Positions 1-39,814 of a stretch of DNA of 39,814 nucleotides are shown here, piece by piece. Both the position numbers and the translations under genes were made by a program. The notes beneath the pieces were generated by a model that made no database searches, was not told the origin of the DNA, and worked only from the letters and a program-made list of their open reading frames with translations. Within the stretch, counting starts at the first letter, position 1; each line of letters begins with the position of its first letter. Source of the DNA: Desulfobacterales bacterium. GTDB lineage: Bacteria; Desulfobacterota; Desulfobacteria; Desulfobacterales; JAHEIW01. The stretch is from assembly GCA_030066985.1 (NCBI GenBank), contig JASJAN010000050.1, positions 1-39,814 of the forward strand, written 5' to 3'.

Positions 1-375
1 TCCACTGTAAGCCGCAGCGGTCGGACCGCGGAGACCCAATGGGCAATAAAGGACCAATTTAAGCAGTTTGCTCTTCTGGAGGTGACGTTGAAAACCGGGC
101 GAACACACCAGATACGGGTGCATTGTGCGTCTATCCAGCATCCCATTGTGGGCGATAAAGTTTATCGGCCCCGGAAGCTGGAAAAAACAATTGCCAGACA
201 AAGCCGCCGTCCGGACGAGATCCTGCAGGTCTTAAAATCAGCCAGGCGTCAGATGCTGCATGCCTGGCGACTGGGCCTTGCCCATCCGCAAAGCGATGAA
301 TGGATGGTGTTTGAATCCCCGCTGCCGCCGGATATGGCTCAGCTGATCAAACAAATCCAGGAGGCGGGTTTATAG
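1..375 (+). CDS. RluA-family pseudouridine synthase, C-terminal part (5' truncated by window)
   Basis: The frame is open from base 1, so the gene begins outside the window and 124 codons remain. The visible part carries the RluA/RsuA-superfamily C-terminal signature TLKTGRTHQIRVH followed by HPIVGD, which in this family lines the active-site cleft and contacts RNA. The catalytic aspartate segment lies upstream and cannot be seen. The enzyme would isomerise uridine to pseudouridine in 23S rRNA or tRNA in the cytoplasm; which position is modified cannot be told from this fragment. The TAG stop sits directly against a GGTTCAAAG-type repeat that fills the gap to the convergent exchanger gene. Family assignment is firm; the subfamily (RluA, RluC or RluD) is open. 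Confidence 0.88.
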   Translation, partial: STVSRSGRTAETQWAIKDQFKQFALLEVTLKTGRTHQIRVHCASIQHPIVGDKVYRPRKLEKTIARQSRRPDEILQVLKSARRQMLHAWRLGLAHPQSDEWMVFESPLPPDMAQLIKQIQEAGL

Positions 376-448
376 GTTCAAAGTTTAAAGGTTCAAAGGT
401 TCCTGAAAGATTGAACCCTGAACCCTGAACGCTGAACCTTTGAACCCT
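376..448. repeat. Degenerate GGTTCAAAG-type inverted repeat between convergent genes
   Basis: The left half has several GGTTCAAAG/GGTTCC-like units and the right half has GAACCCT/GAACGCT/GAACCTT units, so the two halves are roughly reverse complements and can form a hairpin. It occupies essentially the whole space between the two convergent stop codons. There is no clean U-tract on either strand, so a role as a bidirectional terminator is only an inference. The same repeat family returns at 8799-8900, 9475-9619 and 15851-16040. Confidence 0.75.
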
Positions 449-1432
449 TTATGCCTTGATAATCAGGTAGGTTAAATATCCCACATAACAGGCGAGCAGA
501 AGGGCGCCGCCTTTGCGGTCGACGGTATAGGTTCGGCGCATCAGCAGCCAGGGCAAAAAACTGGTGAACAGCATCACCAGGTAATCGATCCACAGCCCGC
601 TTTCAAAAAAGCCGCCGGGAATCGGAATCGGCCGCACCAGAGAGGCGGCGCCTAGCACGCTCATGATATTAAACACGTTGCTGCCGACCAGGTTGCCGAT
701 ACTGATATCCATTTCACCGCGCATGGCAGCCACCACAGATGTGGCCAGCTCAGGCAGGGAGGTGCCAAAGGCCACGATGGTCAGTCCGATAAATTTTTCA
801 CTGACACCCAGCTCCGTCATTATGTAAACGGCGCTCTCGACCACCATCTGGGCCCCACCGACCACACCGGCGATGCCGACAACTACCAGCAAAATCTGCT
901 TTGATCTGGAAGCAATATAGCCGATATCTTCCAGTTCGGATTCGATCGCCGCGGTCATCTCACCACCGCCGGCTTGCCGGGTTTCCTTTTTGGCCAGGTA
1001 ATAATTGATAAAGGTGTAGGCGATGATGCCGCCGAAAAGCGTGGCGCCTTCAATGCGGCCCAGAGTGCTATTGAGCGAAAGGACCAGCAAATACAGGGAA
1101 ATGCCCAGCATGATCGGTATATCGCGCCGGATGACCGATGGATCACTTTTGATGGGGTTAAATAAGGCCGACAATCCCAATACCAGGGCAATGTTGCAGA
1201 TATTGCTGCCGATCACATTGCCGACCGCAATCATGCTTTTGCCTTTAATGGATGAGATCAAGCTCACCACCAGCTCGGGGGCTGATGTGCCGAAAGCCAC
1301 TACTGTCAGACCAATGACAATCGGGGTCACCCCCAGGCTGCGTGCCAGGCTGGAGGAGCCTTTGACCAGCCACTCAGCCCCAAAATAAAGCAATACAAAT
1401 CCGATCAGGCACAGCACGATGTAAAGCAACAT
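449..1432 (-). CDS. CaCA-family Na+/Ca2+ exchanger-like membrane protein (YrbG type)
   Basis: A 327-residue, very hydrophobic protein with about ten membrane segments. It has the two inverted alpha-repeats of the calcium/cation antiporter family: GLTVVAFGTSAPELVVS near residue 41 and GLTIVAFGTSLPELATS in the second half, each followed by a GN[VL][IV]GSN motif. These repeats bind the cations exchanged across the inner membrane. The length fits bacterial YrbG-type members. ATG at 1430-1432 is preceded by AAGGAG about nine bases upstream. The gene is divergent from the transporter at 1985 and convergent with the pseudouridine synthase. Exchange of Na+ against Ca2+ is the family expectation; ion specificity cannot be read here. 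Confidence 0.9.
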   Translation of the reverse strand: MLLYIVLCLIGFVLLYFGAEWLVKGSSSLARSLGVTPIVIGLTVVAFGTSAPELVVSLISSIKGKSMIAVGNVIGSNICNIALVLGLSALFNPIKSDPSVIRRDIPIMLGISLYLLVLSLNSTLGRIEGATLFGGIIAYTFINYYLAKKETRQAGGGEMTAAIESELEDIGYIASRSKQILLVVVGIAGVVGGAQMVVESAVYIMTELGVSEKFIGLTIVAFGTSLPELATSVVAAMRGEMDISIGNLVGSNVFNIMSVLGAASLVRPIPIPGGFFESGLWIDYLVMLFTSFLPWLLMRRTYTVDRKGGALLLACYVGYLTYLIIKA

Positions 1433-1736
1433 ACCCCTTAACTCCTTTCAGAACCGCTGAGCATGGTCAACCTATTTCAAGCGTCGCCTGCGATCCAGCT
1501 GCAATTGGGCACCGATGAAAGCGGGTAGAGATTCTGATGTGTCAAATTTTGAGCAGCGATCATAGGCGAGACCTGACCGGGTGTCAAGGGGATATCCGTG
1601 TTCGGAAAACCTTAAGAAAGCATTTAAAACCTAAGTTGGCAGTCCTGACAGGGTGGTATTATCGGGCGCGAAATGACATAACTAATTGGAATTTATATTT
1701 TTATACACCAATATACAGCTGCTGATCATTTTGCTC

Positions 1737-1765
1737 TTGACCTTTCCATTCTGTTGGTACATGAT
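1737..1765 (+). promoter_or_regulatory. Candidate sigma70-type promoter for the YeiH-family gene
   Basis: TTGACC at 1737-1742, a 17-base spacer, then CATGAT at 1760-1765. The -35 box matches 5 of 6 consensus bases and the -10 box 4 of 6. It lies about 220 bases upstream of the start at 1985 and 26 bases before a palindrome that could be an operator. This is pattern matching only. Confidence 0.3.
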
Positions 1766-1790
1766 TCTGCTTGCGTTTCCCGGATGCTTC

Positions 1791-1813
1791 TTATACAACA
1801 CTTTGTGGTATAA
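1791..1813. promoter_or_regulatory. Near-perfect 23-bp palindrome, possible operator or leader hairpin
   Basis: The arms are TTATACAACA and TGTGGTATAA around a CTT centre, with one mismatch in ten positions. It sits in the 552-bp divergent gap between the exchanger (start 1432) and the YeiH-family transporter (start 1985), just downstream of the candidate promoter. The size and symmetry suit a dimeric repressor site, but the same bases could form a hairpin in the leader RNA. The rest of the gap (1433-1736 and 1814-1984) shows no supported gene; a 62-codon open frame at 1537-1725 has no coding support. Confidence 0.4.
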
Positions 1814-1984
1814 AAAAGGACAGATGGAGACCATACAGTTTTAAAATTATCAGGCTGAAAGGAGGTGAAGCACCGGACATTTTCAGGTTGAGTTAATTAG
1901 AACAGAGCCTTTTCGAAAACATTGACACTCAGTTTGGAATGTTTGTTTGCAACCCAACTAACCAAGAAGAAGGAGGCAAATAAA

Positions 1985-3307
1985 ATGAGCAACGGAAACA
2001 ACAGGACCCCGCTACTGCAAAATGAAGATTGGTGGGCCTGTTTCATTGGCTGGTTTATTTTGCTGTTAGCTGTCTGGGGTGTGCTCCCGGCAACGCCCAA
2101 AATCGCCACATGGACCAGCCTGACAGCAGCCTTCCCCAAAGGGTGGTCGACCGTAGGGACGGCGATCGTTTTATGCCTTACCATGGGGATTCTGACATTT
2201 ATCGGCGGCATCTTCATGAAATATGATTTGAAGAATTACATCCCGGGCTTTACCGTCATTTTTGCCATCACCGTCGTGTCCATGGTGATATCCAAGCAGG
2301 CGTTTATCAAAAAGTGGGGTATTTCTTATGTCCTATTCGCCCTGGCTTTCGGCCTGATCATCAGCAACATATTCAAGGTGCCCAAAATGCTCAAAGCTGC
2401 CGGCCAGACCGAATTTTTTGTTAAAATCGGTCTGGTGTGCATGGGAGCCACCATCATGTTTTCGGTGGTTCTGAAAGCCGGTGTTTTCGGCGTGATGCAG
2501 GCGGTACTGGTGGCAACAGTGGTGTGGTTCGGCACCTACTGGATCTGCCGCAAATTCAAGGTGTCGGAGCGCTTCAGCAGCATTATTGCAACGGCCAACG
2601 CCATTTGCGGTGTTTCCGCCAGTATTGCCGCCGGCGGCGCCGTCCAGGGTGATCCCAAAGAGGTGAGCTACATGGTGGCCTGGGTCCTGGTATGCGCGGT
2701 GGTCCTGATTCTGGTGATGCCGCCGATTGCGGCATGGCTGGATCTGCCGACCAATCAAGGGGGCGCCTGGCTTGGCGGTGTGATCGACAACACCGGCGCG
2801 GTGATTGCCGCCGGTGAAATCCTGCGCGACAAGGCCGGCAATCCAAGCCAAGCGGCAGTTGAAGCCGCCGCCATGGTAAAGATGGCCCAGAATGTGATGA
2901 TCGGCCTGGTGGCCTTTCTAATGGCCATATGGGCGACCATGTCGCTGGAGAAAAAAGAGGGCGTTGAGAAGCCCGGTTTCAGCGAGGTGTGGTACCGCTT
3001 CCCCAAATTCGTGGTCGGATTTATGGTGGCTTCTCTGGTGGTTTCTTTTATCATCGAGCCTTCGATGGGCAAAAAAGCGGCCAAGGCCGTCTCCAAAGCT
3101 TGCAAGAGCTATCGCAGCTGGTTTTTTGCAATGTGCTTTGTGGCCATTGGATTGGAAACCGACTTTAAAGAGTTGGTGACTGTCGGCGGCGGACGACCGG
3201 CCATTGCCTACTGGTTATCTCAGACCGCAAATGCTATCTGGACTCTGTTTATTTCCTGGGTACTGTGGTCTGGCACTTTTATCACTCCGCCGATTCTGCC
3301 GGACTAA
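1985..3307 (+). CDS. YeiH/UPF0324-family putative sulfate exporter
   Basis: A 440-residue polytopic membrane protein. Segments such as ANAICGVSASIAAGGAVQGD, GGAWLGGVIDNTGAVIAAGE and AAMVKMAQNVMIGLVAF follow the pattern of the YeiH (Cons_hypoth698) family, members of which are annotated as putative sulfate exporters. It is longer than the roughly 350 residues usual for E. coli YeiH, with extra hydrophobic sequence at the N-terminus. ATG at 1985 is chosen because AAGGAGG lies at the right distance upstream; an earlier in-frame TTG at 1922 would add 21 poorly conserved residues. It is a single transcription unit closed by the terminator at 3333-3367. The substrate is inferred from the family only; sulfite, thiosulfate or a sulfonate would be alternatives. 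Confidence 0.72.
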   Translation: MSNGNNRTPLLQNEDWWACFIGWFILLLAVWGVLPATPKIATWTSLTAAFPKGWSTVGTAIVLCLTMGILTFIGGIFMKYDLKNYIPGFTVIFAITVVSMVISKQAFIKKWGISYVLFALAFGLIISNIFKVPKMLKAAGQTEFFVKIGLVCMGATIMFSVVLKAGVFGVMQAVLVATVVWFGTYWICRKFKVSERFSSIIATANAICGVSASIAAGGAVQGDPKEVSYMVAWVLVCAVVLILVMPPIAAWLDLPTNQGGAWLGGVIDNTGAVIAAGEILRDKAGNPSQAAVEAAAMVKMAQNVMIGLVAFLMAIWATMSLEKKEGVEKPGFSEVWYRFPKFVVGFMVASLVVSFIIEPSMGKKAAKAVSKACKSYRSWFFAMCFVAIGLETDFKELVTVGGGRPAIAYWLSQTANAIWTLFISWVLWSGTFITPPILPD

Positions 3308-3332
3308 ACACTAAATTGAGATATAGACATTT

Positions 3333-3367
3333 AAAGGCGCTCTTTTCTGAAGAGCGCCTTTCTTTTT
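3333..3367 (+). terminator. Rho-independent terminator after the YeiH-family gene
   Basis: A perfect stem GGCGCTCTT/AAGAGCGCC (3336-3344 with 3350-3358) is extended by AAA/TTT and followed by a T-rich tract TTTCTTTTT. It begins 25 bases after the stop codon. This is the cleanest intrinsic terminator in the window. Confidence 0.92.
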
Positions 3368-3623
3368 GTGTCGCTCAAAATTGTCAGCGCCACTAACAGC
3401 ACTCATCTATCGCAAATTCAAAAATGGTTTCCGTTTCTGGTGTTTTTTTTGGGATTTGACAAGTCGTTTCAGGTGATTTTCACCGCTCTCCATAGAATTT
3501 TACAGATAAATGGAATTGCGGTATAAGCTATTGTAGAAATAAAACGTTTGCTCATCGCAACGCATATTTAACAACCGCTATAAAGCTTTATTCCCATAAC
3601 CGGCCACTGAAGGATATTGCCCT

Positions 3624-4205
3624 ATGGAAAAACCCAAGATGATCCTGATAGCGGAAGAAAAACTGGCCCGCGAAGTGACCCTGGGTGTTATCGTGACCCG
3701 GCCGCTGACCGTCTGGCATTATATCATTCCGGGCATGTTCATCATTGATTTCCTGCGTCGCGGCAGCGCCCTGAAAAAATATACCGAGAATTTCCTTTTT
3801 CCCCGAAAATTGGCCGTTGATGCCGCTCAGGCACTTGCCCAGGGTGAACCTGAAGCTGATGTGTTCGAACACATTGAAAACGACACCCGGGTGTGGTTAA
3901 ATTCCCTTGATTTGTATTCCACGGGGCTGCTGCAAGCCCAGGTGGGCGCTATTAAATTGCTGGCTGACCACTACGGCATGCTGCTAAAAGAGGACGGCTT
4001 AAGTGTTTATGCTTTGATGAAAGCCGCTTACCAAAACCAGGAGAACCTGCAGACATTCTTTGAGGAATTAACGGCTGCGGAAGCCGAGGTGGATCGCGAG
4101 CTGCTTGCCAAAAAGGGCGAAAACGAGAAACTCAAAGAGAAGATCTTGGCTGAACAAAAGCAGCTTGAAGAGAGGCGGGCAAAGATAATTGAAGAAGTTT
4201 TCTAA
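3624..4205 (+). CDS. Unrecognised protein, paralog 1 of a three-member local family
   Basis: A 193-residue protein without a function I recognise. It shares its layout with the proteins at 4599-5219 and 6159-6758. The shared layout is an N-terminal charged stretch, then a hydrophobic block LTVWHYIIPGMFIIDFL (about residues 32-48) that may insert into or lie on the membrane, then a basic patch and the family motif F.[RK]K.A.DAA, and finally a helical region with L..HY. Its C-terminus differs from the others: it is a Lys/Glu-rich likely coiled coil (about residues 155-190) in place of the shared I..N[IM]R.AE....YS tail. ATG is preceded by AAGGA at ten bases. It is separated from paralog 2 by a highly structured 187-bp palindrome. 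Confidence 0.7.
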   Translation: MEKPKMILIAEEKLAREVTLGVIVTRPLTVWHYIIPGMFIIDFLRRGSALKKYTENFLFPRKLAVDAAQALAQGEPEADVFEHIENDTRVWLNSLDLYSTGLLQAQVGAIKLLADHYGMLLKEDGLSVYALMKAAYQNQENLQTFFEELTAAEAEVDRELLAKKGENEKLKEKILAEQKQLEERRAKIIEEVF

Positions 4206-4236
4206 TTCAGTGTTATCGAATCATGGTAAAAGATAA

Positions 4237-4423
4237 AGTCGTTCATATCATTTTCTTCCAGGCGCTATGAATGGCAAATTGCCTGTGGCCTGATATTTGG
4301 GATGATATTAACATTTTCGCATAACCAAAATTTTAGATGCTAAACATCCCAAATACCAGGCCGCTACCATCTGATAAGGTATCTTATCAACATAGCGCCT
4401 TCCAGAAAACGACATGACCGACC
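4237..4423. repeat. 187-bp nested inverted repeat, four-way-junction fold (MITE-like or structured RNA)
   Basis: Outer arms of 33 bases (4237-4269 and 4391-4423) pair along most of their length. Inside are an 11-base hairpin GGCAAATTGCC (4273-4283), an 18-bp stem (4287-4304 with 4345-4362, one wobble) around a 40-base loop, and a 7-bp hairpin TGATAAG/CTTATCA (4372-4389). Most mismatches in the outer arms would be A-U against G-U, which keeps pairing in RNA. No coding frame is visible. It could be a palindromic mobile element relic or a non-coding RNA. No second copy was seen in this window. Confidence 0.7.
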
Positions 4424-4495
4424 TCGATAACTGTCACAGAACGAAAGACAGGGATTTAATAGAAAAGATGGAGCATAGCGACACTGCAATTTTAG

Positions 4496-4530
4496 TCACT
4501 TTAGTTCATTTTAGGCATTTTAGGCACTTG
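4496..4530 (+). repeat. TTTTAGGCA-type short tandem repeat
   Basis: Degenerate units TTTAGTCAC, TTTAGTTCA, TTTTAGGCA, TTTTAGGCAC. A 22-base stretch at 4508-4529 occurs again, identical, at 30732-30753, 26 kb away in an unrelated gap, which marks this as a dispersed repeat family. Confidence 0.65.
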
Positions 4531-4598
4531 TTAATTTTGCCGAAGTCATGATTTGAGGCTTAACCATTTATAACATATCTTAACCCAGCGGAGAGACA

Positions 4599-5219
4599 TT
4601 GACTGAGGATTATCACAAAAAATATAAAATCATACTGGAAAAAGAGGAATCCAGGGCCCGGACACTGGCGCTTTCATTGATCAAACCGAAACAGCTGACG
4701 GTCTGGGAAATCTTGATTCCGGTCATTTTTATCCTCAATTATGTTAAATTGAAGCATTCCAGGGAGATTTTTATCCAGAACCAGATGTTTACCAAGAAGA
4801 TGGCGCTGGATGCAGCCCTGGACATGAAAAAAAAAGACGCCCCCAAAACAGCGGTTATGGCGCAGATCGATTCCAAGACGAAAGAACTGGTGGCCTCGGT
4901 ACCGAACGGTATTTATTCTGATGATATTCGCCAGCAGCAACTGAGTGAAGTGGAGTTGCTCATTGACCATTACACCGCGCTCTTAAGCGCACCCGGCATG
5001 GATCATGCCGCCCTGGTGACACACGCCTATCAAACGGCAGCGGATTATTCATCCTTTTTGACAACACTGCAATCGGCTGAAAAAGCGGTCATTGACGCCG
5101 CGCACCGGACGCTGGGCAGCAAGGCCGATACCCAGACGGCCGCCAAAATTGAATCGATCACCGAAAACATGCGCGCGGCAGAAGTTAACAACCTATATTC
5201 ACCCCCATCCCAGCCATGA
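4599..5219 (+). CDS. Unrecognised protein, paralog 2 of a three-member local family
   Basis: A 206-residue protein of unknown function. It shares with its two neighbours a hydrophobic block LTVWEILIPVIFILNYV (about residues 31-47), the motif FTKKMALDAA, and IYSDDIRQQQLSEVELLIDHY; with paralog 3 it also shares SSFLTTLQSAEKAV and a tail NMRAAEVNNLYS. The TTG start is chosen because GGAG lies about five bases upstream and the N-terminus MTEDYHKKY then lines up with MTNYRTIWK of paralog 3. One hydrophobic block with basic flanks suggests membrane association facing the cytoplasm; there is no signal peptide cleavage pattern. Its stop is one base before the GNAT-like gene, so the two are probably co-translated. 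Confidence 0.75.
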   Translation: MTEDYHKKYKIILEKEESRARTLALSLIKPKQLTVWEILIPVIFILNYVKLKHSREIFIQNQMFTKKMALDAALDMKKKDAPKTAVMAQIDSKTKELVASVPNGIYSDDIRQQQLSEVELLIDHYTALLSAPGMDHAALVTHAYQTAADYSSFLTTLQSAEKAVIDAAHRTLGSKADTQTAAKIESITENMRAAEVNNLYSPPSQP

Positions 5220-5220
5220 G

Positions 5221-6048
5221 ATGCTAAATCGTAACGAACAGGAGCATATTTTCCAACACGCATATGTGCCGGAGCATTTAATCCAGTACGCGACGGCAGT
5301 CTCCGGCGGCACGCCTTTTTATGTTCAGGGCTACCTGTGTTATCGGCAGCGAAACCATCTCATTCTTATCGGATATCCCCTGGCAGACCCTCCTGAGAAG
5401 CTCTCACAGGTATACCCGGTGGTCTGTGAGCGGTTCAACCCGGATGCCATCACGCTGGTTGCCGAAGACCTGTCCGGTTTACCGCCAGGCGATGAGCCCC
5501 AGCCGGCAGATCACTACTATCGCCTTGACCTGCCCTTAAAGCCACCGCACCCGGATGTGGCCTACATGGTGCGGCGCGCTGCAAGGGAACTGCAAATAGA
5601 AGCGGGTCAATTTGGCAGGGAACACAAAAAGATCATCAAAGAATTTATCGGTGGGCAAAAGTTATCCGCGGCCCTTGTGAAGGTCTTTAAACAGGTGTCA
5701 GCCTATATGAAGCGGTCACCATCGGCTTACTTGCTTGAGGCCCGTAAGTCGGGTCGGCTGGCTGCGTTTTCCATTGTCGATCTGGGTTCGGCTCACTATG
5801 CCTTTTACCAATTTAATTTTCGCTCTGCAAAAATGAGTGTGCCGGGTGCTTCTGATCTTCTGTTTGACGAAATGGTGCGGCTGGCGCAATCGAAGGGAAT
5901 GCAGGCCATCAACCTGGGGCTGGGCGTTAACCGCGGTATCCGACGCTTTAAGGAAAAATGGGGCGGTCAGGCCTTTTTAAAACATCGCACGGTGCACATT
6001 CAACTCAGATCGGATACTGACCTTAGCAAATTGTCGAAAAAGCTTTAG
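5221..6048 (+). CDS. FemAB/GNAT-like acyltransferase
   Basis: A 275-residue protein. The C-terminal half (about residues 150-265) has the GNAT fold pattern seen in FemAB-like and GNAT_6 proteins: SAYLLEARKSGRLAAFSIVD, then a strand AHYAFYQFNFRS, then GASDLLFDEMVRLAQSKG, and the late motif INLGLGVNRGIRRFKEKWGG in which a phenylalanine-lysine precedes a conserved W-G. The N-terminal half is not recognised. Such enzymes move acyl or aminoacyl groups from CoA or tRNA onto amines; the substrate is unknown. ATG at 5221 is chosen because it follows the paralog 2 stop by one base, implying coupling; an upstream extension would overlap paralog 2 heavily. The stop codon abuts a repeat. Confidence 0.72.
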   Translation: MLNRNEQEHIFQHAYVPEHLIQYATAVSGGTPFYVQGYLCYRQRNHLILIGYPLADPPEKLSQVYPVVCERFNPDAITLVAEDLSGLPPGDEPQPADHYYRLDLPLKPPHPDVAYMVRRAARELQIEAGQFGREHKKIIKEFIGGQKLSAALVKVFKQVSAYMKRSPSAYLLEARKSGRLAAFSIVDLGSAHYAFYQFNFRSAKMSVPGASDLLFDEMVRLAQSKGMQAINLGLGVNRGIRRFKEKWGGQAFLKHRTVHIQLRSDTDLSKLSKKL

Positions 6049-6155
6049 GTTCAAAAATTAAGGTGTCAGGTTTCGGGTGTCAGGTGTCAGCCCTTCTAAC
6101 CGACCCTGACACCTGACACCCGAAACCTTATGTATATAAACACCTGAAACCATCT
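6049..6155. repeat. GGTGTCAG-type inverted repeat between convergent genes
   Basis: Contains a perfect inverted repeat: arms of 23 bases at 6068-6090 and 6106-6128, built from GGTGTCA/TGACACC units, around a 15-base loop. It fills the gap between the convergent GNAT-like gene and paralog 3. There is no U-tract. Confidence 0.85.
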
Positions 6156-6158
6156 GAT

Positions 6159-6758
6159 TTAAGAATAAATCTGATCGGCTTCTGCCAGGCGGATATTATT
6201 AGTGGCCTCTTTCACTCTCTGAAACCAACGTCTGCGATCTGTTTTGGTTCCTTTACGCATGGTGGTAATGGAAGCCTGAATGACGTCATCTTCCAGTTTT
6301 TGCAGGGAGGTTAAAAAGCTCAGATACTGACCTTTTGAGGGAAATTGTTCTTTGATGATGCCGGCATATGTTGTTTGTTGTGATTTGAAAAGATCCCGGT
6401 AATGGTTGATGAGCAGCTCGATTTCGGGTAATTGGCGGCGCCTGATTTTTTCGGTGTAAAAGCCTTTTTTTTCTTTGTTCAAGACGTCTTTGGTCTTGAT
6501 TTCAATCTGGCGGAACTCCCAGGCATAATCTTTGCCCTGGTCAATATTTTTTGCTGCTTCAAAAGCAAGCCGTTTGGTAAATAGAATATTTTTGCAGGTA
6601 AAACGCAGTCTCTGCTTATATTTGAAACGCTGATACAGATAAACGGGCAGCAGCAACATTTTCCAGTTCACGGCTACTTTTTTATCCGCCAGAAGAATTC
6701 TGGCGACTTTATCGGCCTGGTGATCCTCATGCTTCCAGATGGTGCGGTAATTTGTCAT
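6159..6758 (-). CDS. Unrecognised protein, paralog 3 of a three-member local family
   Basis: A 199-residue protein, clearly related to the two plus-strand genes upstream: hydrophobic block VNWKMLLLPVYLYQRF, FTKRLAFEAAKNI, FYTEKIRRRQLPEIELLINHY, LSFLTSLQKLEDDVI, and the tail NIRLAEADQIYS. It is more basic than its relatives. ATG at 6758 is preferred over a TTG at 6794 because MTNYRTIWK then aligns with the start of paralog 2; neither has a strong ribosome-binding site. It is divergent from the SDR-radical SAM gene, sharing a 151-bp upstream region, and convergent with the GNAT-like gene. Function unknown; possibly a membrane-bound partner of the neighbouring enzymes. Confidence 0.75.
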   Translation of the reverse strand: MTNYRTIWKHEDHQADKVARILLADKKVAVNWKMLLLPVYLYQRFKYKQRLRFTCKNILFTKRLAFEAAKNIDQGKDYAWEFRQIEIKTKDVLNKEKKGFYTEKIRRRQLPEIELLINHYRDLFKSQQTTYAGIIKEQFPSKGQYLSFLTSLQKLEDDVIQASITTMRKGTKTDRRRWFQRVKEATNNIRLAEADQIYS

Positions 6759-6909
6759 GGCGAGCAAGATATAGAGAACCCTGTCTAATGTCAACCGCTA
6801 CATAGGGTCCCATTGTTATTCGTTTACTTGCTTTTAATGAGCGAGATGGTTATCGTATTTTCCTTGGTCAATAGTATATTTCAAGATCGATGCTTTCGGA
6901 TAAACCACT

Positions 6910-8796
6910 ATGACGCCATACTCTTTTGACGGCAAAAATGTTCTTGTCACCGGTGCCAGCGGCGGCCTGGGCTCTGCCATAGCGAAATTGCTGGCTGACA
7001 GGGGAGCGCAGTTGGTGGTCTCTTCTCGATCGGAAAAGGCGTTGGATGAGCTGATTTCACAATTGCCGCAAAAAGAAAATGCACGCGCTATTACCGCCGA
7101 CCTGTCTCAACCCGGAGAGGCGACCCGGCTGGCGCAAGAAGCCAGTGCGGTGCTCGGTCATATTGATGTTCTGATCAACAATGCCGGTGTCGGCTATTTT
7201 GCCCTGATGGAAGAGACCAGCGAAGAAAACATTCGCCATCTTTTCGAGGTCAATACGGTTTCGCCTCTGGTGCTGATTAAAACCCTGTTGCCGCAGATGC
7301 AAAAAAGGGGCAGCGGTCGGGTGGTCAATATTTTATCCTGTGCCGGCCGGGTGCCCATTCCAACGGTAGGGGTCTATGGCGGCAGCAAGTCGGCATTGGC
7401 TGTTATGGCCAATACCATGCGCCTGGAACTTGACCCCCAAGGGATTGATGTTATCAATATTTATCCGGGCACGGTAGCCACTGCCTTTGAAGAACATGCT
7501 TTCAGGGAAGAAGAACGACCGGGGCTCTGTCCGCATGACATCTGCGGCGAGCCTCGCTTTCGAATTGCTCAAAAAGTTGTTGAAGCCGCTGCCGGCCCGC
7601 CGGGCGAAGTCTGGCTGGAACGGGCCGGCAAGTGGTTTTCAACGGCGGCGCTCATCTGGCCGAATTATGTTGATCGCCGCCTGTCATCATTGCGCGATCA
7701 GGTGCTTGAAAAGAAATCGCTTAAAAAACGGCCTTGGCGACTCTTTCAGGTGGAATCGGCGATTGCCTGTAATCTGAAGTGCGTCATGTGCCCCTGGAGA
7801 GAGATCGCCAAAAAATCCCAGAATCGCGGTATCATGACCCCGGAAATTTGGGATGCCATACGACCCTATTTAGATCAGGTGCAATCGGTTGATTTTACCG
7901 GTGGCGGTGAGCCCCTGCTCCAACCCCATCTGCCCGAATGGATTGCAGATGCCGTTCAAGCCGGATGTGAAACCGGTTTTTTATCCAACGGGCTGCTGCT
8001 CAAAGAGGACAAACTAAAGAAAATTCTGGCTGCCGGCATTAACTGGATTTGTATTTCCATGGATGGGGCTGATGCCGAGATGTACAACCAAATCCGGGTG
8101 GGGTCTAATTTTAATCGAGTTTGTGAAAACGTGGCCAACATCTCCAGGCTGCGCAGCAACAAGGTGCCCAAAACCATGCTCAATTTTGTTATCATGGACA
8201 TAAACGCGCACCAGATGGAAGATATCGTGAAATTGGCGGATCGTCTGGGGGTGGATCAGATCAATTTCAAGCAATGTGATGTCATTCGCGATCAGGAGGG
8301 AAAAGGCTTTGGCCTTTTTGCCTCCGAGGAAACCAAAGAAATCCGGCGTCTGCAAAAATCGTTGGATAAAGCCCGGCGCCTGGCAAAAAAATTAGACATC
8401 GAAACGACGGCCTTCGCTTTTACACCTGAGGAACTGGCTGTATGCGAGCAGGATCCGCGCGATTCCCTGTTTATTCGATACGACGGCACGGTGGCGCCCT
8501 GTATCAATCTTGCACTCGGCGGACCGACCACATTCTTGGGAGAAGAAGTCACCATTCCTTCGGTCCACTATGGCAAGCTGCCGCAGGACGATTTAATGGA
8601 TTTATGGGAGACAGAGAGCTGTCAATTCTACCGGCAGATATTCCAGGAAAGGGTTGAAAAATTCGATAATATCATCATGAACGGTCTGCTCGGTTCTTCG
8701 GGCAGCAACCGTGTGAAGGTGATGCGCCAGGCCCGGGAAGCCATGCCGGATCCGCCGAAGGGGTGTAATGTGTGTCACTACCTATATGATATATAA
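6910..8796 (+). CDS. Fusion of short-chain dehydrogenase and radical SAM/SPASM enzyme
   Basis: One 628-residue open frame with two complete enzymes. Residues 1-250 are a classical SDR: TGASGGLG (14-21) for NAD(P), NNAG (90-93), Ser143, and YGGSK (Tyr156, Lys160) as catalytic residues. Residues about 280-628 are a radical SAM protein: CNLKCVMC (Cys287, Cys291, Cys294) binds the [4Fe-4S] cluster and TGGGEPLL is the SAM-contacting GGE motif. A C-terminal SPASM-like region has Cys512, Cys531, Cys571, Cys619 and Cys622. The linker (about 240-280) shows no break or frameshift. The SDR would oxidise or reduce a carbonyl or alcohol and the radical SAM half would do a radical step on the same or a linked substrate; the substrate is unknown. 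It lies divergent to paralog 3 and convergent with the stress protein gene. Confidence 0.9.
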   Translation: MTPYSFDGKNVLVTGASGGLGSAIAKLLADRGAQLVVSSRSEKALDELISQLPQKENARAITADLSQPGEATRLAQEASAVLGHIDVLINNAGVGYFALMEETSEENIRHLFEVNTVSPLVLIKTLLPQMQKRGSGRVVNILSCAGRVPIPTVGVYGGSKSALAVMANTMRLELDPQGIDVINIYPGTVATAFEEHAFREEERPGLCPHDICGEPRFRIAQKVVEAAAGPPGEVWLERAGKWFSTAALIWPNYVDRRLSSLRDQVLEKKSLKKRPWRLFQVESAIACNLKCVMCPWREIAKKSQNRGIMTPEIWDAIRPYLDQVQSVDFTGGGEPLLQPHLPEWIADAVQAGCETGFLSNGLLLKEDKLKKILAAGINWICISMDGADAEMYNQIRVGSNFNRVCENVANISRLRSNKVPKTMLNFVIMDINAHQMEDIVKLADRLGVDQINFKQCDVIRDQEGKGFGLFASEETKEIRRLQKSLDKARRLAKKLDIETTAFAFTPEELAVCEQDPRDSLFIRYDGTVAPCINLALGGPTTFLGEEVTIPSVHYGKLPQDDLMDLWETESCQFYRQIFQERVEKFDNIIMNGLLGSSGSNRVKVMRQAREAMPDPPKGCNVCHYLYDI

Positions 8797-8798
8797 AG

Positions 8799-8900
8799 TT
8801 CCAAGGTTCAGAGGTTCAGGGTTCAAAGGTTCTGGTTTCAACGGTTCGGAGGTTCAAAGGCTCATAACCCAGAACGCAGAACGCTGAACCTTTGAACCTT
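8799..8900. repeat. GGTTCAAAG-type inverted repeat between convergent genes
   Basis: Left half has repeated GGTTCAGAG/GGTTCAAAG/GGTTCGGAG units and the right half CAGAACG, CTGAACC and TTGAACC units, giving an imperfect hairpin that fills the gap between the SDR-radical SAM gene and the stress protein gene. Same family as 376-448. Confidence 0.75.
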
Positions 8901-8903
8901 ATT

Positions 8904-9383
8904 TTAGATACCCGGAACACAGCCCGGGGCGCGGATCATCAAAACCGGAACACAGGCAGAGCGCAGCAAGCGGTCGGCCACGCTGCCCATTATCCAGCGG
9001 CTGACACCCGAACGGCCATGGCTGGCGATGACAATCAGGTCAACCTCATTTTTCTCTGCCCAGTGCGCCAGCGTATCGGCAACCATGCCCTCCAATACCT
9101 CATAATTAGGAACCACACCATCAAGACGGGTGTTTGCCACCATCCTTTTTAAATAGGCTTCGGCCGCTTGCGTGTGCTGCTTCTGCAGCTGCAATCGCTC
9201 TTCCTCACCAAAGCCGAATTCGCCTCTGGCCGGCACACTGGCCGGCAATTGAATTGGATTTACCACGCGGACAAATACCACATTGGTGATTTTACATCCG
9301 GTTGTAATGGCCTCCACATGCGGCATGACACATTCTGCCAGCTCCGAACCATCCAGCGGGACCATGATTTTGTTGTACAACAT
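8904..9383 (-). CDS. Universal stress protein (UspA family)
   Basis: A 159-residue single-domain Usp protein. The N-terminus has KIMVPLDGSELAE, and the C-terminus carries the nucleotide-binding pattern as ASHGRSGVSRWIMGS, i.e. the G-2x-G-9x-G-S motif with the first Gly replaced by Ala, a common variant, followed by CVPVLMIR. Such small cytoplasmic proteins bind ATP or AMP and act in stress tolerance. ATG is preceded by GGAG at a normal distance. It stands alone, flanked on both sides by repeats, upstream (same strand) of the end of the rnf operon. Confidence 0.92.
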   Translation of the reverse strand: MLYNKIMVPLDGSELAECVMPHVEAITTGCKITNVVFVRVVNPIQLPASVPARGEFGFGEEERLQLQKQHTQAAEAYLKRMVANTRLDGVVPNYEVLEGMVADTLAHWAEKNEVDLIVIASHGRSGVSRWIMGSVADRLLRSACVPVLMIRAPGCVPGI

Positions 9384-9474
9384 CAGTTGTTCTCCTATAG
9401 AAGTTGATTTGAGGTAACAATAGATATGTCAAAATATAAGAACGGTCATGCACAAGTGTCAATTCGGATGGCAG

Positions 9475-9619
9475 ATGTCAGAAGTCAGAGGTCAGAGGTC
9501 AGATTTCAGAGGACTCAGGACTGAGTGCTGAGGACTGAGCAACACGAACGAATGTCAGTAACCAGAGGGCAAAGGTCAAGGGCCTTAACCATTGAACCCT
9601 GAACCTCTGAACCTTGAAC
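9475..9619. repeat. Composite short-tandem-repeat block (GTCAGAG, CTCAGGACTGAG and GAACCTT units)
   Basis: Starts with about four GTCAGAG-type units, then palindromic CTCAGGACTGAG-like units (about 9512-9540), then AAAGGTCAAGG and finally GAACCCT/GAACCTC/GAACCTT units, so several repeat families are stacked in one gap. It lies between the rnfA stop and the upstream region of the stress protein gene; 9384-9474 holds nothing recognised. Confidence 0.7.
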
Positions 9620-9621
9620 GG

Positions 9622-10197
9622 TTATACCATCCCCCTGAAGGCCATGAAGGTGAGTGACAGAACTCCGGCGGTGACCAGGGCAATGGCGGTGTCCTGAAGT
9701 GGGCGCGGAACCCGGGCTAAAAGAATGCGCTCGCGTACGCCGGCAAACATGATGAGCGCCAGGCCGAAACCGACGGCGTAGCTGAAAGAGGCGACCAGCG
9801 CCTCGAGGAAATTGTATTCTTCATTGATGTTGATCAGGCAAGCGCCCATAACAGCGCAGTTGGTTGTGATCAGGGGCAGGAAAATGCCGAGGCCGGCATA
9901 CAGACCCGGGATGCTTTTTTTAAGGAACATTTCGACAAATTGCACCAGCGAGGCAATCACCAGGATAAATGACACGGTTCGCAGGTATTCAAGACCCAAT
10001 GCTTTCAGGAAATATCTATCGGTAAGCCAGGTGATGACGCCGGCCATAACGAGCACGAACACCACCGCCATGGCCATGCCGACGGCAGTTTCCATTTTCT
10101 TGGAAGTCCCCAGAAACGGGCAGTTACCCAAAAACTGGGCCAGCACAATATTGTTGATCAAGATACAGCTGATTGCCAGAACGATTAAATCGCCCAT
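9622..10197 (-). CDS. rnfA: Rnf complex subunit A (integral membrane)
   Basis: A 191-residue protein with six membrane segments. It begins MGDLIVLAISCILINNIVLAQFLG, matching the RnfA/NqrE signature ..N[NI].VL..FLG, and contains TNCAVMGACL in the middle, also typical. RnfA and RnfE form an inverted pair in the inner membrane, bind a [2Fe-2S] cluster between them, and help carry electrons across the membrane. ATG at 10197 is preferred because AGGAG then lies six bases upstream; an ATG two codons earlier at 10203 touches that site directly. It is the last gene of the cytochrome-rnfCDGEA operon, three codons after rnfE. Unusually, rnfB does not follow it. Confidence 0.93.
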   Translation of the reverse strand: MGDLIVLAISCILINNIVLAQFLGNCPFLGTSKKMETAVGMAMAVVFVLVMAGVITWLTDRYFLKALGLEYLRTVSFILVIASLVQFVEMFLKKSIPGLYAGLGIFLPLITTNCAVMGACLININEEYNFLEALVASFSYAVGFGLALIMFAGVRERILLARVPRPLQDTAIALVTAGVLSLTFMAFRGMV

Positions 10198-10206
10198 CGT
10201 CATCTC

Positions 10207-10821
10207 CTATTTTTTACCCACCAGATTCATCAGACAAAGCATCAAACCCAGCGCGACAAATGCACCCGGCGCTTCGACCATAAACGTAAACGGCTTGTAA
10301 GCCGGACCAAAGGTATTGTAAACCAGGCCCCAGTCCTTCCATAATGTCAGGTAACCGGTGCCCAAAAGTTCGCGTACAGCCGCCAACGCCGCAAGTGAAA
10401 GCGTAAAGCCGATGCCGATCCCCAGACCATCCAGCAGGGATCGAACCACACCGTTTTTAGAGGCAAAGGCTTCTGAACGACCCAGCACCACACAATTAAC
10501 AACAATGAGCGGGATAAAAATGCCCAGTTTCAGAAATAGTGGATAGGCAAAGGCCTGCATGACCAGCTCTACAACGGTCACAAATGTGGCAATAATGACA
10601 ATATAGCAGGCGATTCGGACCTTGGCCGGGATGACTTTGCGCAGCATGGATACCAGCACGTTGGAGCACACCAGCACAAAGGTGGTGGCAACACCCATTC
10701 CGATACCGTTTTCAACGGTTTTGGTTACGGCCAGCACCGGGCACAGGCCCAGGACTAAACGAAACGGCGGAACTTCATCCCATAAGCCTTTGGTAAATTC
10801 CTGTACAATTGATCGGGCCAT
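10207..10821 (-). CDS. rnfE: Rnf complex subunit E (integral membrane)
   Basis: A 204-residue, six-helix membrane protein of the RnfE/NqrD family. It starts ARSIVQEFTKGLWDEVPPFRLVLGLCPVLAVTKTVENGIGMG, with the typical N-P/V-F.LVLGLCP.LAV pattern, and has VVNCVVLGRSEAFA, equivalent to the conserved NC...GR.EA.A stretch. It pairs with RnfA in the membrane. ATG is preceded by GGAG at six bases. It lies between rnfG (12 bases upstream) and rnfA. Confidence 0.95.
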   Translation of the reverse strand: MARSIVQEFTKGLWDEVPPFRLVLGLCPVLAVTKTVENGIGMGVATTFVLVCSNVLVSMLRKVIPAKVRIACYIVIIATFVTVVELVMQAFAYPLFLKLGIFIPLIVVNCVVLGRSEAFASKNGVVRSLLDGLGIGIGFTLSLAALAAVRELLGTGYLTLWKDWGLVYNTFGPAYKPFTFMVEAPGAFVALGLMLCLMNLVGKK

Positions 10822-10833
10822 CCATTGCTCCTA

Positions 10834-11424
10834 TTATTTAAATTCGTTCAGCTTTGCGGTTAGCTGGGGTTTCGCTTTTTCAAATATTTTCAAGGCATCA
10901 TTGGTTGCCGAAGTCACCGCGCGGGATGTAATCGTGGCGCCGCTGATGGCATTAATGCTGCCGCCGTCAGAGGTGACGTTGACCGGTTCTCCCAACGGCA
11001 GCTCTTTGAACTGGGCTGCAAAGCTTGGATCAGTTTTGGCTTTGGCACCCATGCCCGGCGTTTCAGCGTGGGTGGTTACGCCCACCCCCATGATCTGATT
11101 GTTCGAGACGTCAATACCGACCATCAAACCCACATCGCCGCCATAACCTTTACCGGAGGTTTCAAAAGTAATGGCGCGCGGCTCGCCGTCAAAAACACCC
11201 ACAAAAAAGGTGTGCTCGATTTCATCGACCTTAAGTAGAAAGCGATCTACGATGGGGTCGTTGGTGGCCCCTTCCAAAATGGATCGGATGGCCGGACCTT
11301 TGACAAATTCAAGGACCTGGTTTTCAATGCGATCCTTGGTGTTATCGCGTATGGCGGCCAGCAGCCCTCCGGATAAGGTGGCCAGAATTGTCAGGACAAG
11401 CAGCATTTTTATCATTTCACGCAT
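10834..11424 (-). CDS. rnfG: Rnf complex subunit G (periplasmic FMN-bearing subunit)
   Basis: A 196-residue protein with one N-terminal membrane anchor (about residues 5-24) and a periplasmic FMN-binding domain. SGATITS at 161-167 is the flavinylation motif; Thr164 is the expected site of covalent FMN attachment by ApbE, which is not encoded in this window. GYGGDVGLMVGID and HAETPGMGAK are further family motifs. The ATG at 11424 is chosen because GGAAAGG lies upstream and the gene then starts one base after the rnfD stop; an in-frame TTG at 11442 would overlap rnfD. Confidence 0.93.
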   Translation of the reverse strand: MREMIKMLLVLTILATLSGGLLAAIRDNTKDRIENQVLEFVKGPAIRSILEGATNDPIVDRFLLKVDEIEHTFFVGVFDGEPRAITFETSGKGYGGDVGLMVGIDVSNNQIMGVGVTTHAETPGMGAKAKTDPSFAAQFKELPLGEPVNVTSDGGSINAISGATITSRAVTSATNDALKIFEKAKPQLTAKLNEFK

Positions 11425-11425
11425 C

Positions 11426-12421
11426 TTATTCAACCTTTCCAAGTGCCGGGGGTCGGATTTTATCCAGCAGGGGGCTAATCAGATTGATGACCAGAATGGC
11501 CAGAATAACCCCATCCACCCAGGCGCCGATATTGCGGATCAGCACGGTCATAATCCCACCAACGGCGCCATAAATCAGCATGGGTATGAAATTGACGGGT
11601 GAAGACGAATCTTCGGTGGCCAGGAAAAAAGCGCCGATTAAGGTATAGCCGGTTAGCAGGTGAAAGGCCGGCGGCGCAAACTGGGCCGGATTGAACAGAT
11701 TAAAGACGGTGGCTGTTAAATAGACACCGGCCAGGAAGGTGAGGGATATTTCCCAGCGGATAAAGCCTCTCAGCATCAGGTAGACGCCGCCGATGATAAG
11801 ACCCAGACCAAAGGTCGCGCCGGGACCGCCCAGCTGCCGTCCCATGAGAAGATCCACCAGGTTGAAGTTGTCCGCCGAGGCGGCGCCGTAATATTTTACA
11901 GCCGCCAGCGGGTAAACGGTGGCAAATTCGAGATCGTAATTGAGCAGGGCGGCATCAAAGTCCAACAGGCTTCCCCATGAGAGCATCATCATTGCCAGTG
12001 CCAGCGCGACCGGATGAAAGGCGTTGCTGCCAATACCGCCAAATATTTGCTTGCCAACAACGACCACAATGAACGTGCCGGTGATGACCGCCCACCAGGG
12101 CATGGTGGCCGGAACGAGCATGGCAAACAGCATTCCCAGCCAGGCGGCGTTTCCGTCGCCGATGGTGATGGTTCTTTTGGTCACCAGGTTAATGGCCAGC
12201 TCCCAGATGATCGCTGAGGAGATCGCTAGGCAGACCACACCCAATGCCTGCATGCCATAGTGGTATAAGCCCAGCAAAAGCGCCGGCAGGGCGGCCAGCA
12301 TGGTATGATAACTGCGCTCGGTTATCGAACGCCCGCTATGAAAGAACGGGGCATGGGATACGATTAATTTTTTCTGTCCTAGGGGTAATTGCTGCTCAAG
12401 CATGTCTCTTTTCTCAAGCAT
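11426..12421 (-). CDS. rnfD: Rnf complex subunit D (integral membrane, FMN-bearing)
   Basis: A 331-residue multi-spanning protein of the RnfD/NqrB family. It opens with a short soluble segment ending SHAPFFHSGRSITERSYHTMLAALPAL, typical of RnfD. The PGAT within RQLGGPGATFGLG corresponds to the S/P-GAT motif whose Thr carries covalent FMN. GSNAFHPVALALAMM is also conserved. ATG at 12421 is chosen because GGAGG lies seven bases upstream; this overlaps the rnfC stop by eight bases, implying coupling. Upstream in-frame codons inside rnfC do not look like RnfD. Confidence 0.93.
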   Translation of the reverse strand: MLEKRDMLEQQLPLGQKKLIVSHAPFFHSGRSITERSYHTMLAALPALLLGLYHYGMQALGVVCLAISSAIIWELAINLVTKRTITIGDGNAAWLGMLFAMLVPATMPWWAVITGTFIVVVVGKQIFGGIGSNAFHPVALALAMMMLSWGSLLDFDAALLNYDLEFATVYPLAAVKYYGAASADNFNLVDLLMGRQLGGPGATFGLGLIIGGVYLMLRGFIRWEISLTFLAGVYLTATVFNLFNPAQFAPPAFHLLTGYTLIGAFFLATEDSSSPVNFIPMLIYGAVGGIMTVLIRNIGAWVDGVILAILVINLISPLLDKIRPPALGKVE

Positions 12422-13697
12422 TCGCTGCCTCCAACGTTTTTGCGCGTTCCAGCTCGTATTTTGCCAACTTGATATACTGCAAAATCGGGATTTGGGATAC
12501 GCATACATAGCTGCAAAGGCCGCAATCGATACACGAATATAAATCGTAGTTGTCGGCGGCCTCTTCATATTGGTTGGCTTCCAGAAATCGAACCAGCATG
12601 TTGACCTGAATCTTCGCCGGGCAAATCCGGATACATTCACCGCAGTTGATACACGGATAATCTGAAGCATAGGCAGCCGCGTTGCGGTCCACCACAATTA
12701 CGGCATCGGTGTCCGACTGAACAGGATGATCCAACGCATAAACCGCCGAACCGGTCATCGGACCGCCGAGAATAATGCGGTCAAATTCGTTAACCGTTTC
12801 ATCATAGGCTTCCAGGATATGACGGATTGGGGTGCCAATGCAGGTTTCAATGATTCTGTAGGTACCGTCTTTTTTAATGAATGTTAAGGTCTTGTCGGTC
12901 GGAATGTGCCCGGTTTCAAAGGCACTGCCAATAGAGATCACTGCCTCGGCATTGATAAAACAGGCTCCCAAATCCTCACAGGTCTGCCCGGCCGGCAGAA
13001 CCTGTCCGAGAACCTCTTTCACCACCATGGGCTCTAAGGCGGCCGGATATTGTGTTTTGACCCCGGCGACCCGGGCGCCGATATGACCATACCCTTGCAC
13101 CGTTTCACCGGCAGTAAATAAAACAAAATCCTGCACGTCGGTCACTTCTTTGAGGATCTGAATCCCCTTTGTGAGATCCTTCATGCGGGATTGAGCGATA
13201 TACTGACTGGTATCCACCATCGGGTCAGGGTCCAGTCCCCTGATGACAATGGTTTTGATGTTGCCGTTTGAATTGGCAAGCTTGGCGATCGGTGGTGCGC
13301 CCGGGACACCGACCAGATAGTCGCTAAGCAGCTCAAAAGACGGCGTTTGCTTTTTTTGCTGGAAGGTGTCGTCAAACGTTTCGGCTTCATCCCGTGCAAT
13401 GCTGATGGCCATATAATCTTTGCCGAAATCACCCGCATAAGGTGAAAGGGCGGCTATCCTACCGCTGATCGGAGAAATCACATAGTGCTTCTCATCCGGA
13501 TAAAGGGCTAACTTTTGACCGGTTTTGACTGAATCGCCGATGGCCAGTGCCGACGGGGTTTTGTAATCATCATTTTTGGGGTGATACAGGGTGATGGTTT
13601 TGGGGGCCGGAAGTTTTTCCGTTCCCGGAAGCTGAGCAGGCAGGGTTTCATAATTAATTTGCGGTGTGGATAAACCCAAAAATGCTTTTTTAATCAT
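12414..13697 (-). CDS. rnfC: Rnf complex subunit C with degenerate FMN/NADH site
   Basis: A 427-residue soluble subunit. Two ferredoxin-type [4Fe-4S] motifs are intact: Cys349/352/355/359 (CINCGECIRICP) and Cys389/392/395/399 (CIDCGLCSYVCV). The N-terminal barrel (SPISGRIAAL), GTPIRHIL and GGPMTG are also kept. However, the three stretches that in canonical RnfC form the FMN/NADH site are changed. GLGGAGFPT is replaced by GVPGAPPI (about 130-137), N[AG]AECEPY by RGLDPDPM (153-160), and the YPSGG.KQL stretch by YPAALEPMV (217-225). So it is recognisably RnfC but may not react with NADH. It follows the cytochrome gene by 49 bases and overlaps rnfD. The motif comparison is from memory of the family. 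Confidence 0.93.
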   Translation of the reverse strand: MIKKAFLGLSTPQINYETLPAQLPGTEKLPAPKTITLYHPKNDDYKTPSALAIGDSVKTGQKLALYPDEKHYVISPISGRIAALSPYAGDFGKDYMAISIARDEAETFDDTFQQKKQTPSFELLSDYLVGVPGAPPIAKLANSNGNIKTIVIRGLDPDPMVDTSQYIAQSRMKDLTKGIQILKEVTDVQDFVLFTAGETVQGYGHIGARVAGVKTQYPAALEPMVVKEVLGQVLPAGQTCEDLGACFINAEAVISIGSAFETGHIPTDKTLTFIKKDGTYRIIETCIGTPIRHILEAYDETVNEFDRIILGGPMTGSAVYALDHPVQSDTDAVIVVDRNAAAYASDYPCINCGECIRICPAKIQVNMLVRFLEANQYEEAADNYDLYSCIDCGLCSYVCVSQIPILQYIKLAKYELERAKTLEAANA

Positions 13698-13746
13698 GAT
13701 TTAACCTTTTTTGGTTTCTCAATTGGTTTTTCTCTCAATCCAGTTT

Positions 13747-14181
13747 TTATAGTGCATGACAGCCGGTACACTCTACCGGACCGGCTTCAAAATCCTGGTG
13801 ACATTTGATACACTGGTCATGGAATGCGTCGCCCCGCGTCAGCATTTCCGTATCTTCGAAATCAGATTCATCATGACAATCCAGACAAGTTTCATTGACC
13901 TCAGTTTCTTCTGCTGGGGGCAAATGACATGCACCACAGGCAACAAGCGCCGAATCGTCCTCTGGGGGATGATGGTGGCAGTCAAAACACGACAGCCCGT
14001 AACCTTCTATGGATGCGTGTGTTTTATGGTTGAACAGGACATTGCCCGCCGCAACCGTATACATCAAACGCAGCGGCTCTTCCGGCGCCTTGAGCGGAAA
14101 GGCGGCGTAGCTAATCACACCGATGACCAATAAACATATGGCCAATGCACCTGCCAGTTTCATTTCTTTTTTTGAAAACAT
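13747..14181 (-). CDS. Membrane-anchored pentahaem c-type cytochrome linked to Rnf
   Basis: A 144-residue protein with an N-terminal membrane anchor or uncleaved signal (about residues 9-28) and five CxxCH haem-attachment motifs, at Cys65, Cys82, Cys99, Cys124 and Cys138. Additional histidines (His52, His55, His70, His71, His121) could be distal ligands, as in class III (c3/c7-like) cytochromes. It would sit on the periplasmic face. It is the first gene of the cytochrome-rnfCDGEA operon, 49 bases before rnfC, so it most likely takes electrons from, or gives them to, the complex. A cytochrome next to rnf is known in some sulfate reducers and in Methanosarcina acetivorans. Five motifs is one more than the classic tetrahaem c3. 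Confidence 0.9.
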   Translation of the reverse strand: MFSKKEMKLAGALAICLLVIGVISYAAFPLKAPEEPLRLMYTVAAGNVLFNHKTHASIEGYGLSCFDCHHHPPEDDSALVACGACHLPPAEETEVNETCLDCHDESDFEDTEMLTRGDAFHDQCIKCHQDFEAGPVECTGCHAL

Positions 14182-14345
14182 ATGATTTCCGTATCGTGTT
14201 TGTGTTGCCTGTCAACTGCATGCCAGAAAGCCATGCACCGACTACCATAATGTCGACTAGCTTTCAAGAAATTTCTGGTAAAGTGTGAATCCAGCTAAAT
14301 ATAAAATTTTTAGATAGTTATGAGAGATGATAGCGCTGCCAAAAC

Positions 14346-14456
14346 GGCGTGATGACGTCATGGCCTCATGGCGCGATGGAAATTCGAATAATTTTAGCTC
14401 ATTCCGATTATTCCAATATTCCACTACGCCAGCACGCCAACATTCCAATTGGAAGT
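14346..14456. repeat. Degenerate ATTCCAAT/GCGTGATGG-type repeat
   Basis: The left part has units such as GCGTGATG, CTCATGG and GCGCGATGG and the right part has ATTCCAATATTCCA, ACGCC, AGCACGCC and AACATTCCAATT, giving partly complementary halves. It lies in the 337-bp gap between the cytochrome start and the upstream cyclic-nucleotide-domain gene, where the promoter for the cytochrome-rnf operon would be expected. I could not single out a convincing promoter. Confidence 0.5.
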
Positions 14457-14518
14457 TAAGATTCGTTTAATTGGTCCCCCTAAACACCTTTTAACACCAC
14501 TTGAATAAGCGCCTGTGT

Positions 14519-15001
14519 TTACCACCGATTAATAATATCATAGCCCCTGCGACGGGCGACTTCATCTTGAAGCTGGTGAAATCGTTGGCCGACGACAATC
14601 ATGACCTTTGCCATAACGCGGTATCCCAGCTGGGCGTCATCTTCGAACAGTTGCAGCAGTCGGTCTCGCGAGATTTTGATCGTCTTGCAGCTTCGCGAAG
14701 CGCAGTGGGCAGAAAGGCGGTACTTGTTGGGCGGCACCAGACTAGACCAGCCGAAAGGCATCCCTTCGGTCAGGGTCGAGATGGTGTCTTCGGGCATTGC
14801 CGGTCCTTCGGGGGCATCCCAGATCAGATTCACCTCACCGTCAAGCACGAGCCAAAAATATTCAGGGACTTGTCCGGCCGCAAAGATGGTTTCGCCGCGT
14901 TTAAATTTTGCGACTTCGCAGCATTCCTGTACGGTTGCCAGCTGATCATCATCCAGGTCTGAAAACGCATCCACATCTTCCAAAAAATCGAGATCGACCA
15001 T
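14519..15001 (-). CDS. Cyclic-nucleotide-binding-domain (Crp-like sensor) protein without DNA-binding domain
   Basis: A 160-residue protein that consists of little more than a cyclic-nucleotide-binding fold: FLEDVDAFSDLDDDQL..V, FKRGETIFAAGQVPEYFWLVLDGEVNLI, then PFGWSSLVPPNKYRLSAHC and a C-terminal helix. There is no helix-turn-helix, so it is not a transcription factor by itself. The typical phosphate-binding RxS segment is not obvious, so the ligand may not be cAMP. It is related to the first domain of the next gene (shared GWSS.VPP.KY.LSA), implying a tandem duplication. ATG has AAGGGGG upstream. It lies 14 bases after that gene, probably co-transcribed. Confidence 0.82.
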   Translation of the reverse strand: MVDLDFLEDVDAFSDLDDDQLATVQECCEVAKFKRGETIFAAGQVPEYFWLVLDGEVNLIWDAPEGPAMPEDTISTLTEGMPFGWSSLVPPNKYRLSAHCASRSCKTIKISRDRLLQLFEDDAQLGYRVMAKVMIVVGQRFHQLQDEVARRRGYDIINRW

Positions 15002-15015
15002 AAAAGCCCCCTTTG

Positions 15016-15762
15016 TTATTGGACCAATACAAAATCGGTCTGAACATCACCCCCTAGAATATGCTTTTCAAATACCTGACGCATCTTCTCGGGAGTCATT
15101 TTTTGATATATGACCGGCTCACTGCTGCCGAATTCAACTGTAATGTTAGGCTCATTTTTGCAATGACCAATGCATCCGGCACTGGCCACCTCAATATCTT
15201 GTCGATTTGATTTGGAAATTTCTTCCATCAAGGCGCTCATCACCTGGCGCGCACCGGCGGCAATGCCACAGGTGGACATGTGAACTGTAATTTTAACCTT
15301 CGACACCGGCGAGACAGTGGCCGATTCTTGGAGTTGATCAAAATGCTGGCTGGCGATGGTAGCCACATTTGTCATGAACATCAGCCCCATGCGGGGATCT
15401 GCCTCAAAACATTCCAGGAGGTGATCTTTCTGGATTTGCAGGATTTTGCAGGTTTTGGTGGCACTATAAGCGGAAAGCGCATACTTGAAAGGCGGTACGA
15501 AACTTGACCAGCCCAGCGTCTGCGCAGCAGATATCGCGAAAACAGTGTTTTGCTCCGAAGTGGGGCGGCCCGGCAAATCAAATCGAAGGTGGACCTGTCC
15601 ATCAACGACCAGCCAGATGCGGTCGGCATCATCCCCTTCGGCAAACAGTTTTTCTTCAAAGAGATATTGCTTTTCCTGCCCGCTTTTACCGGCAGCATTT
15701 AACTGATCCTGATTGAATCCCTTGAAGATGTCGACCTTCTTTAAAAAGTCCAGACCACCCAT
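15016..15762 (-). CDS. Cyclic-nucleotide-binding domain fused to thioredoxin-like ferredoxin domain
   Basis: A 248-residue two-domain protein. Residues 1-145 are a cyclic-nucleotide-binding fold (LFAEGDDADRIWLVVDGQVHL, GWSSFVPPFKYALSAYS) like the neighbouring gene. Residues about 155-248 resemble the thioredoxin-like [2Fe-2S] domain of NuoE/HndB-type proteins: HMSTCGIAAGARQVM (Cys165) and SAGCIGHCKNEP (Cys197, Cys201). Only three of the four usual cysteines are present; the fourth position after Cys165 is Gly170. This suits a redox-responsive sensor or an electron-transfer accessory of the Rnf system. ATG is preceded by GAGGAGG. It sits between rnfB and the rest of the rnf genes on the same strand. 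Confidence 0.83.
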   Translation of the reverse strand: MGGLDFLKKVDIFKGFNQDQLNAAGKSGQEKQYLFEEKLFAEGDDADRIWLVVDGQVHLRFDLPGRPTSEQNTVFAISAAQTLGWSSFVPPFKYALSAYSATKTCKILQIQKDHLLECFEADPRMGLMFMTNVATIASQHFDQLQESATVSPVSKVKITVHMSTCGIAAGARQVMSALMEEISKSNRQDIEVASAGCIGHCKNEPNITVEFGSSEPVIYQKMTPEKMRQVFEKHILGGDVQTDFVLVQ

Positions 15763-15850
15763 GAGGTCCTCCTCATTCCGTGTTCGATGCTTTCAATTTT
15801 TTTTAATTTGATTGCTTTTATATTTTGTATTAGCTGTTCCTAGTTTTATA

Positions 15851-16040
15851 GATTCAGCGTTCAGGGTTCAAGGGTTCCGGGTTGAGCAGTTCTGACCGCT
15901 GGCCGCTCCGCTTCTGGTAACTAGCTGGCTATCGGTCTTTCGTCACTATATCTAAGCCAGTAACCAAAAGCTAGTTGCCGTGTTTGAGTTCGCAACACCA
16001 AACACCAACGCATAACCTTTGAACCTTTAAACCCTGAACC
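15851..16040. repeat. Composite GGTTCAAGG repeat block between rnfB and the sensor gene
   Basis: The left edge has AGCGTTCAGGGTTCAAGGGTTCCGGG units and the right edge the reverse-complement family (ACCTTTGAACC, TTTAAACCC, TGAACCTTC). In between are TGGTAACTAGCTGGCT- and AGCCAGTAACC-like stretches that can also pair. It occupies most of the 281-bp gap after rnfB, so it may form a large hairpin separating rnfB from the downstream genes. Confidence 0.65.
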
Positions 16041-16043
16041 TTC

Positions 16044-18161
16044 TTAGGCTGCCTCCCCCAATTTGTTTTTTGTTGTCGGGTGCGGAGGGGTGCTTACCGC
16101 TCCGTCCGGGTCATAGCATGTCAGACAGCATGAAAGACAGCGATTGCTTTCACCCGCGGCGGCATCTCGTGACAGCACCTGATCGACTTCAATAAAAGAA
16201 TGGATGCGCTCCTGCACCTCCAGCTCCGGCATCGGCGCTCTGGTATTTTTGACAATCCCGTCTACCTGGTCAAATAGGGTTTCGGCGATCAGATCACTGT
16301 TTAATTCATTATTTTGGGCTTTTACTTCCTGCCCCATGATAAACTGGTGAATCGAGCGGGCAGCCCTTCGTCCGCCGCCAATCGCTGACACCACCAGAGA
16401 CGGACCCGTGGCGGCATCACCGGCGGCAAACAAATACGGGATATTGGACTGCAGGGTGTCCGGATCCACATCGATGGTATTCCAGCGTGTGGTATTCAGA
16501 TCAGCCAGGCGTTTCTGCGTGCGCTCGGTAAACGAAACATCCGGGGATTGGCCGATGGCCGTAATCACCATATCGGTTTGCAGTAGGGTTTCAGAGCCTT
16601 CGATGGGCACCGGCCGGCGCCTGCCGCTTGCGTCGGGTTCGCCGAGCTCCATCTTTAGATACTCAAGATGGGTGGCATGGCCGTCATCATCAGCGATGAT
16701 TTTCGTTGGCGCCGCCAGAAATTGAAACTCAACCCCTTCATGCTCGGCCGCGTCAATTTCGACCTCATTGGCCGGCATCTCCCCGCGGGTGCGTCGATAA
16801 ACGATATAGACCTTTTTGGCTCCCATACGAATGAGATTGCGGGTACAGTCGATGGCCGTATTGCCCCCGCCGATAATCGCGGCTGTTTTGCCAATGGGAA
16901 GCTTTTCGCCACTGGCCAGGCGCGACAGAAAATCAATTCCGGTATAGCAGCCTTTGAGATCTTCTCCCTCCACCCGCAAGCTGGCATCCTTCCAGGCGCC
17001 GATGCCCATGAAAATGGCATCAAAGCCGGATGCGACCAAAGAGCTGAGGTCAAAATCATGACCGAATTTCACATTGGTGTGAAAATCGACGCCCAAATCG
17101 AGAATGCTTTCGATTTCCCAATCCAGGACCGCTTTGGGCAGGCGATATTCAGGTATACCATAGCGCAGCATGCCCCCCATTTTGGGCATGGCTTCAAAAA
17201 TATTGACCTGATGGCCCAGGCGCCTGAGAAAAAAGGCACAGGTGAGTCCAGCCGGCCCACCGCCGATAACTGCAACGCGCTTGCGCGTATCGGGGGCTGT
17301 CGGTATCGGTAGGCGATCGCCGGAATTCATTTCATAATCAGCGACAAAGCGCTTCAACTGATTAATGGACACCGGTTCATCTTCAATTCCCCGGCGGCAG
17401 TTTTCTTCGCAGGGGTGCGGGCATACCCGCCCACAGGACAACAGAAACGGGTTTCGCTCTCGGATAGTATTGACAGCGCCCTCATAGTCGCCCTCACGAA
17501 TCTGGGCGATATATTGGGGTATGTCGATTTCAGCGGGACAGGTCTGACGGCAGGGCGCCAGCCGATCGCTGCTGCGATTAAAATGCATCAGGCGCTCAGA
17601 CATGGTTTTAACCTTCATGACATATTTGGGGCAAACCGTTTCGCAAGCGCCGCAACCGACACATTTTTCTTCAATCACCTCCGGGTATCCGTGGGGGCCC
17701 ATTTTGAGCGCATTGAACTGGCAGGCGTCGATGCAGTCGCCCAGTCCAATGCATCCGACAGTGCAAGCCCGTTGGCCGCCGGATAAAACTGCCTGGGCTC
17801 GGCAGGTATTGACCCCCAGATAGACAAATTTGTCTGCAGCGCGTTCGCCCCCGCTGCAAGGGTTATAGGATTTTGGGGGCTCAGCCAGACCGACTTCCAC
17901 TCCCATAACAGCGGCGGCGTTGGCAGCTGATTCAGGGCCGCCGACGATACAAACACTGGGGTCCGCTTCGCCTGCGACAACAGCGACAGCTGCAGCGGAA
18001 CACCCGGCATAACCGCAACCGCCGCAATTGGCGCCTGCAAAAGTGGCTTCCACACGGGCAATACGTGGATCTTCATATACATAAAAAACACGGGATGCCG
18101 CTGTTAAAATTGCAGCGCAAACCATTCCCAGGCCCAACATAAAAAAAATACTTGCAATCAT
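16044..18161 (-). CDS. rnfB: RnfB fused to GltD/NfnB-like FAD-NAD(P)H oxidoreductase
   Basis: A 705-residue fusion. Residues 1-185 are RnfB: an N-terminal membrane helix, the Fe-S (FeS/DUF4) domain with Cys46, Cys49, Cys54, Cys71, and two [4Fe-4S] motifs (Cys133/137/143/147 and Cys167/170/173/177). Residues about 198-705 are like the small subunit of glutamate synthase or NfnB. They comprise an N-terminal Cys-rich part (Cys204, 208, 243, 247, 251, 255), the FAD motif VAVIGGGPAGL (about 297-306), the NAD(P)H motif GGGNTAID (431-438) with downstream YRR that suggests NADPH, and FAAGDA plus a C-terminal FAD segment. A second Cys cluster NRCLSCCLTC is near the C-terminus. ATG at 18161 follows AAGGAGA at four bases. 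RnfB normally accepts electrons from ferredoxin; here it gains its own flavoprotein. Confidence 0.93.
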   Translation of the reverse strand: MIASIFFMLGLGMVCAAILTAASRVFYVYEDPRIARVEATFAGANCGGCGYAGCSAAAVAVVAGEADPSVCIVGGPESAANAAAVMGVEVGLAEPPKSYNPCSGGERAADKFVYLGVNTCRAQAVLSGGQRACTVGCIGLGDCIDACQFNALKMGPHGYPEVIEEKCVGCGACETVCPKYVMKVKTMSERLMHFNRSSDRLAPCRQTCPAEIDIPQYIAQIREGDYEGAVNTIRERNPFLLSCGRVCPHPCEENCRRGIEDEPVSINQLKRFVADYEMNSGDRLPIPTAPDTRKRVAVIGGGPAGLTCAFFLRRLGHQVNIFEAMPKMGGMLRYGIPEYRLPKAVLDWEIESILDLGVDFHTNVKFGHDFDLSSLVASGFDAIFMGIGAWKDASLRVEGEDLKGCYTGIDFLSRLASGEKLPIGKTAAIIGGGNTAIDCTRNLIRMGAKKVYIVYRRTRGEMPANEVEIDAAEHEGVEFQFLAAPTKIIADDDGHATHLEYLKMELGEPDASGRRRPVPIEGSETLLQTDMVITAIGQSPDVSFTERTQKRLADLNTTRWNTIDVDPDTLQSNIPYLFAAGDAATGPSLVVSAIGGGRRAARSIHQFIMGQEVKAQNNELNSDLIAETLFDQVDGIVKNTRAPMPELEVQERIHSFIEVDQVLSRDAAAGESNRCLSCCLTCYDPDGAVSTPPHPTTKNKLGEAA

Positions 18162-18390
18162 CGCATCTCCTTGCCGATTCTCCTGCTGTATCAAATCGAC
18201 CACAGTGCAACATATCGGTTCGACATTTGGTTCCGTTTAAAAAAGGGTTTTAATTATCATCTCAGGCTCATATTTTCAAGTATGTTTCATCATTTTTTTG
18301 CAATATTATCCATATTCTTGACGATCGGGGAGGTTACTTCATCAGGAGTTATGGGTTGGAGGGTACAAGATGGCAGATCGGTTGATTAAT

Positions 18391-18450
18391 CGAGGACGAG
18401 GACGACGACGAGGACGAGGACGAAAGTATTATGCACCCATCGTCCTCGTA
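18391..18450. repeat. GAGGACGA microsatellite-like inverted repeat
   Basis: A run of CGAGGACGA/GACGACGA units (18391-18424) is followed, after about 16 bases, by the complementary CGTCCTCGTAC. It lies in the 356-bp gap between rnfB and the radical SAM gene. The part from 18162 to 18390 should hold the rnfB promoter, but no convincing match was seen. Confidence 0.65.
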
Positions 18451-18494
18451 CTTGGTAGTTTACCATATTGTAACCTTTCAGGACTGTAAACACC

Positions 18495-18533
18495 CAGATT
18501 CAGACCTCTGACCTCTGTCATCTGTCATCTGAT
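18495..18533. repeat. GTCATCT/CTGACCT short repeat overlapping a gene end
   Basis: Units ACCTCTG, ACCTCTG, TCATCTG, TCATCTG, ATGG in tandem. On the minus strand the last codons and the TGA stop of the radical SAM gene at 18518 fall inside this repeat, so the repeat supplies the end of the protein. Confidence 0.6.
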
Positions 18534-20251
18534 GGCTGGTTACAAATTCCGCAAATCTGGCAGGTATCGACGCGGCAAGTTGGAGAGGGTTTGGCGCTGG
18601 TGGCACGCCGATATTCGGTTTGCAGATAGGATTTTTTGATTCCCTGATCCAAAAAATCCCAGGGCAGGTGCTCATCGAGGTCGCGCTCGCGCAGAACATA
18701 AAAATCCGGGTTGATCGATACGACTTTGAGGGTACGGGCCCAGTTGCCCTTATGGGTGTGCGCCAGAGAAAGGATATCGGCAACCCTGCGATCGCCCCGG
18801 GAAAAAAGCGCCTGGATGTAGGCCCAGCGCGGTATGTCCGAATGGACCCGCAAATTGGGGACTTTTTTTAATTCGTTTTTAATTTTGGCGATCTTTTTTT
18901 TCAGATCGCCGGTTTCCGCCATGGCCACCCATTGAAATGGGGTAAAGGGTTTGGGGACAAAGCAGTTTAAGCTGATGGTGATGTCACCGATTCGGTTTTG
19001 GGCTCGGCTGGCTTTCAAGAAACGGTGCTTGATGCGTTTGCTCAAATGGATGATGGCCTCGACATCATCGTTGGTCTCGGTGGGCAGACCGATCATAAAA
19101 TACAATTTGAGATTCGGAATGCCGTGGGCTACCAGGTTATCGACAGCCGCCAGAATGGCGTCTTCGGTGATGCCTTTATTAATCACCTTGCGCATGCGCT
19201 CAGAGCCGGCATCCGGCGCAATGGTGGCGGTTTTGGCATCACTGTGCTTGAGAACCGACAATAACTGCGGAGATAAACCGTCGGCCCTCAGAGAGCTGAA
19301 CGATATGCGCAAATCTTTGTCCAGGTATTGGCCGCACAAGTCACTCAATCCCGGAAGATCGGAAACAGCAGCTCCCACCAGACCGATGCGGTCTGTTTGG
19401 GATATTCCCTGATCGATATCTTCGGTCAGCGCTGAAATCGGCCTGAAACGCGGGGGGCGATAGATATATCCGGCGGCGCAAAACCGACAACCGTGGGGGC
19501 AGCCGCGGGCGACCTCCACCAGATGGGTCTGCTCAAAGGCCGTATCCGGCGTTAATATGGTGCTGCAGGTGGCAGTTTGGGCCAGGTCTTTTAGGTACAT
19601 CCGTTTTACGGAAGGTGGAGCGGCTTTTTGGGAATGAAATGCAGCGATCGTGCCGTCAGGGTGATAATCGACCTCGTAGAATGCCGGGACATATGCACCC
19701 GGGACATCGGAGGCAATTTTCTTGAGCATGCGACGCCGCTTGTTTCCGGGTTCGAAAGCCTCCAGAAAACGCGGAATAATCGCCTCAGCCTCACCGATAA
19801 AGAAACAGTCAAAAAAAGCCGCTATCGGCTCCGGATTTAAGAAACTGGCAACACCGCCGGCGATCAGCAGCGGATGTTGGTCACTTCTCTGATCGGCTTG
19901 CAAGGGCAGACCGATATTTTCAAGAATGGACAGAATATGGGGATAATCATTTTCAAAAGACAGCGAAAAAGCAATGACATCGGTATCAGTCAAACGTTTT
20001 CCGGATTCGACGGTTTTGATGATCGAGGGTGTCTTACGGGAAGGCTCCGGCAGAAAGGCCCGTTCGCAGACGACATGGTCATATGTATTTAACAGACGGT
20101 AGACACTTTGAAAACCCAGGTTGGACATGCCCACATGGTAACGATTCGGATAGACGAGGGCAAAACGGACGCGCCCGCGCCAGGATTTGTGTATGGCGCC
20201 GATCTCGGTATCCTGCGGGCGCTTTTTGGATTTTGGAGGCCTTGCTGCCAT
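18518..20251 (-). CDS. Radical SAM protein with N-terminal B12-binding-like domain
   Basis: A 577-residue protein. The N-terminal 200 residues have the Rossmann-like pattern of B12-binding radical SAM proteins (FALVYPNRYHVGMSNLGFQSVY, DVIAFSLSFENDYPHIL, LLIAGGVASFLNPEP, FFIGEAE), though no DxHxxG cobalamin motif is seen. The radical SAM site is RGCPHGCRFCAAGY with Cys251, Cys255, Cys258. C-terminal cysteines CRVDTCQICGIC may bind another cluster. The layout matches a widespread radical SAM family of unassigned function whose homologues are sometimes fused to a small partner domain. The final residues PSDDR and stop lie inside a short tandem repeat, so the C-terminus may be altered. It is on the same strand as, and between, the rnf and dcw regions. 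Confidence 0.85.
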   Translation of the reverse strand: MAARPPKSKKRPQDTEIGAIHKSWRGRVRFALVYPNRYHVGMSNLGFQSVYRLLNTYDHVVCERAFLPEPSRKTPSIIKTVESGKRLTDTDVIAFSLSFENDYPHILSILENIGLPLQADQRSDQHPLLIAGGVASFLNPEPIAAFFDCFFIGEAEAIIPRFLEAFEPGNKRRRMLKKIASDVPGAYVPAFYEVDYHPDGTIAAFHSQKAAPPSVKRMYLKDLAQTATCSTILTPDTAFEQTHLVEVARGCPHGCRFCAAGYIYRPPRFRPISALTEDIDQGISQTDRIGLVGAAVSDLPGLSDLCGQYLDKDLRISFSSLRADGLSPQLLSVLKHSDAKTATIAPDAGSERMRKVINKGITEDAILAAVDNLVAHGIPNLKLYFMIGLPTETNDDVEAIIHLSKRIKHRFLKASRAQNRIGDITISLNCFVPKPFTPFQWVAMAETGDLKKKIAKIKNELKKVPNLRVHSDIPRWAYIQALFSRGDRRVADILSLAHTHKGNWARTLKVVSINPDFYVLRERDLDEHLPWDFLDQGIKKSYLQTEYRRATSAKPSPTCRVDTCQICGICNQPSDDR

Positions 20252-20557
20252 GAGTTTGTCCGTTGTCCGTCTCAGGGGGTTAGTGACCTAAATCGACGGT
20301 GATTTGAGTTCACCTTGCTGGCGATGTTTCCCCACATCAGGAGCTGCTGTTACGACCTATGTGGACCATACGCTTAACATGCGGCATTTTGACGCACAGT
20401 CAATATTCAATCTGTGGTCTTTAAAAGGACCTAGCTCGCCGCATCAAGAACGATTGCCGGGCGGTGCAATGGTTCAATTTAAGCTAACGTCAGCTCCTGC
20501 TCAAATCAATTGATTTCGCCTAACCTTGACCTTCAACGGACAACGGAAATTGGTGCC
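20252..20557. other. 306-bp gap between ftsZ and radical SAM gene, bordered by inverted repeat
   Basis: No gene is supported here; an open frame at 20304-20513 on the plus strand lacks a recognisable product or ribosome-binding site. Perfect 12-base arms TCCGTTGTCCGT (20259-20270) and ACGGACAACGGA (20536-20547) bound the region in inverted orientation. No terminator for the dcw operon was recognised after ftsZ. Confidence 0.55.
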
Positions 20558-21748
20558 CTAATCCGCCTTGCGTCTCATAAAAGTCGGCACGTCCAACTCG
20601 GAATCTTCCACGCTCAGCCCCTGGGGACCGCGGTAGAGGGCCCCGCTGGATTCCCCCACGGCCTTTTGCTGGCGGATAAAAGTGGGCTCTTCGTAATCAA
20701 TGATGTCTCTTTCCAGGTCATCCGGTGTAATATCGCGTACTTTGCCTCTTAACGGCAGCTCAACCGCATTGCTGGGCATCTGCTGCATTTCCGGTTCAGC
20801 GCCGATGCCGGTTGCAATAACGGTGACGCGCATTTCATCATCCAGGCTGTCGTCGATGGAGGTGCCCCAGAAGATGTCGGCATCATCGCCGACTTCGTCG
20901 TGGATCCTTTCGGAGGCTTCGGCCACTTCCTCAAATTCCATATCGCTGGTGCTGGTGATATTCATCAGCACGCCCTTGGCCCCGGCAATGGGCAAATCTT
21001 CCAGCAAGGGGTGCGACATGGCGCGTTCGGCGGCCTCGACCGCGCGGTTTTCACCGGAGGAAATCCCGATGCCCATAATGGCCAGTCCGGCTTTGGACAT
21101 CGTGGTTCTCACATCTGCAAAATCCAGATTGACCAGTCCGGGCATCATAATCAGGTCGGTGATGCCCTTGACCGAGTGCAACAGGATTTCATCGGCTTTT
21201 AAAAACATATCCATCAGTTTGGCTTTCTTGGGCGCCAGACCGCGCAACCGATCATTGGGTATACTGATGGCGGTGTCGACGACTCTTTTCAAGCTGTCGA
21301 TACCATCCTCAGCCAGCATGGTTCGTTTTTTGCCCTCAAACGCAAATGGCTTGGTGACCACTGCTACCGTTAAAGCGCCTAAATCCTTACAGATTTCGGC
21401 AATAACCGGTGCAGCTCCGGTTCCGGTTCCACCGCCAAATCCGGCGGTGATAAACACCATGTGGCTGTCGACCAGCGCCGCTCGCAGGGCCTCTTCACTT
21501 TCAAGCGCCGCATCGCGGCCAATCTGGGGGTTTGCGCCCGCTCCAAGCCCTTCGGTCAGTTGTTCGCCGATTTGAATTTTGACCGGTGCCATGGACATTT
21601 CAAGCGCTTGACTGTCGGTATTGGCGGCAATAAACTTAACACCTTGCAAATGAGATGCAATCATATTGTTGATGGCGTTACCGCCCGCACCGCCGACTCC
21701 AATTACCTTAATTTTTGCTGATTTTTCTTGGTCCACATAGGTAAACAT
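20558..21748 (-). CDS. ftsZ: Cell division GTPase FtsZ
   Basis: A 396-residue tubulin homologue. It starts KIKVIGVGGAGGNAINNMI and carries the GTP-binding tubulin signature GGGTGTG at 105-111. The T7 loop region DFADVRTTMS and the C-terminal peptide DVPTFMRRKAD, which in other bacteria docks FtsA, are present. It polymerises into the Z-ring at midcell. ATG is preceded by GGAGG. It is the last gene of the dcw cluster, 96 bases after ftsA, with a repeat in that gap. Confidence 0.98.
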   Translation of the reverse strand: MFTYVDQEKSAKIKVIGVGGAGGNAINNMIASHLQGVKFIAANTDSQALEMSMAPVKIQIGEQLTEGLGAGANPQIGRDAALESEEALRAALVDSHMVFITAGFGGGTGTGAAPVIAEICKDLGALTVAVVTKPFAFEGKKRTMLAEDGIDSLKRVVDTAISIPNDRLRGLAPKKAKLMDMFLKADEILLHSVKGITDLIMMPGLVNLDFADVRTTMSKAGLAIMGIGISSGENRAVEAAERAMSHPLLEDLPIAGAKGVLMNITSTSDMEFEEVAEASERIHDEVGDDADIFWGTSIDDSLDDEMRVTVIATGIGAEPEMQQMPSNAVELPLRGKVRDITPDDLERDIIDYEEPTFIRQQKAVGESSGALYRGPQGLSVEDSELDVPTFMRRKAD

Positions 21749-21765
21749 TTTTTTCCTCCATAAAG

Positions 21766-21843
21766 TTGGGTTAAAGGTTATGGGTTATTAGAATCTATCT
21801 TCAACCGGCTTAGCCGGCTCAACCGGCAACCGGTTAACCAAAA
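21766..21843. repeat. AACCGGC/GGTTATG repeat in the ftsA-ftsZ gap
   Basis: GGGTTAAAGGTTATGGGTTATT units are followed by AACCGGCTTAGCCGG, CTCAACCGGCAACCGGTTAACC units (21801-21840). Several short palindromes (CCGGCT/AGCCGG, AACCGGTT) could form hairpins between the two cistrons. Confidence 0.55.
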
Positions 21844-21844
21844 T

Positions 21845-23065
21845 TTAGACCACATCATTGAACCAGCGTTTCATGCGGGTCATGACGCGGTTAAAAATAT
21901 TTTTATCCCGAATTCTGAATTTGCTAGAGTCCTGGTTGCTTGCTCCATATAGCACCAGCCCTACGCCGGTCGCGTACATGGGGTTGTTGACGACATCCAC
22001 CAGGCCCGTGATAGCACGCGGTTTGCCGATCCGGCAGGGAAGATTGAAAATCGATTCGGCAATTTCATTGACACCTTCTAAAAGCGCCGTCCCGCCGGTG
22101 ATGACGACCCCGGATGGGATCATATTCTCCATTCCGGAGCGCACGATTTCGCGTTGTACCAGCTGGAAGATCTCCTCCATGCGGGGTTCCAAGATCTCAC
22201 CCAGAATTTGGCGAGATAATTTGCGGGGCTCGCGGCCGCCCATGCCGGGCACTTCGATGGTTTCTTCAGGATTGATGTTTTTGGAGACGCAACTGCCGTA
22301 TTTCTTTTTGATTTTTTCAGCTTCGGCATGGGGTGCGCGCAACCCGATGGCGATGTCATTGGTCAGATTATTGCCGCCCAGTGCCAAAACAAAGGTGTGC
22401 TTGATATTGTTCTGGGAAAAGATCGCCAGATCCGTTGTCCCGCCACCCAGGTCCAGTAGGGCGACACCCAGCTCTTTTTCCTCAGCGGTCAAGACGGCCT
22501 CGCCCGATGCCAGTGACTCCAAAACGATATCGCATACATCCAGGCCGGATCGGTTGGCGCATTTGACGATGTTATGGGCGGATGCCACTGCTCCGGTGAC
22601 AATATGAATTTTGGCCTCCAACCGCACGCCGGACATGCCGACCGGATTTTGAATGCCGCGCTCATCATCCACCATATATTCCTGCGGCAAGACGTGAATC
22701 ACCTCGCGATCCATGGGGATGGCCACCGCACGGGCCGCATCGATAACCCGATCGACATCCTGCTCGCCGATCTCATTGCCTTTAACGGCAACGATTCCCC
22801 GGCTGTTAAAGCCGGTAATATGGCCACCGGCAATGCCGGCATAAACCGCCGAAATTTCACAGCCGGCCATCAATTCAGCTTCCTCCACAGCTTTTTTTAT
22901 GGATTCGACTGTCGATTCGATATTGACCACGACCCCTTTGCGCAATCCGATTGAGGGGTTAGTGCCGATGCCGATGATGTTGGCTGAGTTTCCGGATACT
23001 TCGCCAACGACCGAACAAATTTTGGTGGTTCCGATATCAAGACCGACTATTACATCTCCCTGCAT
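21845..23065 (-). CDS. ftsA: Cell division protein FtsA
   Basis: A 406-residue actin-like ATPase that tethers FtsZ to the membrane. The phosphate-1 motif VGLDIGTTKICSVVGE is near the N-terminus, LLDLGGGTTDLAIF is phosphate-2, and GVVITGGTALLEGV is the adenosine motif. The C-terminus NRVMTRMKRWFNDV fits the amphipathic membrane-targeting helix. ATG at 23065 is chosen because AAGGAGG lies six bases upstream, and it comes one base after the ftsQ stop. An in-frame upstream start inside ftsQ would add 22 unrelated residues. Confidence 0.97.
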   Translation of the reverse strand: MQGDVIVGLDIGTTKICSVVGEVSGNSANIIGIGTNPSIGLRKGVVVNIESTVESIKKAVEEAELMAGCEISAVYAGIAGGHITGFNSRGIVAVKGNEIGEQDVDRVIDAARAVAIPMDREVIHVLPQEYMVDDERGIQNPVGMSGVRLEAKIHIVTGAVASAHNIVKCANRSGLDVCDIVLESLASGEAVLTAEEKELGVALLDLGGGTTDLAIFSQNNIKHTFVLALGGNNLTNDIAIGLRAPHAEAEKIKKKYGSCVSKNINPEETIEVPGMGGREPRKLSRQILGEILEPRMEEIFQLVQREIVRSGMENMIPSGVVITGGTALLEGVNEIAESIFNLPCRIGKPRAITGLVDVVNNPMYATGVGLVLYGASNQDSSKFRIRDKNIFNRVMTRMKRWFNDVV

Positions 23066-23066
23066 T

Positions 23067-23972
23067 TCATACCTCCTTGTGGTCCCCGCTCGGAATCTGG
23101 ATGACGGGATTGACCACGATGCGGTTAACATTGTTGAGATCTATGCGATTGAAATCCGGAAAACTTCGCCGCTTTTTGCCATAGGTCAAAATATTTTGGA
23201 ACATACGAAATTTAAGTGGATAATGGTGATACCCCAGAACGACGGTTTTCATTTTTTTAAAGACTTTGAGGGTTATCCCGACTTCGCGATCCACCAGTAT
23301 GTGCTTGATCTGGCGGTTGGTGAGAATACCGCGCGTCTGTTTGCCCATCAGCAGAACCTGCATCACCGCCTCAAAAGGCCTATTGAGCGAGCTCTGCGAT
23401 GCGGAGAGCCGCTCAGAGGCGGTCGGTTGTTGTTTGGTTGCTGTCGCCATGCGGCCGGCGCTGCGCAAGTCGCTCATCTTTAATCCAGTGACTTGCGGTA
23501 AATTGGCCGGATCCGCAGCCGTCCATTCTTTAAATACCTGACCCTGCTCGTTCATCAGGTACTTACGATCCAGTTTGACGATCGCCAATGGTGTATGCTC
23601 ACGAACGCGGATGTAAAGCCCGGAAGGGATTTCACGCCGGATTTCGGCCTCCGCGATCCAGGGATGCGCCATCAGACGTTTGCGGGTCATTGCCAGGTTG
23701 ACCGACAAGATATTGACCCCTTTTTTTACGTCGGCGGCAGCAATAATCTGTTTGGCGCTCAGACGTTGCCCGCCTTCTATTTTCAAGCGTTGGGCTTTGA
23801 AATAGTCACATTGCGTGATGACATCGTGGATCAGCACAAATAAACAGCTGGTCGCCAGCAGAGCCGCAACACCAGCAACCACATAAAAGCCCATTGCCAG
23901 CCGGCGCAAAAATACAAATCGGCGTTTTTTTTTGGCGCCTTTACGATAGTTTTTGCGTGGTTTTCGTCCCAT
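23067..23972 (-). CDS. ftsQ: Cell division protein FtsQ
   Basis: A 301-residue bitopic inner-membrane protein: a very basic N-terminus (RKPRKNYRKGAKKKRR), one membrane helix (about residues 28-50), then a POTRA domain (YFKAQRLKIEGGQRLSAKQI...VNLAMTRKRLMAHPWIAEAEIRREIPSGLYIRVREHTPLAIV) and the FtsQ domain. An insert of low complexity (about residues 160-195, rich in Ser, Ala, Gln) is less conserved. It links FtsB/FtsL to the divisome. It follows murC directly, without murB or ddl in between. Confidence 0.92.
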   Translation of the reverse strand: MGRKPRKNYRKGAKKKRRFVFLRRLAMGFYVVAGVAALLATSCLFVLIHDVITQCDYFKAQRLKIEGGQRLSAKQIIAAADVKKGVNILSVNLAMTRKRLMAHPWIAEAEIRREIPSGLYIRVREHTPLAIVKLDRKYLMNEQGQVFKEWTAADPANLPQVTGLKMSDLRSAGRMATATKQQPTASERLSASQSSLNRPFEAVMQVLLMGKQTRGILTNRQIKHILVDREVGITLKVFKKMKTVVLGYHHYPLKFRMFQNILTYGKKRRSFPDFNRIDLNNVNRIVVNPVIQIPSGDHKEV

Positions 23973-24028
23973 GGTTATTTGTTGTCAGTTATTTGTTATT
24001 GGTTTCTTGAACCGGTGAACCTTGAAAC
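23973..24028. repeat. GTTATTTG plus GGTGAACC repeat between murC and ftsQ
   Basis: GGTTATTTGTTGTCAGTTATTTGTTATTGG-type units are followed by TTGAACCGGTGAACCTTGAAACC units. These are members of the same two repeat families found elsewhere in the cluster. Confidence 0.55.
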
Positions 24029-24035
24029 CGACTTT

Positions 24036-25400
24036 TTATTTTTTTAGATACTTTTCACCGACTTTATACACGTCGCCGGCACCCAGTGTTAGCAGCACAT
24101 CCCCCGGCAGCAGGTTTTTTTTCAGAAAAGCAAGTGCCGGTTTTAAGCCATCGATATAAACGACTTCTTTGTGGCCGTGAGCTTTGATTTCCTCACAGAG
24201 TTTCTCAGAGTTCACCCCTTCGATTGGTTTTTCGCTGGCGGCGTATATCGGCATCACCACCAGAACGTCGGATTGGTAAAACGCCCGACTGAATTCATCA
24301 AAAAGGGCCTGGGTCCGGCTGTAGCGATGGGGTTGAAACACGACCACCTTGCGCCGGTCCGGCCAGTTTTCTTCAATGGCTTCCAGAGTGACTTTGATCT
24401 CTGTGGGGTGATGGCCGTAGTCATCGATAACCGTGATGCCATTTGTTTCGCCTTTGATTTCCAACCGCCGCTGAACCCCCTCAACGGTCTCCAGGGCGGT
24501 TTTGATGTGGTCAAAACTCACATCGAGTTCGGTGCCGACGGCGATGCTGGCGGTGGCATTATAGATATTATGGATGCCGGGCAGGTTCAGATCGATCATG
24601 CCCATTTTTTCGCCGTGGTGATAAACCGTAAAACGGCTTTTTTGCTGACTGAATTCGACATCCCGTATCTGAAAATCCGCCTGGGAGCTCATGCCGTAGG
24701 TCGTATAGCGTTTTTTCAACTGAGGGATTAGCTCCTGTATGGGTTCATTGTCCAGGCACAAAACCGCCAGGCCGTAAAAGGGTATGCGATCCATAAAGTT
24801 CAAGAAAACGTCCTTAATCGCATCCAGATCCGCGTAAAAATCCAGATGTTCCTTGTCGATATTGGTGACCACGGCGATGGTGGGTGAAAATTTTAAAAAT
24901 GAGCCGTCACTTTCATCTGCCTCGGCGACGATAAAGTCACCTTCACCCAGTACGGCATTGGAGCCGATACTTTTCAGTTTGCCACCGATCACCACCGTGG
25001 GGTCCAGGCCGCCCTGGGCCAGCACCGAGGCCACAATTGAGGTGGTGGATGTCTTGCCGTGAGCGCCGGCAATCGCAATGCTGTATTTTAAACGCATCAG
25101 CTCGGCGAGCATTTCAGCCCGCGGAATGACCGGAATCGATGCCTGACTGGCCGCCTCGACCTCAGGGTTAACCGTGTCAATGGCTGAGGAAACCACGACC
25201 ACATCGGCACCCTTGATATTCTCGGCCGCATGCCCCTTATATATCGTTCCGCCCAGTGTGTTTAAACGTGCGGTAATATCGGAGCTTTGCAGATCTGAGC
25301 CCGACACTTTGTAGCCCAGGTTCAGCAGCAACTCGGCAATTCCGCTCATGCCAATGCCGCCGATGCCGACAAAATGAATATGGTATTTCTTCAGATACAC
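24036..25400 (-). CDS. murC: UDP-N-acetylmuramate--L-alanine ligase
   Basis: A 454-residue Mur ligase. [28 protein letters not shown] is the N-terminal UDP-sugar-binding domain, [10 protein letters not shown] the ATP-binding P-loop, and [10 protein letters not shown] the typical MurC segment (YAHHP-like). It adds L-Ala to UDP-MurNAc in the cytoplasm. The start is GTG at 25400; no ATG in frame would keep the N-terminal GIGG motif intact. It lies 74 bases after murG and before ftsQ. Confidence 0.97.
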
Positions 25401-25474
25401 AGGATTTCCAAGTTTAGGTCTCTATGTTAAGAACAGTAAAACCATGAAACCTGACAATTTTTCCATTGAACGAA

Positions 25475-26605
25475 TTACCCATTTGACGATTTGAGCAATT
25501 GATAGCAATCATCCACGATGTGTTGTGCGGCATCCGGATGACCCAACCGGCCGGCCTTCAGGGCCATTGCCTCAAGGGCCTGCGGGCTGGATGCATAAAA
25601 TTCGATTTTTTGGGCCAGGGCATCGGCCTGCAACTCTTTCTCATGAACCATTTCAGCAGCCCCTTTAGCGACCAGCGTGGCGGCATTCAGCGTCTGATGG
25701 TCATCAGCCGCAAAAGGGAAGGGGATAAAAATAACCGCTTTGCCCATGGCCGTTACCTCGGCTACCGTTGTGGCGCCGGCCCGGCAGATGATCAGATCCG
25801 CCTGCCGATACAGCGGGCCCATTTGCCTGAAAAAAGACTGCACTTTAGCCGCTACATTTTCACGCTCGTAGGCTTCGGCGACCATCTGTTCATCGCCTGA
25901 ACCGGTCTGATGAATGAAGTACAGCCCCTCTTTTTGGGTTAAATGGCTCAGGGCCTCAATCATGGTGGTGTTGATGCGGTGGGCTCCCTGGCTGCCACCG
26001 ACGATCAACACGCAAAACTTATCGTCTCCGGGGGCGACGGCCTCACCATTATGATGGTTTAACAGCTCTTTGCGCACCGGATTGCCGGTCAGCCGTATCT
26101 TATGCGGCGCAAATTGCGCTTTGGTATCATCAAAAGACACATAAATTCGATCGGCAAACCGCGCTAAGATCCGGTTGGTAATGCCGGGCAAAATATTTTG
26201 TTCATGCAGCACGATTTTGGTGCGCAACAGCCATGCGCCCACCACCACAGGGCCCGCTGAATAGCTGCCGAGCCCCAGAGTGAGGTCCGGATTGACGCTT
26301 TTTAAAATGCGCAATGCTTCGATAATTCCTTTGGGTATTTTCAACGCCGATTTGGCCTGGTTCCACATGCCGCGGCCCTTAATGCCTTCGGCTGTTACGG
26401 ATTCAAGTCTGAAATCTGTCTGGCTCAATACCGAGCGCTCCAATGGATTTCCCGTGCTGACAAACACAACCGTATTGTCTTTATTGCGTGCCATAAACTC
26501 CTGGGCGATGGCCAAACCCGGAAACAAATGACCGCCGGTGCCCCCACCGGCAATTACAATTCGAAGGGCTTTACTTTCGGAACCTGTTGATCCTGTACTG
26601 CCCAT
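25475..26605 (-). CDS. murG: UDP-GlcNAc:lipid I N-acetylglucosaminyltransferase
   Basis: A 376-residue GT-B glycosyltransferase. The N-terminal G-loop GGGTGGHLFPGLAIA and the second-domain GGSQGAHRIN, plus ICRAGATTVAEV and PFAADDHQTLNA, are all MurG hallmarks. It converts lipid I to lipid II on the inner face of the membrane. The N-terminus has an extra GSTGSTGSES stretch of simple sequence before the domain starts, which may be disordered; no later start keeps the G-loop. It follows ftsW after a repeat-filled gap. Confidence 0.97.
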   Translation of the reverse strand: MGSTGSTGSESKALRIVIAGGGTGGHLFPGLAIAQEFMARNKDNTVVFVSTGNPLERSVLSQTDFRLESVTAEGIKGRGMWNQAKSALKIPKGIIEALRILKSVNPDLTLGLGSYSAGPVVVGAWLLRTKIVLHEQNILPGITNRILARFADRIYVSFDDTKAQFAPHKIRLTGNPVRKELLNHHNGEAVAPGDDKFCVLIVGGSQGAHRINTTMIEALSHLTQKEGLYFIHQTGSGDEQMVAEAYERENVAAKVQSFFRQMGPLYRQADLIICRAGATTVAEVTAMGKAVIFIPFPFAADDHQTLNAATLVAKGAAEMVHEKELQADALAQKIEFYASSPQALEAMALKAGRLGHPDAAQHIVDDCYQLLKSSNG

Positions 26606-26621
26606 TTCTTAAGCCCTTCGA

Positions 26622-26720
26622 ATGTTATTCGTTATTTGTTATTAGAACCGAACCTGGTGACTGTTCGCCCGGCATATCGTCCGTTTTTCAAAAAACAACA
26701 AATAACAGATAACCAATAAC
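26622..26720. repeat. GTTATTTG-type inverted repeat between ftsW and murG
   Basis: Left units GTTATTCGTTATTTGTTATT, right units AACAAATAACAGATAACC and AATAACC, arranged as inverted halves around a GC-richer centre. It fills the gap between the two same-strand genes and would form a hairpin within the dcw transcript. Confidence 0.7.
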
Positions 26721-27836
26721 CTATAACTTGCTGGCTGCGCTGATATTCATCAATATGCCTATGGAGGCCATATTGAGCAGCAGCGACGTGCCCCCGTAAC
26801 TGAGCAGGGGCAAGGTCAAACCCTTGGTGGGCAGCAGCCCGAGGGCCACGCCCATATTGACCACGATTTGAAGTCCCATGGCGACCGTCAGCCCCACTGC
26901 CAGGTAAGCGCCGAATAAATCCGGTGCGCTGCGCGCAATGGCCACGCCGCGTATGATGATCCAGGCATACAGGCCGATGATGATGGCAACCCCCAGCAGC
27001 CCCAGCTCTTCGCCAATCACCGAAAATATAAAATCCGTATGCGGCTCCGGCAGATAGAAAAGCTTTTGATAGCCCTTGCCGATTCCGGTTCCCCAGAGCC
27101 CACCGGTCCCGAATGCCATCAGCGAGTGCACAATCTGGTAGCCCTCATCGCTTGAATGCTCCCAGGGGTTAAGAAAGCCCAAGATGCGTTTGGCGCGATA
27201 CTCGGCGTTGATTAAAAACAGATATGCCACCGGTAAAATGACCAGCATCGTGGCAAAAAGCTGATAAAATCGAACACCACCGATAAACAGCATGATCCAG
27301 GTTAGCGCTCCCAGAATAAAGACAGTGCCAAAGTCGGGCTGAATAAATATCAGGGCCACAAAACCGCCCAGCACCAGGACATGCGGTACAAAGCCGATTG
27401 AAAATTGTTTGATCTGATCTGACTTTTTTTCCATAGAGTAAGCCAGATAGATAACCAAAGCGATGCGGGCAAATTCAGATGGTTGAAACGAAAAACTGCC
27501 TAAGCGCATCCAGCGGGTGGACCCACCGGCAGTGAGCCCCAGATCGGTAAAATGAATCAACGCCAGCAGCGCCAGAGAAAGCCCAACCAGCGGGTAAGCC
27601 AGCGGGCGGTAATATCGATACGGGAAATGCCGCCCGGCCACCAGGATGATCAAGCCGGCCAGAGCGAACAGCGCCTGTTTTTTCAAGAAAAAAAAGTCGC
27701 TGCCGAATTTTTTGAGTGCCAGAGCCGAACTGGCGCTGTACACCATAACGATGCCGACGCCCACCAGGAAAAGCACTGGAAATAAGAGCTGGACGTCATA
27801 AAAAGCGGTTTGGCTATGGTGTTGTTTTTTTGTCAT
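26721..27836 (-). CDS. ftsW: Peptidoglycan glycosyltransferase FtsW
   Basis: A 371-residue SEDS-family protein with about ten membrane helices. Motifs: GGSTRWMRLGSFSFQPSEFARIA, YLPEPHTDFIFSVIGEELG, and GLLPTKGLTLPLLSYGGTSLLL near the C-terminus. It polymerises glycan strands from lipid II together with FtsI. It lies 66 bases after murD. Confidence 0.97.
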   Translation of the reverse strand: MTKKQHHSQTAFYDVQLLFPVLFLVGVGIVMVYSASSALALKKFGSDFFFLKKQALFALAGLIILVAGRHFPYRYYRPLAYPLVGLSLALLALIHFTDLGLTAGGSTRWMRLGSFSFQPSEFARIALVIYLAYSMEKKSDQIKQFSIGFVPHVLVLGGFVALIFIQPDFGTVFILGALTWIMLFIGGVRFYQLFATMLVILPVAYLFLINAEYRAKRILGFLNPWEHSSDEGYQIVHSLMAFGTGGLWGTGIGKGYQKLFYLPEPHTDFIFSVIGEELGLLGVAIIIGLYAWIIIRGVAIARSAPDLFGAYLAVGLTVAMGLQIVVNMGVALGLLPTKGLTLPLLSYGGTSLLLNMASIGILMNISAASKL

Positions 27837-27902
27837 TGTTATCAGGTTTAGCCGGTTGGCCCGATGAGCCCGTTACCGGTTTGGTGATTCAGACCAAAGG
27901 AT

Positions 27903-29357
27903 TCAATCCATCTCATTAGGCCTTTTGGCTTTACTTTGTAATTTATTAACCGCTTGGCGGAAATCATCTCCCCGTTTGGCATAGCTGCTGTACCAGTCAA
28001 AACTGGCACATCCCGGCGACAATAAAACCACATCATGCGGGTCTGCATCTTCAAAAGCTGTTGCCACTGCAGCGGACATTGAATCTGCGGTCTTTGTCGG
28101 CGCCAGCCGGCCGAGGGCTTTTTTGATGCGGCCGGCTGCTTCGCCCATAACAATCAGTTCTTTGACGGACCTGCGTAAAGCGTTTTCAAGTGCCTTGAAA
28201 TTACCACCCTTGTCACGGCCGCCCATCAGCAGCAACACCGGTTTGGAAAAGCAGTCCAGCGCTCGCAGCACACCGTCCACATTGGTGGCCTTGGAATCAT
28301 TGTAAAATAAAACCTCATCGATGGTGGCCACATGTTCGAGCCGGTGGGGCAGGCCTTTGAAGGTGTCCAGGGTTTGTTGAATCCCTTCTCTGGTTGCTCC
28401 GGCCGCCAACGCGGCCAAACTGGCCGCACACACATTTTCATAATTGTGCCGACCAATCAGAGCGGTTGCGGTGATATCCAAGTCCGTGTGAATTCGGCCA
28501 GCGACGAGCGTCTTGGCCTGAGCTCGGGTCGAAGGCTCGGTCGAGTCGATTTTGGATTCGATTGGCTTTACTTTAGCCAGATTCAAAATGATGCGCCTTC
28601 CGTTTAAGACAGCGCCCTGTTCATCTGCCTCTAACGCTGGAAAAAACAACCGCTGGCTTTTAATGTGCTTCGTTTTGGCGCGAATCAGCGCATCTGAACC
28701 ATTGAGGACGGCAACGTCACCGGCCTGCTGGTTTTCAAAAATCCGCATCTTTGAATCCGCATAGGCCTCAAAATCCGGGTAGCGGTCCAGATGGTCCGCC
28801 GTGATATTCAACAGCACGCTGATGCTTGGCCGAAAACGATCAATGGTGTCTAGCTGAAAACTGCTGATTTCAGCCACAACGAGCTGCTCATTTTGACCGC
28901 TGCTGACATATTCGATCAGAGGATTGCCAATATTACCGCCCACAAAGGTTGAAAAACCGGAATTTTGCAGTATCTGGCCCAATAGCTCAGTGGTTGTGGT
29001 TTTGCCATTGGTACCGGTCACCGCCACGATGGGGGCTCGGATAAACCGGGCGGCCAACTCCACCTCACCGACGACCGGAACGCCCTGGGCTCTGGCCCGT
29101 GCGACCGGTTCAATGGTATGTGAAACGCCCGGGCTAATGACAATCAGATCCGATTTTTGAAAAACAGCGCTGCGGTGGGGCCCCAGTTCAACATCAATGC
29201 CCATCTGACGCAGTTCTTTGATCCCATCACCCAGCTCCGTTTCAGCGGCGGTGTCTGTGGCCGCTATCTGGGCACCCTGTTGGTGCAGAAAACGGGCTGC
29301 CGCAAGGCCGGTGCGGCCAATGCCGACAATCAAGATTTTTTTACCGGCTAATTCCAT
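27903..29357 (-). CDS. murD: UDP-N-acetylmuramoyl-L-alanine--D-glutamate ligase
   Basis: A 484-residue Mur ligase. GKKILIVGIGRTGLAAARFL is the N-terminal UDP-binding domain, VTGTNGKTTTTELLGQIL the P-loop, and FYNDSKATNVDGVLRAL and LLMGGRDKGGNF belong to the C-terminal domain. It adds D-Glu. It is about 40 residues longer than usual, owing to an insert (about residues 245-295, VLNGRR...KPIESKIDSTEPSTRAQ). ATG at 29357 is used; a TTG directly before it is possible. It is followed by ftsW and preceded by a repeat and mraY. Confidence 0.97.
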   Translation of the reverse strand: MELAGKKILIVGIGRTGLAAARFLHQQGAQIAATDTAAETELGDGIKELRQMGIDVELGPHRSAVFQKSDLIVISPGVSHTIEPVARARAQGVPVVGEVELAARFIRAPIVAVTGTNGKTTTTELLGQILQNSGFSTFVGGNIGNPLIEYVSSGQNEQLVVAEISSFQLDTIDRFRPSISVLLNITADHLDRYPDFEAYADSKMRIFENQQAGDVAVLNGSDALIRAKTKHIKSQRLFFPALEADEQGAVLNGRRIILNLAKVKPIESKIDSTEPSTRAQAKTLVAGRIHTDLDITATALIGRHNYENVCAASLAALAAGATREGIQQTLDTFKGLPHRLEHVATIDEVLFYNDSKATNVDGVLRALDCFSKPVLLLMGGRDKGGNFKALENALRRSVKELIVMGEAAGRIKKALGRLAPTKTADSMSAAVATAFEDADPHDVVLLSPGCASFDWYSSYAKRGDDFRQAVNKLQSKAKRPNEMD

Positions 29358-29411
29358 CAATAATGTCCAAACAATCCAATCGGTGTATCTAAAATCCTGC
29401 CTGTAATTTAC

Positions 29412-29522
29412 CGGAGTAATGGAGTAGTGGAGTGTTGGAGTGGTGGACTCCTATTTCTGCACTACTCCAATGTTTTTTTATCGCATTACTCCATTACTCC
29501 AATACTCCAGCACTCCAATGCT
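29412..29522. repeat. GGAGTAATG/ACTCCAAT inverted repeat between mraY and murD
   Basis: Left half: GGAGTAATGGAGTAGTGGAG, TGTTGGAGTGGTGGA units of about 7-8 bases. Right half: ACTACTCCAATG, ATTACTCCATTACTCC, AATACTCCAGCACTCC units. The halves are reverse complements, separated by about 20 bases including a T-run, so a long imperfect hairpin is expected inside the operon. Confidence 0.8.
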
Positions 29523-29528
29523 TAATGG

Positions 29529-30608
29529 TTATCTCAGCTTGAGCGTACTCATTGCCAGCAGCGCCAGCGCAATAGCAATGATCCAAAACCTTACGATGAC
29601 CTTGGGCTCCGGCCAGCCTTTCAGCTCAAAGTGGTGATGCAGCGGCGCCATTTTGAAAATTCGACGCCCGCTGGTCATCTTGAAAAAACTGACCTGAAAA
29701 ATGACCGATAAAGCTTCGATCACAAACAAACCACCTACCAGCACCAGCAGGATTTCCTGTTTGGTGATAACGGCCATTGCGCCCAGGGCCGCGCCGAGTG
29801 ACAACGAACCGACGTCGCCCATGAAGATCTGGGCCGGATAGGCATTGAACCACAAAAAGCCCATACCGGCACCGGCCAGGGTACCGCAAATGATGGCCAC
29901 TTCACCGCTGCCGGCCACGTAATTGATCTGCAGGTACTCAGAAATCTTGATATGGCCGGCAACATAGGCAAAAAACATATAGGTGGTGGCGGCAATGATC
30001 ACCGGGCCAATGGCCAAACCATCGAGCCCGTCGGTTAAATTAACGGCATTGGAAGCCGCCACAATCACCAGAGCAGCGAAAAATATGTAGCCCCAGCCCA
30101 GGTCCGGCGAGAGCTTTTTTAAAAACGGTATGGTGACCTCGGTGGAAAAGTTCGGGCTGGCGTAAACCAGCACGCCGGTGATGATGGCCAGGGCAATTTG
30201 CAGTCCGAATTTTTTGCGCACCGACAGGCCCTTGCTGCGTTTCTTTACTTGCATCAGATAGTCGTCTACAAAGCCCACCAGGCCGTAGCCGACAATCACA
30301 AACAGCATAATCCAGACAAAATAATTGGTCAGATCACTCCACAAAAGCGTTGAGACCACGCTGGAGAACACAATCAACAGACCGCCCATGGTGGGTGTGC
30401 CGGCCTTGGACAGGTGGCTTTCAGGTCCGTCGTCACGAATGTATTGCTTCACCTGCATGCCGCTGAGCTTGCGAATAATCCAGGGGCCGAGCAGAAAACA
30501 GATCAAAAACGCCGTCAGGCTGGCATAAATGGTCCGAAAGGTAATGTAGCGAAATACATTGAAAACCGACAGCGTCGTATGTAACGGATATAGCAGGTGA
30601 TACAGCAT
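29529..30608 (-). CDS. mraY: Phospho-N-acetylmuramoyl-pentapeptide-transferase
   Basis: A 359-residue, ten-helix membrane enzyme that makes lipid I from UDP-MurNAc-pentapeptide and undecaprenyl phosphate. Motifs: [32 protein letters not shown] (Mg-binding DD), [35 protein letters not shown] and [13 protein letters not shown]. The length is normal. It lies between murF (347-bp gap filled by repeats) and murD. Confidence 0.98.
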
Positions 30609-30955
30609 AAGCTCGTTATTTGTTATTGGTTATTGGTTATTTGGGTCCTATCGCGGCTGAAAGCCGCGCCCATGATTTTGTTCGGTCAGTTCAAGTGGCT
30701 TGTCGCCAGGATCAAAATGTGGCACTTACAAATTTTAGGCATTTTAGGCACTTTCTTTAGAGTGCTACCCGCCCGCCTCGCCCGTCCGCCGCAATCTGCG
30801 TATGCTTGAGAGCGGGACAGTCAACAGCGATGGCGAGCAGGCAGCAGCAGCCTACCTTGGTTATTGGTTATTCGTTATTGGTTATTTGAATCCTTTTTGT
30901 GGCTGAAAGTCGCCCTCCCTAATAACAAATAACCATTAACCAATAACCATTAAGA
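30609..30955. repeat. 347-bp repeat-rich gap between murF and mraY
   Basis: No gene is seen. A direct repeat of about 41-44 bases (30630-30670 and 30875-30918) joins a GTTATTGGTTATTTG stretch to a GGCTGAAAG.CGC hairpin (in the first copy CGCGGCT/AGCCGCG, 30652-30668). Between the copies is a TTTTAGGCA repeat (30732-30753, identical to 4508-4529). After the second copy, AATAACAAATAACC, ATTAACC and AATAACC units (30920-30952) are inverted to the GTTATTGG units. Such a block inside the dcw operon could lower read-through or stabilise mRNA ends. Confidence 0.7.
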
Positions 30956-32389
30956 TTAAGCCTCCGGCTTAATCTTCGTCCAATCTTTCAAACCTTTAAC
31001 AATGGTGTCCATGCGGGCGCCGCGGGACCCTTTGACCAGAACCCAATCACCGGGTTTCAGCGATTGCTTGAGGGTATCGAGGATCTCCTCACGGGTCCCG
31101 GCAAATATATCAGCTGGTTTCATTTTGGCACCCATGGCACCGACAACCACAGCGCCAGCAAATTCTCCGGTGACGAGCAGCTTGTCGATGTTGGCGGCCG
31201 CTGCCCAGGCGCCTACCTGTTTGTGCAGCGATTCCGCCTGGTCTCCCAGCTCCAGCATATCACCGGCCACAAATAGACTGCGGCTATTGCTTCGCAAGGT
31301 CCTCAAAGTCGTAATAGCAGCCTTCATCGATTCCGGATTGGCATTATAAGTGTCGTCGATGATATGGATGCCGTTTGCCGTTTGAAAAACATCCATTCGG
31401 CCCCACACAGGTTGAAAGCTCTCTAAACCGGCCTTGATGTCATCTGCCGACAACGCCAGCAAGTTGCCCACCGCGGCAGCAGCCAGTGCATTGAGGACCA
31501 TGAATTGTCCCGGGACACTCAGGTCCACCATCAACTGCTCCTCAGGCAAATGCAGGCTGAAGGAAATGCCGCTTGTTTTTTCGTTTACCGCGCTGGCCCG
31601 AATCTCAGCGTTCTTGGACAAACCGAAAAAAACAACCTCTCTGTCTGTGTGGTCTGCCATCTTAGAGACTCTGCGGTCATCGGCATTTAACACCGCCTTG
31701 CCTCCGGTATTCAGATGTTGGATCAGCTGCTCTTTTTCGCGCATGACGCCATCCATAGACCCCAGACCTTCAAGGTGTGCCGGGCCGACATTGGTAACCA
31801 CACCGATATCCGGGGAGCAGATCTGGGTCAGACGTGCAATTTCACCGGGGCTGTTGGTACCCAGCTCCACTACGGCCTGCTCATATTCGCTTGTCAGCCG
31901 CAGCAGGGTCAGGGGCACACCGATCTGATTGTTATAATTGCCGATGGTTGCCAGGGTGCTGTATTTTTGAGCCACCACCTGAGCGGTCATCTGGCGAGTG
32001 GTGGTCTTGCCGTTTGAACCGGTAATCGCCACAACTGGAATACCGGATCGTAAACGGTGAAAAGCAGCCAGGTCACCCAGCGCGCGGGTGGTGTCGCCAA
32101 CCGCCACGCAAGCGATGTGTGAGCCCTGCCAATCGGCAATCGGCAAATCCGCTGCTTTATCGCGGCTGACCATCAGACCGCCAATGCCCTGCTGAACCAC
32201 TTCATTGGCAAAGGTGTGCCCATCGTGGACATCACCGACAATGGCAACGAACAAGTCGCGGGATGATATCTCACGCGAATCGATGCTGATGTTCTCAAAT
32301 CCCTGGCTTGGGTCACCACACAATAGGTCGCCGCCGGTGGCTTTCAGAATATCCGCTAATGTCCATGGTGTTGCCTGTGTGGTTGCCAT
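30956..32389 (-). CDS. murF: UDP-MurNAc-tripeptide--D-alanyl-D-alanine ligase
   Basis: A 477-residue Mur ligase. AITGSNGKTTTRQMTA is the ATP P-loop, VVELGTNSPGEIARL and NVGPAHLEGLGS the central domain, and DDTYNANPESMKAAI with FVAGDMLELG are MurF-specific. It completes the UDP-MurNAc-pentapeptide. It lies 63 bases after murE. Confidence 0.97.
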   Translation of the reverse strand: MATTQATPWTLADILKATGGDLLCGDPSQGFENISIDSREISSRDLFVAIVGDVHDGHTFANEVVQQGIGGLMVSRDKAADLPIADWQGSHIACVAVGDTTRALGDLAAFHRLRSGIPVVAITGSNGKTTTRQMTAQVVAQKYSTLATIGNYNNQIGVPLTLLRLTSEYEQAVVELGTNSPGEIARLTQICSPDIGVVTNVGPAHLEGLGSMDGVMREKEQLIQHLNTGGKAVLNADDRRVSKMADHTDREVVFFGLSKNAEIRASAVNEKTSGISFSLHLPEEQLMVDLSVPGQFMVLNALAAAAVGNLLALSADDIKAGLESFQPVWGRMDVFQTANGIHIIDDTYNANPESMKAAITTLRTLRSNSRSLFVAGDMLELGDQAESLHKQVGAWAAAANIDKLLVTGEFAGAVVVGAMGAKMKPADIFAGTREEILDTLKQSLKPGDWVLVKGSRGARMDTIVKGLKDWTKIKPEA

Positions 32390-32452
32390 TACCCAATACC
32401 GGTTTGGTTGTTAAATTTTGAAATTCCGTTGGCTGTTACCTTGCAATTGCCG

Positions 32453-33985
32453 TCAGGCAGCCAGCTGAGCCAGTGCATTTCGGGCCTCCAGCCGGTCATC
32501 AAAATCAACGGTTGTCGTTCCCAAGATTTGATAGGTTTCATGACCCTTTCCGGCGATCAGCACCGTATCGCCGCTGCTGGACATTTCAATTCCCAATCGG
32601 ATCGCCTGTTTGCGGTCCGCTTCGATCACATAGCCTTTTTGTTTAAACCCATTGCTCAAGTCAGCCCGTTGATAATGCCGTCCGTGGGCTTTTTGAGCCC
32701 CGTCCATAATGTGATCTATAATGATCATCGGATCCTCTGTGCGGGGATTGTCCGATGTGATCACTGCCAGATCGCAGAGGCGGGCTGCAATTTCACCCAT
32801 CAGCGGGCGTTTGTCCTTATCTCTGTCGCCGCCGCAGCCAAACACGCAGATGATTCTGGCTTGCATGATCCCTTTGAGGGCCATGATCACATTTTCCAGC
32901 GCGTCAGGTGTATGGGCATAATCCACGTACACATACCGCTCGATGTTGTTTTCAATCAATTCCAGACGCCCCGGAATAGTCGTTACTGTCTCGATGCCGG
33001 ATTTTATGTGTGCATTTGAAAGTTCCAATGCCGCGCCCACGCCGGCCGCACACAGGATATTTTCAAGGTTGTGTTCGCCGACCAGGCGGGATTCAAATTC
33101 AAATGTGCCCCTCGGGGTCATGATTTCACCTTTGATGCGGCTGCGACCGCAATGCGCATTCTGAGCATGAACGGTGTCATTTGATTCCAAACCGGTGCTG
33201 ATGACCGGCACGCTCACCATCTGGGCAAGTTCTTTGCCGCTGGCATTGTTGCCATTGATGACGGCAACTGCCTGCGCGCTTTTGGGCCCCTGAACCAGAT
33301 AGTCGGTAAAAAGACGCTGTTTGCTCTTCCAATAAGACTGCATATCACCGTGAAAATCGAGATGGTCCTGGCTCAAATTGATAAATACCGCTACATCAAA
33401 CCAGCAGCGCCGAATTCGCTGCAGATCAATGGCGTGTGATGACGCTTCCATGACCACATGGCTGATCCCGCAGCGCAGCATGTCACTTAAAATTCGCTGC
33501 AGGTCCAGCGACTCGGGTGTGGTGATCGGGTTGTCAAATGTATCGCCGCCATAACGATAATTAATGGTTCCGATGACACCCACCGCCAATCCGGCCTGTT
33601 GCAGGATACTTTCCACCAGGTAGGCAGTGGTGGTTTTTCCGTTGGTACCGGTGATGCCGATGACGGTTAATTGCCCCGATGGATTGCCGTAAAAGTGAGC
33701 TGCGATATCCGCCAGCGCTTGCCGGGTGTCTGCCACCCGCACGTGGGGGACTTTGCAATCGATTGCTTTTTGCGAAACGATGGCAACCGCACCGCGTTTA
33801 ATTGCATCTTCGATAAAATCATGCCCGTCGGCTGATTGCCCACTGATGGCAACGAACGAACCGCCGGGCTGGACTTCCTGAGACCGATAATGAATCGCTT
33901 CGATCTGAGGATCGCTGTCCTTTACAGCACCCGCATGCTCAACTGACAATGGTTTGACTGCCTTAACCAGATTCGAAAATTTCAA
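32453..33985 (-). CDS. murE: UDP-MurNAc-L-Ala-D-Glu--meso-diaminopimelate ligase
   Basis: A 510-residue Mur ligase. GITGTNGKTTTAYLVES is the P-loop, YVDYAHTPDALENV the central region, and DNPRTEDP the motif that in MurE selects meso-diaminopimelate, implying A1-gamma type peptidoglycan. The start codon appears to be TTG at 33983-33985, overlapping the ftsI stop TGA; the protein then begins KFSNLVKAVKPL, as MurE proteins do. No ATG nearby would keep the N-terminal UDP-binding domain. Confidence 0.97.
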   Translation of the reverse strand: MKFSNLVKAVKPLSVEHAGAVKDSDPQIEAIHYRSQEVQPGGSFVAISGQSADGHDFIEDAIKRGAVAIVSQKAIDCKVPHVRVADTRQALADIAAHFYGNPSGQLTVIGITGTNGKTTTAYLVESILQQAGLAVGVIGTINYRYGGDTFDNPITTPESLDLQRILSDMLRCGISHVVMEASSHAIDLQRIRRCWFDVAVFINLSQDHLDFHGDMQSYWKSKQRLFTDYLVQGPKSAQAVAVINGNNASGKELAQMVSVPVISTGLESNDTVHAQNAHCGRSRIKGEIMTPRGTFEFESRLVGEHNLENILCAAGVGAALELSNAHIKSGIETVTTIPGRLELIENNIERYVYVDYAHTPDALENVIMALKGIMQARIICVFGCGGDRDKDKRPLMGEIAARLCDLAVITSDNPRTEDPMIIIDHIMDGAQKAHGRHYQRADLSNGFKQKGYVIEADRKQAIRLGIEMSSSGDTVLIAGKGHETYQILGTTTVDFDDRLEARNALAQLAA

Positions 33986-35709
33986 CCTCGGGCCTCGATT
34001 CGACGAGAAGTCGCAAATTGTTTTCCGCCGCCTTCGGGCGGTATGTTTAAATAATTTAAGGTTTCGCGGGCAATCCTGCGAAATACCGGCGCTGCAACCA
34101 TGCCGCCGTAATATTTCCCCTGGGGTTCATCGATGATGACCAGGATCGCCAGCCGCGGTTTTTCAGCCGGCGTAAACCCGATAAAAGAGGCGATATAGTT
34201 GCTCTTTGAATAGGTCCCGTCTTTGTCCAGCTTGCGTGCCGTGCCGGTTTTGCCGCAGACCGTATAACCATCGAGGGCCGCATTGACGCCGGTCCCACCC
34301 TCGGTGGTGACCGTTTTCATGATGGCTCTGACGGTACGTGCGGTGCGATCAGAGACCACCCGCCTGACGATCTGCGGCTGAAACTGCTTAAGGGGCTCAC
34401 TGTTTTGATCCGTGATGGCCTGGACAAAATAGGGCTTCATTAAAACACCGTCGTTGGCAATGGCAGACGCCGCTGTGATAAGTTGCAGGGCCGATACCGC
34501 CACACCATAGCCAAAAGATATGGCGCCGGTGTCCACGGTGGTCCAGTTTTTATACGGCATCAGGCTGCCGGCGGTTTCGCCGGGAGAATCGATTCCGGTT
34601 TTAGCGCCGAAGCCAAAATTGCGATACATTTTGTGAAGCCGTTTGCGGCCAAGCTTCTCACTGATTTTGACTGCGCCGATATTGCTTGAATATTTTATGA
34701 TCTGTTGCAATGATAGCCAGCCATGCTTTTTGATGTCGTGGACCACATTGCGTCCGATCTTGTAGGCACCGTTTTCACAGAAAAAAATATCATGGGCCTT
34801 GATATGGCCGGATTCAATGGCGGCTGCCGCGCTAAAGATTTTCATGGTTGAACCCGGCTCAAACGGATCTGTGATAGCGCGGTTGCGCCACAGTTCCTTG
34901 TTAAAATCCGTATAAGCATTCGGGTTAAAAAACGGCATATGCGCCATCGCCAATATGGCACCGGTCTGGGGCTCCATGACAATGGCGATGCCGGAACGGG
35001 CCTCGTATTCTTTAACCGTTTCCTCCAGAGCACTCTCGGTTATGTACTGAATGGCGCGATCGATGGTTAAAATGATATTGTGACCGGAGTTGAGACTGGC
35101 TGCGGTTTGTCGCTCATCGAACACATTGCCCAGAGCGTCCTTATAAACCATCTGGTTGCTATTCGTACCCCTCAGGTAGCGGTCATAGGAAAACTCAATT
35201 CCCTCGAGCCCATAGCCGTCCAATCCGGTAAACCCCAATGCCTGGGATGCCAGCGTCTTGTTGGGGTAGAAGCGGTTGCGCTCGGGCACAAATTCGATGC
35301 CCTGTAATTGCAAACCCTCAACGGCGGCTTTTTCCTTCGGGTTGGCCTGGCGTTTGATCCAGACAAACGGGCTTTTGGTCTTTAATTTTTTTAAAATTTT
35401 GCGCCGATCGATTTTTAAAATTTTGGCCAGCGCTTTGGCGGTCTTTCGGGGTTCCTTTATACGCTTTGGCCGCGCCGCAATTGAGGTGACATCGATGGTG
35501 ACCGCCATCTCTCTTAAATTACGGTCGTAGACGGTACCGCGCTTGCCGACGGATTTGAGTGATTTTTCGTATTGATTCGAGGCTTTTTCAGCCAACCACG
35601 GACTGCGGTATACTTGCAAATGCACGGCTTTGGCGCCAATCACCGCAAACAGCGCAATGAAGGCCAACCCGACTAAAATAACCCGCAATCGCATGTATTT
35701 ATTCGTCAT
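33982..35709 (-). CDS. ftsI: Division-specific transpeptidase FtsI (PBP3)
   Basis: A 575-residue class B penicillin-binding protein: basic N-terminus, one membrane helix (about residues 8-29), the non-catalytic dimerisation domain with KRGTVYDRN, and a transpeptidase domain with SxxK at Ser287-Lys290 (GSTMK), SSN, and KTGTA. It cross-links septal peptidoglycan with FtsW. No PASTA domain is present. It overlaps murE and follows ftsL after a repeat-filled gap. Confidence 0.97.
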   Translation of the reverse strand: MTNKYMRLRVILVGLAFIALFAVIGAKAVHLQVYRSPWLAEKASNQYEKSLKSVGKRGTVYDRNLREMAVTIDVTSIAARPKRIKEPRKTAKALAKILKIDRRKILKKLKTKSPFVWIKRQANPKEKAAVEGLQLQGIEFVPERNRFYPNKTLASQALGFTGLDGYGLEGIEFSYDRYLRGTNSNQMVYKDALGNVFDERQTAASLNSGHNIILTIDRAIQYITESALEETVKEYEARSGIAIVMEPQTGAILAMAHMPFFNPNAYTDFNKELWRNRAITDPFEPGSTMKIFSAAAAIESGHIKAHDIFFCENGAYKIGRNVVHDIKKHGWLSLQQIIKYSSNIGAVKISEKLGRKRLHKMYRNFGFGAKTGIDSPGETAGSLMPYKNWTTVDTGAISFGYGVAVSALQLITAASAIANDGVLMKPYFVQAITDQNSEPLKQFQPQIVRRVVSDRTARTVRAIMKTVTTEGGTGVNAALDGYTVCGKTGTARKLDKDGTYSKSNYIASFIGFTPAEKPRLAILVIIDEPQGKYYGGMVAAPVFRRIARETLNYLNIPPEGGGKQFATSRRIEARG

Positions 35710-35734
35710 GATGGCACTGTTTTAAGCCGCGTTT

Positions 35735-35818
35735 TTTCACCACGAAGACACAAAGTTCACAAAGGATTTTGGTTTTGGCTTTTTGCCTTTGCGCCTTAGC
35801 GTCTTTGCGTGAGACTTT
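35735..35818. repeat. CACGAAGACACAAAG-type inverted repeat between ftsL and ftsI
   Basis: TTCACCACGAAGACACAAAGTTCACAAAGG-type units on the left, CTTTGCGCC, TTAGCG, TCTTTGCGTGA units on the right, forming imperfect complementary arms. Elements of this kind recur in many delta-type genomes; that statement is from general knowledge. Confidence 0.7.
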
Positions 35819-35834
35819 TTCCATTTAGTTCCCC

Positions 35835-36128
35835 TCAGGGGATGATGACCAGCTGTTTGTTGCTCGGCGCTGACAACCCGAGTTGCTGTTTGGCGATTTT
35901 GGCAATTCGCTTGGGCGATTTGAGGCGCGCCAGTTCGATTTTCAAGTTGTCCTGGTGGGTGACCAGCTGCTTCTGTTTGACCTTCAGCTCGGAGATCTCA
36001 TACCGGGTCTGAATGCTCTGCACACGACACCAGGTGTAAAACAGGAGTTCGGCAATAAACAGGCCCATTATCACCAGGCTAACCACCAGTAGTTTTGGAT
36101 TGCGCGTCTTTTTTTTTCTGCGTTTCAT
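35835..36128 (-). CDS. ftsL: Cell division protein FtsL-like
   Basis: A 97-residue bitopic protein: basic N-terminus MKRRKKKTRNPK, one membrane helix (about residues 14-33), then a periplasmic coiled coil (YEISELKVKQKQLVTHQDNLKIELARLKSPKRIAKIAKQQLGL). Sequence similarity in this family is low, so the call rests on size, topology and position between rsmH and ftsI. It would bridge FtsQ/FtsB and the FtsW-FtsI synthase. ATG at 36128 is preferred; an upstream in-frame start would put 48 unrelated residues before the basic region. Confidence 0.85.
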   Translation of the reverse strand: MKRRKKKTRNPKLLVVSLVIMGLFIAELLFYTWCRVQSIQTRYEISELKVKQKQLVTHQDNLKIELARLKSPKRIAKIAKQQLGLSAPSNKQLVIIP

Positions 36129-36258
36129 GCTGTTTACCGCACGAGTGAAACGATCAAACGATTGATGCCAAAACGACAAGAGCGATCCATAAAATAATCT
36201 GCAACAGGTAAATGATCTTATCAATTTGCGCCATGTGTATTTTTTTCCTATCGTTGGG

Positions 36259-36350
36259 ACACAGATTTGCACAGATTTTCTCAGATTTTTTATTTAATCC
36301 GTCTTCATCTGCGTTTATCTGTGTCTTAACTTAATCTGTATCATCTGCAG
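36259..36350. repeat. CACAGATTT-type inverted repeat between rsmH and ftsL
   Basis: ACACAGATTTGCACAGATTTTCTCAGATTTT units on the left and ATCTGCGTTTATCTGTGTC, AATCTGTATCATCTGC units on the right, in opposite orientation. This gap (36129-36425) also holds a perfect palindrome at its rsmH end and no gene. Confidence 0.6.
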
Positions 36351-36410
36351 ACTGCTATCTGATCTAAACTTCAAAAACCATTTAACCAATCAACGAATAA
36401 CAATTTAACG

Positions 36411-36432
36411 AATTTAGTCTGCAGACTAAATT
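36411..36432. repeat. Perfect 22-bp palindrome across the rsmH stop codon
   Basis: The half-site AATTTAGTCTG is followed exactly by its reverse complement CAGACTAAATT with no spacer. The rsmH TAG stop lies within it. It has no U-tract on the coding strand, so it is not a standard terminator. Confidence 0.7.
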
Positions 36433-37364
36433 TTTTCTGCTGCCCTGAGTCGCGTGCTGCGAGCCATGGGATTCCGGGCCACTTCCGCATCACTCGGACG
36501 CACCACTTTTTTGGTCAACGAGTGCATGGCCGGCTTTTGCCCGCAGGCGCATTCAGGCACCTTCGGCGGGCAGATGCAGCCTTTTTCCATCGCCTTGATC
36601 CGCTGCTTGACAATGCGATCTTCAAGCGAATGAAACGACAACACACACAAGCGGCCGCCGGGATTTAACCAGTCAGCCACCCCGTCCATGAAACGGCTGA
36701 GCATATCAAGTTCCCTGTTGACCGCGATTCGCAATGCCATAAAAACCCGCGTTGCCGGATGGATGCGCTGCCCGGCGGCTTTGCCACGGGGGATCGCAGC
36801 GCTGATAATCTTGGATAGCTGCCAGCTGGTCTGGATTTTTTCCTGCCGGCGCTGCTGCACAATGCTGCGGGCAATCTGTTTGGACCAGCGTTCCTCGCCC
36901 AGGTCTTTAAATAATTTGCGAAGCGCATCTTCTTTCAAATCGTTTACCAGATCAGCGGCACAGGTTGCGCTGCGCTTGTCCATCCGCATATCCAGCGGTT
37001 CATCTTTTTGGAAACTGAACCCTCTGCCGCTGCTTTCGAGCTGGTGCAGCGACAGTCCGAGGTCGAGCAAAATGCCGTCGACGGCATCTATTTGTATCTG
37101 GGCTAAATATTGAGGCAGATTCGTGAAATTGCCATGGAAGAGGTGGATATTCGATGAATAGGATTGTAGGGCTTCTCGAGCATTTGTGATGGCGTCAATA
37201 TCTTGATCGATTCCGATCAGCAATCCATCCGGAACAATACGCTGGCATATGGCTTTGGCATGACCCGATCCACCCAGTGTACAGTCAGTGTAGGTTTTGC
37301 CCGGCCGGCAGTTCAGATAATGGATGGCTTCGTTGAGCATTGCAGGAATATGTCGATACGCCAT
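36426..37364 (-). CDS. rsmH: 16S rRNA m4C1402 methyltransferase RsmH
   Basis: A 312-residue SAM-dependent methyltransferase. Motifs: HIPAMLNEAI, TDCTLGGSGHAKAI (SAM-binding), GILLDLGLSLHQLES, GRGFSFQKDEPLDMRMD, and SFHSLEDRIVKQ near the C-terminus, plus a Cys-rich CICPPKVPECACG stretch. It N4-methylates C1402 in the 30S decoding centre. It is the second gene of the dcw cluster, four bases after mraZ. Confidence 0.97.
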   Translation of the reverse strand: MAYRHIPAMLNEAIHYLNCRPGKTYTDCTLGGSGHAKAICQRIVPDGLLIGIDQDIDAITNAREALQSYSSNIHLFHGNFTNLPQYLAQIQIDAVDGILLDLGLSLHQLESSGRGFSFQKDEPLDMRMDKRSATCAADLVNDLKEDALRKLFKDLGEERWSKQIARSIVQQRRQEKIQTSWQLSKIISAAIPRGKAAGQRIHPATRVFMALRIAVNRELDMLSRFMDGVADWLNPGGRLCVLSFHSLEDRIVKQRIKAMEKGCICPPKVPECACGQKPAMHSLTKKVVRPSDAEVARNPMARSTRLRAAEKI

Positions 37365-37368
37365 AGAT

Positions 37369-37815
37369 TTAAAGTCCTAATTTGGCAATTTCGTTTCTGA
37401 CCTCCTCCTTTTTGAAATCTTTTTCCAATGCAATGTTTTCCTGTTCCCACTTCTGGCGGGCCCAGATCTCAAAATGCTCGAGGACGCCCACCAGCACGAG
37501 TTCCTTGTTGAAACCGGCATACTGTCTTAGGCTTTGCGGGATCAGAATGCGGTCCTGCTTGTCACAGCTGCATTCAAAAGCCCCCCCGATGAACACCCGT
37601 CTGAACCGACGCATGTTCTCACTGGTTTCCGCCAATGATAAAATCTTTTTTTCCAGGTTTTGCCATTCTTTGAAAGGATATGCCACCAGGCAGCTGTCCA
37701 TACGAGAAATCATCACGCCGTCACCGGTTTTGGACTTGATAAACCGCCGAAATCGGGCCGGAATGATCAAGCGACCTTTATTGTCGATGGTATGAAATGA
37801 GCTGCCACGGAACAT
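37369..37815 (-). CDS. mraZ: Transcriptional regulator MraZ
   Basis: A 148-residue protein with two SpoVT/AbrB-like repeats: MFRGSSFHTIDNKGRLIIPARFR and FECSCDKQDRILIPQSLRQYA. MraZ forms rings that bind direct TGGG-type repeats upstream of its own gene and controls the dcw operon. Three such repeats (as TGGA) lie directly before its start here. ATG at 37815; the repeats overlap its ribosome-binding region (AGGATGG). First gene of the cluster. Confidence 0.97.
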   Translation of the reverse strand: MFRGSSFHTIDNKGRLIIPARFRRFIKSKTGDGVMISRMDSCLVAYPFKEWQNLEKKILSLAETSENMRRFRRVFIGGAFECSCDKQDRILIPQSLRQYAGFNKELVLVGVLEHFEIWARQKWEQENIALEKDFKKEEVRNEIAKLGL

Positions 37816-37820
37816 AATTA

Positions 37821-37844
37821 TCCATCCTATTCCACTTTAATCCA
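37821..37844 (-). promoter_or_regulatory. Candidate MraZ operator: three TGGA boxes at 10-bp spacing
   Basis: On the minus strand, TGGA occurs at 37844-37841, 37834-37831 and 37824-37821, exactly ten bases apart, immediately after the promoter and before the mraZ start. The known MraZ site is direct repeats of TGGGN with five-base spacers, i.e. the same 10-bp period. Here G4 of each box is A. The spacing, number and location match; binding is inferred. Confidence 0.7.
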
Positions 37845-37855
37845 CTGTAACATCA

Positions 37856-37884
37856 ATTTAAGTATATATTTGGTATTGTGTCAA
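37856..37884 (-). promoter_or_regulatory. Promoter of the mraZ/dcw operon
   Basis: On the minus strand TTGACA (37884-37879, perfect -35) is followed after 17 bases by TTAAAT (37861-37856, 4 of 6 match to the -10 consensus). The predicted transcription start would be around 37849, directly before the TGGA boxes, so a bound MraZ would block initiation. Confidence 0.6.
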
Positions 37885-38735
37885 GCAAAAAATTTAATAA
37901 TTTTTTTAATTTCTATAATAATTATTTGAACTTAAAAAGTCTACTAAAATTTTTTTCGGAGGTGGAGTATTGTGGAGGTAATTCAGAATTCTGACGCTTA
38001 AAGTGGAAAAATTGCCGAAATTCTCAATAATCAGCCCAATTTTTTTGCGGCTTCTGATTAACACTTTGTTATTACACTTAATTATTTGTTTTTTGGATCT
38101 GTGCGACCCAGCAGAGGCCATTGGCCAGCGCGTCAATAAAATGTCACCCGTTGGCATTTAGGCAGCTATCGGCGCCAGCTTTTAGATTCAAAGATTTTGA
38201 AAATGGGGGGCAATAGATTTTTTTGAGGCAGCAATTTTTATAACATGCTATAATTAATATAAAATATGTCGATGCCAGGTTGGATAGCTTTTCATACCTA
38301 CTTTTGATGACCAGACCGAAAATAAATCCAATCATTTCAAATTCCTGGGCACAGAACTTGCAAAATTCCCCTCTTGAATTGTGGGTTTTACGGTGGCTCG
38401 TATCGTAATGCCCATAATTTCAATGCTCTGCAGGCTCAATGAACACCTTTCCAGAGCAATCCAAAACACAATTAAAAATCAAAACGCCTTGCCAATTGAT
38501 CAGGACTATTTGCCGCAAGCGGTTCGCAGCGCTATGCGGCCTGATGTAATTGAGAAGGCGGAGCTGCGTAAATACAGCAATTACAGAAATGCAAACCCTT
38601 GAGACTTGATCCAATGTACCGTTCGTTAGCGCATAAAGAAAAAGCGATTTTTTTCAAACGCGTCAGATCATAGCCAGCCTTGTCTCATATTTTCCGAAAA
38701 TAAATCATTAGTTCACTCAATTAAGTATTAAGTAA
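37885..38735. other. 851-bp AT-rich gap between mraZ and flippase gene
   Basis: Three short open frames (37906-38157 and 38144-38335 on the minus strand, 38381-38602 on the plus strand) are present but none has a recognisable product, a good ribosome-binding site or codon use like the neighbours. No RNA gene or clear terminator was identified. The base composition changes here from the GC-rich dcw cluster to the AT-rich flippase gene. Confidence 0.5.
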
Positions 38736-39814
38736 ATGAAAAGTCTTAGCCCAAAAGTAATTCAATCTGGTTTTTGGAGCCTCGGCGGCAACTGGTTAAC
38801 AAGGGGGTTGGGAATAATCAAAATGGTTGTCCTGGCGCGCCTCCTATCACCTATCGATTTTGGGATTCTTGGCTTAGCCACTTTGTCCATCAATTTTTTT
38901 ACTGTCTTTTCTGAAACAGGGATTGAGTCAGCACTGATTCAAAAAGACAAAATAAGTAGAAACCAATTGGATACAGCATGGACCATTGGTCTTGTCAGGG
39001 GGTTAATTCTATGTTTCCTGCTTATTTTGAGTGCAGGTTGGCTGGCTGCCTACTTTGAGAATTCAACGTTGGAATCCGTGCTAAAGATAATGGCGGTAGT
39101 TTTTGTCTTAGGAGGTTTTGTCAACATAGGTCTGGTCTATTTTCAAAGAGAGTTGGAATTCCAAAAAAAAGTAAAATTGGATTTTATATCCGATTTTGTT
39201 GGTGCTGTGACAGCAATTATATTGGCTTTTTGGCTTAAAAATGTTTGGGCGTTGGTGTTGGGCAGTATTGCCTGGGGTATTACGAAGACTTTGAGCTCTT
39301 ATTGCATGCACCCTTACAGACCCAGGCTGTATTTGGATTTGTCCATAGCCAAGAATCTACTTAATTTTGGCAAACATATATTCTGGATTGCCATAGTGAC
39401 TTTCATTGTCACTTGCGGTGACGATGCAATTGTCGGCAAGCTGTTGGGATTATCTACCTTAGGCTACTATATGATGGCCTATAATATAGCCAATATCCCT
39501 GTTTCAAGTCTGGCAGGTATAATTGGCAATATTTTATTTCCGGCTTTTTCTAAATTGCAGCACGAACCTGTAAGATTAAGTGAAGCTTTAAAAAAAGTCA
39601 TAGAGCTTGTACTAATTATTCTGTTGCCAGTGACAGTATTGGTAATGCTTCTCGCCAAGGATTTTACATCGGTTTTCTTTGGTGATAAGTGGTTGCCAAT
39701 GGTGCCAGCACTTCAGATTTTATCCCTTCTGGGTTTATTCAGGGGATTAGTCAATGTATTCTCGCCTATCCAACTCGCTCTTAATCGACCTGATATCCAA
39801 AGCAGAAATAAAAC
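38736..39814 (+). CDS. Polysaccharide/lipopolysaccharide flippase (MOP superfamily), 3' truncated by window
   Basis: The frame is open for 359 codons to the end of the window. The N-terminus MKSLSPKVIQSGFWSLGGNWLTRGLGIIKMVVLARLLSPIDFGILGL follows the start of Wzx/WzxC-type O-antigen and exopolysaccharide flippases, with ARLLSP.DFG.LGLA as the recognised motif; later segments such as GDDAIVGKLLGLSTLGYYMMAYNIANIPVSSLAG also fit. These proteins have 12-14 helices and flip lipid-linked sugars across the inner membrane. ATG at 38736 is preceded by an in-frame TAA, so no earlier start exists; the ribosome-binding site is weak. Codon use is more AT-rich than in the dcw genes, as is common for surface-polysaccharide loci. 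Confidence 0.88.
   Translation, partial: MKSLSPKVIQSGFWSLGGNWLTRGLGIIKMVVLARLLSPIDFGILGLATLSINFFTVFSETGIESALIQKDKISRNQLDTAWTIGLVRGLILCFLLILSAGWLAAYFENSTLESVLKIMAVVFVLGGFVNIGLVYFQRELEFQKKVKLDFISDFVGAVTAIILAFWLKNVWALVLGSIAWGITKTLSSYCMHPYRPRLYLDLSIAKNLLNFGKHIFWIAIVTFIVTCGDDAIVGKLLGLSTLGYYMMAYNIANIPVSSLAGIIGNILFPAFSKLQHEPVRLSEALKKVIELVLIILLPVTVLVMLLAKDFTSVFFGDKWLPMVPALQILSLLGLFRGLVNVFSPIQLALNRPDIQSRNK

What the first reader, a model, noticed from the sequence alone, without database searches (positions are those of the whole stretch)
12414..13697. RnfC that keeps its Fe-S clusters but has lost all three FMN/NADH motifs
RnfC is related to the NADH-oxidising subunit of complex I and normally has GLGGAGFPT, N[AG]AECEPY and YPSGG.KQL. 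Here these read GVPGAPPI, RGLDPDPM and YPAALEPMV, while both CxxCxxCxxxC motifs, GTP.R.. and GGPM.G are intact. The protein is thus not decayed; it has specifically lost the nucleotide site. With a multihaem cytochrome as the neighbouring gene, the complex may pass electrons between ferredoxin and a periplasmic cytochrome rather than NAD+, comparable to the Rnf of Methanosarcina acetivorans.
Basis: partly seen in the sequence, partly recalled or inferred. Interest (0 to 1): 0.75.

Follow-up and report, generated by a model that had tools for sequence, protein, structure and literature searches.

The report
Rnf pump lacking its return path
A sulfate-reducer's membrane ion pump that normally sends electrons across the membrane and back to NAD+ has lost the flavin sites of the return route, so it probably hands electrons to cytochromes outside the membrane instead; the loss in one subunit was already reported, the matching loss in a second subunit was not found in the papers searched.

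Summary
In detail: the minus-strand gene at 12414-13697 is an RnfC with both Fe-S motifs but no FMN/NADH motifs. That part is in print: PMC5109826 describes it for Desulfobacula toluolica, with a ~700-aa RnfB, and a like complex with a small cytochrome in Desulfococcus multivorans.

New here: RnfD has lost its FMN site too. Of 101 loci read, 74 have this RnfC. In these the FMN threonine of RnfD is absent in 72 of 74 and its pocket Arg in 74 of 74; ordinary loci have both in 25 of 25. RnfG's FMN threonine (73 of 73) and RnfC's cysteines (74 of 74) stay. A multihaem cytochrome gene adjoins 66 of 74, against 0 of 26; RnfB is fused to a GltD-like NAD(P)H module in 54 of 74. RnfA+RnfE trees split the types by one branch.

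Best reading: the return limb RnfG-RnfD-RnfC-NAD+ is gone; the complex exchanges electrons between ferredoxin/NAD(P)H at RnfB and periplasmic cytochrome at RnfG. Function is untested; D. alaskensis cytochrome mutants and the kept RnfC clusters speak against it.

The parts
12414..13697 (-). rnfC, 427 aa: two [4Fe-4S] motifs kept, FMN/NADH motifs lost
11426..12403 (-). rnfD, 325 aa (ATG at 12403): covalent-FMN Thr is Tyr, pocket Arg is Leu and Glu is Ala; riboflavin ligands Asn is His and Asp is Glu
10834..11442 (-). rnfG, 202 aa as listed (TTG start uncertain): FMN motif SGATIT and HAETPG kept; over the cut-off of NF045876 RnfG_DVU2794
10207..10821 (-). rnfE: both [2Fe-2S] cysteines kept
9622..10203 (-). 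rnfA: both [2Fe-2S] cysteines and the Thr111/Asn112 equivalents kept
13747..14181 (-). class III-type cytochrome c, 144 aa, 5 CxxCH, hydrophobic N-terminal segment; directly upstream of rnfC
16044..18164 (-). rnfB fused to a GltD/NfnA-like FAD and NAD(P)H module, 706 aa from the ATG at 18164 that follows AAGGAG (the longer GTG frame runs to 18203, 719 aa)
15016..15762 (-). cNMP-binding domain plus thioredoxin-like [2Fe-2S] domain, between rnfB and the cytochrome gene; in this place also in L043-L045 (same family)
14519..15001 (-). cNMP-binding domain protein in the same interval

Best explanation
This is an Rnf-family ion pump whose electron path has been cut short. In characterised Rnf, electrons go from ferredoxin to RnfB, to the [2Fe-2S] cluster of RnfA/E, to FMN of RnfG on the outside, then back through FMN and riboflavin of RnfD to the Fe-S clusters, FMN and NAD+ of RnfC. 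Here the limb to the outside (RnfB, A, E, G) keeps its cofactor residues, while the FMN site of RnfD and the FMN/NADH motifs of RnfC are both gone (shown by sequence). I infer that electrons leave or enter at RnfG through the small multihaem cytochrome, that ferredoxin and, through the fused GltD-like module, NAD(P)H react at RnfB, and that ion movement at RnfA/E is still coupled. The enzyme would be a reversible, ion-coupled ferredoxin/NAD(P)H : periplasmic cytochrome c oxidoreductase. What the kept Fe-S clusters of RnfC do is not known; my guess is a further cytoplasmic docking port beside RnfB.
For: RnfD FMN-Thr 2 of 74 against 25 of 25, pocket Arg 0 of 74 against 25 of 25, Glu 2 of 74 against 25 of 25; no column from -4 to +3 round the site is steadily Ser/Thr (at most 21 of 74). 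RnfG FMN-Thr 73 of 73; RnfA Cys 70 of 70; RnfE Cys 70 of 72, the other two (L117, L125) being short ORFs with a gap at the second Cys; Thr111 and Asn112 equivalents of RnfA 70 of 70. Cytochrome gene adjacent in 66 of 74 against 0 of 26; RnfB-GltD fusion in 54 of 74 against 0 of 26, in 1 of which no RnfB was found. RnfA+RnfE trees, made without RnfC/D/G: one change of type, SH-aLRT 99 with 94 loci and 100/100 with 57 chosen loci. Path and landmark residues from passages of PMC9588780 and PMC11889175. M. acetivorans precedent for RnfG to cytochrome c (PMC4023990). A cytochrome-linked Rnf joining the periplasmic cytochrome pool to cytoplasmic NAD(P)H/ferredoxin is a published hypothesis cited in PMC4287179.
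Against: D. [quoted passage not shown] PMC4841214); I could not test whether that Rnf is of this type. 8 of 74 loci lack an adjacent cytochrome gene. The 8 RnfC cysteines and newly conserved residues round them suggest that RnfC still carries electrons, which a chain ending at RnfG does not need. Riboflavin ligands in RnfD are partly kept (Asn 61 of 74; Asp or Glu 74 of 74). Non-covalent FMN in RnfD is not excluded. In L129 and L130 a Thr stands at the FMN column. The FMN domain of RnfC still passes its Pfam cut-off. No biochemistry and no usable structure model.
Confidence: 0.6

Rival explanations
1. The U-shaped path survives with non-covalently held flavin in RnfD; electrons reach the RnfC Fe-S clusters and pass to an unknown cytoplasmic acceptor other than NAD+.
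For: RnfC cysteines 74 of 74 with newly conserved surroundings, riboflavin ligands partly kept. PMC5109826 says that an RnfC acceptor other than NAD+ has to be identified. A two-subunit Nqr/Rnf-like system that lacks the RnfD flavinylation site was modelled with a non-covalent flavin there (PMC11334425 section 9).
Against: Besides the Thr, the pocket Arg (0 of 74) and Glu (2 of 74) are lost; the link with the cytochrome gene is left unexplained.
Confidence: 0.16
2. The NAD(P)H site has moved: the GltD module on RnfB stands beside RnfC and exchanges electrons with its Fe-S clusters, so the complex is a ferredoxin:NADP oxidoreductase and the cytochrome is accessory.
For: Fusion in 54 of 74 loci; FAD and NAD(P) motif patterns found in 43 and 42 of 55 fused proteins, one of them from the left-out locus L072; solved relatives include NfnA and GltD-like parts.
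Against: Loci with short RnfB (L120-L125) already have the degenerate RnfC and RnfD, so the losses do not depend on the fusion; without RnfD FMN the route to RnfC is still broken.
Confidence: 0.1
3. RnfC is an outward relay: RnfB passes electrons to the RnfC clusters and on through RnfD to RnfG and the cytochrome, as the 2014 model for M. acetivorans has it.
For: That model gives RnfC Fe-S clusters a role without NAD (PMC4023990, passages) and would explain the cysteines kept in 74 of 74.
Against: In the A. woodii structure direct RnfB to RnfC transfer is held unlikely (over 30 A, PMC11889175), and RnfD here has lost its FMN site; RnfA/E cysteines are kept.
Confidence: 0.06
4. RnfC still binds FMN and NAD(H) with other residues.
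For: Pfam Complex1_51K still matches just over its cut-off; some pocket positions are conserved anew; GG of the first motif is seen in L117-L119 and a Lys or Arg stands at the Lys of the third motif in 23 of 74.
Against: Full GG..FP in 0 of 74; first and second Glu of ECE in 7 and 11 of 74; the RnfD FMN that would feed it is lost in the same loci.
Confidence: 0.04
5. RnfC has become structural only, like NqrA of the Na+-NQR.
For: NqrA is the precedent for a cofactor-free relative of RnfC (PMC4014512, passages).
Against: NqrA has lost its Fe-S cysteines; here 74 of 74 keep all 8.
Confidence: 0.04

Closest known systems
Desulfobacula toluolica Tol2-type Rnf, Rnf2 of Desulfococcus multivorans (PMC5109826, section 23 read in full)
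   Same: RnfC without the NADH-oxidoreductase part, RnfB of ~700 aa with NAD-binding sites, a small (15 kDa) cytochrome in the D. multivorans rnf2 cluster. My genome G010 has the two rnf clusters at 3.10 and 3.12 Mb of one contig and is probably that species (inference).
   Different: That section names RnfD only as part of the usual electron path and says nothing of its FMN site; it gives no wider distribution. The window also has two cNMP-domain genes and rnfB upstream.
Canonical ferredoxin:NAD+ Rnf (Acetobacterium woodii, Clostridium tetanomorphum)
   Same: Six subunits, RnfG FMN motif, RnfA/E cysteines, RnfC Fe-S motifs.
   Different: RnfD FMN site and RnfC FMN/NADH motifs absent; RnfB-GltD fusion; cytochrome gene.
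Methanosarcina acetivorans Rnf with cytochrome c (PMC4023990, passages)
   Same: Cytochrome c gene co-transcribed with rnf; RnfG proposed to donate to cytochrome c; no NAD(P) reaction. The paper names only a 'potential' flavin motif SGTF in its RnfD.
   Different: Archaeal; sequences not compared here; no RnfB-GltD fusion mentioned in the passages seen.
rnfCDGEA with a putative cytochrome c gene in Desulfotignum phosphitoxidans (PMC4046663, passages)
   Same: Same gene set, with a cytochrome c gene as a candidate part.
   Different: No residue analysis in the passages seen.
Nqr/Rnf-like two-subunit systems (PMC11334425, section 9)
   Same: RnfD-like subunit without the flavinylation site; proposed one-way flow from NAD(P)H to the outside.
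   Different: Two subunits with a PF00175 domain; no RnfA, B, C or E.

Membership tests
Canonical Rnf (ferredoxin:NAD+ oxidoreductase) | six subunits RnfABCDEG encoded together | tested here: met
Canonical Rnf (ferredoxin:NAD+ oxidoreductase) | RnfC over the TIGR01945 cut-off, with FMN/NADH motifs | tested here: not met
   195.9 against 245.95 bits; motifs lost
Canonical Rnf (ferredoxin:NAD+ oxidoreductase) | RnfD covalent-FMN threonine | tested here: not met
   Tyr in the window; Thr in 25 of 25 canonical loci
Canonical Rnf (ferredoxin:NAD+ oxidoreductase) | RnfG covalent-FMN threonine | tested here: met
Canonical Rnf (ferredoxin:NAD+ oxidoreductase) | ferredoxin:NAD+ activity and ion pumping | not testable with these tools
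   needs the purified complex
Tol2-type Rnf2 of sulfate reducers | RnfC lacking the NADH-oxidoreductase part | tested here: met
   motifs lost, although Pfam Complex1_51K still passes its cut-off; compared with the description, not with the Tol2 sequence
Tol2-type Rnf2 of sulfate reducers | RnfB of about 700 aa with NAD-binding sites | tested here: met
   706 or 719 aa, GltD-like
Tol2-type Rnf2 of sulfate reducers | small cytochrome gene in the cluster (as in D. multivorans) | tested here: met
   13747-14181, 5 CxxCH
M. acetivorans-type Rnf | multihaem cytochrome as a working subunit | tested here: inconclusive
   gene adjacency in 66 of 74; no functional test
M. acetivorans-type Rnf | no reaction with NAD(P) | not testable with these tools
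   the GltD-like part of RnfB suggests the opposite

The most novel reading that the evidence does not exclude
A whole clade of Desulfobacterota Rnf complexes is a natural 'half Rnf': the return limb (FMN of RnfD, nucleotide site of RnfC) was lost once, and the enzyme is an ion-coupled ferredoxin/NAD(P)H : periplasmic cytochrome c oxidoreductase. If it still pumps, ion transport does not need the RnfD FMN, which would favour the RnfA/E pumping model over the RnfD-channel model.
Probability: 0.5. Interest if true: 0.82.

Novelty: new variant of a known kind. Interest (0 to 1): 0.62.

Why it matters
How electrons pass between the cytoplasm and the periplasmic cytochrome pool of sulfate reducers is an open question, and this complex is common: of 194 genomes searched in the order, 156 have an RnfC like this one (E 1e-50 or better), and in 104 of these no canonical RnfC over the TIGR01945 cut-off was found. 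Papers on sulfate reducers treat Rnf as moving electrons between ferredoxin and NADH (for example PMC4215793 and PMC10553843, passages). If the return limb is really gone, such models are wrong where only this type is present, and the complex is a natural test between two pumping models: ion transport in RnfA/E (PMC11889175) or in RnfD, driven by its FMN (PMC9588780).

Tried and rejected
Structure prediction of RnfC from the window protein and L011 alone failed (mean pLDDT 30.5); no fold search was made. A plasmid search gave 31 records, all under 60% identity; the 15 listed lie at 24-28% and were not read further. I did not reach Desulfovibrio: the classes of G230 (6 genomes) and G208 (63 genomes), searched, look like other lineages (inference; the contig length of G208, 3,655,731 bp, is recalled as that of Desulfarculus baarsii). 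As a link I scanned 10 RnfG with NF045876 RnfG_DVU2794, cut-off 205: the 5 of the degenerate type scored 185-249 bits (3 over the cut-off), the 5 canonical ones 86-133; this suggests, but does not show, that Desulfovibrio Rnf is of this type. A search for the flavinylation pattern in whole RnfD proteins was of little use: [ST]GA[TS] occurs in 0 of 74 degenerate but also in only 3 of 25 canonical ones, [ST]xA[TS] in 23 of 74 and 24 of 25; the aligned columns are the evidence. Decay, a second RnfC in the genome, and a chance reading of the motifs were tested and rejected. No paper on an NqrB Thr236Tyr variant was found (0 hits); that chain 9ud3_B has SGAY where 9lrr_B has SGAT is seen, and that it is an engineered variant is my inference. 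The first residue table used a wrong column for the RnfD Arg; the right one is.

Full report
What is there. The finding lies on the minus strand. In the order of transcription the window holds rnfB, a cNMP/[2Fe-2S] protein, a cNMP protein, a cytochrome, rnfC, rnfD, rnfG, rnfE and rnfA. The genome held is 5.07 Mb in 81 contigs; of the two relatives found among named genome contigs, the fuller one is an uncultured Desulfobacterales MAG (L011, RnfC 84% identical). The genome has one RnfC, one ApbE flavin transferase and an NqrA, so NADH probably has another pump.

RnfC. The form is common: of 194 genomes in the order, 170 match P0001 at E 1e-20 or better. Counting E 1e-50 or better as this type gives 156; canonical RnfC over the TIGR01945 cut-off is in 66. 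By comparing the two lists, 52 have both, 14 only the canonical one, 104 only this type, 24 neither. These classes rest on scores, not on reading each motif, and many of the genomes are incomplete.

Set compared. I read 101 loci: the window, 60 loci of the order and 40 of the phylum. I chose them by hand, for contig length and to cover both types and the whole range of scores; they are not a random draw. 74 have degenerate RnfC and 26 canonical; L072, which holds cut pieces of both, was left out of the counts. Not every locus holds every gene, hence the differing totals. A further 28 loci (L015-L042, partly the same genomes) were read for RnfC and RnfD only, and all 28 are degenerate in both.

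RnfD. Aligned to solved RnfD chains, the window has Tyr at the Thr that carries FMN (Thr153 of C. tetanomorphum, Thr156 of A. woodii), Leu at Arg130 and Ala at Glu185 (landmarks from passages of PMC9588780 and PMC11889175). In the 74 loci the Thr is found in 2 (L129, L130, in an unlike context), the Arg in 0 and the Glu in 2 (L124, L125); canonical loci have each in 25 of 25. No neighbouring column is steadily Ser or Thr. The riboflavin site is less changed: Asn in 61 of 74; Asp in 14 and Glu in 60 of 74. In A. woodii N123A and D249A variants of that site lost activity (PMC11889175).

What is kept. RnfG FMN threonine 73 of 73; RnfA cysteines 70 of 70; RnfE cysteines 70 of 72 (two short ORFs), in canonical loci 23 of 24 (L141 differs); RnfC cysteines 74 of 74. 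The equivalents of RnfA Thr111 and Asn112 are kept in 70 of 70, those of RnfE Leu103 and Val106 in 71 of 72, the last being a gap; these are residues named in the A. woodii sodium model.

History. RnfA+RnfE trees use none of the subunits in question. With 94 loci (70 degenerate, 24 canonical) a quick tree needs one change of type, at a branch with SH-aLRT 99; it warned of long branches. With 57 chosen loci (36 and 21), long branches removed, a careful tree gives 100/100, and 200 of 200 bootstrap trees need one change. The root is not given, so one joint loss is the simplest reading, not a proof. The RnfB fusion needs 3 changes on the first tree, and L120-L125 have short RnfB, so the loss does not depend on the fusion.

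Cytochrome. A gene with 3 to 8 CxxCH within 3 kb on the same strand is present in 66 of 74 degenerate and 0 of 26 canonical loci; in the order it is 48 of 48, in the phylum set 18 of 26. The 8 genomes without it next door (L120, L123, L127, L129, L130, L135, L137, L139) all have cytochrome c3 genes elsewhere (8 of 8).

RnfB. The window's RnfB continues into a GltD/NfnA-like part with FAD and NAD(P) domains. The fusion is scored in 54 of 74 (with some short frames: L055, L095, L098), short RnfB in 11, none found in 9; canonical loci have 25 short and 1 not found. A GGGN[TVS]A pattern is present in 42 of 55 fused proteins, so not every module need bind NAD(P) in the same way. PMC11434368 (passages) describes loss of rnfB and an FAD-dependent oxidoreductase gene at the operon's end in many Desulfovibrionaceae; I suspect the same fusion.

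Mechanism. In A. woodii, direct transfer between RnfB and RnfC is held unlikely (over 30 A); with RnfD lacking its FMN site, the outlet that keeps its cofactor is RnfG on the outer face. Shown here: which residues are kept or lost. Inferred: that FMN is absent from RnfD, that electrons pass to the cytochrome, that NAD(P)H enters at RnfB, that ions are pumped. The kept clusters of RnfC are the main thing this reading does not explain; the M. acetivorans model of PMC4023990, with RnfC as a relay towards RnfG, is a rival that would.

Prior art. The RnfC loss and large RnfB are in PMC5109826 (section 23 read in full), which cites work on D. toluolica that I did not see. A periplasmic-cytochrome link of Rnf in sulfate reducers is cited as a hypothesis in PMC4287179 (passages) and PMC4841214 (discussion read). 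I found no mention of the RnfD loss in ten paper searches, of which searches were aimed at it. This covers only the open-licence library, and I opened 15 papers, mostly as passages; the rest I saw as listings.

Evidence against. D. [quoted passage not shown] The authors of PMC4841214 found a smaller proton-motive force in rnf mutants, and could not demonstrate in vesicles an ion gradient coupled to ferredoxin oxidation with NAD+ reduction. The second point would fit a complex that does not reduce NAD+, but a failed assay is weak evidence, and I could not check that this Rnf is of the degenerate type.

Noticed in passing
15016-15762 and 14519-15001 (-): Two cNMP-domain proteins, the first fused to a thioredoxin-like [2Fe-2S] domain, lie between rnfB and the cytochrome gene; in this place they are seen in the window and L043-L045. 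A cNMP relative also follows rnfB in L085. rnfB is upstream of rnfC in these and in L046-L048, downstream of rnfA in most others.
   Followed up: partly
G000:C53:2623-3960 (L006, L148): The genome also has NqrA (584 bits), so probably a Na+-NQR that takes NADH separately; the other nqr genes were not sought.
   Followed up: partly
window 6910-8796 (+): One ORF joins a short-chain dehydrogenase and a radical SAM/SPASM part.
   Followed up: no
L085, L094, L099, L116, L126: The rnf-linked cytochrome has 8 CxxCH here instead of the usual 4 or 5.
   Followed up: no
L129, L130 (RnfD): Thr stands at the FMN column in an altered context (AET[LF]LMQLK) while Arg and Glu are lost: chance or an intermediate.
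   Followed up: no
P0001 residues 351-415: The Fe-S domain of this RnfC type has many newly conserved residues (N351, N366, R370, Y377, D385, L411), as if it bound a new partner.
   Followed up: no
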